IMG/VR virus record: IMGVR_UViG_3300024265_000086
Location: 1-47,249 of that record
Length of the DNA stretch: 47,249 nucleotides
DNA from: a virus
Reading direction: 5' to 3' (one strand)
This document shows positions 1-47,249 of the stretch, in pieces. The translations under genes and the position numbers were made by a program. The first letter of the stretch is position 1, and every line of letters begins with the position of its first letter. The notes beneath the pieces are model-generated. The model did no database searches and had not been told where the DNA came from. It was given only the letters and a program-made list of their open reading frames with translations.

Positions 1-891
1 GATCTGCCATTTCACTTTAAATGCCGTTGTACGGTCGATATAGCGATCGACTCGATGTCATACAGTAATCTAGTACCGTTAACACCACCGACCGCTAGGA
101 AGCCTTCTAGACCCCTTGAGCTTAAACCACCAAAAGCGAGAATCGCAACATTGAGAGATCGGATCGGCCAACTATTGCGAACTTCGATAATTCGCAAAAC
201 ATCTTTTACCCATGTTGAAGGTGAAAAGTTTGCGTTTTTAGAAATGCAATCGATACAACCGGGGGGCAAAAAAGCAATAACTGCTCTTTGGAAAACAGCG
301 GGAACTGAAAAAGCCGAATCTTCGTTTTATCGTTTAGATCGAGAATTGGGTGGAAAAACAATTGTCCCGCCAACAATAGCCAGGGATCCCGGCTTGGGAT
401 CTGGTGTTGGTACACTTCAACATTTTGAAAAACGTTGGAAGGTTACCGATAAAATTACAGACGCCCAGAAACAAAGAATTCGTTTACTAGATTTTGTTTC
501 TGGTAACAGCCAAAGAAGAAAAGGGAATATCTTAAAAACTGGCGCTGGTATAGCTGTTGTGAATAACGACGGTGGTTTTAAATCGGTAACTCCAAAAAAA
601 TATTACTACCCAACTTCGGATAAATTGAAAGATTTGAGCGCAACCGATGTAAAAAAATTGAAGAAAATCGGTTTGAAAAGAATTGCCGAAATCTTAGAAC
701 AAGAGGGCATTTCTAAAAAAGCCGCAAGATTAACACTTTTACGGGCGAAATTGGTAATCGATAAGCCCAAACTTTTAACCAAAAAGAAGACAAAAACCCT
801 TTGGAATGACCTAGAAAACAACCCCAAAAAACACTTAAAGTCTAAAGATGTTAAGAAGATAGATACCATTTTAGATACAATTTACAAGTAG
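1..891 (+). CDS. MuF-like minor head protein, 3' part, with C-terminal kinase-fold-like domain
   Basis: The frame is open from base 1, so the ATG at 55 is probably internal and the gene starts upstream of the window. The first visible residues, LPFHFKCRCTV, match the closing motif of SPP1 gp7/Mu gpF minor head proteins (P-x-H-x-x-C-R-C), which sit at the portal and may be injected. After a basic linker, about 120 residues resemble the PI3/4-kinase-like fold of the SCO1664 type: a lysine in ITALWK (codon near 292), then YRLDRELG, VPPT, GVGTLQ, and LLDFVSGN. The expected DRHxxN is QRRKGN (511-528) and the expected metal-binding IDxG appears as VNNDGG (near 559-576), so catalytic acids look lost. 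The last 90 residues are Lys-rich and predicted helical. MuF assignment is fairly firm; the kinase-like fold is inference from motif order. Confidence 0.72.
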   Translation, partial: DLPFHFKCRCTVDIAIDSMSYSNLVPLTPPTARKPSRPLELKPPKARIATLRDRIGQLLRTSIIRKTSFTHVEGEKFAFLEMQSIQPGGKKAITALWKTAGTEKAESSFYRLDRELGGKTIVPPTIARDPGLGSGVGTLQHFEKRWKVTDKITDAQKQRIRLLDFVSGNSQRRKGNILKTGAGIAVVNNDGGFKSVTPKKYYYPTSDKLKDLSATDVKKLKKIGLKRIAEILEQEGISKKAARLTLLRAKLVIDKPKLLTKKKTKTLWNDLENNPKKHLKSKDVKKIDTILDTIYK

Positions 892-980
892 CAGAATAGA
901 TCTATTTTACAGGCTTCTTTTCATTTCTCACAACTTTTATACTAATATCTAAATTAGAGTGTATTTTTCGAGGTTGAAAC

Positions 981-1505
981 ATGCCACGTAGAGCGATGAC
1001 AGCACAAAAATACGAACAATTAAAAGCTGAAAAACAGATCATTCCGGTTGAAAGTGATGAACCGAAAGAGCCGGTTGCAATCGCCAAAAATACAGAAGAA
1101 GCGGTTTCAGTAATTAAGGCATATGTCAAACTTGTAAAGTTAGCAAAAGAAGAACAAAAAGTTACCGGCGTTGTTTTAGAGCCGAATGTTTTTGACACGC
1201 AAAAAACGACTATTAGTGATGAAGTAATCCGAAAAGCGGCACATGGCTTTTTAGCTGGCTTCAATATAACAACCAAACTTGGTGTCCAACATAAAGATTT
1301 CAAAAAACCGTTTGAACTTTGCGAATCATATATTGCGCCGATCGATTTTGCGTTAGGTGATAAAACGATCAAAAAAGGATCATGGGTTGTAATCCTAAAA
1401 ATTCTAAGCAAGAAAATTTGGGACAGGATTAAAAAGGGCGAAATCACCGGTTTTTCAATCGGCGGAAAAGCCAAAATCAAAAAACTCAAAAAAGAGGCTG
1501 CATAA
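981..1505 (+). CDS. Prohead protease, XkdF-like
   Basis: The product would cleave scaffold and head proteins during capsid maturation. The 174-residue protein has the XkdF-like serine protease pattern: VVLEPNVFD near 64-72, an alpha-helical stretch with AAHGFL, His104 in GVQHKDF, ESYIAP at 115-120, KKGSWVV at 131-137, and GEITGFSIGG with Ser159 near the C terminus. His104 and Ser159 are the likely catalytic pair. The start is supported by GAGG seven bases upstream of the ATG. It lies between the MuF-like gene and the scaffold-like gene, the usual protease position, and is separated from the next ATG by a single base. An 89-base gap precedes it, containing an AT-rich stretch with a TATACT hexamer but no convincing -35 element. 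Family call is strong. Confidence 0.87.
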   Translation: MPRRAMTAQKYEQLKAEKQIIPVESDEPKEPVAIAKNTEEAVSVIKAYVKLVKLAKEEQKVTGVVLEPNVFDTQKTTISDEVIRKAAHGFLAGFNITTKLGVQHKDFKKPFELCESYIAPIDFALGDKTIKKGSWVVILKILSKKIWDRIKKGEITGFSIGGKAKIKKLKKEAA

Positions 1506-1506
1506 A

Positions 1507-2418
1507 ATGACCGAAGAAGTGGCTTTAGAAAAGGCGGAAAGTGTTGGTGTTGAACATGAATACACCGATTTGGAAGTTAACGAAATTTCAGTGGTAGATA
1601 GGCCAGCAAATCAAAAAGAATTTGCTGTAATCAAATGCGTTGGAAACAGCGCAACACAAAAAGGAGTGGAACCAATGGCCGATCAAGTAGCGAAATCTAC
1701 AGAAGAGGCTGCTAATGTCGAAGTGGTTCCTGTCGAAGTGGCCAAGAACGATGATGACTCGGCCATGGAGCAGGCGCTTGAAAACCTCGACACTATTTCG
1801 AAATCGATTGCGGGGTTAGCCGCTCAAGTCGAAGACGAAGAAGGCGGCAAAACCGAAACCGAAACAGAGGCGGAAAAGGCCGCCAAAAAAGAAACACCGG
1901 CAACGATCTTTGCCAACGCGTTGAAGGCAACCGGCGTTAAAGGCGAAGCGCTCAAAACCGCGCTCAAAAAGTACGAAAAAGTTTGTGCTTGTGGTTCGGC
2001 GACGGTTCAAAAGACCGAAACCAAAACCGAAACCGAAGGCGCCGAAACCGAAACCGAAGGGGACAACGATTTCATGGGGAATCTTGCGGCGGCGGTTACT
2101 AAAGCCAAGGTGTTGACCCCGAAACGGCTTGCGGCGTTAAAAGCGTTGCAAGAACAGTTGGCCAAGATGATCGGTGAAATGGAAGGAATCCCTCATTCCA
2201 AATCACCGAAAACCAAGGTTCCGAAAAACGCAAGTTTCGGCGCAAGCGGTCTAAGCACGATCACAAAAAGCTTCGAAACCATATCGACGGCGCTGAAAAC
2301 GCTAACTGGTCGAATCGAACAGATCGAAAACACCCGTCAAGGATCGAAAAGCCTTGGCGAAAGCGGCACTGTAACAACAAAAAAGGCGGATAAAGATCTT
2401 TGGGACAACGTTCTGTAA
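1507..2418 (+). CDS. Scaffold-like protein with XkdF-like N-terminal segment
   Basis: The 303-residue product starts with a segment ending in EISVVDRPANQKEF (26-39), a motif common in prohead protease and capsid-maturation proteins of this type. The rest is acidic, low-complexity and predicted largely helical: Ala/Glu-rich near 60-130, Thr-Glu repeats near 115-125 and 172-185, and a C-terminal helix-rich part near 255-285. That composition, and the position just before the major capsid gene, fit an internal scaffold. Codon usage in the second half is richer in GCG, GGC and GAA-ACC than in the protease gene. A strong internal ribosome site at 1660-1665 in the same frame suggests the scaffold part is also made alone. 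It could instead be a protease-scaffold fusion; only one of the family's motifs is visible. Confidence 0.68.
   Translation: MTEEVALEKAESVGVEHEYTDLEVNEISVVDRPANQKEFAVIKCVGNSATQKGVEPMADQVAKSTEEAANVEVVPVEVAKNDDDSAMEQALENLDTISKSIAGLAAQVEDEEGGKTETETEAEKAAKKETPATIFANALKATGVKGEALKTALKKYEKVCACGSATVQKTETKTETEGAETETEGDNDFMGNLAAAVTKAKVLTPKRLAALKALQEQLAKMIGEMEGIPHSKSPKTKVPKNASFGASGLSTITKSFETISTALKTLTGRIEQIENTRQGSKSLGESGTVTTKKADKDLWDNVL
1675..2418 (+). CDS. Probable nested scaffold product from internal in-frame start
   Basis: Within the preceding gene, AAAGGAG at 1659-1665 stands nine bases before ATG 1675, in the same frame (codon 57). Translation from here gives a 247-residue acidic, helix-rich protein that lacks the VDRPAN segment and starts MADQVAKST. 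Phage lambda C/Nu3 is the classical precedent for a scaffold made from an internal start within a longer protease-containing gene. The ribosome site here is better than that of the full-length gene, whose ATG follows the previous stop almost directly. Expression is inferred from the sequence only. Confidence 0.6.
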   Translation: MADQVAKSTEEAANVEVVPVEVAKNDDDSAMEQALENLDTISKSIAGLAAQVEDEEGGKTETETEAEKAAKKETPATIFANALKATGVKGEALKTALKKYEKVCACGSATVQKTETKTETEGAETETEGDNDFMGNLAAAVTKAKVLTPKRLAALKALQEQLAKMIGEMEGIPHSKSPKTKVPKNASFGASGLSTITKSFETISTALKTLTGRIEQIENTRQGSKSLGESGTVTTKKADKDLWDNVL

Positions 2419-2464
2419 AAGAATCGTCCTAGACACCTTTTAACGTAATAGGAGAAAACACAAA

Positions 2465-3673
2465 ATGGGCAATATCGTAAATGAGGAATTAGTGCACGAA
2501 GAAGTGCAAAAAGCTATTACCGCCGCTGATGATCTCGCAACGGGTGGTAAACTCAACGCCGCGCAAAGCGATCGTTTCATCGATTATGTGATCGATGAAA
2601 CGGTTTTGAAACAAAACGCGCGGACCGTGCGATTCCGCAACGAAACGCTAAACATCGACAAAATCGGAATCGGCAGACGAGCGGCCGTTCCAAAGGTCGA
2701 AGCAAAGGATCCGGGTGTTCGACGCGGGATCACAACTTCGCAAGTTCCTTTGACCCCTTCAGAGGTGATGGTGCCAATTGAGATCTCGGATAATTTCCGG
2801 GAGTTGAACATCGAAGGCGACAACGTAACGGATACCATCATCCGTTTATTCGCCACCCAACTGGCCAACGATCTCGAAGAACTCTATTTGATCGGTGATA
2901 CGGTCGGTCCGGCAGTGCTCGAAGGTGACATTGTCGACAGCGGTTCAACAACGTTGTACATCAAAGATTCTTATCTGGCGTTGCAGAACGGTTGGCAAAA
3001 ACTCGCAGACGGCGGACACCTCGTTGACGCACTCGGTTTGAACATTGGTGCAAGCGTGTTTTCGCAAGCGCTGCGAGCAATGCCGACCAAGTTCCGCAGA
3101 AACAGAAAAAATCTACGCTTCTTCATGAGCCCGGATCTGGCTCAACTCTACGCTGAAAAGCTTTCGACCCGTGCGACCAAAGGCGGCGACGATGCAATGG
3201 CTGGAATGATTATCACACCTTTCGGTGTGCCGATCGTCGAAGTTCCGTTGTGGGATTTCCAACCAAAACAGGTCGAACATGTCGCATTGCCGGGCACAAC
3301 GGTTGTGGCGCTGAAATACAAGAACATCGTTGATGTTGTTGTGTTGCCTGAAACACTCGACGATACCCCCACAACGCCTTTCATCTCGGGAACTGATTAC
3401 ACCCTAGATGCGGCGGCCGGGACGATTGCGCGTGACGGTGGGGGTTCTATCGGCGACGGGGACACGGTCAAGGTGACCTACGGGGCGAGCCCGCAAATAA
3501 TGCTCACCCACATGAACAACTTCATTGTCGGGATCGGGCGTGATGTTCGGATCGAGAAAGACCGCGACATCTACAAAACGGTCGATCAATACGCGATCAC
3601 GGCGAAAGTAGCGGTCCAAATCGAAGAAGTCGACGCGATCGTGAAGGTGTACAACATTGGCACGGGCGTTTAA
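2465..3673 (+). CDS. Major capsid protein, HK97 fold
   Basis: The 402-residue product forms the capsid shell. Position after protease and scaffold, strong AGGAG ribosome site, Ala/Lys/Arg-balanced composition, and motifs support this: an N-terminal helix region, RFRNETLNIDKIGIGRR, VPLTPSEVMVPIEISDNFRE, then IRLFATQLANDLEELYLIGD, typical of the spine helix, and NLRFFMSPDLAQLY plus GVPIVEVPLW of the A domain. Residues about 300-342, with GTDYTLDAAAGTIARDGG and DTVKVTYGAS, look like a small beta insertion inside the C-terminal half; the same pattern occurs as an add-on in other phage structural proteins. After it the fold resumes with FIVGIGRDVRIEKDRD. Codon usage is richer in preferred GC-ending codons than most neighbours, consistent with high expression. 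Confidence 0.92.
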   Translation: MGNIVNEELVHEEVQKAITAADDLATGGKLNAAQSDRFIDYVIDETVLKQNARTVRFRNETLNIDKIGIGRRAAVPKVEAKDPGVRRGITTSQVPLTPSEVMVPIEISDNFRELNIEGDNVTDTIIRLFATQLANDLEELYLIGDTVGPAVLEGDIVDSGSTTLYIKDSYLALQNGWQKLADGGHLVDALGLNIGASVFSQALRAMPTKFRRNRKNLRFFMSPDLAQLYAEKLSTRATKGGDDAMAGMIITPFGVPIVEVPLWDFQPKQVEHVALPGTTVVALKYKNIVDVVVLPETLDDTPTTPFISGTDYTLDAAAGTIARDGGGSIGDGDTVKVTYGASPQIMLTHMNNFIVGIGRDVRIEKDRDIYKTVDQYAITAKVAVQIEEVDAIVKVYNIGTGV

Positions 3674-3770
3674 GTAACCGGCGCCATTGCCAAGCTTTAA
3701 CAGAAGGATAGATAAACAGAGAAAACAAGCCGCTGATTGATTACAAGGGCGGCGCAAGAAAGGCGAAAAA

Positions 3771-4109
3771 ATGCCAAGGGCAAAATGTGTATTAACAAGA
3801 GGGCCGAGAACCCACACTGTTAAAAACAGGACATTTAAACGAGGCGAATCGCAAACCCTCACAACCGATCACGAAATCAATTACTACAGATCAACCTACG
3901 GATTCACGGTCACAATGTTGGAAGGGGACAAGAAGGAAAAGACCGCGAAGAAAACGAAAAAGCGAATCTTCACCGAAGAAGAGTTGTTTGCGAAGAAAAA
4001 AACCAAGTTGGTTACCATGGCTGAAAAACACCAAGTTCTTTTGACCGGTAGGGAAAAGAAACCCGAATTGGTCGAAGCGATTTTAGCCGCTCAAGACTTC
4101 GAGGATTAA
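3771..4109 (+). CDS. Small basic head-region protein with possible SAP/HeH-like C terminus
   Basis: The 112-residue product is not recognised as a named family. The first 50 residues (CVLTRGPRTHTVKNRTFKRG) look like a small beta domain. A Lys-rich linker follows. Residues about 67-110, with LFAKKKTKLVTMAEKHQVL and KPELVEAILAAQDF, match the helix-extended-loop-helix pattern of SAP/HeH domains, in which a Lys-Leu-Val-x-x-Ala helix and a second Lys-x-Glu-Leu-Val-x-Ala-Ile-Leu helix bind nucleic acid or partners. Such short proteins often follow capsid genes. The ribosome site is AAAGGCG, six bases before the ATG. A 97-base gap to the capsid gene contains a weak GCCGC/GCGGC inverted repeat. Confidence 0.62.
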   Translation: MPRAKCVLTRGPRTHTVKNRTFKRGESQTLTTDHEINYYRSTYGFTVTMLEGDKKEKTAKKTKKRIFTEEELFAKKKTKLVTMAEKHQVLLTGREKKPELVEAILAAQDFED

Positions 4110-4113
4110 AAAA

Positions 4114-4422
4114 ATGAAACAAGTGACAACGCGTCAAGTTTCGCCTTTTCAAATCGAATTCCCGAAGACGAAAAAAGTTAAGGATAAAAAAGATCCGGTA
4201 AAGTTCGAAAGAACAAAAGACGGTGCCCTACATTTTCGTCCGGGGACGGTTGTGATTTTGACTGATGACGAGTATGATTTTCTGCAAAAAGACATATCTC
4301 AAAACAGAAAATTCATATTTCAAGGCGAGGTGAAAGAGCCGAAAAAAGCGAAATGGCCAACACCAACAACGCCAACAACGCCAAAAGCACAAGAGCCGAA
4401 AAAGGCGAAGAAGAAAAGTTAA
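4114..4422 (+). CDS. Small protein with Pro/Thr- and Lys-rich tail
   Basis: The 102-residue product is not recognised. Residues 1-75 contain a Lys-rich strand region and the phrase FRPGTVVILTDDEYDFLQKD, a pattern seen in short head-completion or accessory proteins coded next to capsid genes. The end is a low-complexity tail with tandem TPT units and AKKKS, probably disordered. It starts four bases after the previous stop, so translation is likely coupled. Structural accessory role is inferred from position only. Confidence 0.55.
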   Translation: MKQVTTRQVSPFQIEFPKTKKVKDKKDPVKFERTKDGALHFRPGTVVILTDDEYDFLQKDISQNRKFIFQGEVKEPKKAKWPTPTTPTTPKAQEPKKAKKKS

Positions 4423-4426
4423 TTCA

Positions 4427-4452
4427 ACCAAGCGGCAAAAACCTTGCTTGGT
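4427..4452 (+). other. Inverted repeat before zinc-ribbon gene
   Basis: ACCAAGC (4427-4433) and GCTTGGT (4446-4452) are perfect 7-base inverted copies around a 12-base loop, just after the stop at 4420-4422 and before the probable GTG start at 4471. There is no run of T after it, so it is more likely an RNA processing or translation-affecting hairpin than a terminator. Confidence 0.5.
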
Positions 4453-4470
4453 GTTTCCCAATGGGGTGCC

Positions 4471-4926
4471 GTGTTTAAGATTCACACCAAAGATGGTAGA
4501 ACCGTGATTGTCGACCCAAAAAAAGATCACGGTGCAAAAGAGCTGTTGAAACAGTTCGAAAGTCAATTTTATCAAAATACAGTAACTGGTATTTCTCTTC
4601 TTAGAGAATGTGGTGGGCAAGCTCGTTGCCCGATTTGTAAACGGTCAAATTTGGTCTGTAATAGTTGTGGTAATTCGTTTAGTAATCACAAGTGTTCGAC
4701 CGGTGTTCAATATTCAATTTCAAGGCCAAAAGATTGTAGACGAATTCATTTTGCTCCAACTGTTGTTAAACCAGATCAAAATGCGGGGAACAAAGGGGGT
4801 GAGCGGGTAACTGTTTTTGTCGATGGGTTTAAAATCGATTTAATGGCGCACAATAATCAACCGGCTTTACGGGTTACAGTGGCAAAAACTGGCGCTCTGA
4901 GATATAATCCAGTTGATAAAGGTTAA
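4471..4926 (+). CDS. Zinc-ribbon head-region protein
   Basis: The product (151 residues from GTG 4471) is not recognised as a named family. The frame is open from a TTG at 4444, but that codon lies inside the hairpin at 4427-4452, and GTG 4471 has GGGGTG just before it. Residues 2-30 (FKIHTKDGRTVIVDP) form a short beta motif. Cys53, Cys56, Cys63 and Cys66, in CPIC and CNSC pairs, with His73 and Cys75 following, should bind one zinc or more. The remainder has FAPTVVKP and a beta-rich end (RVTVFVDGFKIDLM). It lies among capsid accessory genes and may be a small structural or assembly protein. Confidence 0.6.
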   Translation: MFKIHTKDGRTVIVDPKKDHGAKELLKQFESQFYQNTVTGISLLRECGGQARCPICKRSNLVCNSCGNSFSNHKCSTGVQYSISRPKDCRRIHFAPTVVKPDQNAGNKGGERVTVFVDGFKIDLMAHNNQPALRVTVAKTGALRYNPVDKG

Positions 4927-4928
4927 TT

Positions 4929-5495
4929 TTGGCAACTAGTTTACAAAGGTTAAAACAGATAGCAAAGCCGGATAGCTTTGACGATCAAAAAAGCGCTGCG
5001 CAAATTGCAAATTCAGAAAACAATTCTGTAGATTTGGCAGAATTTGCCGAAGCGCTATTGTCACAGTTTAAACGGATCATCCATGGGAATCAATCGGGCA
5101 ACTGGTTTGACGATCCAACTTCTGTTTTTGGCGGCGATGCTTCGTTATTTTCATTATTCCAATCGGCAAGCCCGGAAATACAAGTCGATTTACAAGACAA
5201 CAACATTGAAATAATTGTTGTTGGCGACAAAACAGTTTTCCGAAAAATAATCTGGAATTATTCTTTTGAACTACCGATTGGTGATAAAGCTTTAACCGGA
5301 TGTTTCGTTTTTAATCACAATGGCACAAATGTTGATTTAGATAATCACTATTCGTACATACCGCCAGAAATCACAGGTGTAACTTTCAACGCATCGATAG
5401 TCGGAAACGATATTCGATTAACCGTAACAACAAACGGCGTTGGGGAACACCCAAAACTAAGGTATCGTGCCGTGACCATAAAGCTTGCGGCGTAA
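4929..5495 (+). CDS. Probable virion structural protein
   Basis: The 188-residue product is not recognised. It starts with TTG at 4929; AAAGG lies six bases before it, across the previous stop. Residues 1-65 are helical (LQRLKQIAKPDSFDD, then FAEALLSQFKRIIHG), and the rest is beta-rich with EIIVVGDKTVFRK, YSYIPPEITGVTFNASIVGND and a Thr/Val-rich end. A helical anchor followed by a beta domain is what one expects of a decoration or fibre-adaptor protein. It begins the block of fibre-like genes that continues to about 12.1 kb. Confidence 0.55.
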   Translation: MATSLQRLKQIAKPDSFDDQKSAAQIANSENNSVDLAEFAEALLSQFKRIIHGNQSGNWFDDPTSVFGGDASLFSLFQSASPEIQVDLQDNNIEIIVVGDKTVFRKIIWNYSFELPIGDKALTGCFVFNHNGTNVDLDNHYSYIPPEITGVTFNASIVGNDIRLTVTTNGVGEHPKLRYRAVTIKLAA

Positions 5496-5513
5496 AAACG
5501 GAGGTAATAGAAA

Positions 5514-6323
5514 ATGACATCAAAGAATTATGGTCTAATCGGCGTTGGATCAATAGTCCAATATGGTAAAGTCGGACCGAAACTAAAAAACAACTCGGGT
5601 ATTTTCGAACACAGAAATACTGCCGATGATGACTTTGTTATTGCTCGTGGCGCACACCCAATTGGTGATAACGACTTTGTCACCAAATATTATTTGGAAA
5701 CGCGGGCGGATGTCATCGTTACCGGACAAATTGATGGCGGTTCTCCACCTTCACCCACGACCTTGGGGCGGATCTTCATTTGTACCACAACGGGCGGCGC
5801 GTTCACTCTCAAATATCTGTACCGTGACACGGGCGCAGCATGGGTTGAAATCGTTCCTGTTGAAGGTATGCGTATCAGTGTAACAGACGCATTGACGGGC
5901 GGTACAGACGAGTATGAAGCCGATCACTTGTACATGTGGGATGATGATGGTTCAGTATGGATCGATCTGGGACCGGCACCGTCGTCTTCTGAAATTATTA
6001 AAGCGGCGGCTTTGGCGTTTGACTATCAAGATACGGGCGTCAATTTGATCAAAAACGTTCCCAACGGTTGTACGTTGACAAAAACAAAACTCAATGTGAC
6101 ACAAACTTTCGATGGAACAACGCCAGTTGCAAAAATCGGCGATACTTCGGACGACGATCGCCATATGGAAGAAACCGAAAACGATTTGGAAGTTGTTGGG
6201 TTATATGTCACAGAAAACATGTACCTGTATGGTGCTGCAACCGATGTTGACATAACAGTAACAGTCGGAGGTACACCAACACAAGGGACGGCGCGGGCGT
6301 TGATCGAATACGCGTTACCGTAA
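5514..6323 (+). CDS. Head fibre or decoration-like structural protein
   Basis: The 269-residue product has AACGGAGG eleven bases before its ATG. Its N-terminal part (GIFEHRNTADDDFVIARG, NDFVTKYYLETRA) is a pattern seen in phage fibre proteins. A central segment (FICTTTGGAFTLKYLYRDT, YMWDDDGSVWIDLG) looks like short repeated beta hairpins reporting tyrosine and tryptophan strands. The last 110 residues form a beta domain with a repeated aspartate-rich loop. No enzyme motif is visible. Position after the capsid genes and far from the baseplate fibres suggests attachment to the head, though tail attachment cannot be excluded. Confidence 0.6.
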   Translation: MTSKNYGLIGVGSIVQYGKVGPKLKNNSGIFEHRNTADDDFVIARGAHPIGDNDFVTKYYLETRADVIVTGQIDGGSPPSPTTLGRIFICTTTGGAFTLKYLYRDTGAAWVEIVPVEGMRISVTDALTGGTDEYEADHLYMWDDDGSVWIDLGPAPSSSEIIKAAALAFDYQDTGVNLIKNVPNGCTLTKTKLNVTQTFDGTTPVAKIGDTSDDDRHMEETENDLEVVGLYVTENMYLYGAATDVDITVTVGGTPTQGTARALIEYALP

Positions 6324-6342
6324 ACTGAAGAAGGTGTTTTAA

Positions 6343-6624
6343 ATGGGTGATTACAAAGCGGGCAATCTCAAAGGTACGTTAAAAGACAACTTTGAGGTTG
6401 GGGATGGTGCTGAATACGGGATCGATCGCGTTGGAGATCATTTGCGCGTTAAGGATGTTGAGATGGGTGCTCAGCGAATTTCTGACTTGATGGGGTGGCA
6501 TTTGGTGGAATCCGGACAAACGAGAACAGTTCCAGCTAATTTTACTCATACTGTATCCGATATAACGATTGAGGAAGGTGGCACTTTAGTCATCGAGGAA
6601 GGTGGCGTTTTAGCGATATTGTGA
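6343..6624 (+). CDS. Small structural protein with glycine-glutamate beta repeat end
   Basis: The 93-residue product is not recognised. It has a GAAGG ribosome site ten bases upstream. Its first half (GNLKGTLKDNFEVGDGAEYG) looks like a small beta unit, and its end carries two near-identical units, IEEGGTLVIEEGGVLAI, like a short beta-helix rung as found in fibres. The stop overlaps the GTG of the next small frame in GTGA. Confidence 0.5.
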   Translation: MGDYKAGNLKGTLKDNFEVGDGAEYGIDRVGDHLRVKDVEMGAQRISDLMGWHLVESGQTRTVPANFTHTVSDITIEEGGTLVIEEGGVLAIL

Positions 6625-6740
6625 CGAATGGCCAAGGGAAGGTGCGGAGTGGGAACATTCCGAGCACCTACGGCACAGATAGGCATATCGTTACGGATGT
6701 TTATCGAGATTTCGTGAATGTAGAAAATGATGAGGTGTAA
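6621..6740 (+). CDS. Very small ORF overlapping GTGA
   Basis: A GTG at 6621 overlaps the previous stop (GTGA) and opens a 39-codon frame ending TAA 6738-6740, just three bases before the TTG of the next gene. The product (TNGQGKVRSGNIPSTYGTD and so on) is hydrophilic and of unknown function. Support is the coupling geometry and the absence of any other gene in this 118-base interval. No Shine-Dalgarno lies at normal spacing, so it depends on coupled re-initiation, and it may be only a remnant of a longer fibre gene. Confidence 0.35.
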   Translation: MTNGQGKVRSGNIPSTYGTDRHIVTDVYRDFVNVENDEV

Positions 6741-6742
6741 TT

Positions 6743-7876
6743 TTGACACACCATAAATATTTGAGTCGATTAACAAGTCACCCAGTAACGCCCGCTACAG
6801 GTGTGGATCTCATATATACATTAAGCACTAACGGGCACCTGTATGTCAAAAACACTTTTGGCACTTTCGATTTAACGACCGCAGTTGGGTTAGCCCACAA
6901 TGATCTTTCAAACATTCAAGGAGGTGGAGCGAGCGAACGTCAGCATATGACGACAGCACAACACGCCAAGGCCACACAGAACGCTTCTGGGTCTCAGGAT
7001 GGGTTGTTGAGTCAGGCTGATTGGTCGGCGTTTGACGGGAAATCCGATTATGCCGATCCTTTGACTACCGATGGTGATATTCTCATTCGGGATACAATTA
7101 CGAAACGGCTGGCTAAAGGGTCAGATGACCAGATATTGACGCTTGCGAGTGGATTACCTTCGTGGGAGGATGCAGCCGCCGAGAGTGCGTTTTCTATGGA
7201 CTGTGTTGTGGGGCTGCTGGCCACGTGGATATCGGACACAACGCTGAGAATCGTACCAGGGAAGTGTCGCAGTGATGATGATACTTTCAATATGGTCTTA
7301 GGTAGTAATCGAGACGCTGTGATTACAGCATCTGGGGCCGGTGGGCTCGATACGGGTTCGGAAAGTAGTTCTACCGGATATTACTTGTGGCTCATCTACG
7401 ATACAACGGGTGAGACCTATGCAGCCATGCTGAGTGAGAGCGCTACCTCCCCAACAATGCCGGGCAACTACGACAAGAAGAGGCTTGTCGGATATACCTT
7501 CAATGATTCATCGAGCAATCTTCTTGACTTCAAAATGTTCGGTGATGGCTGCGTTCGGTTTGTGCATTACAATGAACCGAGACAAACGGTATTACGCCTT
7601 TTAAATGGTGGAACTGCAACTAGTTGGACTGATGTCGATTGTAGTACTTTGGTACCGATTAATGCTGTTTCGGTTAATTTACACATGCAACATTCGACAT
7701 CTAGTTTGGGTTATGTTCGTCCAAATGGTATGAGTAGTTTGACCGGAGGAGTTTCATTTGTTTTTGCAGGAAATGAAAATACTGTTGAGCTTGGAATAGA
7801 TGACCAAACGATTGAGTATGATACAGGCGGAGGAAGCCTTATTTTGGATTTAGCCGGGTATAGGGTGTTGATTTAA
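6743..7876 (+). CDS. Fibre-like protein A (paralogue of the following gene)
   Basis: The 377-residue product begins with TTG 6743, preceded by GAGGTG five bases upstream. Its N-terminal unit (VDLIYTLSTNGHLYVKN) and mid-region (DPLTTDGDILIRDT followed by KRLAKGSDDQ and LASGLPSW) recur in the next gene as YVLSTNGHYYL and DPLTTNGDIIIRDT, so the two are paralogues. The DGDILIRD/GLPSW unit is a common adaptor segment in phage fibres that links a shaft to a variable tip. The C-terminal 220 residues are beta-rich with no recognised catalytic motif. Codon usage here favours GAG, CAG and CGG more than the tail genes do, suggesting a module acquired separately. Confidence 0.65.
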   Translation: MTHHKYLSRLTSHPVTPATGVDLIYTLSTNGHLYVKNTFGTFDLTTAVGLAHNDLSNIQGGGASERQHMTTAQHAKATQNASGSQDGLLSQADWSAFDGKSDYADPLTTDGDILIRDTITKRLAKGSDDQILTLASGLPSWEDAAAESAFSMDCVVGLLATWISDTTLRIVPGKCRSDDDTFNMVLGSNRDAVITASGAGGLDTGSESSSTGYYLWLIYDTTGETYAAMLSESATSPTMPGNYDKKRLVGYTFNDSSSNLLDFKMFGDGCVRFVHYNEPRQTVLRLLNGGTATSWTDVDCSTLVPINAVSVNLHMQHSTSSLGYVRPNGMSSLTGGVSFVFAGNENTVELGIDDQTIEYDTGGGSLILDLAGYRVLI

Positions 7877-9858
7877 TGACATTTCTGCATAATATGTCTA
7901 TAGTGGGTGCTCATCCATCTTCACCACCGACCGGTGACTACAATTTGTACGTTTTATCCACCAACGGGCATTATTATCTCCAATCATCAACAGAGATTAT
8001 CGATTTAACAGATGCAGGGGTGAGTTTTGTTACTGATACTAATGAGCCAACGGGGCATATTGATAATAGCGATAGCACCATTTCATTTGTGAATGGAACA
8101 CGAACTTTCACGATACAACCGGCAGTATCTAGTTTTTCGTATTACGAGTCCGGGACGAAATACACTAAAACAACAGCGCAGAATGTTGTTATAGACGACA
8201 CGGAGGGGATACACTTCATCTATTTCGACGGTGCGACGTTGACGGCGGTAGCGAATCCTACAGATTCGCAGATTGAAATTATCTACAAGATCAAGGCGCT
8301 TTGTACGATTCTTTATTGGGATGCAGACAACGATGAACAGATTCTTTTTGGTGAGGAGCGACACGGCTGTGTGATGGATGGCGAGACGCATTATTTTTTG
8401 CATGCCATAATGGGTACACAGTATCGGTCAGGGGCAGCGTTGAATTCGCTTGTAACAGAGGGCAACGGTAGTTCAAATACACACGCACAGTTTGGTGTTG
8501 ATGCCGGGATAATAGCCGATGAGGACCTTGTAATCACATTGGCGGCTGTGACATCGACAACGGGGCTTCCGGTGTACTACAAGTCCGGGGCGTCAGGATA
8601 TTGGAGACGTGATTTCAATTCTGGTTTTAGTATTATTACGGCTGGGACGGGCCGGGCGGCGTACAATGAGTGGACTGGTAGTACATGGCAGAAAACTGAG
8701 ATAACAAATACTAAATTTGCATGTCTTCATGTGTTTGCGGTTAACGATATAACATACCCCTATATAGTAATTATGGGACAAGAGGAGTACTCAACTAAGA
8801 TAGGAGCGCAAGCGGGAGCACGAGTAGAAATTGATACGCTGGTTACGTCTGGGATGCCGTTTGTGGAGTTCAAGCCAATTGCTACGGTTCTCATACAGAC
8901 GAGCGATTCATATGGTAATGATGTACAGACCAGAACCAGGGAAGTTGAGAGCGGTGTTGATTATGTTGATTGGCGAGTATCCGAGTTTTCATCGGCGGGG
9001 TCGGTGACATCAGATCATAATAACTTGAGTGGTTTGCAGGGTGGTCAGGGCGGGGAATACTACCATCTGACTGAGAGCGAACATACGGGACTTTTTATAG
9101 ACCCATTGACGACAAACGGTGATATTATCATCAGGGACACGACTACAAAGAGGCTGGCAGTTGGTAACGCTGGCGAGGTTCTGTCGTTGGTCTCCGGTTT
9201 GCCGAGTTGGCAGCCATCGTTTGGAGCAGATCCGAAAAAATGGGTTGTTTTCAAAGAGGATTTCATCGGTGCTCGGCTTAACGATCATGTTTGGTCACCG
9301 TATTCATCCGGGACTGGTAGTTCGATTAATATTCGCACACCTACGGGGGAAAATGGCGTTGTGTATTTAACGGCGGGTCCATCGAGCGGACGGTATTCGG
9401 AGATGGATTTCTATAACACCGGATTGAGTGACGAGGGGCGCAATTTCAGTATGCGGCGGAATCTCGTTATGAAGTTTCGGATTAAGTGTTCGAGCACATC
9501 ATCGATATTGGCTCATTGTGGTGTGCTCTTCGGAACAGATATTTTTATTCGATTTACGGCCGATTCAGCTAATGCAAATTTCCATTTGCAGACGAGCATA
9601 TCGGCGGGGACAAATGATTCGGTCAGTACAAGCATCGCATTGGATACGGTTTGGCACGATGTTGAGATCCGTTGTGTGTATGCGTCTGGGGTTTATTGTT
9701 ATTTAGACGGATCTTTGGTTGCCTCGATTACCAATTTGAGCCGACTGCCAACAACACAATACGGGTTTGGTTATATTAGGTGTCAAGCAAAAACGACATC
9801 GTCGAAGTCTCTTGACGTGGATTACTACCACGCAATTCAAAAGCGAAATGATGCATAA
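7876..9858 (+). CDS. Fibre-like protein B with C-terminal concanavalin/laminin-G-like domain
   Basis: The 660-residue product overlaps the previous stop by one base (TAATG). Residues 1-60 repeat the STNGH unit of protein A; the middle carries a long beta-rich domain and the segment SSAGSVTSDHNNLSGLQGG, then HLTESEHTGLF and DPLTTNGDIIIRDT. The last about 210 residues (FKEDFIGARLND, MKFRIKCSSTSS, VWHDVEIRCVYASGVYCYLDG, YGFGYIRCQAK) have the order of strands typical of concanavalin-A-like jelly rolls, which bind carbohydrate. It is likely a receptor or surface-glycan binding fibre. Its place before the neck genes suggests head attachment. Confidence 0.68.
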   Translation: MTFLHNMSIVGAHPSSPPTGDYNLYVLSTNGHYYLQSSTEIIDLTDAGVSFVTDTNEPTGHIDNSDSTISFVNGTRTFTIQPAVSSFSYYESGTKYTKTTAQNVVIDDTEGIHFIYFDGATLTAVANPTDSQIEIIYKIKALCTILYWDADNDEQILFGEERHGCVMDGETHYFLHAIMGTQYRSGAALNSLVTEGNGSSNTHAQFGVDAGIIADEDLVITLAAVTSTTGLPVYYKSGASGYWRRDFNSGFSIITAGTGRAAYNEWTGSTWQKTEITNTKFACLHVFAVNDITYPYIVIMGQEEYSTKIGAQAGARVEIDTLVTSGMPFVEFKPIATVLIQTSDSYGNDVQTRTREVESGVDYVDWRVSEFSSAGSVTSDHNNLSGLQGGQGGEYYHLTESEHTGLFIDPLTTNGDIIIRDTTTKRLAVGNAGEVLSLVSGLPSWQPSFGADPKKWVVFKEDFIGARLNDHVWSPYSSGTGSSINIRTPTGENGVVYLTAGPSSGRYSEMDFYNTGLSDEGRNFSMRRNLVMKFRIKCSSTSSILAHCGVLFGTDIFIRFTADSANANFHLQTSISAGTNDSVSTSIALDTVWHDVEIRCVYASGVYCYLDGSLVASITNLSRLPTTQYGFGYIRCQAKTTSSKSLDVDYYHAIQKRNDA

Positions 9859-9869
9859 GAGGTGATGAG

Positions 9870-11288
9870 ATGGTCAAAATACCGTATCAAATTTTGGTTC
9901 TAAAAAGTGTTACCAATTTAAAGCAGGTTATTGCAGGCGGCTACACCAATGCCGGGATCAATGATTGGGATCCTGAGTTGGTCGAAGTGGTTGAGACTCC
10001 ACAGATTATTCCGTGGGATTTGAAAAATTGGATTGTGTACTGGGATACTGACGCGGTTAAGTATGCTAAGGGTGAGAAGATAGTCTTGAAGAGTTCAGAG
10101 ATTACCGATTTTGTGAACGCTAATGCGATTGTCACGGACCCGCATACCGGACTCGTTGGGCCATTCGATCTCATGCAAATAATGGCCAACCGCAAAGAGC
10201 TCCACAACGATTCTGATAGCCCGTTGTACGAGCCGGGCTTTGCCCCTTTGCTCGGGGCCAGTGGGTCGGTACAAAACTTGATTGACATTCATGGAAAACT
10301 TGGTTGGCACCAACAACAAATCACCGAAGCGCGTTATAGCAAACCGGAAAGTATGCTTATCTATTACGGCTATTTGAACGCGTTCAATTCAGATACTAAC
10401 ACAAATAACGGCTGGGATAACCAAAAAGTTGCAAAAGAATTCTCAAAATATAACATTTTAGTTTTTGGCAATGCTGTTGCAGGTCCACTTCATCCCGATT
10501 ATGCAAACGCTCAAATTATTGTTGCGAGAATTAAACAACTCAACCCAGCAACACAAATTTTCGGTTATGTTGATACAACGAAAACACAAGAGAATTTCGA
10601 AAATGATGTTGATGATTGGGTGGATTTGGGCGCAACTGGTATTTTTATGGATCGCGCTGGTTACGATTTTGGAATCGATAGGGCCGGTTTTAATGCTCGG
10701 GTCAATTACGTTCACGGTGAAGGTTTGAACGTAATAGCTAATTGTTGGAATCAAGACAACGTTTATGGGTTGGCCGAAGATCCTACTTACCCAAATGTCA
10801 CTTTTAACCCGAGTGAACTCGATTCAAGCTTGACCCATCTCGATTATTACTTGTTAGAATCGGCGCCGATTAACACAGACGCTTATACAGGTACAGGAGG
10901 CTACCAGAGCGCTTCAGATTGGGCCATAAGGGGCGTAAAGGCGATCGAGCATAGGGCGGCCAACGGTCCAAGAGTCGCGGCTTGTGGCATCATTGACGAC
11001 AACCATGTAAGTGGTCAGGATTTGTTCAATTTTGGGTTTGTTGCGGCCTATATGTTTTCGCTCGAAGCTTTCGGGACTAGTCACAGTCTTTACGGCGCCG
11101 GTTTAGAACCTTATTCAAAATGGTGGAATCGGCCGTCTATTTCGGGCCTTGGAAATTGCAGTTGGTTAAACCCGTCCGTTCAGGTAGATAACCCGGATAC
11201 AGACGTATGGTTAAGGTCTACCCAATTTGGCCGGTTGTGGGTTGATTTTTCAAGCGGGGGGCAATTAAGCGGGATAGAAACGTGGTAA
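9870..11288 (+). CDS. GH114-like TIM-barrel glycosidase (possible depolymerase)
   Basis: The 472-residue product has AGAGGTGATGAG before its ATG. Residues 1-150 form a fibre-like attachment part (PHTGLVGPFDLMQIMANR). From about residue 164 the sequence reads as a TIM barrel of the GH114/spherulin-4 group: LIYYGYLNAFNS, YNILVFGNAVAG, IKQLNPATQIFGYVDTT, VDDWVDLGATGIFMDRAGYD, YVHGEGLNVIANCW, and LDYYLLESAP. The aspartates in GIFMDRAGYDFGIDR and the glutamate in LLESAP are the likely catalytic acids. Members of the group cut polygalactosamine-like polymers, so this may clear a host exopolysaccharide. No signal peptide is visible, fitting a virion-borne enzyme. Substrate is inferred. Confidence 0.72.
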   Translation: MVKIPYQILVLKSVTNLKQVIAGGYTNAGINDWDPELVEVVETPQIIPWDLKNWIVYWDTDAVKYAKGEKIVLKSSEITDFVNANAIVTDPHTGLVGPFDLMQIMANRKELHNDSDSPLYEPGFAPLLGASGSVQNLIDIHGKLGWHQQQITEARYSKPESMLIYYGYLNAFNSDTNTNNGWDNQKVAKEFSKYNILVFGNAVAGPLHPDYANAQIIVARIKQLNPATQIFGYVDTTKTQENFENDVDDWVDLGATGIFMDRAGYDFGIDRAGFNARVNYVHGEGLNVIANCWNQDNVYGLAEDPTYPNVTFNPSELDSSLTHLDYYLLESAPINTDAYTGTGGYQSASDWAIRGVKAIEHRAANGPRVAACGIIDDNHVSGQDLFNFGFVAAYMFSLEAFGTSHSLYGAGLEPYSKWWNRPSISGLGNCSWLNPSVQVDNPDTDVWLRSTQFGRLWVDFSSGGQLSGIETW

Positions 11289-11292
11289 AAAA

Positions 11293-11814
11293 TTGTCTGA
11301 CAATGACTACAACTACAAAAAGATAGATCATGAGTTTCGCGATCTTAGAAAAGACAAGGCTTCTGTTGATTGGGTTAAAGCCAAGTGTGAACCGATCGAT
11401 AGATCAATTGTGGACTTATGGGCCGCTGTCAATGAGGCCAAGGTTCATAAGTGTAAAAAGGAGGACCAATTGAAAGCTTTAGAGCAAATGCCGGGCATGC
11501 AACGCGATCTTGGCTCGTGGAAATTTTTTCGTAATTTGTTTATTGGGGTGATTGGTACTATTTTAATAGTTGTCATTTCCGCAATTGTCGCTTTTGCAAA
11601 TGTTCAAGCCGATACTGAAAGAACAAAAGAAGATCTAAAAGAACAAAAAAGAAATTATGTTTCTTTTAAACACGATTTAAACCAGATAAAAACCCAGGGC
11701 ACTGTTCAACGACAACAAAAGGCTGATTTAGAAGAAATAAAAACTTCGTTAAAGTCGCTTGTAAAAATTCAGGAAGCGGCGGCCAAAGAAAAAAAGAAAA
11801 AACGAAAAAGGTGA
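11293..11814 (+). CDS. Membrane-anchored coiled-coil protein
   Basis: The 173-residue product starts with TTG 11293, four bases after the previous stop; only a weak GTGG precedes it. Residues 1-75 are charged and helical, including IDRSIVDLWAAVNEAKV; residues about 78-104 (FFRNLFIGVIGTILIVVISAIV) form one membrane segment; the rest is a long Lys/Glu/Gln coiled coil ending in a run of Lys and Arg. The layout recalls XhlA-type accessory proteins that help holins, but the gene lies among fibre genes and not with the lysis-like set at 36.3-37.5 kb. Function is unknown. Confidence 0.55.
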   Translation: MSDNDYNYKKIDHEFRDLRKDKASVDWVKAKCEPIDRSIVDLWAAVNEAKVHKCKKEDQLKALEQMPGMQRDLGSWKFFRNLFIGVIGTILIVVISAIVAFANVQADTERTKEDLKEQKRNYVSFKHDLNQIKTQGTVQRQQKADLEEIKTSLKSLVKIQEAAAKEKKKKRKR

Positions 11815-11818
11815 TCTG

Positions 11819-12121
11819 TTGGCTTTATATAATTCAAAACTTGTTCCTTTGATTGGTACGGTTGACAGTGCCAACAAAGGGTTTTCTACACCAACAAGGT
11901 TTGTTGCGGGTTCTATCAAAGCTATGATTAATGGGCAAGTTTATGAACCAAGTGACGATAATTATGGTTGGGCGGAAACAAGTGATCAATCTATCGAGTT
12001 TACAAATCCGCCTTGGGTTGGTGATGTTTTACAAGCGTTTTACCTAGATTTGGATAGTGAAGGTATTTCGTTGCAAAATGTTGTTGGGACTCCATTTGAT
12101 CCAAGCGGCGTTTTACCATGA
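11819..12121 (+). CDS. Small beta-rich virion protein
   Basis: The 100-residue product starts with TTG 11819, preceded by AAAAAGGTGATC. It contains the sequence STPTRFVAGSIKAMINGQVY, then YGWAETSDQSIEFTNPPWVGD and LQAFYLDLDSE. This order (a beta strand, an NGQ turn, a WxE strand, then GD plus Tyr/Leu strands) is a small domain often found at the ends of phage fibre and structural proteins. Here it stands as a separate gene. It ends the fibre block before the neck genes. Specific role unknown. Confidence 0.55.
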   Translation: MALYNSKLVPLIGTVDSANKGFSTPTRFVAGSIKAMINGQVYEPSDDNYGWAETSDQSIEFTNPPWVGDVLQAFYLDLDSEGISLQNVVGTPFDPSGVLP

Positions 12122-12130
12122 GGTGAAGGT

Positions 12131-12733
12131 ATGCCTTTTCCAAACGAACACGCAGCAAGACAAACCGATCCAAAACAATACGATTCTTTTCGAAGGGGTC
12201 AACCAAAAGGATTCCCAAGTGGAGTTTTTACGATTTATGGGATCAAAAGCGGAAAGTCAAAAATACAATCAATTCGCTTTAAATCGAACAAATGGACCGT
12301 CGAAGAAGCGAAAAAATGGTTGAAAAAAAACAAATTTAAAACGGCCGTTGAACCGGCTTCAAAACGGAAAGGTGTAAAAAAAATGGAAAACGCAATTGTT
12401 CACAAAGCGACTATAAATTTGATGGGTAGCGAATCAGTTTCTGATTATACCAGGAAAATAAACAGAGCTGGTCAAGATTATCTTTTTCAGAATCTGAATT
12501 TACCAAAAAAAGATTCGTGGATCTATATGCGCGAAGTTTACTCCGATAGCGCTGTTTTTACCGTTTCAAAAAGCGGTGAAGGATCAAAGCTCTATGGTGT
12601 TACGTTTACACGTGATAAAGCCGGGGCTTTTTCGTTTTCATCGCCGATCGAAGTTGAACAATTTACACAATATCGCCCGGTTAAAACCAGTGTTGTTGTT
12701 ACAAAGGTGTTGAAAAAGACTTTGTGGGGATAA
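12131..12733 (+). CDS. Head-region protein with phage protease-associated N-terminal module
   Basis: The 200-residue product has a strong GAGGTGAAGG ribosome site. Residues 1-75 (MPFPNEHAARQTDPKQYDSF, then VFTIYGIKSGKSK and WTVEEAKKWLKKNKFK) match a module repeatedly seen in phage protease or head-maturation polyproteins, where a sentence like FPNEHAAR..P..F precedes a Trp-x-x-x-x-Ala-x-x-Trp-Leu helix. Residues from 85 on (IVHKATINLMGSESVSDYTR, WIYMREVYSDSAVFTV) form a beta-rich domain without a known motif. An internal ATG at 12383 with AAAGGTG upstream could make that domain alone. It is probably a structural or assembly protein; the exact function is unknown. Confidence 0.5.
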   Translation: MPFPNEHAARQTDPKQYDSFRRGQPKGFPSGVFTIYGIKSGKSKIQSIRFKSNKWTVEEAKKWLKKNKFKTAVEPASKRKGVKKMENAIVHKATINLMGSESVSDYTRKINRAGQDYLFQNLNLPKKDSWIYMREVYSDSAVFTVSKSGEGSKLYGVTFTRDKAGAFSFSSPIEVEQFTQYRPVKTSVVVTKVLKKTLWG

Positions 12734-12778
12734 AGTCAACCGTATTGTTGTATTTAGAAAGAAAGTAGAAGGTAAATT

Positions 12779-13879
12779 ATGGCCGGTCTTGCTAGGGGAG
12801 AAGAAAATCAACCGTCGAAAATAAATTGGTTCATTCTAGTGAGCGGCGTTAACACAGACGCGTTTGAAATTGGTTTTCGAATTTTCGACATTGTAGGTGG
12901 TTTGCCAGGCACACAAGTGTTTCCCGTTGCGGGTTACGAGGATGTCACCAACGCGCCCGGAAAATTCGGAGTAGGGTCTTACTATGCCTATGACAATGGA
13001 GCGGGCACAGGGTACACCCCAGAGCTTACAGCGAGCGTAGGGACTCATCGGATTGAGTGGCGTTGGAAGATTTCAGCGGGCGCAGCATATCAGGCAGGTC
13101 ACGAAGACTTCGAGGTTTTGGTTGAATCGGCGGGCGGTTCTACTGATACATATTGTTCGATCTTAGACATACGTAACGAAGGGTTAACCGATCCACCTTA
13201 TTCAGATGCACAAATTTTGTCTTATATCGAGATTTGGCAAAGTTTTCTCGATCGGGCTTGTCGTCAATGGTTCAACCCTCGAACAATGATAATCGAGTTT
13301 GATGGGACTGATTCAGACGCAATTCATTTTGGTGTTCCGATTATTACGATTGAATATCTCCAAATCAATGAACGCGGGGTTGATCTCGAAGTCGAATATT
13401 ACAAAGTTTATAGTGATCGGAACATGTTTCAGGATCGACAAAATCCAAGAATCAAACTTGTGAACAATCGCGATCGGCGGGATATTTTTACAGCGCCGAT
13501 GGGCGGGCGATTGATTTTCAAGAAAGGACGTAAAAACCAAATCGTAAAAGGAACGTTTGGTTATGTCGAGGCGGACAGTTCAACGCCAAAATTAATCAAA
13601 CGAGCTTTAACAAAATTGGTCATCGAAAAATTGACAGCACCGATTTATGTACCACCGGGTGAAGTTGGCGGCGGAAGCGCTACACCGCCAATTCTAGGCA
13701 ACCTTTTGGAAGAATGGACTGATGGCCATAGAATGAAATACACTGCGCCAGGAGGCGACACAAAGCCTGTAGCGGCCGGTTTTAGGGGTATCACCAATGA
13801 TCCGGAAATTTTAATGATTATCAAATTGTTTAAGGCTCCAATTGGAATCGCAACACCGGCGAATTTTAGCCACAAATAG
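12779..13879 (+). CDS. Head-tail adaptor (gp6/gp15-like) with extra N-terminal beta domain
   Basis: The 366-residue product has GAAGG eight bases before ATG. Residues about 15-120 form a beta domain (FRIFDIVGGLPGTQVFP, RIEWRWKISAGAAYQAG) that resembles the Ig-like or BppU-like domains of structural proteins. From about 137 the sequence DPPYSDAQILSYIEIWQSFL and DRACRQWFNPR is the classic head-tail connector start, where an alpha helix bundle carries an xxRxCxRWFxPR motif, followed by strands FGVPIITIEYLQIN and by FTAPMGGRLIF. Canonical adaptors are about 100-200 residues; this one is longer at both ends. It joins portal to neck. The adaptor call is strong; the added domain's role is not known. 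Confidence 0.75.
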   Translation: MAGLARGEENQPSKINWFILVSGVNTDAFEIGFRIFDIVGGLPGTQVFPVAGYEDVTNAPGKFGVGSYYAYDNGAGTGYTPELTASVGTHRIEWRWKISAGAAYQAGHEDFEVLVESAGGSTDTYCSILDIRNEGLTDPPYSDAQILSYIEIWQSFLDRACRQWFNPRTMIIEFDGTDSDAIHFGVPIITIEYLQINERGVDLEVEYYKVYSDRNMFQDRQNPRIKLVNNRDRRDIFTAPMGGRLIFKKGRKNQIVKGTFGYVEADSSTPKLIKRALTKLVIEKLTAPIYVPPGEVGGGSATPPILGNLLEEWTDGHRMKYTAPGGDTKPVAAGFRGITNDPEILMIIKLFKAPIGIATPANFSHK

Positions 13880-13889
13880 AGGGTGAAAA

Positions 13890-14297
13890 ATGGTAATTCC
13901 AAATTTACAACACCCGGTTCCAATTGACGTTGTTTCACTTGATTTAGCAAACACAATTCAAGACGACAAACATAGAGAGGCAGTTCAACAAACGACAACA
14001 ACCACGACATTAGGTGTGCCTGGACAAGTCAAATGGTATGCCGAAGAAATGGAAATTGACGCGGGCGGGCGCAAAGTCAAGGCAACCGGTTATGTGTTGT
14101 TTCGTTATCTCGATTTAACAGCAAGAAGCGTAACGTTAAAATTCAATAGTCGGTTTACAAAAATCGGGAATATAACTGGTTTAGTCTATGTCGTTAATTT
14201 GGCACCAATAGGTCATTATTCCGATCAAGGCGGGGCGACAATGGTTAAAGCGTTTTTTAACGATCGACAACCGGCGGCGGGCGGATTTGATCTTTAA
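13890..14297 (+). CDS. Head-closure or neck protein candidate
   Basis: The 135-residue product has AGAGGG eight bases before ATG. It is beta-rich: VKWYAEEMEIDAGGRKVKATGYVLF, quoted in part, then LTARSVTLKFNSRFTKIG and TGLVYVVNLAPIGHYSD. Length, beta-barrel character and position between adaptor and tail-completion genes fit a head-closure (stopper) protein, but no family motif is clear. Its stop shares bases with the next ATG (TAATG). Confidence 0.55.
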   Translation: MVIPNLQHPVPIDVVSLDLANTIQDDKHREAVQQTTTTTTLGVPGQVKWYAEEMEIDAGGRKVKATGYVLFRYLDLTARSVTLKFNSRFTKIGNITGLVYVVNLAPIGHYSDQGGATMVKAFFNDRQPAAGGFDL

Positions 14298-14932
14298 TGG
14301 GGTGGTTTTTTAAAAAAACAAAAGATTGGAAAAAGTTTGAAAGGGCGTTTGGCAGAAGATCTAGAAAAATTATCAAAAAACATATGATGCGTGCGACCCT
14401 TTTAAACGGAAAAATTTTAGAAAAGAAAATTAGACAATTGATTCAAGAGGGAAAATTTTTAGCAAATGCGCCATTAACCGAAGCGATTAAACGAGATAAC
14501 AAACCTTTGGTAGGTGTCGAGACTGGCGCTCAACTTTTTAAAGCGATAACGTCAAAAGCAATGTCAGGTGATACACCGTTTAAAAGCGCTGTTTTTGTTG
14601 GCGTGTTACGATCAAACGAATTTTATAACGTTGCTCGCACAATTCACGATGGAAAGACGATCGCGGTAACAGAAAGAATGCGCGGGTTGTTTTTGGGGCT
14701 TTCGTTAGCGAGTCAAGGTAAAATCGATAGGTCTCAACTTTCAAAAAGAGGGCGAGATCTTTTCGATTACATGAATAAGGGTTGGAAACCTCTTAGAAAG
14801 AGCACAACACGGATTGTCATACCACCAAGAGAGTTTATTGATGATGTGTTTAAAGATGGTTCGGCAAAAAAATTAGCAATAAAAAATTGGCAACAAGCGT
14901 TACAAGCGGCGTTTAGAGAAATGGCGAGATAA
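14297..14932 (+). CDS. Tail-completion or virion morphogenesis protein (HK97 gp10/Mu gpG-like)
   Basis: The 211-residue product starts at the ATG within the preceding TAATG. It is basic and mostly helical at first (WKKFERAFGRRSRKIIKKHM), then has LVGVETGAQLFKAITSKAM, a hydrophobic strand SAVFVGVL and a C-terminal RIVIPPREFIDDVF motif that marks neck proteins of the gp10/gpG type (x-P-P-R-x-F). It would connect the neck to the tail tube. Its stop TAATGA overlaps the start of the next gene. Family call is moderately strong, based on the C-terminal motif, size and order. Confidence 0.68.
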   Translation: MGWFFKKTKDWKKFERAFGRRSRKIIKKHMMRATLLNGKILEKKIRQLIQEGKFLANAPLTEAIKRDNKPLVGVETGAQLFKAITSKAMSGDTPFKSAVFVGVLRSNEFYNVARTIHDGKTIAVTERMRGLFLGLSLASQGKIDRSQLSKRGRDLFDYMNKGWKPLRKSTTRIVIPPREFIDDVFKDGSAKKLAIKNWQQALQAAFREMAR

Positions 14933-16167
14933 TGAGAACGAAAAAGATCATAAAACGGTTTATCTTCGAAAACAAAAATCGCGAAAAAATAACCCTTGGC
15001 CCGGGCACTCGTTTACCGCCGGAAGAAAACAATTTGCAATTGTTGTTAACTAGTGGAGGTTATTCAACAGACTCAGACTTGTTTGTAAAAACAGAGGTGT
15101 TCAACCCGAAAAGCGTTGTTACGTTTACCGGTTTTGACGTTTATGCAGATCACCAAGTCGATTTCGAGAAAACGCCTTATTCTAGTTTGGGTTTTCGTTT
15201 AAGTGATGGGGCAAACGAATTTTTTTGGAATGGATCAAGCTGGGAAATAAATGTTGTTGATTGGAATACCGAGGATGAAGTTTCGGCGAATATTGCGGAT
15301 TATCCAACTACATCTAAAAAATTACAAATTGTTATAAATCTTGTGACGATAAACGCCAGTTATACGCCAGTTGTGAACGAAATTCGAGTTTTATACAAAT
15401 CGATTATCGATTTTCAAGATGATCTGATTTATAATTCAATAGTACCAGCTTTAAGAACTATTAATCCGATCGCTGATTTTCCAATTTTGATGACTTCGAC
15501 AACCGACCAAATCGACTTAAACGATTTTCCGTTACAGACACCTTATAAAATAGTTGATGTTGATAGTTGTTTTAACTACACAGACGATCCGGAAAAAGCA
15601 ACAGATATTTTTTCGAGTTATAATACAGGAACAAAGGTAATTACGTTAACAGGTGCGGTTGATAGTGGGAAAACAGTTTGGATTAAGTTCATTTACGAGC
15701 CAATTGTTGCGGTAGCGACAGATCAAGAATATGCCGAAGTTTCTGAAATTCCAGCGATCCATATTTTGAACATTGATACACTTAGAAATATGTTAGTAAA
15801 AAACACAACGGCGGTCAGAAACAAAGGGGCCGGAACTGCGGTAAAATTGACCAGATTGAGGCAAAAAACCTTTGAATTTACGGTTGCGGTTTTAACTTCT
15901 TCACAGGTAGATCAACAGCGTTTGCAAGACAAAATAAGGGACTTCTTTGAAAACAATATTACTATTAATTTTAGTGGGTTAGATGTCGAACACACAATGT
16001 ATATAAGTGACGACTTTTCAACCCAAACAGGAATAAAAGATCTAGCGACTTACACAGGCATTTTTAGGTTTGTCGTCAAGGACGTTGTATTCTATATAAA
16101 GACACAGGATTTATACACTGTTCAACAGTTTTTAATCACTGGTGATTTGGACGTAACTGTAAACTAG
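14932..16167 (+). CDS. Tail-terminator-region protein
   Basis: The 411-residue product starts at the ATG of the TAATG overlap. Residues 1-170 are a beta-rich domain of fibre or carbohydrate-binding type (SVVTFTGFDVYADHQVDF, LGFRLSDGANEFFWNG). A central part has FNYTDDPEKATDIF and ITLTGAVDSGKTVWIKF, another Ig-like insertion. From about 275 the sequence (EIPAIHILNIDTLRNMLV, QKTFEFTVAVLTSSQVD, QRLQDKIRDFFENN, YTGIFRFVVKDVVF) has the alternation expected of a tail terminator. Its place directly before the sheath supports this. The terminator assignment is inferred from order and secondary structure, not from a clear motif. Confidence 0.5.
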   Translation: MRTKKIIKRFIFENKNREKITLGPGTRLPPEENNLQLLLTSGGYSTDSDLFVKTEVFNPKSVVTFTGFDVYADHQVDFEKTPYSSLGFRLSDGANEFFWNGSSWEINVVDWNTEDEVSANIADYPTTSKKLQIVINLVTINASYTPVVNEIRVLYKSIIDFQDDLIYNSIVPALRTINPIADFPILMTSTTDQIDLNDFPLQTPYKIVDVDSCFNYTDDPEKATDIFSSYNTGTKVITLTGAVDSGKTVWIKFIYEPIVAVATDQEYAEVSEIPAIHILNIDTLRNMLVKNTTAVRNKGAGTAVKLTRLRQKTFEFTVAVLTSSQVDQQRLQDKIRDFFENNITINFSGLDVEHTMYISDDFSTQTGIKDLATYTGIFRFVVKDVVFYIKTQDLYTVQQFLITGDLDVTVN

Positions 16168-16251
16168 AAGGAGAAAAAAAATGACTCGACGATATGGCAG
16201 TTTTTAATCACTGGTGATTTGGACGTAACTGTAAACTAGAAGGAGAAAAAA
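16126..16251 (+). repeat. Partial tandem duplication, 72-bp period, over sheath gene leader
   Basis: A unit starting at 16126 recurs at 16198. The first 54 bases are identical, including the TAG region of the upstream gene, AAGGAG and the A-rich spacer; the copies differ by one A in the spacer and by small changes after the ATG. The first copy holds the real stop of the upstream gene; the second holds the real sheath ribosome site. The result is two ribosome sites in a row. Confidence 0.9.
16181..16207 (+). CDS. Eight-codon minicistron (MTRRYGSF) before sheath gene
   Basis: ATG 16181 is the first copy of the sheath start. It follows AAGGAG at proper spacing, reads MTRRYGSF and stops at TAA 16205-16207, 44 bases before the real sheath ATG at 16252. 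It arose from the 72-bp duplication. It is likely translated because its ribosome site is as good as the real one, but a function such as tuning sheath translation is only a guess. Confidence 0.45.
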   Translation: MTRRYGSF

Positions 16252-18540
16252 ATGACTCAACGACGTTATGGCCCGACACGTGGCGCGGGCGTAGCTGTGA
16301 TTGAGAAAGAGGGCGATAAAACGATCGAACCCGCTGCATTGGGTTGGGCCGGTTACGCCGGACTTCTCGAAAAAGGCCCGGTTAGTGAGTTGATCGAGTG
16401 TCAAAATGCAACAGCGTTTTTCAAAAAATGCGGTTCGTATATTGATGACAGCTTGCTTCCCGATTCTTGCCGCAGCTACTACAGGTTAGCAAATGGCGCC
16501 GGAGGGCTTTTCCTAATTCGCGTTACAGACGGGAATGAAGCGCAAGCCGAGGTAACGCTTTATGCTCGTTATTTCGAAACATTGACGCCAATGGGAAAAT
16601 GCAAAGCGCACAACGGTGGTCGGTGGGGCGGAAAAGAACAAGTCTTTTCGGGTGATGTTGCCGATGTTGCCGACATCACAGAAACGACAATCACAACCGG
16701 CGAAACGGGTTGGAAAACCGATCAATGGAAAGGTGGGATTGTTGAACTCGAAGGGGTCGCAAACAAACAATATCCGATCGTCGGTAATACATCGGCCGGT
16801 GTGATCACGGTTGCGTCCGATCAAACGATGGATACCGATCTGGACGTGGGAACGGAAACGCGGTATTACCTCACTTTGGAAAATGAGACGAAAGCGGTTT
16901 CAATTCTGATTGGTGATGGTGAAGAAAAACCAGATGAAGAATTTTCACTTTCGGTTTTCGTCGATGGTGACTTTGTCAAAAAGTACGGTAACCTTTCAAC
17001 AGATCCAACGAGTGGCCGTTATTGGGTGTCAGTGATCAACAACGATGACGGCAATGACGAAATCGAAGTTGAAGATCTTTGGACCGGGGCACACACCGCA
17101 AGTATTCGACCGGCGAACATTTACGGAAAAACGGACGGCGTTCCGACAATAACGGTTTTAACGGCACACATTAGCGATTTCACCATTAATTCGCCTGCTG
17201 GAGGTGATCCAACGTTTGCTTTAGGCACAACAACAGATGTGTTCAAACCGCAAGTTATCACGGTAACAATGATAGATGCAACAACGGGGGACGTTGTGTC
17301 TGACAGATTTGGCGCTTTCACGGGGATTTTAACCCTTGGGGTAGAATTTATTCCAGATAACAAATGGGCGCCACCGTTTACCGTTACGGTGGGCACAAAT
17401 CCTTTGGAAGCAGCTGAAACCTTGGTCATTGCTTACAAGCCGTTTGTTGCCAATTCTTTGATCGGCGGCTATCTGTATCCAGACAAGGCAAACTCAAAAC
17501 TTGAAAAATACAGGATTGTTGACAACGATCACAAAACAATCACTGTTGCACCCGGTTCGGATTTGACGGTTTCGGGCGACGATGAAGACGAATTCATGGT
17601 TGAATCGGCGCTTGAATTGGCGGGCGGAATTGACGGCAATGCAGACGTTGCAGACGCAAGCTACACAACACAGGCGTGGGATACCGGTTTGAGTCCGTTC
17701 AATCGGTTGTTTGGACGCGGTATGGGCATTGTCAAAATGGCAACGCCGGGTGTTATATCGACCGCAGTTGAAAAGGCGGGCGTTGCTTATGCCGAAGCGA
17801 AAAATCACCAATACCGCTACGAAATCCCGGATTCGGTTGTCACAGAATCGGGCGCGATCGGGCATATCAACGATATTCTCGGACGAAACGATTTCGCGGT
17901 TGTAAGTTTTCCATCTTTTTCATGGGTTGCCGATCCGTTAGGCAACGGTGAAGGCAAGCGAAAATTGGTTTCGAGCACGGGAATGGTTCACGGTAGAGAA
18001 GCGCGGATCGCGGGCGACTTCGACGGTTACCACAAGGCCGAAGCCGGGACCACTGCGACGTTGCCCGAAATCTTGGCGTTACCAACTGGTGAAGCAATTC
18101 TTGACGAAGAACAGCTCAACCCGGTTGGGATTGGCATTATCAAGAAAAAGAAGGGCAACTACATCTTGTGGGGCGATCGGACTTTGTTTCTTGATCCGAC
18201 TTGGAAATGGAAACATCAACGCGAACAAATGTCATGGTACGAACACATTTTGGCCGAAAACTTTGACTGGATTGTGTTCGCGATCAACGATACCGACGAA
18301 TGGACAAACGCCAGAACGGCTTTGATCGCGCTTTTCCTGAAAGAGTGGAGACCAAAAAGAGCGATCCGGGGTGACACTTTCGCCGATGCTGCGATCATCA
18401 AAGTTGATTCCGAAATCAACACCGACGCAACAATGGCGGGGGGTGATTTGAACGCGTCTGTTGCGTTGCGATTGGCAGACACGATCGAAAGGTTCATTAT
18501 CACAATCGGCAAACAGGGCATTTTTGATAGCGTTGGTTAA
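16252..18540 (+). CDS. Tail sheath protein
   Basis: The 762-residue product is the contractile sheath. The start ATG follows AAGGAG. The N terminus (MTQRRYGPTRGAGVAVIEKE, IEPAALGWAGYAGLLEKG) has the usual donor-strand arm and first sheath strands. A large middle part, about 145-470, is beta-rich and looks like surface insertion domains, making the protein longer than the common 400-660 residues. The C-terminal core is typical: FNRLFGRGMGIVKMATPGV, RYEIPDSVV, NDFAVVSFPSF, NPVGIGIIKKKKGNYILWG DRTL (quoted in parts), FDWIVFAINDTDEW and TIERFIITIGKQGIFD. High use of preferred codons fits strong expression. Confidence 0.93.
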   Translation: MTQRRYGPTRGAGVAVIEKEGDKTIEPAALGWAGYAGLLEKGPVSELIECQNATAFFKKCGSYIDDSLLPDSCRSYYRLANGAGGLFLIRVTDGNEAQAEVTLYARYFETLTPMGKCKAHNGGRWGGKEQVFSGDVADVADITETTITTGETGWKTDQWKGGIVELEGVANKQYPIVGNTSAGVITVASDQTMDTDLDVGTETRYYLTLENETKAVSILIGDGEEKPDEEFSLSVFVDGDFVKKYGNLSTDPTSGRYWVSVINNDDGNDEIEVEDLWTGAHTASIRPANIYGKTDGVPTITVLTAHISDFTINSPAGGDPTFALGTTTDVFKPQVITVTMIDATTGDVVSDRFGAFTGILTLGVEFIPDNKWAPPFTVTVGTNPLEAAETLVIAYKPFVANSLIGGYLYPDKANSKLEKYRIVDNDHKTITVAPGSDLTVSGDDEDEFMVESALELAGGIDGNADVADASYTTQAWDTGLSPFNRLFGRGMGIVKMATPGVISTAVEKAGVAYAEAKNHQYRYEIPDSVVTESGAIGHINDILGRNDFAVVSFPSFSWVADPLGNGEGKRKLVSSTGMVHGREARIAGDFDGYHKAEAGTTATLPEILALPTGEAILDEEQLNPVGIGIIKKKKGNYILWGDRTLFLDPTWKWKHQREQMSWYEHILAENFDWIVFAINDTDEWTNARTALIALFLKEWRPKRAIRGDTFADAAIIKVDSEINTDATMAGGDLNASVALRLADTIERFIITIGKQGIFDSVG

Positions 18541-18548
18541 CCCGATCA

Positions 18549-18579
18549 TTGGCTAATAAAATTGCCAAGGTGGTTTTTT
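18549..18579 (+). terminator. Weak terminator-like hairpin after sheath gene
   Basis: TTGGC (18549-18553) and GCCAA (18564-18568) form a 5-bp stem with a 10-base loop, followed five bases later by six T. The stem is short, so at best it lowers readthrough from the sheath gene into the small gene and tube gene. Confidence 0.3.
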
Positions 18580-18599
18580 AAAAAGGAGAAAAAAAGACA

Positions 18600-18821
18600 A
18601 TGACCACGACAATAAAAAAGAGTATTGGCGATGCCGGGGCCGGGGTTGACCAATCGCACGGGGCGGACACACTTTACGATGCAGTGAAAGCGCTTGCAAC
18701 GGACTTGCAAGCTGTGATCGTTGCGCTCAACCAGCTGTTAACGGATTACAACGCCGAAACCGCAGCAGATCACACGACAAGTTCGGCTACCGCTGTAACG
18801 CAAACCTACGAAATCGAATAA
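18600..18821 (+). CDS. Small Ala/Thr-rich protein between sheath and tube
   Basis: The 73-residue product has AAAAGGAG thirteen bases before ATG. It reads KKSIGDAGAGVDQSHGADTL, then AVKALATDLQAVIVALNQLL and a Thr/Ala-rich end. It is predicted to be a helix with flexible ends. It is not recognised, but small Ala-rich proteins of this kind are often coded among abundant structural genes. Role unknown. Confidence 0.6.
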   Translation: MTTTIKKSIGDAGAGVDQSHGADTLYDAVKALATDLQAVIVALNQLLTDYNAETAADHTTSSATAVTQTYEIE

Positions 18822-18849
18822 ATGTGATTGCTTGAAAGGAGTTATCTAA

Positions 18850-19299
18850 ATGACTATGAAAGGTTCATTGCAAAACGATCACATTGCAAAAAACAACTCT
18901 ACGTTGAGAGTGGTCGGGTTGCCAGTTGATCTAACCATTGTGACCCATGGGGCGATCGAAGAAGAACTAAAAATGGTTGATTTGCCGGACAACACCAAAG
19001 CAAGTGGCGGCGATACCAACCCAGTTGAATTCGATTTTTCTATCCCCATGCATCATGGGAAAGAAGAAGCGGCTTGTGAAGCTTGGTATCTTGAAGGCAA
19101 AGGCCCGGTATTACCAACCTACAAAAAACCGGCTACGTTGGTATACAAGTCGATTTCGGGCGCTTTCGAGAGAAACTTTGCGCTCGAAGGGTGCTTTATC
19201 ATCAAACGTAGTTTGCCCGAAGGTGATATGTCGGATGACGGCGAAATGCAGGTAACAACCTGGACATTGAGCGCCGATAACATTTTGCCATTAGTGTAG
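18850..19299 (+). CDS. Tail tube protein
   Basis: The 149-residue product forms the inner tube. It has AAAGGAG nine bases before ATG. Its size, position right after the sheath, and strand order (STLRVVGLPVDLTIVTHGAI, VEFDFSIPMHHGKEEAACEAW, then ERNFALEGCFIIKRSLPEGD, MQVTTWTLSADNILPLV) match contractile-phage tube proteins, in which the final strand ends with a Val/Leu-rich segment. The call rests on order and fold pattern. Confidence 0.78.
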   Translation: MTMKGSLQNDHIAKNNSTLRVVGLPVDLTIVTHGAIEEELKMVDLPDNTKASGGDTNPVEFDFSIPMHHGKEEAACEAWYLEGKGPVLPTYKKPATLVYKSISGAFERNFALEGCFIIKRSLPEGDMSDDGEMQVTTWTLSADNILPLV

Positions 19300-19357
19300 A
19301 AACCAAAAACCGGCGGTTGGGCTTAACATAGCTCTAAGCAAATGGAGGTGAACCGCA

Positions 19358-20200
19358 ATGTCTGACAAAGACACCAAGAAAGAAATTGGCGTTAAAGGTT
19401 CTTTCAAAACTAAAACGTTGAAAGAGCTTGGCCCTAATTTGCCACTAGGGATCAAAACCGAATCTGGCGTTTTTGAAAAAACGATCGAGTTAAAGCGTTG
19501 GACAATGAAACAAGAAAAGGAGTTGGGCGCAATTCGCGAAGACAACCCACAAGCGAAAATGGGTCAATATGTGTCTATGGTTTTGGCGCACATGTGCACA
19601 AGACTTGGCCCGTATAATTTCGATGGAATGGACAATGTCAAAAAACTTTTGAAAATTTCGCAAATGCATAGTGGCGATGTTTTTTACGCCTATTGTTGGT
19701 TGCGTTATAAGTCGCTTGGCAAAGATCTCGGGTTGGATTTGACTTGTGGGCGTTGCGATCAAGAGTTTGTTTGGAACGCCGATATGGAAACATTAGAGGT
19801 GAATTGCTCTGATACCCTCGAAGCGTTTTTGTGGAAACATGAATTTTCGGATCCGTTCGAAATTCGTGGTAATATGTGCAACGGTTTTGTTTTTCAGCCA
19901 AGCCGTTGGAACACTTACGAAACAATGAATGACGCTGATTTCGGCGGGATCGGCGTTATCAAAGAAAAAATGATCCTTGGGAGTTTCCACAATTTAGTTG
20001 ACAGTGGGGAACCAATCGCTTTGGCAGAAAGCGAAATTGAAGATCTTGGAAAACTAGATCTCGAAACTTGCGTTAGAGGAATCGAAGATGAAAGGCTTGG
20101 TCCAGATATGTCAGTATCTGTTAAACACAGTTGCAGATATGAATTTATACATCCGATTCGATGGGGTTTTGATGATTTTTTCGGCGTTTCTTCCCGTTAA
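19358..20200 (+). CDS. Tail assembly chaperone, zero-frame product
   Basis: The 280-residue product follows a GGAGGTG ribosome site. Its middle (WTMKQEKELGAIREDNPQ, YVSMVLAHMCTRLGPYNF, ISQMHSGDVFYAYCWLRYKS) is helical; LTCGRCDQEFVW supplies a Cys-x-x-Cys pair, and VKHSCRYEF near the end a further His and Cys, together a likely zinc site as in T4 gp26-like baseplate or tail assembly factors. It lies between tube and tape measure, the standard place for chaperones that load the tape measure. The 3' end carries a TTTTTTC slippery site at 20176-20182, and the frame then ends at TAA 20198-20200. Confidence 0.75.
   Translation: MSDKDTKKEIGVKGSFKTKTLKELGPNLPLGIKTESGVFEKTIELKRWTMKQEKELGAIREDNPQAKMGQYVSMVLAHMCTRLGPYNFDGMDNVKKLLKISQMHSGDVFYAYCWLRYKSLGKDLGLDLTCGRCDQEFVWNADMETLEVNCSDTLEAFLWKHEFSDPFEIRGNMCNGFVFQPSRWNTYETMNDADFGGIGVIKEKMILGSFHNLVDSGEPIALAESEIEDLGKLDLETCVRGIEDERLGPDMSVSVKHSCRYEFIHPIRWGFDDFFGVSSR
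20176..20182 (+). promoter_or_regulatory. -1 frameshift slippery heptamer TTTTTTC
   Basis: The zero frame reads GAT TTT TTC GGC, so the heptamer T TTT TTC fits X XXY YYZ exactly. Slipping back one base at this point lets the ribosome bypass the stop at 20198-20200 and read on in the -1 frame to 20391. Lambda G/GT and the tail chaperones of many phages use the same arrangement. Confidence 0.78.
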
Positions 20201-20391
20201 GTTCACTTAATGACTTACGGGAACAGGCGTTTGCTTTAACGTATTGTATTAAATCGATGGGTTATGATGCTGTTGAGAATATGACTAGAGCCGATCGAGA
20301 GTGGTTTTTGAGGCGTTTGAATAGACAGTTAAAACAAGAACACGAAGAAATGAAAAAAGCAGCTAATAAAACCAAAAAAGGTAAACGTTAG
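20182..20391 (+). CDS. Tail assembly chaperone, -1 frame extension
   Basis: After a -1 slip at 20176-20182 the frame runs through 69 codons to TAG 20389-20391, giving a fusion of about 344 residues. The extension begins RRFFPLSSLNDLREQAFAL, then has YCIKSMGYDAVENMTRADRE and WFLRRLNRQLKQEHEEMKK, and ends in Lys-rich sequence. Such helical charged ends of about 70-100 residues are typical of GT-type fusion chaperones. No other gene explains the 190 bases between the zero-frame stop and the tape measure ATG. The -1 frame has no good start codon or ribosome site of its own. Confidence 0.8.
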   Translation, partial: RRFFPLSSLNDLREQAFALTYCIKSMGYDAVENMTRADREWFLRRLNRQLKQEHEEMKKAANKTKKGKR

Positions 20392-20393
20392 AA

Positions 20394-23153
20394 ATGGCAC
20401 TTGAAAAAGTCGGACTTGGCGCGATCGTAACATCTGACACGAAGCAGTATGTTGATGCTATGGGACGGGCTCGCGATGCAAACGGCCGTTTTGTCGCGGG
20501 CGCCGGTAAGGTTCCGCCTCCACTTGGGAGAATTGGCGCAGCGGCAACAAGGGTTGCAGCTAAATTAAGGGGTATGGCACAAGGCGTTGCACGCGGCGGT
20601 CGAATGATCGGCGCGGGTATGCGTGATATGGGGCTTGGGTTGGCTCCTCTTTCCCTTGGGTTAGGGGCCGCTGTTGCACAAGCGGCCAAATTTGAGAAGC
20701 GCATGAGCGGGGTTGGTGCCGTCTCACGAGCGAACAAAGAAGATATGGCCGCGATGAGTAAAGAAGCGCGGCGTATGGGGATCGTGTCTGTTTTTTCCGC
20801 TTCGCAAGCGGCCGAAGGTATGGAAAATCTTGCCCGAGCGGGCGCCAAACCACACCAAATAATTGCTGGTTTGGGTGGGGTTATGAATGCAGCGGCCGCA
20901 GACGGTATCACCCTGTCCCAGAGCGCCGATATTGTGGCAAGGGTTACCAAGGGTATGGGTCTGGAATGGAGCCAAGCGGGACACATTGCAGACACTTTAG
21001 CGTTGGCCAGCGCAAGCGCTAACACAAATATTTTGGCACTTGGTGAAGCGTTTATTTATGGTGTTTCCACTTCAAAAGCGATGGGCGTTTCATTAGAACA
21101 AACAACGGCGATTTTTGCGAAATTGGCTGATGCTGGTTTACGTGGATCAATGGGTGGGACTGCTTATGCAAATATGATGACAAAGCTTGCCAAACCAACG
21201 TCAAAATCAATCAAATTACTGAAGAAATGGGATATCAAGTTAGAGACTAGTAAAGGCAAATTGCGCAAGGTCGCTGATATTGTCGGTGATTTTAGCGAAA
21301 AACTTTCGAAGTTAAAATCCGTTACACGACGACAAGCAATTGCGCAAGAAGTTTTTGGTCGAAGGGGTTCACGCGCTTACACTGCTTTGGCAAACGCTGG
21401 TAGAGAGGCAACGTTAGAGTTAGAGGATAGGCTTGTCGCATCTTCAGAAAAAGGCGGCGCGGCGCTTGAAATGGCAAGACGCCGATTAGACAATTTTTCC
21501 GGTTCAATGACTTTGTTGAAAAGTTCGTTAGAAGGGCTTTCGATCGGGCTTTTTCAACCAATGTTAAAACCGCTTGCAACTTCAGTTAGACAATTCACTG
21601 AAGGTTTTAATAAAGTCTTAATGGCTTTGAATGATATAAACGATTTTTGGGCGGAAAACCCGGATGCAACAGGATTTCCAACAGAGTCTTTAGAAAAATA
21701 CGGGAAAACGGTTTCACAAATCGCGCTTGGTTTAAGGGATGCGGTCGACGCTGTCGGTGATGCATGGGATTGGGTTACGAAAAAAGTTAAAGCGGCTGGT
21801 AAGTGGTTCGGGGCAACTTTTGGCGGGGCCACGATGAGAAAAATTATCAAAATCGGAACCTTGATCTTAATAGCCGGGGCCGCTTTGGCACCTTTGATCC
21901 TTAGTTTGGCAATGGCCAAATTTGTGATCGGTGGTTTGATTTCTGTTATCGGCGGTGTTGCAACAATTATCGGCGCTGTGTTTTGGCCTTTATTGGCTGT
22001 TATCGGCGGCATTATCATAGCTTTTCAATTTCTAAAAAAAGAAAACGAGTCGTTTTTACAAACTGCAAGTCGAGTTTGGGGCAATATAAAAATATGGATC
22101 TTAGATGTTTGGGAAAACGCTTTGAAACCAATGTGGGCTGGAATCAAAGGCGCCCTGATCCCGGCTATTGAAGAATGGGGCGGCCTTTGGCAGGAAATTG
22201 TCGGCGAAATAAAAACTGTTTTTTCCGAACTTTATCGTGAGTTATTTGGTGGAAACGAAAACACAAAAATCAGTTGGCTTGAAGTTGGGAAAGTAATTGG
22301 CGCGGTTATTGGTGCGATCGGAACTACATTTCTATTTTTTGTTCGTTATATAATTCCATTGTTGGCCGGAATCGGGAAATATTTTTACAAGGTAGTAAAT
22401 ACAATTTGGGGTATTTGGAAATGGGCAATAACTCAAATCGCCGAAGGTTGGGCAAAACTTGCGCTAGGTATTGAAAAGGTTATAGAAGGTGACATTTTAG
22501 AAGGTTTAAAACGGATCGGACTTGGTCTTTTAGATTTTGTTTTGAAACCATTTCGGTTGCTTCTTGAATCTGCCTTAGCTTTGGGCGATGCTTTAAATAT
22601 AGATGTTCCTGACAGTCTTAGAACATTTGCCGAAGAAGGTTTGACAGGGCTCGCTTTCGATATACCAGCAAAAGAAACAGAAAAAACTTTTAAAACACGT
22701 GCCGAACAAATGGCAAGCTTTGGAATTGTTGAAACAGAGTTGGTTGTTAAACCGGGCGCTGATTTGGGCGGGCGTTTCGGGGAAGTGAAAACGGTTAAAG
22801 GTGAAAAGAGAAGGCGAGAAGAAGAAATCGATCAAATGCGGCGTGATATAGTCAATGCAAGGGAAGCGGCCGGGGCGGATTTAAACCCGACTTCAATCGC
22901 AAAAGAACTTGCGGCGATGATGGCAAAGAAAGAAGCCGCAGCACAAGCGCCGATCGATGTCAAAGTTGAAAATTTACTCGAAGATAAACGAACATTAGAC
23001 ATTAAAAATAATCTTTGTGTTTCTGGCGAAGATGTCAATTTAGCTTCTGGTAGACACAAAGTTGAATTACAAGAAAGAGCCGGTTTTAAATCAACACCGT
23101 GGCAAAAAAGAGCGATACTTGAACATGGTGCGGCGCCGGTTTCACGAGGGTAG
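20394..23153 (+). CDS. Tape measure protein
   Basis: The 919-residue product sets tail length and may pass into the host on infection. ATG 20394 comes two bases after the frameshift stop, with AAGGTA upstream. Residues about 105-330 have the phage tail tape measure core (TIGR01760 type): FEKRMSGVGAVSRANKED, AAEGMENLARAGAKPHQI, VMNAAAADGITLSQSADIV and VSLEQTTAIFAKLADAGLRG. Gly/Ala-rich hydrophobic helices lie near 475-550 and 630-665 and could cross a membrane. The end is coiled-coil and polar. The N-terminal segment is Gly/Arg-rich. Neighbours are chaperone and baseplate genes, as expected. Confidence 0.9.
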   Translation: MALEKVGLGAIVTSDTKQYVDAMGRARDANGRFVAGAGKVPPPLGRIGAAATRVAAKLRGMAQGVARGGRMIGAGMRDMGLGLAPLSLGLGAAVAQAAKFEKRMSGVGAVSRANKEDMAAMSKEARRMGIVSVFSASQAAEGMENLARAGAKPHQIIAGLGGVMNAAAADGITLSQSADIVARVTKGMGLEWSQAGHIADTLALASASANTNILALGEAFIYGVSTSKAMGVSLEQTTAIFAKLADAGLRGSMGGTAYANMMTKLAKPTSKSIKLLKKWDIKLETSKGKLRKVADIVGDFSEKLSKLKSVTRRQAIAQEVFGRRGSRAYTALANAGREATLELEDRLVASSEKGGAALEMARRRLDNFSGSMTLLKSSLEGLSIGLFQPMLKPLATSVRQFTEGFNKVLMALNDINDFWAENPDATGFPTESLEKYGKTVSQIALGLRDAVDAVGDAWDWVTKKVKAAGKWFGATFGGATMRKIIKIGTLILIAGAALAPLILSLAMAKFVIGGLISVIGGVATIIGAVFWPLLAVIGGIIIAFQFLKKENESFLQTASRVWGNIKIWILDVWENALKPMWAGIKGALIPAIEEWGGLWQEIVGEIKTVFSELYRELFGGNENTKISWLEVGKVIGAVIGAIGTTFLFFVRYIIPLLAGIGKYFYKVVNTIWGIWKWAITQIAEGWAKLALGIEKVIEGDILEGLKRIGLGLLDFVLKPFRLLLESALALGDALNIDVPDSLRTFAEEGLTGLAFDIPAKETEKTFKTRAEQMASFGIVETELVVKPGADLGGRFGEVKTVKGEKRRREEEIDQMRRDIVNAREAAGADLNPTSIAKELAAMMAKKEAAAQAPIDVKVENLLEDKRTLDIKNNLCVSGEDVNLASGRHKVELQERAGFKSTPWQKRAILEHGAAPVSRG

Positions 23154-23156
23154 AAA

Positions 23157-23927
23157 ATGGGCTTGTTAGACACTTTATTTTCAGGACGATCGTTTTTTAT
23201 CAAAAACGAAGATGAGCCGAATGCGGAAATCCAAGGTCAATTTCCAGCGCAAGAAGTTCAAAAAACGGTTGGTTCAAAATATTCAACTGGCGCGGCTCTT
23301 AATCAAGACATCCCTTTTAGACAGTATATTTCTGGAGAAATCGATACAATCACGTTTAACGCGGTGTTTTTTAAACACGATATGCTTTTTGGTGAACCTG
23401 AGAAGGCCGTTGCATTGTTGGAAAGTTGGGTTAAACGCAATAAAGATTTAGCACGGCCACCCATTTGTTCTTTTTCAGTTGGTGACGGCCATATTTCAAT
23501 GGGTTCGTGTACGATCGATAAAGTCCAAGAAACGTTTTTACAACCAACGTTTTTGGGTAAAATGCACCATGTAACATGTGCAATAACTTTATCGAGGTAT
23601 CAAGCTTACAGTCTCGAAGGCGAAGAAGCGGGCGAGACTCGTTACCATAGAGCGAAAGATCGAGAATATTATGAAATGTTATCTTGGCGCGAATATAGAT
23701 CGGCTGAAATGGGTGACATTATCCGCAAAAGACACCCTGAAAAACCAAATTTGCAAGTTGGTGATATTGTCAAATTACCATCCATTGAAGCGATAAGAAC
23801 AGAAAGGATTGAACAAACGAGCGAAACTTTTAAAACCGCTTTTGGAAAAAGAGAAACCCCACAAAGAACATTGCGGTTATACATGTTTGAACGAAGAAAC
23901 GAGTCTTATGTGAGTCATTTAATATAA
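23157..23927 (+). CDS. Tube-baseplate protein with LysM-like C terminus (gp53/CIS tube-initiator type)
   Basis: The 256-residue product is similar to contractile injection system proteins that couple tube and baseplate. Residues 20-150 hold the strand order DIPFRQYISGEIDTITFNA, VFFKHDMLFGEPEKAVALLE, ICSFSVGDGHISMGSC and VTCAITLSRYQ, all typical of the tube-initiator family. Residues about 160-205 (RAKDREYYEMLSWREY, GDIIRKRHPEKPNLQVGD, VKLPS) resemble the LysM-like fold of T4 gp53/Afp7-type proteins, which contacts other baseplate parts and not necessarily peptidoglycan. The start is three bases after the tape measure stop. The last ATG/TAA bases overlap the hub gene. Confidence 0.78.
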   Translation: MGLLDTLFSGRSFFIKNEDEPNAEIQGQFPAQEVQKTVGSKYSTGAALNQDIPFRQYISGEIDTITFNAVFFKHDMLFGEPEKAVALLESWVKRNKDLARPPICSFSVGDGHISMGSCTIDKVQETFLQPTFLGKMHHVTCAITLSRYQAYSLEGEEAGETRYHRAKDREYYEMLSWREYRSAEMGDIIRKRHPEKPNLQVGDIVKLPSIEAIRTERIEQTSETFKTAFGKRETPQRTLRLYMFERRNESYVSHLI

Positions 23928-25084
23928 TGGTTGATGTTCCAAATCTTGGCGGCGGCGGTGTTAATGAAGCCACTTTTGCGCCGAAGTTTTCAATAGCTGT
24001 TGCTGGCACGGTAGTTGACGACAACATAAAACCGTTTGTTCGTTATGTTGATTATGAAAGTACCGATGGAATGGCAGATGTGTTTCATCTTCGTTGTGTA
24101 AATCCAGAAAGCGTTATTTCAAACGCGAAAATTTTTCAACCTGGAAATGAAGCTTCTTTGTTTGGCGGTTACAAAGAGCCGTTGACTCATATTGGACGAA
24201 CAATAATACAAAAAGCGATCCCATTTTTTCCTGAATCTGGCGAACCAACTTTGTCAGTTATCGGTTATACAAAAGATTCTGTTTTGGGAGACAATTCGCC
24301 AGAAAAATCAAAACAGCGTCGTTTTGCAGATCACAAATACAGTGATGCAGTGCGCGAAATTGCAACGCGCTATGGCATGGAAATTAAAATCAATCCTACA
24401 CCGGATAAACCGCACGATTTTATACAACGTGTTGGTGTTTCAGATTATGAATTTGTTCAAGGTTTAGCTAATACGACTGGTTATACTTTTTGGGTTGATG
24501 GTGATGAAAAAGGCGTTTGGACTTTGCATTTTCGCGATCCTGACACATTGGTTGAACAAGATAAGAAATATACATTTAGGTATAACGATGGTGATAACTC
24601 GTCTTTATTGAGTTTTAGACCTGAATTACTGATAAAAGGCTCAAAAACAAAAATCAAAGTTGTTGTCAAGGACAGAAAAAACGGCAAGGTGATAAAGGTT
24701 GAGGTTGAAGAAGAAAATAACGCGGCACCGGATATTGAAGTTTTAGGTGATCCGGATTCTGAAGTTAATGGCGAATTTACAAGCGGTAGTGACATAAAAC
24801 TTTTCTTCGGCAACTTTTCTTTTGATGTTATTTCGGGTAAACGGTTTAAAGATGAAGAAGAAGCAAGATTTTGGGCTGAACAATGGTTTAGAAAAACAAG
24901 AGAAAATTTTGTCATGGCTTCTGGTAGTTGTATTGGGACCGAAACTTTAATGGCGCGTCAAAAACACAAGATCGAGAACACGTCGAAACCTTATGACGGT
25001 GAATATTATTTTAGTAAAGTTAAACATATTTTTGGGGAAAACGGATATAAGTGCAATTTTAGTTGTCGAAGGTTGGTACCATGA
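23927..25084 (+). CDS. Baseplate hub protein (gp27/gpD late-control type)
   Basis: The 385-residue product has the gpD/gp27 hub pattern: PKFSIAVAGTVVDDNIKPFV, then strands of the first barrel, GRTIIQKAIPFFP, SDAVREIATRYGMEIKI, then FIQRVGVSDYEFVQGLANTT and GYTFWVDGDE, where a Tyr-Glu-Phe-x-x-x-Leu-Ala run is the best-conserved landmark. The middle holds a Lys/Val-rich linker, and the end (FKDEEEARFWAEQWFRKTRE, then MASGSCIGTETLMARQK) completes the second barrel. It forms the trimeric base for the spike coded next. Its stop overlaps the next start in ATGA. Confidence 0.85.
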   Translation: MVDVPNLGGGGVNEATFAPKFSIAVAGTVVDDNIKPFVRYVDYESTDGMADVFHLRCVNPESVISNAKIFQPGNEASLFGGYKEPLTHIGRTIIQKAIPFFPESGEPTLSVIGYTKDSVLGDNSPEKSKQRRFADHKYSDAVREIATRYGMEIKINPTPDKPHDFIQRVGVSDYEFVQGLANTTGYTFWVDGDEKGVWTLHFRDPDTLVEQDKKYTFRYNDGDNSSLLSFRPELLIKGSKTKIKVVVKDRKNGKVIKVEVEEENNAAPDIEVLGDPDSEVNGEFTSGSDIKLFFGNFSFDVISGKRFKDEEEARFWAEQWFRKTRENFVMASGSCIGTETLMARQKHKIENTSKPYDGEYYFSKVKHIFGENGYKCNFSCRRLVP

Positions 25085-25944
25085 CAATTGACAAATATGA
25101 TGCAACAGTGATGACCAACAACGATCCGGAAAAAAGGGGACGGATAAAGGTTGCTTGTGTTGATTTGTTGGGCGATGAAGAAACGGAGATTCCGCAATGG
25201 GTAACTCCAAATTTAGAGTGGGGTTGGTTCATTGTTCCAGATCCGGGCGAAATTGTCCAAATCGAGGTTTTAACAGGTGATGGACAAGACGAAAGTTTTG
25301 GTCAATCTTCGGTCGAAAACATGCAATTGCGTTGGTCAAAACGGGCTTGGACCGATGAAGAAGTTGAGGGCGGCGAACCAAGGCCGATAAACGAAGAATT
25401 CAAAACGAATTACGGAAAACGGCGTGGATTTGCAACGCCTAACGGACACATTCTTCTTTTTGATGATACGGATGGGAGTCAAAAAATAAGTCTGACTTGG
25501 AAACAAAAAGACAGTTATAGTTATATTGCATTTGACGAAAAGGGAAATATAACGATCGCAAATAAAAACGGATCGATGTTACACCTTGACGCTGAAAACG
25601 GCGCAACGACACTTGTTGAAGAACATGGCAATTATTTGACAATGAGCGAAAACGGCCTAAGTATGGTCGATAAAAGCGGAAATATCGTTGAACTAAAAGA
25701 CGGTGTTATCCAAATTATAAGCCAAGGTAATGTTGTTGTAATGGGTAATGATGCTTCGCTTGAAACGGGCACCGTTCACCTTTTACAAGGGGCAACCGAA
25801 AAAATAATCAAAGGAGATACGTTTAGAGATTCGGTTTATGATTTACATATGCACCCAAGTGCTTTTGGCCCAACGGGTGTTCCTACTCATTTAATGAGTA
25901 TTATTTTAAACTGTTTGAGTCAAAACGGATTTATTGGTGACTAA
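25081..25944 (+). CDS. Baseplate spike protein (gpV/gp5-like)
   Basis: The product (287 residues) starts at ATG 25081, which overlaps the hub stop as ATGA; AAGG lies twelve bases upstream. Residues 1-90 form the OB fold: YDATVMTNNDPEKRGRIKVA, then WVTPNLEWGWFIVPDPGEIV, matching gp5/gpV (x-D-P-x-x-x-G-R-I-x-V). The middle holds short beta-helix repeats (GNITIANKNGSMLHLDAENG, TLVEEHGNYLTMSENG, SGNIVELKDGVIQIISQGN). The C-terminal HMHPSAFGPTGVPTHLM matches the apex motif, with His residues able to bind iron. No lysozyme domain is visible. It would be the piercing tip of the tail. Confidence 0.87.
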   Translation: MTIDKYDATVMTNNDPEKRGRIKVACVDLLGDEETEIPQWVTPNLEWGWFIVPDPGEIVQIEVLTGDGQDESFGQSSVENMQLRWSKRAWTDEEVEGGEPRPINEEFKTNYGKRRGFATPNGHILLFDDTDGSQKISLTWKQKDSYSYIAFDEKGNITIANKNGSMLHLDAENGATTLVEEHGNYLTMSENGLSMVDKSGNIVELKDGVIQIISQGNVVVMGNDASLETGTVHLLQGATEKIIKGDTFRDSVYDLHMHPSAFGPTGVPTHLMSIILNCLSQNGFIGD

Positions 25945-26242
25945 ATGCAATTTCCCAGCATTGCCAAGTTTGAGCTTGCCGATTCCGGGGATCGGAATAC
26001 CTTCACCTCCGAGTTTGCCGATTCCGCCAATTTTGCCCCCAGGGGCGCCGGATTTGCCAAGTTTGAGCTTGCCGATTCCCGGAATCGGTATCCCATCGGT
26101 CCCGAGCTTGCCGATTCCGCCAATTTTGCCCCCAGGGGCGCCGGATTTGCCGTCTCTAGGCCTTCCTATCCCTGGGGTAGGATTACCATCGATCCCGAGT
26201 TTACCGGGTTCGCCTGGCTTCCCAGCGTGCCCTATTGATTGA
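25937..26242 (+). CDS. Proline-rich tandem-repeat protein next to the spike
   Basis: GTG 25937 (or TTG 25934) opens a frame giving about 101 residues of repeated Leu-Pro, Ile-Pro and Pro-Gly units such as LPIPGIGIPSPPSLPIPPIL, with three copies of a 31-codon unit. It overlaps the spike stop by eight bases. Leu/Ile-Pro repeat proteins are uncommon; short Pro-rich sequences of this kind in contractile phages could act like a tip or collar for the spike, as PAAR proteins do. No clear PAAR motif is visible. Other frames are also open over this segment, so the choice is by repeat regularity and overlap with the spike gene. Confidence 0.5.
   Translation: MTKCNFPALPSLSLPIPGIGIPSPPSLPIPPILPPGAPDLPSLSLPIPGIGIPSVPSLPIPPILPPGAPDLPSLGLPIPGVGLPSIPSLPGSPGFPACPID
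25961..26238 (+). repeat. Three tandem copies, 93-bp period
   Basis: The repeat unit begins with TTGCCAAGTTTGAGCTTGCC-type sequence at 25961 and 26054 and, diverged, at 26147, giving an exact 93-bp spacing. The first two copies are very alike, including CCGCCAATTTTGCCCCCAGG; the third is altered. The period is 31 codons, so all frames remain in phase. Confidence 0.85.
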
Positions 26243-26248
26243 GGTGTT

Positions 26249-26740
26249 ATGGTCTTACTTGCAAACAAATTAGCGACTGAACTCGAAGCTATGGCGCCAG
26301 TGGCAACCGAGGTTGAAGGGATCGATAATTTTGCAACAGCTTTTGAAAATTATTTTGCCGATTCCGTGGTAACGGCGATACCGGCAAACCCAAATTCTTT
26401 GACAAACTCGACAAGCGCCCTGAAAGCCGCTATGCCGGGCGCAAATGTTGACGCGGCCGCCGCTATTCAAGCGGGAATTATCGCGTTCTGGGGGCAAGTG
26501 GCGGTTGATTTCGTGCTAATTTGGACAACGGCGCCGGTTTTGATCGCGGTTGTACCGCCAACCGGGCTTGGCGGAATAGCGGCGGCGCTTAATCCTGTGT
26601 TTGTGAGCAACAAAGACGCGGCGCTTGGATTGCCAGCGGCGGCGGCTCAAATCGCAGTCGCTTTACATCCAATACAGTTGGGCGGAATAGCAACATTAGG
26701 GCCACCGCCGCCAAGTGGGACACCCGTTCCGATATTGTGA
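26249..26740 (+). CDS. Ala-rich baseplate-region protein
   Basis: The 163-residue product has GAGGTG before ATG. It contains LANKLATELEAMAPVATEVE, FATAFENYFADSVVTAIPAN, ALKAAMPGANVDAAAAIQAG, FWGQVAVDFVLIWTTAPVLI and PPTGLGGIAAALNPVFVSN, ending in PPPPSGTPVPIL. Helices are amphipathic and the end is Pro-rich. Similar short Ala/Gly/Pro-rich proteins occur beside the spike in other contractile phages, but no named family could be assigned. It is likely a baseplate component. Confidence 0.58.
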   Translation: MVLLANKLATELEAMAPVATEVEGIDNFATAFENYFADSVVTAIPANPNSLTNSTSALKAAMPGANVDAAAAIQAGIIAFWGQVAVDFVLIWTTAPVLIAVVPPTGLGGIAAALNPVFVSNKDAALGLPAAAAQIAVALHPIQLGGIATLGPPPPSGTPVPIL

Positions 26741-26750
26741 GGTTGACATT

Positions 26751-27134
26751 ATGCCAAAGGGTTTAAAAATACCATTTCAAGCCAGCGCAACGGGCGGAAT
26801 TTCAACGATTGAAGGCGACGAGAACGATAGACAAGTGATTTCAGCATATCTTTCAGACGGTGATAACGAAAACGCGTTTCAACAAAACATAACTCTTGGT
26901 ATCGATATGATTTTTGATATTGCCGATCCTTTGATGCGATCAAGGGTTTTTACACGGATTATAAGACTGTTTGAATTTTTGGAGACTCAAAAAAGGTTTA
27001 AGCTTTTGTCAGATACGGTACAATGGGATGAAACAGATATTGCTAATGGTAACATGATTTTAAGTTTTAGGTATTTGAATTTAGAAAGTGATCAACCGCA
27101 AACTTATGAACAAAAATTTAGTTCAGGAGTGTAA
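26751..27134 (+). CDS. Baseplate wedge protein, gp25/gpW-like
   Basis: The 127-residue product starts at ATG 26751, ten bases after the previous stop, with GAGGTTG upstream. It reads KIPFQASATGGISTIEGDEN, VISAYLSDGDNENAFQQ, LGIDMIFDIADPLMRSRVFT and RIIRLFEFLETQKRFKLL. These are the features of the gp25/GPW family, a small wedge subunit that touches the inner tube, though the typical EPR core motif is not clearly retained. It lies directly before the J protein, as in P2 and Mu-like phages. Confidence 0.7.
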   Translation: MPKGLKIPFQASATGGISTIEGDENDRQVISAYLSDGDNENAFQQNITLGIDMIFDIADPLMRSRVFTRIIRLFEFLETQKRFKLLSDTVQWDETDIANGNMILSFRYLNLESDQPQTYEQKFSSGV

Positions 27135-27137
27135 AAA

Positions 27138-29294
27138 ATGACCACGATAACGATCCCAGATTTTAACTATGCGTCTTTTTATTACGCTCAAATTCTCGAA
27201 GCGTTGATCGTATATAAACGGATCAATTTGCCAGAATTGACAGAAGAGTCTGACGTTGAACCGTCGATCCAATTAATGCGTATGATGGCGTTAGTTGGAC
27301 ATTTGAATAATACCTTAATGGATACTTTGGCAAATGAAAATACTTTACCAACTGCAAAGATAGCTGAAAACGTTCGAAACATGTTGCGTTTAATTGATTA
27401 TGAAATGTCTCCTGCAACACCTGCCCAAGTTGATGTTGTTTATGAGTTGAGTTTGATTTTGACAACGGCCGTCGAAATAATCACTGAACGGGCGCAAGTA
27501 GCAACAAAGAAAACAACAACTTTGGAACCGGTTTATTTTGAAGCGTTAGAAGGTTTGACCGTTGATCGAACAGATCAACACAGTCACGTTTTGGCCGAAG
27601 AAGCGGGCGCTTTTACAGACTTCACAACGCTTGCAAATAGCGCTGTGACGCCCGGCGATGATTGGCAACCCTGGGTTACACCGGAAGCAAAAGACGCTAT
27701 TTATTGGGGTCATAAGCACGCTATGTGGACGAAATTGTCAGTAACTTTGACAAGTGGGCTTTCTGGTATAAACGGCGTTTATGAGTTTTACGACGGTAAT
27801 TTTAGAAAAATTTCTCCAACAAGTGTAACGAATTTGGGTGCAACTCTTGAATTAAACGTGAATTCTTTGTTAGGGACAGCGGACAGGAGAACAACACTTG
27901 TTAGAATTCAGTTGAATACAACAACAGCTTACGAAGACGTTTATAGTACTTGGAACGGTTCATACAACATTGCTACAACAACCGGGCTATTAGGTCAGTC
28001 TTCACCTTCAACGGACGTGGATGACTATACGATCGGCTCTGATTGGACTGAGCTTGACGTTACCGATACAGGTCCAGAATTCCAATCACCTTCACAAGAG
28101 ATAAGTTATGATCTACCACAAACGCTTTCACAAGATTGGGCACTAGCAACAATCGATGGAAAAACCGCTTATTGGTTTCGTTATAGAATCATTTCGGTTG
28201 CAGCGCCAACGGTGATGGTTTTTCAACAAACTAGAATGGACGGCGGAAAACAATATCTTTTGAGATCTACAACACAAGGTAGAACAATTATTGAAAACCC
28301 GCTTGGTTCTTCTATCGGTTTGGAAGGTCAAACTTTTCTAACTGCAAAAGAACATTTTCTTTGGAATAGCGAAACTTTAACGGTTGATGGTGATATTTGG
28401 GTGCGGGTTGACAACTTTTTAGCTAGTGAAAGTGGTTCGAAACATTATGTGATTAAACTTGGCGAAAATGACAAAGCAACGGTTGTTTTTGGTGGTGATG
28501 GCAAAGGGTTAATTCCCCCAGTTGGCGCGGGGAATATCGCAATTACTTATCGCTATGGTGCCGAAACAAACGGCAATGTTGGTTATGAAGCAATTTCAAT
28601 CGATAAAACTGGTTTGAGTTTTATCAACAAAATTTGGAATCCACGGGGCGCAACCGGTTGGAAAGAAGCCGAAGGGGCAACCGAAGAATCACTAGAAATT
28701 GTAAAAATTGAAGGCCCGGCTTCGATCAGAGTTAAAGACGTTGCAATTAGTCCTGATGATGTTGTTTATTTGGCAGAAAATTTTATCGATAGCGCGGGCG
28801 CTTCGTCGTTTAGTAGGGCAAAAGCGATTGAAGAGGGTTTTGGCCCAAAAACGATTGAATTGGTTGTTGTTGCAGCGGGCGGCGGGCTCGCTTCTAGTGC
28901 TCAATTAGCGGCACTTGATTTGTACTTTAATGGAGATCAATTTGCAAATCCACCGGTTGAAAAACACTTGGTTGCAAATCAAGAAGTAACATCAACGAAT
29001 TACGCACAAAAAGCGATCGATGTTACAGCAACGGTTTATGGTAATGTGACACAAGCGGTTGTTGAAAATCGTTTATCTCAAATTTTACAACCGGAAGCAA
29101 AAGATGAAGATGGGATAAACTATCTTTGGGATTTTGGTGAAACTATTCACCCTTCAAGATTGAATTCTGAGATTTTCGGGATCGATAGTTCGATAACAAA
29201 AGTTGTTATTACAACACCTTTTGGTGATGTTGGTTTACAAGGTAGAGAATTGCCGATCGCTGGTACTTTGAATATTACGGTTATAACACCGTAA
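27138..29294 (+). CDS. Baseplate J-like wedge protein
   Basis: The 718-residue product begins three bases after gp25. N-terminal region PDFNYASFYYAQILEALIVY and SIQLMRMMALVGHLNNTLMD matches the first helices of gp6/J. The central part is enlarged with beta insertions, near 150-400, which include TDFTTLANSAVTPGDDW and a possible jelly-roll. The C-terminal J core is visible as GNVGYEAISIDKTGLSFINK, IWNPRGATGWKEAEGATEE, SFSRAKAIEEGF, GPKTIELVVVAAGGGLASS, VTSTNYAQKAIDVTATVYGN and FGETIHPSRL. Plain J proteins are about 300-400 residues, so the extra length probably reflects decoration domains as in large phages. Confidence 0.83.
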   Translation: MTTITIPDFNYASFYYAQILEALIVYKRINLPELTEESDVEPSIQLMRMMALVGHLNNTLMDTLANENTLPTAKIAENVRNMLRLIDYEMSPATPAQVDVVYELSLILTTAVEIITERAQVATKKTTTLEPVYFEALEGLTVDRTDQHSHVLAEEAGAFTDFTTLANSAVTPGDDWQPWVTPEAKDAIYWGHKHAMWTKLSVTLTSGLSGINGVYEFYDGNFRKISPTSVTNLGATLELNVNSLLGTADRRTTLVRIQLNTTTAYEDVYSTWNGSYNIATTTGLLGQSSPSTDVDDYTIGSDWTELDVTDTGPEFQSPSQEISYDLPQTLSQDWALATIDGKTAYWFRYRIISVAAPTVMVFQQTRMDGGKQYLLRSTTQGRTIIENPLGSSIGLEGQTFLTAKEHFLWNSETLTVDGDIWVRVDNFLASESGSKHYVIKLGENDKATVVFGGDGKGLIPPVGAGNIAITYRYGAETNGNVGYEAISIDKTGLSFINKIWNPRGATGWKEAEGATEESLEIVKIEGPASIRVKDVAISPDDVVYLAENFIDSAGASSFSRAKAIEEGFGPKTIELVVVAAGGGLASSAQLAALDLYFNGDQFANPPVEKHLVANQEVTSTNYAQKAIDVTATVYGNVTQAVVENRLSQILQPEAKDEDGINYLWDFGETIHPSRLNSEIFGIDSSITKVVITTPFGDVGLQGRELPIAGTLNITVITP

Positions 29295-29304
29295 AGAGGT
29301 AGAA

Positions 29305-29727
29305 ATGACATTTTTTAACGCGATAAAAGGCGCAATCTTAGCCGATTATTTTGGCAGTTCCGCAACAAAAATGGGAACCCCAATTGAAATTGGTTTAAGT
29401 ACAACAGAACCGAACGGTGATGGGACGGGAATAACAGAACCGGTTGGGGGAAGTTATGCGCGTATTTCTGTTGCAAACACTGACGCAGAATGGGATCTAA
29501 GTGTCGCGGGTGATTCTGTTGAAAATGTCAATGAACTTCAATTTCCACAAGCAACAGCGGGTTGGGGTGTTATTGGGTGGTTCGTTTTATATCAATCGGG
29601 AACACCAAAGTTTTTTGGACCGATAACAAACGCGGCCGGTGACTCGACTACAAAAAACGTTTTAACTGGTGACTATTTTTGGTTTATTGTAAATGAATTA
29701 AAGATACAATTTCCACCAGTAGAATAG
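29305..29727 (+). CDS. Baseplate-periphery protein A (paralogue pair)
   Basis: The 140-residue product has AAGAGGTAG nine bases before ATG. It reads TPIEIGLSTTEPNGDGTG, ITEPVGGSYARISVANTDAE and ELQFPQATAGWGVIGWFVLY. The next gene follows the same scheme (IGLSSTPP, GGNYAPVSL, PWGTVSHWTL), so they are paralogues. The motif of an L-S-T-T-x-P turn, a YAR strand, and a FPxAxxxWG strand is a known small domain in tail and fibre-associated proteins. Likely a baseplate periphery or fibre-attachment protein. Confidence 0.65.
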   Translation: MTFFNAIKGAILADYFGSSATKMGTPIEIGLSTTEPNGDGTGITEPVGGSYARISVANTDAEWDLSVAGDSVENVNELQFPQATAGWGVIGWFVLYQSGTPKFFGPITNAAGDSTTKNVLTGDYFWFIVNELKIQFPPVE

Positions 29728-29737
29728 GGGCGTCGTA

Positions 29738-30178
29738 ATGTTTACGCTATACAACCAATGGGTGATTTTCGATACATTGTGGGGCGGATCGGCTCCAACC
29801 GTTAATATTAAAATCGGGTTAAGTTCAACCCCACCAAATATAGAAGGTGGAAATATCACAAATCCGGGCGGAAATTATGCGCCGGTCAGTTTGACAACCG
29901 ATGACTTTTCAATGGTGGAGATCGGAAGTCCATTGACAGACGTTTATGTCAAAAACGATGATGCTATTGATTTTATCGAATCGGGTCCATCTACCCCTTG
30001 GGGCACGGTTTCACATTGGACTTTAGAAGTAGAGATTTCGCCCAGCGTTTTCGAGTTGTATGATTATGGGTTAATAACAAACAGACTAACCGGTGCGCCA
30101 GAACCAAAAACAATTGGCACAGAAGACATTTTCTCTTTTGACCCTGATAAATTGATTTTCAGGTTTAAAAACACATAG
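29738..30178 (+). CDS. Baseplate-periphery protein B (paralogue pair)
   Basis: The 146-residue product follows the first paralogue after ten bases. NIKIGLSSTPPNIEGGN, NPGGNYAPVSLTTDDFS and IDFIESGPSTPWGTVSHWTL match the same domain order as in the preceding gene, with the sequence diverged. The two may assemble as a heteromer or bind different fibres. GGGGCGTCGT upstream is only a weak ribosome site. Confidence 0.62.
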   Translation: MFTLYNQWVIFDTLWGGSAPTVNIKIGLSSTPPNIEGGNITNPGGNYAPVSLTTDDFSMVEIGSPLTDVYVKNDDAIDFIESGPSTPWGTVSHWTLEVEISPSVFELYDYGLITNRLTGAPEPKTIGTEDIFSFDPDKLIFRFKNT

Positions 30179-30185
30179 GCGAAAA

Positions 30186-30908
30186 ATGACTGGTCAAGTT
30201 ATACAAGCGGGCGGAATTACAGATCCACAAGTCGAAACCGAATCATTGGGCGGCGGTGGCATCACTCATATGGTGAGAGGTAGGGTTGATCAAGAGCAAA
30301 CCGCAATTGCTGTTTTTACAACTAAAGTCCAAGTTGTTTCACCAACCGGTGTTGTCAATATTGACAACCAACCTGTTTCTGTAGTTGTTTACTTTGACAG
30401 AAGGATGAAATACAATTCGGCTCTAATTGACTCGTCAAATTACACTATTACACCACCTGTGGACGGTGTTGGTGTTAATGTTTTGTTGGTAGAACCAGAA
30501 AACGAAGTTGATCCAACGTTCGTTACTTTACTCACAACCGAAATGACAGGGTTTAAATTATATACACTTTCTGTATTAGGGCCGATCGGTTTTTTGGATC
30601 ATGCTCCGATGGATGATACTCAGGCACCAACAAGTCTTTTTCCAGCTTTTGGAAATCCGATTGTCAATTCTGTTATCGCTTCAAGTAAAAACAGTTGGGT
30701 TGTTACTTTTAGTGAAGGGATGTTAGATAACGCTGCGATAAACGATACTGATTATTATGAATTTTTGGTTGAAAAGGGGGATCCTAGTCCGCCGTTGCAA
30801 GTTCGTTCTGTTTCATATATTGCAGCCGACAAGGTGCTTTTGGTAACAGATGATCAAGAACCGGGAAAACTTTACACTTTGCGCATTCATGCAATGGGGC
30901 CGCCATAG
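30186..30908 (+). CDS. Ig-like (SbsA/Big_5-type) structural protein
   Basis: The 240-residue product shows two repeated beta units, about residues 45-130 and 150-240. The first contains VSVVVYFDRRMKYNSALIDS, NYTITPPVDG and YTLSVLGPIGF; the second contains NSWVVTFSEGMLDNAAINDT, DYYEFLVEKG and LLVTDDQEPGKLYTLRIHAM. The V-x-F-x-x-x-M/L-D motif and ending YTLRI are typical of SbsA-type Ig-like domains. A short Gly-rich N terminus would anchor it to the baseplate. It probably extends or supports fibres, as do bacterial Ig-like modules in phage structural proteins. Confidence 0.65.
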   Translation: MTGQVIQAGGITDPQVETESLGGGGITHMVRGRVDQEQTAIAVFTTKVQVVSPTGVVNIDNQPVSVVVYFDRRMKYNSALIDSSNYTITPPVDGVGVNVLLVEPENEVDPTFVTLLTTEMTGFKLYTLSVLGPIGFLDHAPMDDTQAPTSLFPAFGNPIVNSVIASSKNSWVVTFSEGMLDNAAINDTDYYEFLVEKGDPSPPLQVRSVSYIAADKVLLVTDDQEPGKLYTLRIHAMGPP

Positions 30909-30916
30909 GATAAAAA

Positions 30917-32221
30917 ATGCCAATACCACAAACTCAAGTTGTAGATTTCGCATATAACGTTTTAAATATCCCAAATTGGGAAAACCAAGGGATCGGGTGG
31001 TCGGATCTTCCTACTGCCGAAGAATTAAATCTCGATATGTATCGGTTTATCATTGCTTCTATTAGAGATGAAGACCGAAAAAAGGGATTTCCGCTTAAAC
31101 GCTTTTTGGAAGGTCCACAAGCAATTTGGGAAACAACACAAAGGCAAATTTTTCAAATACAAGATTTTTGGGATATATCGATCGTTGAAGATAGGTTTTT
31201 ACGTTATGTACAATCAATTGTTGGTTGGACTGGAAATTTAACTAGGATTACCGAAGTACTCGACTTTGATGTATTGCGCCGGTTGATTTCTATTTCTGTT
31301 GTGCTTTGGAAAAAACGCGGACCAGAGGATGCACTTGTTGACGTAATAAGTCTTACAACACAAGCGCAATCGAGAATTTTTAATTGGTTTTATTATCGTT
31401 GGCTTTTAGATGTTGGTCAAATGACAGAAGACCATATCGGCAACGACATTCATTTAATCGATTTGCCCGGTCCACCGGATTATAACGAGTATAGATCTAA
31501 TTTGAGAATTTTTGATTCAAAAAATACTCTTGATCGAATATTGGTTAAAAATCTTGTCAAGTTGATGCGACCAACCGGTGAACGCTATACAATCACATAT
31601 TTATCTTTTATGGATTTGTTTTCTGTTGAAGGTGATGCCCAAAAATGGCGTAACATTCAAAACGGTGGTGATATTGCGGATCTGATTGTATCAAATGGAA
31701 CTGGTAAATTGATCAATCCTGATATGCTCGAAGAAATTTGGGCCGAAGAAGGTTTACCAACGACGGCCGATGGTTGGACTAAACAAGTTGCATATTGGAA
31801 AATCAAAATAAATATTCCTAACCAGTTGGCTGCTCCTGGCGACGCCGGTGTAATTTGGTGCCAAAGTTCAGATAGTATTAAAGGATTCCGTATTTCATTG
31901 ATTCCTTTGTATAATATCATTCATTATTATGAAACGCGTTCTGGTGGCGGTGGTATAGCAAATGAACAATTTGTTGATTATAGTCCTTGGGGTCAACTAT
32001 ATTTGGATCAATGGCATAGTATCAGAGTTGACGAACAATTTCCCGATGGTAGAAAAATTTATGTCGATAACAATCTTGTTTTACAAGATACGCCGGTTTA
32101 TAATTCGACTATGAATGGGACTTTGGCAATTTGGCACGAAACAAACGCAACGATCGAAATTGATGAAGTAGAAATGTTTCAACTTCCGCTCGAAACCGAA
32201 GAAGTTGGGATAAACGAATAG
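30917..32221 (+). CDS. gpI-like baseplate protein with C-terminal jelly-roll domain
   Basis: The 434-residue product has two parts. Residues 1-230 resemble the P2 gpI/Mu gp48 tail protein, here in the region ISIVEDRFLRYVQSIVGW, DVLRRLISISVVLWKKRGPE, DALVDVISLTTQAQSRIFNW, and later VKNLVKLMRPTGERYTITYL, where helical bundles end with RPTGxxY. Residues 245-430 form a LamG/concanavalin-type beta sandwich, reading VAYWKIKINIPNQLAAPG, DAGVIWCQSSDSIKGFRI, WHSIRVDEQFPDGRKIYVDN and TLAIWHETNATIEIDEVEMF. The gpI part joins wedge to fibre; the jelly roll may bind sugar or pack against fibre proteins. The fusion is not the P2 arrangement. Confidence 0.78.
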   Translation: MPIPQTQVVDFAYNVLNIPNWENQGIGWSDLPTAEELNLDMYRFIIASIRDEDRKKGFPLKRFLEGPQAIWETTQRQIFQIQDFWDISIVEDRFLRYVQSIVGWTGNLTRITEVLDFDVLRRLISISVVLWKKRGPEDALVDVISLTTQAQSRIFNWFYYRWLLDVGQMTEDHIGNDIHLIDLPGPPDYNEYRSNLRIFDSKNTLDRILVKNLVKLMRPTGERYTITYLSFMDLFSVEGDAQKWRNIQNGGDIADLIVSNGTGKLINPDMLEEIWAEEGLPTTADGWTKQVAYWKIKINIPNQLAAPGDAGVIWCQSSDSIKGFRISLIPLYNIIHYYETRSGGGGIANEQFVDYSPWGQLYLDQWHSIRVDEQFPDGRKIYVDNNLVLQDTPVYNSTMNGTLAIWHETNATIEIDEVEMFQLPLETEEVGINE

Positions 32222-32232
32222 GAGAAATAAAA

Positions 32233-35025
32233 ATGTCCACTGGATTAGAATACACCAACTTTGTTTCAAAAAGAGTTTTGGGGACTGCCGATTTCAAAGA
32301 AAGATTTTTACAATATTTGCTTCAACGTGTTACGGAATCAAACCGTGAACAATATTCTTCCGCCTTTTTTCATCCAAAAGGTGTTGTTATGGCCGGTGAT
32401 GGTTCAAACTCTTTTGAAATTGTAGAATCACCACCAGGAAACACAGCTGTTGCTAGTGATGGATATGGCAATTTTCTTGAATATTGGAATTCACTTTCGG
32501 CCGGTGTAAAATTTGAGAATTTAAACACCATTATTTATTATGTTGGTTTGAAATATGCCTCTTATCCGGTTGGGATTCAAATAAACCCAGATCATGGACA
32601 GCCAGAATATGTTTCATTTAGGGATGAAATTGGGGAATCGGCTAACCCAAATAGTGTTACAGATAATGGTGATGGGACGATCGATTTTCGTGTTGATAGT
32701 GTGTTAGAAACCGGGGTTGATAATACGGGGCGCATTGTTTTGGTTTATAAAACGATTCCTGCTTCTGGCGCAATAAATGAATCGATTGCGATTGAACAAT
32801 GCGTAGTTTTCTATAGTGGGGGGCAAAATTATATTCAGACAACTGGCGATTTAGGTCAAGGTACCATTAACCCAGAAGAAGATGTTTACACAGTTTTTTG
32901 TCCAGGTCCAACAGTTAAACGCTATACCGATTTAAGAACTCAAGCGGGGTATTGTTATGTTGGTTATATAACGGGGAACGCTGGTACACCAAGCTTGTTT
33001 AATTACGACGATCAAAAAGTTATCGACCACAACTGGACTGATATTTTGATATACGGTTTAGATCAAGATTTTTGGCCCAAAGTTGATGCAACATACAAAT
33101 TAGGAAGGGCAACACACCAATGGTCTGAAATCCATACGGTTGACTTTTTGATGAGTGGTGACTTTCTGCCCGTTTCGGACAACGCGCAGGATATAGGGGC
33201 AACTGGTAAAAAATGGGCTGATGGTTGGTTTGGCGGCAAAGTCGAATGTAACGATTTTGTATTAAACGGAACTGCACCGGGCGGCGGGGTTATGTCACAT
33301 ATCGAACCGAGTGCACATAACGCTTGGGCTATTGGAGATAGTACTTATTGGTTTGGTGAGCTTTATAGCGTTTGGGCTGATATTGACAATTTAACGATTG
33401 ATGATTCTGGAACCGGGGCCGGAGTCAGGAGTGGACTTGTACCAGAAACAACCGATATGTGGGATCTTGGAATTCCAACTTACCGTTGGAATGATGTAAA
33501 CGCCATTGATGGTTATTTCGAATTATTTTCACTTCTTGCAACGTCGGGCGAAGGTTGTGTTACTGACTTTGTACCAACCGTAGGTAGATCGGTAGATTTA
33601 GGCAATTCATCTTATTTATGGGATAATCTTCATGTTGGTGTTGTTTTTATCGATAATCGTTTAGAATTGACTTATAATGATCCTACACCAGTTGCAGGGG
33701 TTCATAGCACTTTAGATCCAACAACAGACAACACTTTCAACCTTGGTGTTTTAACAGCACGTTGGGCTAATGTTGAATCTAGACGCGGGGCGTTTAACAT
33801 TTTAAAAGTTGACGATTCCGGTTCTACAACAACCGGGGTTGAAACCGGCCTTTTGCCAAATGCAGACGATACGCGTAATTTTGGTTCAATTCCTTATCGT
33901 TGGAATGAAGGCCATATCAAAGTTCTTTATCTCGCTTCTGGTGGTGGTGGTCCTAATGGTATTGATTCCGATTGTCAACCTGGACAAACGGATCATTGGA
34001 CTCTTGGAGATAGTTCTTATCGTTGGGATGAAATCGAAGCAAAAATAGTTGATGCGAGGATTTTAGATCTCGATGGCGGTTCATCTGGTATTGGTTGTAT
34101 TTCTGACTTTAGACCGGGCGCTTTGGATTTGACCCTTGGCGATTCAAGTTATAATTGGGATATTCTCTATTTAGATGTTTTGGATATAAATACTGGTCTG
34201 GATAGCGGTTGTACAACTGATTTCGAACCGGTGGCAAACGGCGGTTCTGATTTGGGTTCCTTTTCCTATGAATGGGAAAATCTTTGGGTAACTGGAATCG
34301 CTAATATCGATAAACTTGTTTTGGACACAACAGGTGGAACGGGGTTTGGTGTTGGTTCTGATGTTTTGCCGGAAGCGGATAATACTTATGATTTGGGTTC
34401 GTTTTCATTCCCATGGGACGATCTTTGGGTAGGGGGAATCGCTAATATAGATAAACTCGTTTTAGACGCAACAGGTGGGACAGGGTTTGGTGTTGGTTCT
34501 GATGTTTTACCAGAAGATACAAATTTTTACGATCTAGGGAGTATATCGTATTCTTGGGATTATATAAGGGTTTCGGGTCAACTTTCCGTTGGTGAGATTC
34601 TAATCAACACTACTCCTGGAAGTGGTGGTATGGCTTCTTCAATGTTTCCAAAAATAACAGATTCTTATAGTTTAGGAGATGATACTTATTATTGGGAAAA
34701 CGTTTATACTAATAACCTGTATTACAAAACAACGTTTACGACTTTTGATGATGTGGATGACTTAAGGTTGATTTCAAAATATGCCCCAACAGACGAAACT
34801 GTCACAATTGTCAAAAATGGCAAAACGAAAATTGTAAAAAAGGCCGATCCAAATACAATACCTTGGCCGATGTTGGGAACGAAAGACCCAACAAAGGGCG
34901 ATCACTTTTTGCACGCGGGTGACTCAATTACGTTTTTGCTCGGTGCGATAAAACAACTTCACAAAGAACATAAAAAGGCGCTAGGAAGAATTGCTCAACT
35001 AGAAGCGGTAACTATGCCAATTTAA
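32233..35025 (+). CDS. Repeat-rich tail fibre with possible chaperone-like C terminus
   Basis: The 930-residue product follows GGAGAA ten bases before ATG. After an N-terminal attachment domain of about 280 residues it has some nine to ten copies of a unit of roughly 40-60 residues built as DLGxxxYxWdxlxv followed by a short linker and G-x-G-x-x-S-x-x-x-P, for example DLGNSSYLWDNLHVG, LGDSSYRWDEIEAK and DLGSFSFPWDDLWVG. Two adjacent units near 34294-34575 are almost identical with 141-bp spacing. The end (FLHAGDSITFLLGAIKQL, HKEHKKALGRIAQLEA) is a helical trimerisation segment like that of S74-type intramolecular chaperones, but their catalytic Ser/Lys pair is not evident. Host-recognition fibre. 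Confidence 0.82.
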   Translation: MSTGLEYTNFVSKRVLGTADFKERFLQYLLQRVTESNREQYSSAFFHPKGVVMAGDGSNSFEIVESPPGNTAVASDGYGNFLEYWNSLSAGVKFENLNTIIYYVGLKYASYPVGIQINPDHGQPEYVSFRDEIGESANPNSVTDNGDGTIDFRVDSVLETGVDNTGRIVLVYKTIPASGAINESIAIEQCVVFYSGGQNYIQTTGDLGQGTINPEEDVYTVFCPGPTVKRYTDLRTQAGYCYVGYITGNAGTPSLFNYDDQKVIDHNWTDILIYGLDQDFWPKVDATYKLGRATHQWSEIHTVDFLMSGDFLPVSDNAQDIGATGKKWADGWFGGKVECNDFVLNGTAPGGGVMSHIEPSAHNAWAIGDSTYWFGELYSVWADIDNLTIDDSGTGAGVRSGLVPETTDMWDLGIPTYRWNDVNAIDGYFELFSLLATSGEGCVTDFVPTVGRSVDLGNSSYLWDNLHVGVVFIDNRLELTYNDPTPVAGVHSTLDPTTDNTFNLGVLTARWANVESRRGAFNILKVDDSGSTTTGVETGLLPNADDTRNFGSIPYRWNEGHIKVLYLASGGGGPNGIDSDCQPGQTDHWTLGDSSYRWDEIEAKIVDARILDLDGGSSGIGCISDFRPGALDLTLGDSSYNWDILYLDVLDINTGLDSGCTTDFEPVANGGSDLGSFSYEWENLWVTGIANIDKLVLDTTGGTGFGVGSDVLPEADNTYDLGSFSFPWDDLWVGGIANIDKLVLDATGGTGFGVGSDVLPEDTNFYDLGSISYSWDYIRVSGQLSVGEILINTTPGSGGMASSMFPKITDSYSLGDDTYYWENVYTNNLYYKTTFTTFDDVDDLRLISKYAPTDETVTIVKNGKTKIVKKADPNTIPWPMLGTKDPTKGDHFLHAGDSITFLLGAIKQLHKEHKKALGRIAQLEAVTMPI
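34294..34575 (+). repeat. Near-identical tandem repeat in fibre gene, 141-bp period
   Basis: GIANIDKLVLD and GGTGFGVGSDVLPE are coded at 34294 and again at 34435, a spacing of 141 bases (47 codons). The first copy and the first half of the second differ by only a few bases; the second half has diverged, which suggests a recent copy event within the fibre shaft. Confidence 0.85.
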
Positions 35026-35028
35026 CAA

Positions 35029-35499
35029 ATGAAACTTCTAATTGTAAATTTTTGGGACCCTGAAAACACAAAATACTTTGGAAGGTATTCTGACGCAATT
35101 GACATTTTGGTTAGATCGTTAAAAGAGTCTGAAGTTTTTTCGATCGGGGTTTCTAAAGGGGCTGAAGAACCTTTAAAAGAAAAAATCGGAGGTTTACAAA
35201 GAGCAATCAAACACGCAAAAACAAACAATTTCGATCGGTTATTTATTTTAGGTGAAGGGGTTGTTTTAACACCAATAGAATTTCAAAAAATGGTCGAAGT
35301 TGATTCCGAAGTAGTTTTAACAAAAAACGAAGATTTTTCTTGTTGTCTTATCAGAGTAAGAACTTTGGAGGTTTACCCAATTCCTTATATGGGTGAATTC
35401 AGCCCACCTGATAAAATGTGGTTGAAACTTTTAAGACAAAATAGTATAAAAATATCTATCATTGGTGGTGTAAAAACCGTATGTTTAAATGAGCTATAA
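35029..35499 (+). CDS. Small protein, possible glycosyltransferase-A-like fragment
   Basis: The 156-residue product follows the fibre gene after three bases and has no clear ribosome site, so coupled translation is likely. It begins with KLLIVNFWDPENTKYFG, then QRAIKHAKTNNFDRLFILG, EGVVLTPIEFQKMVEVD, EVVLTKNEDFSCCLIRVRTL, and ends with IKISIIGGVKTVCLNEL. The order (Rossmann-like strand, helix, an FDRLFILGEGVVL segment resembling the DxD strand, then a short insertion) recalls glycosyltransferase-A proteins, but the DxD metal motif is absent and it is shorter than usual. It could modify fibre or host sugars. Low certainty. Confidence 0.42.
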   Translation: MKLLIVNFWDPENTKYFGRYSDAIDILVRSLKESEVFSIGVSKGAEEPLKEKIGGLQRAIKHAKTNNFDRLFILGEGVVLTPIEFQKMVEVDSEVVLTKNEDFSCCLIRVRTLEVYPIPYMGEFSPPDKMWLKLLRQNSIKISIIGGVKTVCLNEL

Positions 35500-35523
35500 C
35501 AAAGCCGAAAAGGAGATTAAAAA

Positions 35524-35742
35524 ATGGCACAGAAAAAGCTCAAAAACACGACTTTGTTTCTTTCCGGTGAGCCGGAAAATTCGTTTCCAGATAAGGCTTT
35601 TGTGTCTTATATTGTGAAAGCGGGCAAGGCCGAAAAGAAACAACAAATCTTCGAGATTGACGATCTCGATCCAAACCAACCGGTTGCGGATATTTTCGCC
35701 GCTGCGTTAGTTGAAATCAAACAAGCCGAAGGTGTGGCTTAG
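35524..35742 (+). CDS. Small protein with strong ribosome site, A
   Basis: The 72-residue product has AAAAGGAG eleven bases before ATG. It has a first part KNTTLFLSGEPENSFPDKAF, then YIVKAGKAEKKQQIFEIDD and a C-terminal helix VADIFAAALVEIKQAE. It is not recognised. The next gene has the same scheme, beta part then an Ala/Lys helix, and may be a distant relative. High-quality ribosome sites and late location suggest abundant virion or assembly-related proteins. Confidence 0.6.
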   Translation: MAQKKLKNTTLFLSGEPENSFPDKAFVSYIVKAGKAEKKQQIFEIDDLDPNQPVADIFAAALVEIKQAEGVA

Positions 35743-35757
35743 AAAGGAGCTGTGAAA

Positions 35758-35964
35758 ATGGCACGCGAAATTGGGACTCTTCGTTTAGTTGCATCGGGTA
35801 TTTCGGCTGGTTTGACAAAATTGTGGGCCGAATACAAGATCGAAGACGGCGACATGAGGGAACGATCCGAACCGCTGAAGTTCAAAAATGTCGACTTCAC
35901 AAAAACGGCGGCCGAACTTTGGCAAGATGCAAAGGCGGCAATTGCCACAAAAGAAAAACTCTAA
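35758..35964 (+). CDS. Small protein with strong ribosome site, B
   Basis: The start is ATG 35758, eight bases after AAAGGAG; a GTG at 35752 is nearer than the ribosome site allows. The 68-residue product reads REIGTLRLVASGISAGLTKL, WAEYKIEDGDMRERSEPLKF and ends in a helix TAAELWQDAKAAIATKE. It resembles the preceding small protein in overall plan only. Function unknown. Confidence 0.6.
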   Translation: MAREIGTLRLVASGISAGLTKLWAEYKIEDGDMRERSEPLKFKNVDFTKTAAELWQDAKAAIATKEKL

Positions 35965-36010
35965 ATAACCACTGTTCGACGCAAAACGCGTTTAAACGAA
36001 AGGTTAAGAA

Positions 36011-36337
36011 ATGAGCAGCAGATCAAAAACGAAAAAACCCTCTTTGGTCGTTGATGATACCCCAGACAAGTCAACAGAACAACAAACGCCAGATCAATAT
36101 ATAGTCTCGGTTTTAAAAGGTGAAGTAACTTTGACCGGTATCGAAGCGAGGATCGCAAACAATTTGCGCGGACAAAGAGAAAAACAATCTCAACTAAAAA
36201 CCGAAGTCCAAAGACTTTCTGAAGATCTCAGACGAACACAAGACTTGTTGTCACAAATGGGCGGCCGAATTGATGAAAACACACGTCTATTGCTTGAAAC
36301 TGAAGGGGAAAGGCGCGGCGCAATAACGAAAGGGTAA
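36011..36337 (+). CDS. Coiled-coil protein
   Basis: The 108-residue product follows AAAGGTTAAG nine bases before ATG. The first 30 residues are a polar Lys/Thr/Asp segment. Residues 30-95 (VLKGEVTLTGIEARIANNLR, then KTEVQRLSEDLRRTQDLLSQ and RIDENTRLLLETEGE) form a long coiled coil. No membrane segment or signal peptide is seen. Position before the membrane proteins suggests an accessory role to lysis or a minor structural protein. No family assigned. Confidence 0.55.
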   Translation: MSSRSKTKKPSLVVDDTPDKSTEQQTPDQYIVSVLKGEVTLTGIEARIANNLRGQREKQSQLKTEVQRLSEDLRRTQDLLSQMGGRIDENTRLLLETEGERRGAITKG

Positions 36338-36340
36338 AAA

Positions 36341-36670
36341 ATGGAAGCTTGGGGAATTGATGTAAAATCGTTTATCGGTTTGGTGTTAAGTGCAACAGCG
36401 GTTATGACATTTATCGGTTTGATTCCAATCAGCAAAAAGAAAAAACTAAACTCGACTTGGTTTTGGAAAAACTTGGGAACTTATGTTTTGGTTGCGGTTT
36501 GTATCGGCGGCGCATTTGTTCCGGCGATTAAAACTGAAACGCCGGTCATGTTTGGTCTTGTTGCCGCTCTTACAGCACATCTTTGTCGTAAAGCGATCCC
36601 ATCGGCTATCCGCCAAAAGTTTGGATCTTTGATCGGAATCAAACCAAAAAAGAGCGGCGGCGCAAAATGA
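36341..36670 (+). CDS. Holin-like membrane protein
   Basis: The 109-residue product starts three bases after the coiled-coil gene. It has three hydrophobic segments: about 11-30 (FIGLVLSATAVMTFIGLIPI), 44-62 (NLGTYVLVAVCIGGAFVPAI) and 66-82 (PVMFGLVAALTAHL), followed by a Lys-rich cytoplasmic tail ending IGIKPKKSGGAK. Size, three membrane segments, and a charged end fit a holin. No endolysin gene lies beside it in this window. Its TGA overlaps the next ATG as ATGA. Confidence 0.58.
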   Translation: MEAWGIDVKSFIGLVLSATAVMTFIGLIPISKKKKLNSTWFWKNLGTYVLVAVCIGGAFVPAIKTETPVMFGLVAALTAHLCRKAIPSAIRQKFGSLIGIKPKKSGGAK

Positions 36671-37083
36671 GTTTTGAACCAAAAGCGGTAATCGAGTGGT
36701 ACAAAGCGAAACCAAAATGGTTGAGGGTGATACTTTTTGTTTTCATTGTTCTTGGTGTGGTTCTGGCGGCGATCTGGTGGGTTTTGGCGCGGTTGACTAG
36801 CCCGAGCCATGGCCCAAAATCGGGACCGTTACAAGCCGTTACAGACGCGCTAGAAGACGAATACAAAGAAGACGTGAAAAAAACCGTCGAAGCTGTTGAG
36901 CGCAACGACAAAAAGATTAAAAAACTGAAAGAGCGACGTGCAGACCTTAAAAAAGGGCGCGTGGATGGGATGAAACAAAATGAGGACGAACATGAGACGA
37001 TTGACAGCGCTTCTGACGCTGGTAGTGTTGTTAATGCAATCAATGCCAACCGTCGCCGAAGAAGGCTCACAGACACCGATTAG
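36667..37083 (+). CDS. Membrane-anchored coiled-coil protein (inner spanin-like)
   Basis: The 138-residue product has one N-terminal membrane segment at about 18-42 (WLRVILFVFIVLGVVLAAIWW) and a periplasmic coiled coil at 55-100 (AVTDALEDEYKEDVKKTVEA, VERNDKKIKKLKERRADL). This is the Rz or inner-spanin layout. Its 3' end overlaps the next gene in another frame, as Rz and Rz1 do. Other small membrane proteins could look alike, so the call is by layout and context. Confidence 0.55.
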   Translation: MSFEPKAVIEWYKAKPKWLRVILFVFIVLGVVLAAIWWVLARLTSPSHGPKSGPLQAVTDALEDEYKEDVKKTVEAVERNDKKIKKLKERRADLKKGRVDGMKQNEDEHETIDSASDAGSVVNAINANRRRRRLTDTD

Positions 37084-37477
37084 ACCGCCTTCAGAGCAAT
37101 TTGAACCCGAAGCGATCACAGTCAAAGATGTGACGGGCGCAAGCTTTGTTTGTTTCACCCCAAAAAATGGTCAAAAAGTAGGCCACCTTTTCACCGATTA
37201 TCACACAATTTGGGCCTACATGATAACACTAGAAGCCGAAATTTTGACGCTGAATCAAGAGATCGAGCTTTTGAATGATAATGCCGATCGATGGGAAGGT
37301 CTTTATCTCGAAGCCGATGAACGCGGTAACACCTACAAGGGTGCATTTGAGTCGACTCATAATCTACTCATGAGCTCTGAAAAGGCTCGTTATGATCGTG
37401 ATCGATGGGGCTGGGTCCCGTGGTCTATCACGGCGCTTGTGGCGGTTGTTGCGGGCGCCGTAGTTGTCGCCCAATAG
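36992..37477 (+). CDS. Exported coiled-coil protein with C-terminal membrane segment (spanin-like partner)
   Basis: ATG 36992 has GAGGA five bases upstream and lies inside the previous gene in another frame (92-base overlap). An earlier in-frame ATG at 36980 is less well placed. The 161-residue product starts with a signal peptide, RRLTALLTLVVLLMQSMPTV then AEEG, with no Cys for a lipoprotein. A middle coiled coil (MITLEAEILTLNQEIELLND) precedes a C-terminal membrane helix (PWSITALVAVVAGAVVVAQ). The overlap suggests an Rz1-like partner, but lack of a lipobox and the C-terminal helix are unusual; it is closer to a single-chain spanin layout. Confidence 0.55.
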   Translation: MRRLTALLTLVVLLMQSMPTVAEEGSQTPIRPPSEQFEPEAITVKDVTGASFVCFTPKNGQKVGHLFTDYHTIWAYMITLEAEILTLNQEIELLNDNADRWEGLYLEADERGNTYKGAFESTHNLLMSSEKARYDRDRWGWVPWSITALVAVVAGAVVVAQ

Positions 37478-37511
37478 TCTTACCTATCCCTGAAAAAATG
37501 GCCGTTATAGA

Positions 37512-37565
37512 GGCACCCTAGCGACTTTTACGGGGGGTGAGGTTTGACCAAGTCGCCAGGGTGCC
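37512..37565 (+). terminator. Long inverted repeat at end of late region
   Basis: GGCACCCTAGCGACTT (37512-37527) and AAGTCGCCAGGGTGCC (37550-37565) pair over 16 positions with one mismatch, around a 22-base loop holding a run of G. A second stem, CCAAGGTT/AACTTGG near 37564-37585, follows with one bulged base. No U-run follows, so a terminator is only one option; a small structured RNA, a processing site or a protein site is as likely. It ends the late block before the promoter at 37633. Confidence 0.55.
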
Positions 37566-37632
37566 AAGGTTGGGAATGAACTTGGTCGTAGTGTCCATTA
37601 TGCCAGTTCTAAAACATAAGTCAAGAAAAAAA

Positions 37633-37669
37633 TTGACAAAAGGTAAAAAAAACGAGTAAGCTAATCGAA
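37633..37669 (+). promoter_or_regulatory. Sigma70-like promoter, probably leaderless
   Basis: TTGACA (37633-37638), an 18-base spacer, then TAAGCT (37657-37662). The -35 is perfect; the -10 matches three of six. The expected start of transcription, seven bases after the -10, falls on the A of ATG 37669, and no Shine-Dalgarno is present. It would drive the helicase gene and perhaps the replication block. Confidence 0.55.
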
Positions 37670-39168
37670 TGACAAAAAAGTTGATTTTAAAAGTTGAGAA
37701 CAAATACACAACAATCAAAAATGCCGATCGTATGATTGTCAAATTATTACAAGATGTTACTTCATATTTAGTTGCCGGTTCGTATTTTTCGCCAGCGTTT
37801 AGGGATAAACGTTGGGACGGGCGCGAAAAACTTTTAAAATTCAGTAAAAAAAGAGGTTACTTTTTTCCAACTGGGCTTTTACAAGATGTGATGTCTGAAC
37901 TTGATAAACTCAACTTGCGTTATAAAGTTGATACGAAAAACAGGAGATCTCCAAAAGCGGTTGAACACATTTGGTACGCTTGGAATACAAAGATAAAACT
38001 TCGACCATATCAAGAAAGAGCTTGTAAACGGTTTTTCAAATCTGGCACTTTTCAAGGTAGTGGGATCTTGAAAATGCCGATCCGTTCAGGGAAAACAAAA
38101 ACGGTCGCTTGGATAATAAATTTTTTATCTGTCAAAACCTTGTTTATTGTTACAAGCAAAATGCTTTTACATCAAACAAAAGAAAGCCTTGAAGAATCTC
38201 TTTTTGAAGATGTTGGTTTGATCGGCGACGGTATTTGGAGAGAAAAAAATATAACGGTTGCAATGGCCCAAACTTTGTCGAGGTTGCAAGAAGCCGGACA
38301 CCCAATAAAGAAAAAAGGTAAAGAGAAAAAGAAGCCAGACAAAGACGCGGCGAAGCGTTGGGAAGAGCTTACAGGGCGTTACGACTTGGTTATATTTGAT
38401 GAAGCGCATCACTTAACTGCTGAAACGTGGCACAAAGGTATGATGGATTTTGACGCGCGTTATAAGATAGGTTTATCAGCAACGGCCTATCCCGATCGAT
38501 CCGAACAGTGGGAAAAGGGCGCGATCTGGTTAAAAGCGTGTTGTGGAAATATTCGATATAGTATTGGAACGTCAAAACTAGTCAAATTGGGGTATCTGGT
38601 TGCTCCAGAAATTTGGTTATTTAAAATCAAAAAGCCGGATTTACTTGGTAAGGGTTGGAGCCAAATAGTTTTAAATCGTGCTATTTATGAAAACAAACAC
38701 AGAAATCGCACAATAACAAAAATTACAAAACACTTTGTAAAGCGCGGTGAACCGGTTTTGGTTGTAACAAATAGACTTAATCAAGTTGCAATTCTATCAG
38801 AGCTTTTCGACAAAGCGGAAATCAGTCACCACACAATCACAAGTAAAGATCCAAGCGGGGAACGAACAAATAAAGTTGGTGATTTCACAAGCGGCGGTGT
38901 CAAAGTGTTGATCGGGACTGTATTAAGTGAAGGAATCGATATTCCAGAATTAGTTGTTGTGATAAACGCCGAAGGTGGAAAAGACATAAAACCAACAATT
39001 CAAAAAATGAGAAATTTGACCCCTTCTGATGGTAAAATGAGAGCTTATTATATAGACTTTCTCGATCTGACAAATAAGTATTTTGCAAAACATTCCAAAG
39101 AGCGGTTGAAGGTTTACCGGGAAGAAGAAGCCTTTAAAATCCGGGTTCGCAGGGTCAAAGACCTGTAG
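37669..39168 (+). CDS. SF2 DNA helicase (UvsW-like)
   Basis: The 499-residue product is a superfamily 2 helicase. Residues 1-100 form an accessory N-terminal domain. Motifs follow in order: LRPYQ at 111-115 (Q-type), PIRSGKT at 137-143 (Walker A), DEAH at 244-247 (motif II), LSATAYPDR near 269-276 (motif III), and in the second RecA-like domain VLVVTNRLNQVAIL and VLIGTVLSEGIDIPELVVVI (motif V), then QKMRNLTPSDGKM in place of the usual QxxGRxxR. T4 UvsW has similar order and remodels recombination or replication forks. It is the first gene after the late region and probably works on origin or recombination structures. Confidence 0.85.
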   Translation: MTKKLILKVENKYTTIKNADRMIVKLLQDVTSYLVAGSYFSPAFRDKRWDGREKLLKFSKKRGYFFPTGLLQDVMSELDKLNLRYKVDTKNRRSPKAVEHIWYAWNTKIKLRPYQERACKRFFKSGTFQGSGILKMPIRSGKTKTVAWIINFLSVKTLFIVTSKMLLHQTKESLEESLFEDVGLIGDGIWREKNITVAMAQTLSRLQEAGHPIKKKGKEKKKPDKDAAKRWEELTGRYDLVIFDEAHHLTAETWHKGMMDFDARYKIGLSATAYPDRSEQWEKGAIWLKACCGNIRYSIGTSKLVKLGYLVAPEIWLFKIKKPDLLGKGWSQIVLNRAIYENKHRNRTITKITKHFVKRGEPVLVVTNRLNQVAILSELFDKAEISHHTITSKDPSGERTNKVGDFTSGGVKVLIGTVLSEGIDIPELVVVINAEGGKDIKPTIQKMRNLTPSDGKMRAYYIDFLDLTNKYFAKHSKERLKVYREEEAFKIRVRRVKDL

Positions 39169-39180
39169 TCAACTTTTTTC

Positions 39181-39216
39181 TTTACTTATATTTTAGGTGG
39201 GGTTATGATCTGGGCA
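39181..39216 (+). promoter_or_regulatory. Sigma70-like promoter, probably leaderless
   Basis: TTTACT (39181-39186), a 17-base spacer, then TATGAT (39204-39209; five of six). The expected start falls on the A of ATG 39216, with no ribosome site before it. Same geometry as the promoter at 37633. Confidence 0.6.
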
Positions 39217-39515
39217 TGAGGCAGTATAGAAAGAGATACGGTGAACCGATCGAAATCGAAGAAGCAACTGAGTTTTTGACGCCAAGGGCTTTTGTCTGTT
39301 TTGTCAAAATGTTGTCTCAAGGCAAGCGAAAATTTTCACAAAACGAATTGCCCGGACTTTTTGATTTAGGAAGAACACAAACGACTATGGTATTGAAAGA
39401 GCTTCGTTTGATGAAATATGTTGAGCCGGTGAATAATGGGATAGGAAAGCCGGGTGAAGTTTTTATTCGGCGCCAAATCTTAATTCAAAGAAAACAAAAG
39501 TTTGTTTATCGTTAA
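39216..39515 (+). CDS. Winged-helix protein
   Basis: The 99-residue product is a small DNA-binding candidate. After a basic start (RQYRKRYGEPIEIEE), helices TPRAFVCFVKMLSQGKRKF, QNELPGLFDLGRTQTTMVLK and ELRLMKYVEPVNNG give a helix-turn-helix, and the strand pair PGEVFIRRQILIQR forms the wing. It resembles MarR/replication-initiation-type winged helices. Its promoter lies directly upstream with the start on the ATG, and it lies just before a repeat region, so it may bind that region to regulate or start replication. Target is inferred. Confidence 0.65.
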   Translation: MRQYRKRYGEPIEIEEATEFLTPRAFVCFVKMLSQGKRKFSQNELPGLFDLGRTQTTMVLKELRLMKYVEPVNNGIGKPGEVFIRRQILIQRKQKFVYR

Positions 39516-39521
39516 CATGTG

Positions 39522-39550
39522 GATTAGAATGATTAGGATAAGTTGGATTA
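39522..39550 (+). repeat. Short GATTA repeats after winged-helix gene
   Basis: GATTA at 39522, 39531 and 39546 and GATAA at 39537 lie in an AT-rich run just before the frame starting at 39551. They could be protein sites or simple AT-rich sequence. Confidence 0.3.
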
Positions 39551-39793
39551 ATGGCGACATATAAAAAACTCGAAGGCGCTTCGAGTAGTCACAAGGTCGC
39601 TACTCTGATTTTATTTTTTACGATAAATTATCGAATAGTCGTTAAGAAGTGGTCAAAAAAAACGACGGCGTTTAACTCCGAAACATTTCATAATCAGTTC
39701 AAAAAGCACTCTGTTGTAACGAATAGTCGAAAGGTCGAAAAAGTGAACACGAAAAATTTTTTGCGCTTTATATCATCGGAAAAACCCCAATGA
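39551..39793 (+). CDS. Doubtful small ORF over the repeat and hairpin region
   Basis: A frame of 80 codons opens at ATG 39551. Its product is basic and polar (MATYKKLEGASSSHKVATLI, TINYRIVVKKWSKKTTAF) with no recognised domain. It lacks a ribosome site at normal spacing, contains a terminator-like hairpin and three DNA-level repeats in different frames, and its base pattern does not look like the neighbouring genes. It ends four bases past the start of the next gene. It may be a real small gene, but I think the DNA or RNA structure is more likely the functional part. Confidence 0.3.
   Translation: MATYKKLEGASSSHKVATLILFFTINYRIVVKKWSKKTTAFNSETFHNQFKKHSVVTNSRKVEKVNTKNFLRFISSEKPQ
39568..39619 (+). 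promoter_or_regulatory. Overlapping hairpins with T-run (attenuator-like)
   Basis: Hairpin 1: ACTCGAAG-GCG-CTTCGAGT (39568-39586), perfect. Hairpin 2: GAGTAG (39583-39588) with CTACTC (39600-39605), followed by TGATTTTATTTTTTA. The two share 39583-39586, so they exclude each other, as in anti-terminator and terminator pairs. A further palindrome, CGATAA-A-TTATCG, follows at 39621-39633. Confidence 0.55.
39582..39738 (+). repeat. Three direct repeats with CGARTAGTC core (iteron-like)
   Basis: CGAGTAGTC at 39582, and CGAATAGTC at 39632 and 39720. Copies 1 and 3 continue as ACAAGGTCG and GAAAGGTCG; copy 2 as GTTAAGAAGTGGTC. Spacing is 50 and 88 bases, and copies are not all in one codon frame, so the repeat is at DNA level. 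Their place between the winged-helix gene and the loader genes fits an origin or operator. Confidence 0.55.
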
Positions 39794-40605
39794 AAAGTAA
39801 CGACAAGTCGGTAACAAAGCGGAAGGTAAAAAGAGTTAAAAAAGAGAATAGGGGTCATATTATATCTCCTATATCTTCTGATAATAAGAAGAAGAGAATA
39901 AATATTAAGAAGTTAAAAGAAATTAGAGACCGTAGGTCTCTATGCGCGCCCAAAAGAAAAAAGAAAAAACTCGATTGGTCTCAAGTTGCCCAGAATAAGA
40001 AATTATCATTTTCGTTTTCGCCAACTGATGAAGAACGCGAAGAAATGCTTTCTATTTTGAAATTAACAATGCACAACCCAGCAAAAAAACTTTTGGTCAA
40101 AAAGCTTGGTGATGGTTTCGCGATAGCATATCAAAGATATAGACGGGCGTTAGAACGGGAACAAGGGAAACGTGGTTGTTTTCTTGTTTCTGATAGTTCA
40201 ATGAAACATGCCCAACAAGGCGGAATTCGTTGTATTCAAAAAGAGATTACCCCTTTTGAAGTGTTGCGGTATTGGCACAAACACATTGGTGATTTTAAAA
40301 ATGGTTCGCTCAAAATACCGCCGTTGACTTGGGTTGCTTCTGAACAAGCAATTGAGACTGTTGCTTGTAGCGATTTGAGCGCCAAAGGAGAAAAACCGTC
40401 TTTTGGTAATTCGTTTTCAGGAAAAGAATTAGATCCAAAAGTCAGAGAACTTTTGAAAAAGTTTGGAGTTGAAGAACAAGAAGAGGAATTTTTATTACAA
40501 ATACAGAACGCCGCTTGTGCAATTTCTCAAGGCGCTTTATTTTATATCCCAAAAAAAATAAAAAGGGCCGCCAAATATTTGGCAAAGGCGCATTTTTCAA
40601 AATGA
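39790..40605 (+). CDS. Probable replication protein
   Basis: The 271-residue product is not recognised as a named family. It has a very basic first 60 residues (KSVTKRKVKRVKKENRG, later CAPKRKKKKLDWSQVAQ). A helical core follows (DEEREEMLSILKLTMHNPAK, FAIAYQRYRRALEREQ), then ITPFEVLRYWHKHIGDF and LKIPPLTWVASEQAIETV, and a helical end (KVRELLKKFGVEEQEEEF). It directly precedes the helicase loader with an ATGA overlap, so it may be the initiator or a loader partner. A short AT-rich stretch near 39855-39945 with a palindrome looks unlike the rest of the gene. Confidence 0.55.
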   Translation: MKSNDKSVTKRKVKRVKKENRGHIISPISSDNKKKRINIKKLKEIRDRRSLCAPKRKKKKLDWSQVAQNKKLSFSFSPTDEEREEMLSILKLTMHNPAKKLLVKKLGDGFAIAYQRYRRALEREQGKRGCFLVSDSSMKHAQQGGIRCIQKEITPFEVLRYWHKHIGDFKNGSLKIPPLTWVASEQAIETVACSDLSAKGEKPSFGNSFSGKELDPKVRELLKKFGVEEQEEEFLLQIQNAACAISQGALFYIPKKIKRAAKYLAKAHFSK

Positions 40606-41285
40606 GAGATTTAGAAGAGGTCGAAGAATTTAAAACTCGGGTTGCTTCAAAACACATAAGTGACGAAAGAAAACATTTTTTGGTTGGGGCTTTCGAGGGT
40701 TGTGTGCCAATGGAGTTTTGGAAAATCAAAAAATCAAGTGTCAAGCAAAATGTTGACGTTTTTAAAAATGTGATTTTGAAATATTGTGAAAATCTAAATA
40801 AAGCTCATAGGCGTGGTTTTGGGCTTTGTTTAGTTGGTGATAATGGGGTTGGTAAAACATATTTTATCAGTTATGTTTTGACTCAGGCAATCAAAAAAAG
40901 GAAGACGGTTTATTATACAACTATGCTGCAACTTGAACATGATATAAAACGCGGATTTGATGACAAAGGAGCGACCAAATATCTCGATTTGCTTTTGACA
41001 AGTGATTGGTTAGCGATCGATGAACTTGGGAAAGAGCAAAGGGTTAAAGGAAGAAAGCAAACTGCCACTTTCATCGATAGCCAGTTTGAACGCATTTTAA
41101 AAAAGCGTTTCGATGATTCTATGCCGGTTTTGCTCGGTTCGAATTTAGATTATAAAGATTTGTCTAAAACCTATGGATCGTCTGTTGTTTCAGTGCTCAA
41201 AGGTAAGTATCTTGTGGCGGAATTGGTTGGTGAAGACTATAGAGAGGTGTTAGCGACTCAGACGAGAAAGGAAATGGGTTTTTGA
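40602..41285 (+). CDS. DnaC-like AAA+ helicase loader
   Basis: The product (227 residues) starts at ATG 40602, overlapping the preceding stop as ATGA; an earlier open stretch of the frame has no such support. GLCLVGDNGVGKT (79-86 holds the Walker A), WLAIDELGK (136-141 Walker B) and VLLGSNLD (sensor I at 179-182) are all present. Such loaders place DnaB-type helicases on DNA with ATP. The gene for the DnaB-like helicase follows. An N-terminal zinc or DnaB-binding region is short. Assignment is firm as AAA+ loader of the DnaC/DnaA-like group. Confidence 0.85.
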   Translation: MRDLEEVEEFKTRVASKHISDERKHFLVGAFEGCVPMEFWKIKKSSVKQNVDVFKNVILKYCENLNKAHRRGFGLCLVGDNGVGKTYFISYVLTQAIKKRKTVYYTTMLQLEHDIKRGFDDKGATKYLDLLLTSDWLAIDELGKEQRVKGRKQTATFIDSQFERILKKRFDDSMPVLLGSNLDYKDLSKTYGSSVVSVLKGKYLVAELVGEDYREVLATQTRKEMGF

Positions 41286-41291
41286 CCGGCT

Positions 41292-41321
41292 TTTACACCT
41301 TTTGGTGTGGTTTGGTATACA
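41292..41321 (+). promoter_or_regulatory. Possible promoter with small hairpin in spacer
   Basis: TTTACA (41292-41297), an 18-base spacer, then TATACA (41316-41321). ACACC-TTTT-GGTGT (41295-41308) forms a hairpin that overlaps the -35 and spacer. It lies in the 83-base gap before the DnaB-like gene; the rest of the gap shows nothing I recognise. Confidence 0.4.
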
Positions 41322-41368
41322 TCGAGCACAACGGCTGTCAGAACGGCGCACAAGGACTCTGAGAAGAT

Positions 41369-42751
41369 ATGGATCAACCTGTTTTTGACATTGAATTTGA
41401 AAAAGAGATATTAGCGCAAGCGCTGAAAGAACCGGAATATACAAAATTAGCTTCTAGGGTTCTAAATGCACATCATTTTGGGACTTCGGAATTAGCTTGG
41501 TGTTGGGAAATAATTTTTGATGTTTGGACAAAAAACAAAGAACTACCATCAAAAAAACTTTTTGTTCAAAAGGCAAAATACGCATTTGATGAAAAAGACG
41601 AACAATTAAAAAATCTTCGAGTTATCCGAAAATTATTTAAGTTAAAACCAAAAAATCCGCGTTCTACTCTCGAAGAATTGACCGATTTTGTAAGATTGGT
41701 TGATGCGCAAAGAGCAATGGAACTTGCGGTTGACAAGCTTGGAAAACATCAAATAGACGGTGCTTATAGTGAATTTCACAAATTGACAAAGCGCGATTAT
41801 AGCCCGGTTCAATTTACGCGTGTCAAATGGATTGAAGAATTCGAAGAAAGGCAAATAGAGAGAAAATATCAGCGTGATAATCCCGATTTGGTTGTTAAGG
41901 TTCCGACAAACATAAAAAAACTAGATCGAATTATTACCGGGTTGCAAATTGGTGAATTAGGCTTGGTGATGGGTACAACCTCACAAGGTAAAAGCGCAAT
42001 GTTAACGAATTTCGCTTATGCAGCTTTGATCGCTCGGGTTAGAAAATACAAAGTTGCTTATTTCGCTTTAGAAATGCCAGCGCGCCAAATAGCAATGAGA
42101 CAAGATGCGCGTTGGTTGAGAATGGATTACAACAAATTCAAAAATTATGATTTCACAAAAAAAGAAAGAAGGCGGATAGACAAAAAACTAAGGTCGGCAA
42201 GAAAAAGGCATAAAGAGTGTTTCGAGATCTTTAGTTTTCCACTTGGTAAGCCAACCATCAACTCTGTAAAAGACGCGTTAGAAAAATCGTTTGACGATTG
42301 TGGTTTTCGTCCTGATTTGGTTTTACTTGATTCGCCCGATCATATGCAACCGACAACAAAACAAGAGTCGACAAGACTCAACCACACAGTTGTTTATCAA
42401 GAGTGTAAGGCGTTTGCCGAAGAAGACGGCTACGCGGTTTGGGCAAGCGTTCACGCCGGGCGCGATTGGGAAAAAAAGGTTGCAACAACACAAGCCGCCG
42501 GTGAAAGTTACGACAAATCAAGGATTGCCGATTTAGTGGTGACACTAAACACACCAGAAAAGAAAACTAGATCGACCCGGGTTATTATCGATGATGATGA
42601 AGATGAAGATTTTATTGACGACCCAACGACGCTTGCAAAATACCGTTATATTGAATTGTATCTTGCAAAATATCGCGACGGCGAAGCGCGGATTTCAATT
42701 CCGCTTGATGGTAATTTTGCGAAAATGATCTTTGATGAGTTGGACGTATGA
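41369..42751 (+). CDS. dnaB: DnaB-like replicative helicase
   Basis: The 460-residue product has an N-terminal helical domain of about 130 residues (DIEFEKEILAQALKEPEY, HFGTSELAWCWEIIFDVW), then the RecA-like core: VPTNIKKLDRIITGLQIGEL, LVMGTTSQGKSAM (Walker A 202-209), VAYFALEMPARQIAMRQDAR (H1a) and PDLVLLDSPDHMQPT with Asp321 as Walker B. Later SVHAGRDWEKKV and YRYIELYLAKYRDGEARISI complete the core. These are the features of DnaB/T4 gp41-type helicases. It unwinds DNA at the phage fork and should act with the loader upstream and primase downstream. The following primase start overlaps its stop (ATGA). Confidence 0.87.
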   Translation: MDQPVFDIEFEKEILAQALKEPEYTKLASRVLNAHHFGTSELAWCWEIIFDVWTKNKELPSKKLFVQKAKYAFDEKDEQLKNLRVIRKLFKLKPKNPRSTLEELTDFVRLVDAQRAMELAVDKLGKHQIDGAYSEFHKLTKRDYSPVQFTRVKWIEEFEERQIERKYQRDNPDLVVKVPTNIKKLDRIITGLQIGELGLVMGTTSQGKSAMLTNFAYAALIARVRKYKVAYFALEMPARQIAMRQDARWLRMDYNKFKNYDFTKKERRRIDKKLRSARKRHKECFEIFSFPLGKPTINSVKDALEKSFDDCGFRPDLVLLDSPDHMQPTTKQESTRLNHTVVYQECKAFAEEDGYAVWASVHAGRDWEKKVATTQAAGESYDKSRIADLVVTLNTPEKKTRSTRVIIDDDEDEDFIDDPTTLAKYRYIELYLAKYRDGEARISIPLDGNFAKMIFDELDV

Positions 42752-43755
42752 AATTCGATATCCAAAAGTATGTTTTTACCAATCTCGAAGGTTGTAAAAA
42801 AGGATCAACTGGGCAGATAAGCGCGGTTTGTCCTTTTTGCGGCCGAAGTAGTCCAATTTCTTTTTACGTAGATATTAAGACAGGCAATTATATTTGTTTC
42901 AAATGCGAAAAGCGCGGGCGCCATTTAGTTGGTGTTGTTGCCGAAGTTGAAAATATAACTTGGCAACAAGCAAGGGCGTTTTTACTTAAAAATCTTTTAG
43001 AGCGTAGAAGAAAAGAAACTCTACCAACCCTAATAGAGAAAATAAAGGGTTTGAGAGAAACAGACGACGAAGACAAAGAAGAGAAAATCCAACTGTTGCC
43101 AGATGAATTTGTGCCAATTTACGAACGCAAAAAATGGAGGTTTCCAACTTATCTAAAAGAGCGCGGTGTTAAACGAGAAACAGCGCGCATTTGGGGTTTG
43201 GGGTTTTGCAATAGAGGGCGATACAGAAACAGAATTATCATTCCGATCGTTTGCCCAATTGGCGAGTCTTTTACTTCGCGCACTATTATCAAAAAACAAC
43301 TTCCAAAATATCTAAACCCGGTTTGCCCGTTTCAATCACACCTTTTGTTAGGTTGGCCACAGATTCAAAAAGGTGGTGATTTGGTGTTAGTTGAAGGGCC
43401 TTTGGACGTGATCAAAATGTCGCAAAACGGGTTTAACGCATTGGCGTTAAGTGGTAAGGTTTTACACTCTGAACAAATCAGAATGTTGACCACTTTACCA
43501 AGCGATACAACGATCACGATCATGCTTGATCCGGAAGAAAAAAAGGCACCTTTGGAGGTCGCTAAACAACTTGTGTTTGTCTTCGAGGGGGTTTATATTT
43601 CTACTTTACCAATCGGCATTGACCCCGGAAGCGCTACCGGGGAACAAGTTGAGAAAGCGGTTGATAACGCTGTTATTTTTCGAGGCGAGCGGGGCGCTTC
43701 TCTTGACATAAACGTTAATTTGTTAAGACAAAAGTTAAAAGAAACTTATTCATGA
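42748..43755 (+). CDS. dnaG: DnaG-like primase
   Basis: The 335-residue product has an N-terminal zinc site (CPFC at 28-31, CFKC at 50-53), a linker, and a TOPRIM core with LVLVEGPLDVI (Glu216, Asp220) and MLDPEE (Asp261). It is much shorter than bacterial DnaG (about 580 residues) and lacks a clear C-terminal helicase-binding domain, similar to T7-type or T4 gp61-like phage primases. It overlaps the helicase gene, so the two should be made together. It makes RNA primers for lagging-strand synthesis. Confidence 0.88.
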   Translation: MKFDIQKYVFTNLEGCKKGSTGQISAVCPFCGRSSPISFYVDIKTGNYICFKCEKRGRHLVGVVAEVENITWQQARAFLLKNLLERRRKETLPTLIEKIKGLRETDDEDKEEKIQLLPDEFVPIYERKKWRFPTYLKERGVKRETARIWGLGFCNRGRYRNRIIIPIVCPIGESFTSRTIIKKQLPKYLNPVCPFQSHLLLGWPQIQKGGDLVLVEGPLDVIKMSQNGFNALALSGKVLHSEQIRMLTTLPSDTTITIMLDPEEKKAPLEVAKQLVFVFEGVYISTLPIGIDPGSATGEQVEKAVDNAVIFRGERGASLDINVNLLRQKLKETYS

Positions 43756-43767
43756 TCGATTTTTTTC

Positions 43768-43811
43768 TTGACATATGAATTAGCGATGGTAATATTGTGA
43801 GTAGAAGAAAG
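43768..43811 (+). promoter_or_regulatory. Sigma70-like promoter
   Basis: TTGACA (43768-43773), 16-base spacer, TAATAT (43790-43795). A start near 43802 would leave only about 9 bases before the GTG at 43811. Confidence 0.5.
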
Positions 43812-44608
43812 TGGAATGGAGAAAAAAATTGAAAGAGCAAAAATTACCAGCGTGTTTTGGAACTTATGAAGAAGGCGATCAAGAGTGTGACGGTGGGCCT
43901 TGCGTGTTTAGAAAGCGTTGCGGCGCCTTCACCCGGTATTTAGGTACAACAAGAAAACGCAGTACGGCTTATTTGACAATAGAGGATGATAGATCTGTGC
44001 CTAAGCACGGTTATGCGCCTTTTATACGTTTTTGTGAGCAACTTCTTAGAGATGAAGCAAGTCAAAAAATCAAAAAACAACGCACGAAAGCGGTCGATCC
44101 AAACAGAGATAAAAGGAAAGATGGCCCAAGTATAAAAGCGAAACGCCGAAGCCGGATGACAAAAGCGCGGCGTGCAAGACGCAAACGAAACGAACTTTTG
44201 ATCGTTTTTGAACAGTTCAAAGTAGACTTTGAAAGTAGGCTCAAAAATAGGACTTTTGCCGCTTCGGATCAAATCATATCCACTGGACAATTTTACCAGT
44301 TCGATCGGCTTAAAACATCTGATTACATTGGTATAAGGTGTAAAACAAATCGCGGGGTTGATTTTCCGTTGGTTGTTCTAAAACTCAAAACATCAACCGA
44401 AGCCTTTGACGTAAAATTACCTTTTACGACCAAAGAGTTTAGAAAATTGGTTTCCAAAAGCACATTTAACAAACTTCAGCTAGAAGACAAAGAAGAGGGA
44501 CGGTTAAAGTCAATAATAAAAGACGCAAAACAACCCAAACTAGCTTTACTGTGCGAGGAACTTGTAAAAGCGGTAAATCAGAATAGAATAGATTTACCAT
44601 CAATCTAA
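43811..44608 (+). CDS. Cys-rich basic protein
   Basis: The 265-residue product starts with GTG 43811, the first start codon after an in-frame stop at 43802-43804. Residues 13-40 (PACFGTYEEGDQECDGGPC, then RKRCGAFTRYL) carry four Cys in a likely zinc-binding cluster. A Lys/Arg-rich linker (KIKKQRTKAVDPNRDKRK, KAKRRSRMTKARRARRKR) follows, then a helix and a beta-rich end (FYQFDRLKTSDYIGIRCKTN, DFPLVVLKLKTSTEAFDVKL). The phrase CFGxYxxxDxxCxxC resembles an N-terminal motif found in several phage proteins of unknown function. A nucleic acid-binding role is plausible. Function unknown. Confidence 0.6.
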   Translation: MEWRKKLKEQKLPACFGTYEEGDQECDGGPCVFRKRCGAFTRYLGTTRKRSTAYLTIEDDRSVPKHGYAPFIRFCEQLLRDEASQKIKKQRTKAVDPNRDKRKDGPSIKAKRRSRMTKARRARRKRNELLIVFEQFKVDFESRLKNRTFAASDQIISTGQFYQFDRLKTSDYIGIRCKTNRGVDFPLVVLKLKTSTEAFDVKLPFTTKEFRKLVSKSTFNKLQLEDKEEGRLKSIIKDAKQPKLALLCEELVKAVNQNRIDLPSI

Positions 44609-44614
44609 CGAGAA

Positions 44615-45700
44615 ATGAAAAAAAGAAGTCTCAAGATCGTCATTGTTGGCGGCGGTGTAACCGGTTTGATGTGTGCGCATCAATTTTTAAAGTGTGCTGA
44701 TGTTACCGTGATAGAAAAAGATCGTTTGGGTGGAGATTTTTCAAAAGGTGAAAACAAATATACACAAAGAACTGATCCTTTTTGTGCTTTGTTGGATTCT
44801 ATTGACGTTCCATATTCGGTTTTTTTTGTCAAAAATGGCATTTTGTTGAAAAATAAAATAGAGAAAATGGGACAAGACTTTTTCAAAAAAAGTAAGATGA
44901 ACAGACTTGAGCGTTTAAATGACGATCATTTTAGGAAAACGCGTTTATTGGAACCGCCGAAAAATCTAAAAAACTCAATGACTGAGCCAGCGCTTTTAAA
45001 AGTGTTTGGCGCTATCACAAAAATATCAGAAAGAAAGGCAATCAGAACAGACTCTGTTATGCTTCTTGAAAGTCTTGTTTATCATCTCGACGGGGTTAAA
45101 AGAGTTTTCTCAAAAGTGGTTGGGATTGGTATTAAGAGTTTGAAAGTTGAAAATGGAGAAACCATATATTTTGATTTTTTAATTTTTACTATTCCATTAT
45201 GGGAAATCAAAAAAATCGTATGGTGGAAAATTGGTTACTATAACGCAGTTAGGCGAAACGTTTTGTTTGTTCAACCAAAATTTCCAAAAACATTTTTGAA
45301 AAAAAATGGTTGTAAAACCGAAATTGAATTTTCATCAGATCGGTTTGCTGCGTGGGATTACATTTATACTCCATATACAATCGGCGGTGTTGTTTATAGG
45401 ATGTCACCATTTGATAACGGCTATGCAATAGAGGTGAACGGCGAATTGACAACAGAAAGGAAAGAGCGGATTTATTCAGATCTGTATTTTCTTTTTCCCG
45501 ATAATTGGCATTTTATAAAAGATCCGGTTGTTTTGAAAGGTCACATGTTACAAAGCGAAAGTGTTGATTTTTCAAAATGGCCAAAGAATATTTGTGCGAT
45601 CGGTCGTTATGCTCGTTGGGATGTTAACGCAACGTTAGACGTTTCTCTTGATAAAGTGTTAGAGGTTAAAACAAATTGGGGTTTTTGTGACGAAAACTAA
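44615..45700 (+). CDS. FAD-dependent oxidoreductase (amine oxidase/UGM-like fold)
   Basis: The 361-residue product opens with LKIVIVGGGVTGLMCAHQF, a Rossmann-type FAD site (GGGVTG at 12-17), followed by VTVIEKDRLGGDF with Glu34 for the ribose. The end, NICAIGRYARWDVNATLDVSLD then KVLEV, matches the second FAD contact, seen as GRY-x-x-W in UDP-galactopyranose mutase-like and amine-oxidase-like proteins. The middle (IKKIVWWKIGYYNAVRRNVL, AWDYIYTPYTIGGVVYRMSP) is the substrate domain. It lies between a Cys-rich gene and DNA polymerase, overlapping the latter by 14 bases. The reaction is unknown; sugar-nucleotide or DNA-base modification are options. Confidence 0.72.
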   Translation: MKKRSLKIVIVGGGVTGLMCAHQFLKCADVTVIEKDRLGGDFSKGENKYTQRTDPFCALLDSIDVPYSVFFVKNGILLKNKIEKMGQDFFKKSKMNRLERLNDDHFRKTRLLEPPKNLKNSMTEPALLKVFGAITKISERKAIRTDSVMLLESLVYHLDGVKRVFSKVVGIGIKSLKVENGETIYFDFLIFTIPLWEIKKIVWWKIGYYNAVRRNVLFVQPKFPKTFLKKNGCKTEIEFSSDRFAAWDYIYTPYTIGGVVYRMSPFDNGYAIEVNGELTTERKERIYSDLYFLFPDNWHFIKDPVVLKGHMLQSESVDFSKWPKNICAIGRYARWDVNATLDVSLDKVLEVKTNWGFCDEN

Positions 45701-47249
45701 AAAAGACGATTTCGTCCATTTGCATACTCATAGTGATATGTCACAACTGGACGGTTGCGCGACAATAGACGCCTATACAAGGGCCGCAAAGAAGCGGGGT
45801 AACCCCGCTATAGCTATTACTGATCACGGGACTCTGAGAGGCTACCACGCGTTACACGAGGCAACTGAAAAACACGGGGTTAACCCGATTTATGGGATCG
45901 AATTCTATGTTGCAAAAAAAATGCGGCGCAAAGGATTAACCGACGAAGAAAAACAAGTTATTAGCGACGGCATGAAAAAGGCCGAAGCAAAGATCGCGGT
46001 TAAGGAGTTTGAGGAACAGGAAGGGATTAGGGACCGTTGGCATTTGACAGTTTGGGCGAAAAACGACGAAGGGTTGAAAAACCTCTTTTATCTATCCTCA
46101 AAGGCCTACACAGACGGGTTTTACTATAAACCAAGGATAGATATAGACGCATTGATAAAACACGGTGACGGGCTCATGGTGGGTTCCGGTTGTCTTGCTA
46201 GTGTTGTTAATGATCGAGTAATAGCAGGGAAGAAGAAAGAAGCAATTAAGGTATCAGATCAATTATTTGATCGCTTTGGTTCTGATTATTGGTTAGAAAT
46301 TCAACCACATCCAATCGATGAACAAGAAATTGCAAATAAATATTGCATGAATTTATCAAAACGGTATGGCGGAAAAGTTGGATTGTTGGCGACACAAGAC
46401 GCGCATTATGTTGGCCGCAAAGATGCAATCCATCACGATGTTATGTTGTGTATTGGTACGCATAAGTATTTGTCAGATCAAAAGCGTTTTCGTTTTGACG
46501 GCGATGGGTTCTTTTTGAAAAGGCGCGGACAAATGCGCCGATCGTTTGAAGATTGCCACCCGCTTTTGACAAAGCGGCAAATCAAAGAGGCACTTGATAA
46601 CACAATGGCTTTCGCTGAACGTGTAACGGCCAAAGTGGAAATCGATTACTTAAAAGGAATATTACCAGAAGTTGAATTGGGTGAAGGGTTTGATAACGAT
46701 TGGAGTTATTTCAAATCGCTTTGTTTTCAAGGTTGGATTTGGCGCGCAATGGACAAAAAAATCAAATTTGTCGCAAAAATGCGTGACGAAAAAAAATCGA
46801 GAATAGCAAAGGAATATAAAACCCGTTTAGCGTATGAAATGAACACAATCAAAAAACAAAAATTCATCCCGTATTTTTTGGTTGTTTATGATATTTATCG
46901 TTGGGTTCGAGAGAATAAAATAATGTGCGGACCGGGGCGCGGATCGGCGGCGGGCTCGCTTGTTTCGTATTTACTTGGTATCACTTCAGTTGACCCGATA
47001 GAACACGGGCTTTTGTTTGAACGTTTTATGAACCCGGATCGGATCGACTTGCCTGACATCGATATGGATTTTGAAGATTCGCGGCGGCAAGAAATAATCG
47101 ATTATTTGCGCGATAAATACGGACACGATCGTGTTGCCCAGATTGCCACGATCGGGACACTGAAGGGCAAAGCGTGTGTGCGGGATGTGAGCCGGGTTTT
47201 AGGCGTGCCAATTGCCGCAGTCAATGAGGTGGCAAGCTCAATAATTGAA
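45687..47249 (+). CDS. dnaE: DNA polymerase III alpha-like (DnaE-type), 5' part
   Basis: GTG 45687 with GGGG seven bases upstream opens a frame that runs off the window after 521 codons. The start has a PHP domain: FVHLHTHSDMSQLDG, IAITDHGTLRGYHALHEA and LLATQDAHYVG hold the His and Asp metal ligands. The polymerase core follows: KFIPYFLVVYDIYRWVRE, MCGPGRGSAAGSLVSYLLG, ITSVDPIEHGLLFERFMNP and LPDIDMDFED, with two of the catalytic aspartates at about codons 457-461, then GTLKGKACVRDVSRVLG. This is the replicative polymerase of bacterial type. It overlaps the FAD gene by 14 bases. Whether beta-clamp and tau-binding ends are present cannot be seen. Confidence 0.93.
   Translation, partial: MTKTKKDDFVHLHTHSDMSQLDGCATIDAYTRAAKKRGNPAIAITDHGTLRGYHALHEATEKHGVNPIYGIEFYVAKKMRRKGLTDEEKQVISDGMKKAEAKIAVKEFEEQEGIRDRWHLTVWAKNDEGLKNLFYLSSKAYTDGFYYKPRIDIDALIKHGDGLMVGSGCLASVVNDRVIAGKKKEAIKVSDQLFDRFGSDYWLEIQPHPIDEQEIANKYCMNLSKRYGGKVGLLATQDAHYVGRKDAIHHDVMLCIGTHKYLSDQKRFRFDGDGFFLKRRGQMRRSFEDCHPLLTKRQIKEALDNTMAFAERVTAKVEIDYLKGILPEVELGEGFDNDWSYFKSLCFQGWIWRAMDKKIKFVAKMRDEKKSRIAKEYKTRLAYEMNTIKKQKFIPYFLVVYDIYRWVRENKIMCGPGRGSAAGSLVSYLLGITSVDPIEHGLLFERFMNPDRIDLPDIDMDFEDSRRQEIIDYLRDKYGHDRVAQIATIGTLKGKACVRDVSRVLGVPIAAVNEVASSIIE

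Follow-up and report, generated by a model that had tools for sequence, protein, structure and literature searches.

The window analysed here, a virus record, spans 47,249 bases and opens with a reading frame at positions 1-891, which is cut off at the left end of the record and forms the 3' part of a longer gene. The complete gene lies at L001:4972-6885 and encodes 637 amino acids, and an identical 637-residue frame is present in L002. L001 (a contig of 104,305 bases) and L002 (44,066 bases) are both IMG/VR records and were taken to represent the same phage as the window. Their two 12,882-base loci are identical, and the first 6,888 bases of the window agree with both except for four mismatches, all among its initial five bases. 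We take these mismatches at positions 1-5 as a contig-end error; since four of the first five bases deviate from two records, the first two residues translated from the window are unreliable. The features of the locus, in window coordinates, are as follows.

1-75, plus strand: end of the MuF domain with its closing motif PFHFKCRC (nucleotides 7-30); from the sequence and comparison with L001 and L002
76-144, plus strand: proline-rich linker, roughly where the protein of the tail-less relative L007 terminates; from comparison with L007
145-888, plus strand: predicted kinase-fold tail domain, residues 49-296, catalytically degenerate; from profiles, predicted structure and a shuffle control
292-294, plus strand: K98, the conserved lysine of ALWK, kept; from alignment with relatives
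307-318, plus strand: E103 to E106, both glutamates kept, between which relatives carry an additional 13-16 residues (...LRxGIKxGTYHxRE); from alignment
418-420, plus strand: Q140 of (S/T)LQ, kept; from alignment
505-528, plus strand: degenerate catalytic loop N169-S-Q-R-R-K-G-N176, against NDDRHxxN in relatives; from alignment
562-564, plus strand: N188, replacing the metal-binding aspartate of AIDNG; from alignment
892-980, plus strand: 89-nucleotide gap from which the partner gene is absent; from comparison with intact-kinase records
981-1505, plus strand: the next gene, an XkdF-like prohead protease (PF14550); from the PF14550 match

At the far end of the window (44615-45700), a gene resembling FAD-dependent oxidoreductases is located amid replication genes, directly before the DNA polymerase III alpha gene.

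Profile matches and gene order identify the 637-residue protein as a MuF minor head protein. Its upstream part matches TIGR01641 (E 2.5e-8; 34.3 bits, below the cut-off of 39.65), several PHROG head families (best E 5.3e-9) and PF04233 (E 0.0023; 19.1 bits, below the cut-off of 29.6), the last of which is exceeded by relatives such as L033, L047 and L026. An earlier note on this DNA had proposed that a MuF closing motif stands ahead of a kinase-like segment and that a MuF domain precedes codon 1. The motif is present and reads PPFHFKCRC, and the TIGR01641 and PHROG matches place the MuF domain in the full gene upstream of the window. The portal gene (P0003, PF04860, E 5.7e-15) ends at L001:5015 and thus overlaps the MuF gene, which starts at 4972. 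The order in this phage is terminase, portal, MuF-tail gene and XkdF-like protease. In a syntenic relative whose terminase is 66% identical (L007), the MuF protein ends shortly past the CRC motif and has no tail, so the tail is an add-on that is dispensable for the head protein. The protein resembles SPP1 gp7 and other MuF proteins (TIGR01641, PF04233) in its MuF domain and in its position directly after the portal gene. SPP1 gp7 is described as a portal-binding protein, few copies of which are directed to the inside of the procapsid and which aids the initiation of infection (PMC6316719). It is reported to have no toxin domain (PMC5576092), whereas the window's protein bears a kinase-fold tail.

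In 50,697 phage records, tblastn with the window domain as query found no match at an E limit of 10; an intact relative likewise gave no match in phage records at an E limit of 0.01. Because the tail itself found nothing, the family was reached via the portal gene, by a portal alignment search from which the best 80 of 563 confirmed relative loci were taken. Among these best 80 of 563, five loci besides the window's phage have MuF proteins with matching tails, so that the fusion the earlier note suggested looking for in other MuF proteins does occur. These five tails carry the catalytic loop N(D/G)DRHxxN and the metal site AID(N/H)G. Further searches enlarged the set to 21 distinct kinase domains, to which two bacterial contigs contributed three; the sample is skewed toward intact members because the pattern used for enlarging it contained NDDRH. 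A profile built from 16 relatives, with the window left out, scores 103.9 bits against the window and at best 5.1 bits against 200 shuffles. In a pattern-limited search covering the genomes of 84,980 species, no more than two loci came up, both weak and neither with a MuF match.

From profiles and predicted structure, the last ~250 residues of the protein are assigned to a kinase-fold domain nearest to the type II PI4-kinases. A profile of six tails matches human PI4K2A chains (E 1.9e-6), and PF00454 matches five of the six family members scanned. TIGR03843, the SCO1664 family, matches all six (best E 2.2e-13). The likeness to SCO1664 that the earlier note had seen is therefore real at the level of the family, but it is distant: the window domain itself scores 16.7 bits, far under the curated TIGR03843 cut-off of 172.4 bits. 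HipA_2 (PF20613) matched one member of six, weakly (E 0.15). The PHROG family phrog_3162, for which no function is given, matches 7 of 18 family members (best E 4.6e-8), which makes it probable that known phage proteins include some of the relatives. Weak matches, to one family member each, were given by two models of a defence library (0.0016 and 0.0097). Matches to DUF7803 (E 0.067) and to a beta-lactamase (E 0.21) were taken as chance.

The model of the window domain has a pLDDT of 82.1 and a pTM of 0.84; its alignment of 17 relatives included intact ones, so it may borrow their fold. VIA-align places type II PI4-kinase on top (9hhm_B, PI4K2B; Z 17.0 over 215 residues at 3.8 Å), followed by Fam20 (5xoo_A, Z 14.0) and the H. 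pylori kinase CtkA (Z 12.4), and lower by a bacterial kinase complex (7vkb, Z 10.6) and HipA chains (Z 9.8). Foldseek returned PI3K chains (E 2e-5, TM 0.38), with TM-scores of 0.31-0.46 and mostly high rmsd among the 50 matches listed. Since these TM-scores are low, the fold assignment leans on VIA-align and on sequence. For the intact relative L101 the model reaches a pLDDT of 89.9, a Foldseek E of 3e-8 to PI4K2A and a VIA-align Z of 20.4 to PI4K II. The window model shows helices past the active site, and the DRH of relatives carries no insert. The kinase-fold link drawn in the earlier note is thus borne out by the predicted structure, and with a MuF domain upstream neither an unrelated fold nor a missing head domain contradicts it. 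Type II PI4-kinases and SCO1664 share this fold with the family, and LQ, N.DRHxxN and AIDNG are common to them and the intact relatives; the window's copy differs in having no catalytic residues. FAM20A is a pseudokinase partner of FAM20C and an inactive member of the same fold group. Fam20 forms the second group of fold matches. A second, active family kinase that would make up a FAM20A/FAM20C-like pair was sought in the 104-kb record and not found.

By alignment, the residues needed for phosphotransfer are lost from the window's kinase domain, which we consider dead. The catalytic aspartate is replaced by glutamine (Q171) and the metal-binding aspartate by asparagine (N188), both as the earlier note had read them. 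Further changes go beyond that reading: the histidine of the loop is an arginine (R173), the GxGVN loop (G-loop) is lost, although a few relatives vary there too, and the 13-16 residues preceding helix C are deleted. The loop thus reads N169-S-Q171-R172-R173-K-G-N176 in place of the relatives' NDDRHxxN, and V-V-N188-N-D stands in place of AIDNG. The landmarks are present in the order first noted, namely ALWK (K98), VPPT, LQ (Q140) and D164-F-V-S-G-N169, and K98, E103, E106, Q140, D164, N169, R172 and N176 are all kept. The degenerate G-loop argues against ordinary ATP binding.

The loss is confined to one phage among those collected. Asp-Arg-His and the metal aspartate are intact in 20 of the 21 distinct domains, the sole exception being the window's phage. 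The portal-based sample, which is free of the NDDRH bias, contains six distinct kinase tails, five of them intact (best 80 of 563 loci), and searches with patterns outside the catalytic loop gave 12 + 4 loci and one extra group, also intact. Of the 33 columns in which 90% or more of 16 relatives agree, the window keeps 16 and has changed or lost 17; in a leave-one-out comparison each other relative retains 78-100% of such columns. Continued enzymatic activity through an unusual active site, for instance in a different transfer reaction, is improbable. The kinase-fold proteins SelO and SidJ reportedly perform other transfer reactions with rearranged sites, and here the Lys-Glu pair of the ATP site and the loop residue Asn176 are retained and D190 lies two positions past the lost metal aspartate. 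Against this, the G-loop, the catalytic aspartate, the histidine and the metal aspartate are all altered, and the partner gene that accompanies intact kinases is absent.

In the relatives, a conserved gene of ~80 codons occupies an extra stretch after the kinase frame. It directly adjoins the kinase in all 17 intact-kinase records (E 1e-38 to 8.5e-9; 21 records searched), which represent 16 distinct kinase domains; the alignment used to search for the partner drew on 14 of these same 17 records. By profile search it is absent from all three records of the window's phage (window, L001 and L002) and from L007, and it is missing from the loci of all 54 distinct MuF genes that have no kinase and are followed by 400 bases or more of sequence, these controls including L095, whose tail partially and weakly matches the kinase profile (E 0.0005). 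A search from the partner alone returned nine loci, every one of them on a contig where a MuF-kinase gene had been found before. Eleven of 13 distinct kinase genes with a MuF match have the partner in the locus; the two exceptions are L104, whose record ends 51 bases past the gene and whose twin L106 has the partner, and L001, which has none. In the extra intact group the partner is present in both contigs long enough to cover its position. As the 104-kb record may be incomplete, a partner could lie elsewhere in this phage's genome. A partner-like match in the window (39542-39790, 15.6 bits) was set aside, as the conserved DG..F...L core is absent from it, and one in L001 and L002 (15.9 bits) falls within the terminase frame.

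Where it was found, the protease match starts 409-1,900 bases past the kinase frame in relatives and 93 bases past it in the window's phage; a second measure of the kinase-protease distance gives 406-4,364 against 204. Long gaps before the protease also occur in several kinase-less loci, so distance alone is not telling. In L113 the partner (L113:5846-6109) runs on the minus strand, converging with the kinase gene, an arrangement not shared by the other records read, so it need not belong to the late operon. The kinase-partner pair is also found on proteins with no detected MuF profile match (L110, L114, L115 and L119), which suggests that the two genes form a mobile cassette; in L110, L114 and L115 a CRC-type motif can be seen by eye ahead of the tail. 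Pfam and PDB searches with the partner gave no convincing match, and hence no convincing support for its being HipS or a HipA N-terminal domain, an identity that was considered. In L117 a long frame after the partner gene (L117:6205-7857) resembles, by eye only, a DNA adenine methylase.

As read from their genes, the relatives carry two-gene cassettes of an intact kinase tail and a dedicated partner of ~80 amino acids, and the window's phage has neither the partner nor the catalytic residues. Such a joint absence would follow if the partner serves to keep an active kinase in check. MuF toxins with small adjacent immunity genes have been described for temperate phages (PMC5576092), where a small frame is reported to follow 89.4% of 191 MuF toxin genes (PMC5576092); Bxa and Apk2 are described as examples with immunity genes (PMC11699363). 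The intact kinase with its small gene fits this layout, and we therefore infer an effector kinase and an inhibitor gene: in its active form the system is probably a MuF effector-immunity cassette whose kinase is of a class not found in the literature searched.

The tail frame is open throughout in the window's phage. In a neutral model, changing about half of the conserved sites takes ~0.3 substitutions per base, and at that divergence the frame stays open in ~0.05% of 4,000 runs of what is a simple substitution model started from the present-day sequence. The kinase end branch of the window's phage is the longest of 11 (2.18 against 0.08-1.76), while its MuF end branch, at 0.73, is unremarkable among the others (0.08-1.12); several nodes of the trees are poorly supported. 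Its mean kinase distance is 1.79 times its mean MuF distance, but L020, whose site is intact, reaches 1.83. A longest kinase branch is also expected under relaxed constraint. This branch, the 17 of 33 conserved sites changed or lost, the absent partner gene and the dispensability of the tail shown by L007 would all fit a vestige, that is, a kinase that recently lost both function and partner and is drifting toward loss as in the tail-less relatives. We regard this as rather unlikely, for simulated drift so rarely keeps such a frame open, K98, E103, E106, Q140, N169, R172 and N176 are retained, and the kinase fold is confidently predicted.

Since drift alone poorly explains the open frame, we favour a retained pseudokinase. 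Given also that the tail is dispensable, we favour over a vestige, with a probability of roughly 0.55, the reading that it is disarmed and kept for binding a host protein or a nucleotide and not for catalysis. Retention is judged here from one lineage and a simple model, all three records being identical over the compared stretch apart from the window's first five bases; the searches turned up no close strain that differs in the tail.

Zeta toxins are P-loop kinases and do not have the protein/lipid kinase fold. MuF-fused zeta-toxin-like kinases, which share the kinase-MuF fusion with the window's family, have been described as phosphorylating cell-wall precursor sugars (PMC5512222). Other known MuF tails include nucleases, peptidases, ADP-ribosyltransferases, glutamine deaminases and alarmone synthetases (PMC5576092, PMC11699363). 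The word 'kinase' is absent from the main text of Jamet 2017 (PMC5576092), where many C-terminal extensions, including Ct_MAD, are given without an assigned function, so the kinase tail may overlap with some of them. Among the papers listed, as covered by their titles and the openings of their abstracts, we found no description of a MuF fusion to a PI4-kinase-like fold.

MuF polymorphic toxins such as Apk2 and Bxa share with the window's protein a C-terminal tail of enzyme fold, and with the intact relatives an adjacent small gene. They differ from it in that the window's tail has a kinase fold, is apparently dead and has no small gene, and in that its record has no integrase match. It is quite improbable that the family is a polymorphic toxin serving competition among lysogens, with the window's copy as an inactivated allele. 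The small gene beside each intact kinase is the reported MuF toxin-immunity layout (PMC5576092, PMC11699363), and a tyrosine integrase match occurs in 2 of the 21 records and a resolvase match in one. On the other side, the 104-kb record, possibly incomplete, has no integrase or resolvase match (PF00589, PF00239), 15 of the 17 intact-kinase records, which may be fragments, have no integrase match, and the genomes of the 84,980 species (pattern-limited) gave nothing beyond the two weak loci. Enzyme tails on MuF proteins in phages lacking temperate features are not new (PMC7302621): MuF-VIP2 fusions are described in Microbacterium phages, one cluster of which has no temperate features and another of which has a homologue lacking the tail (PMC7302621). 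These fusions share an enzyme tail on MuF with the window's protein; theirs is an ADP-ribosyltransferase and the window's a kinase fold. A precedent for a dead MuF tail is offered by phage Mu gp30, in which the tail, a PBECR domain, is described as inactive (PMC5512222); its fold is RNase-like, where that of the window's tail is a kinase fold.

Tails of at least 80 residues are present in 36 of the 78 distinct MuF frames collected, a set that includes loci fetched for carrying the kinase. ADP-ribosyltransferase tails are found in L021 and L033 by Pfam and in L020 and L024 by alignment, on the MuF frames L021:5549-8431, L033:1463-3718, L020:7828-10506 and L024:7765-10581. Two of these proteins combine the transferase with the kinase, which comes second in L020 and first in L024; in L021 and L033 the transferase copies appear repeated by eye. 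The tail of L042:7668-9695 matches an acetyltransferase (GNAT) family above cut-off, and that of L032:7587-9665 clusters with it. In a cluster of eight MuF tails, seven of which were aligned, HExxH is present in six of the seven; the seventh, L047:7646-9685, has RQTMR at the motif and looks catalytically dead too. Two further frames have extra sequence in or before the MuF part, L056:7726-10413 with a weak methyltransferase match below cut-off and L063:5587-8685 with its MuF match split in two.

For the retained pseudokinase that we favour, the MuF part would bind the portal, as SPP1 gp7 does, leaving few copies of the tail inside the head, and by the same analogy these copies would enter the cell at infection. 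In the relatives, the partner would keep the kinase in check inside the producing cell, and after entry the kinase might phosphorylate a host target. In the window's phage, the tail would be retained for binding either a nucleotide or a host protein, which could be the former target or a regulator; once disarmed, the tail would need no immunity partner. More tentatively, and with clearly less confidence, large phages may carry a head-borne effector system, undescribed in the literature searched, that consists of a PI4-kinase-like MuF kinase and a small inhibitor gene. The window's phage might then inject a disarmed pseudokinase that binds the same host target, or the inhibitor protein of a rival phage, and blocks or misdirects it.

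The family adds to the enzyme tails on phage head proteins a kinase class not found in the literature searched, and its small partner gene is a candidate inhibitor that is directly testable. The window's phage offers a natural experiment, as the only lineage found without the catalytic residues is also the one without the partner, a coincidence that restraint of the kinase by the partner would predict. Should the dead tail be kept for binding, the protein or ligand that it binds could show which host target the entire family has.
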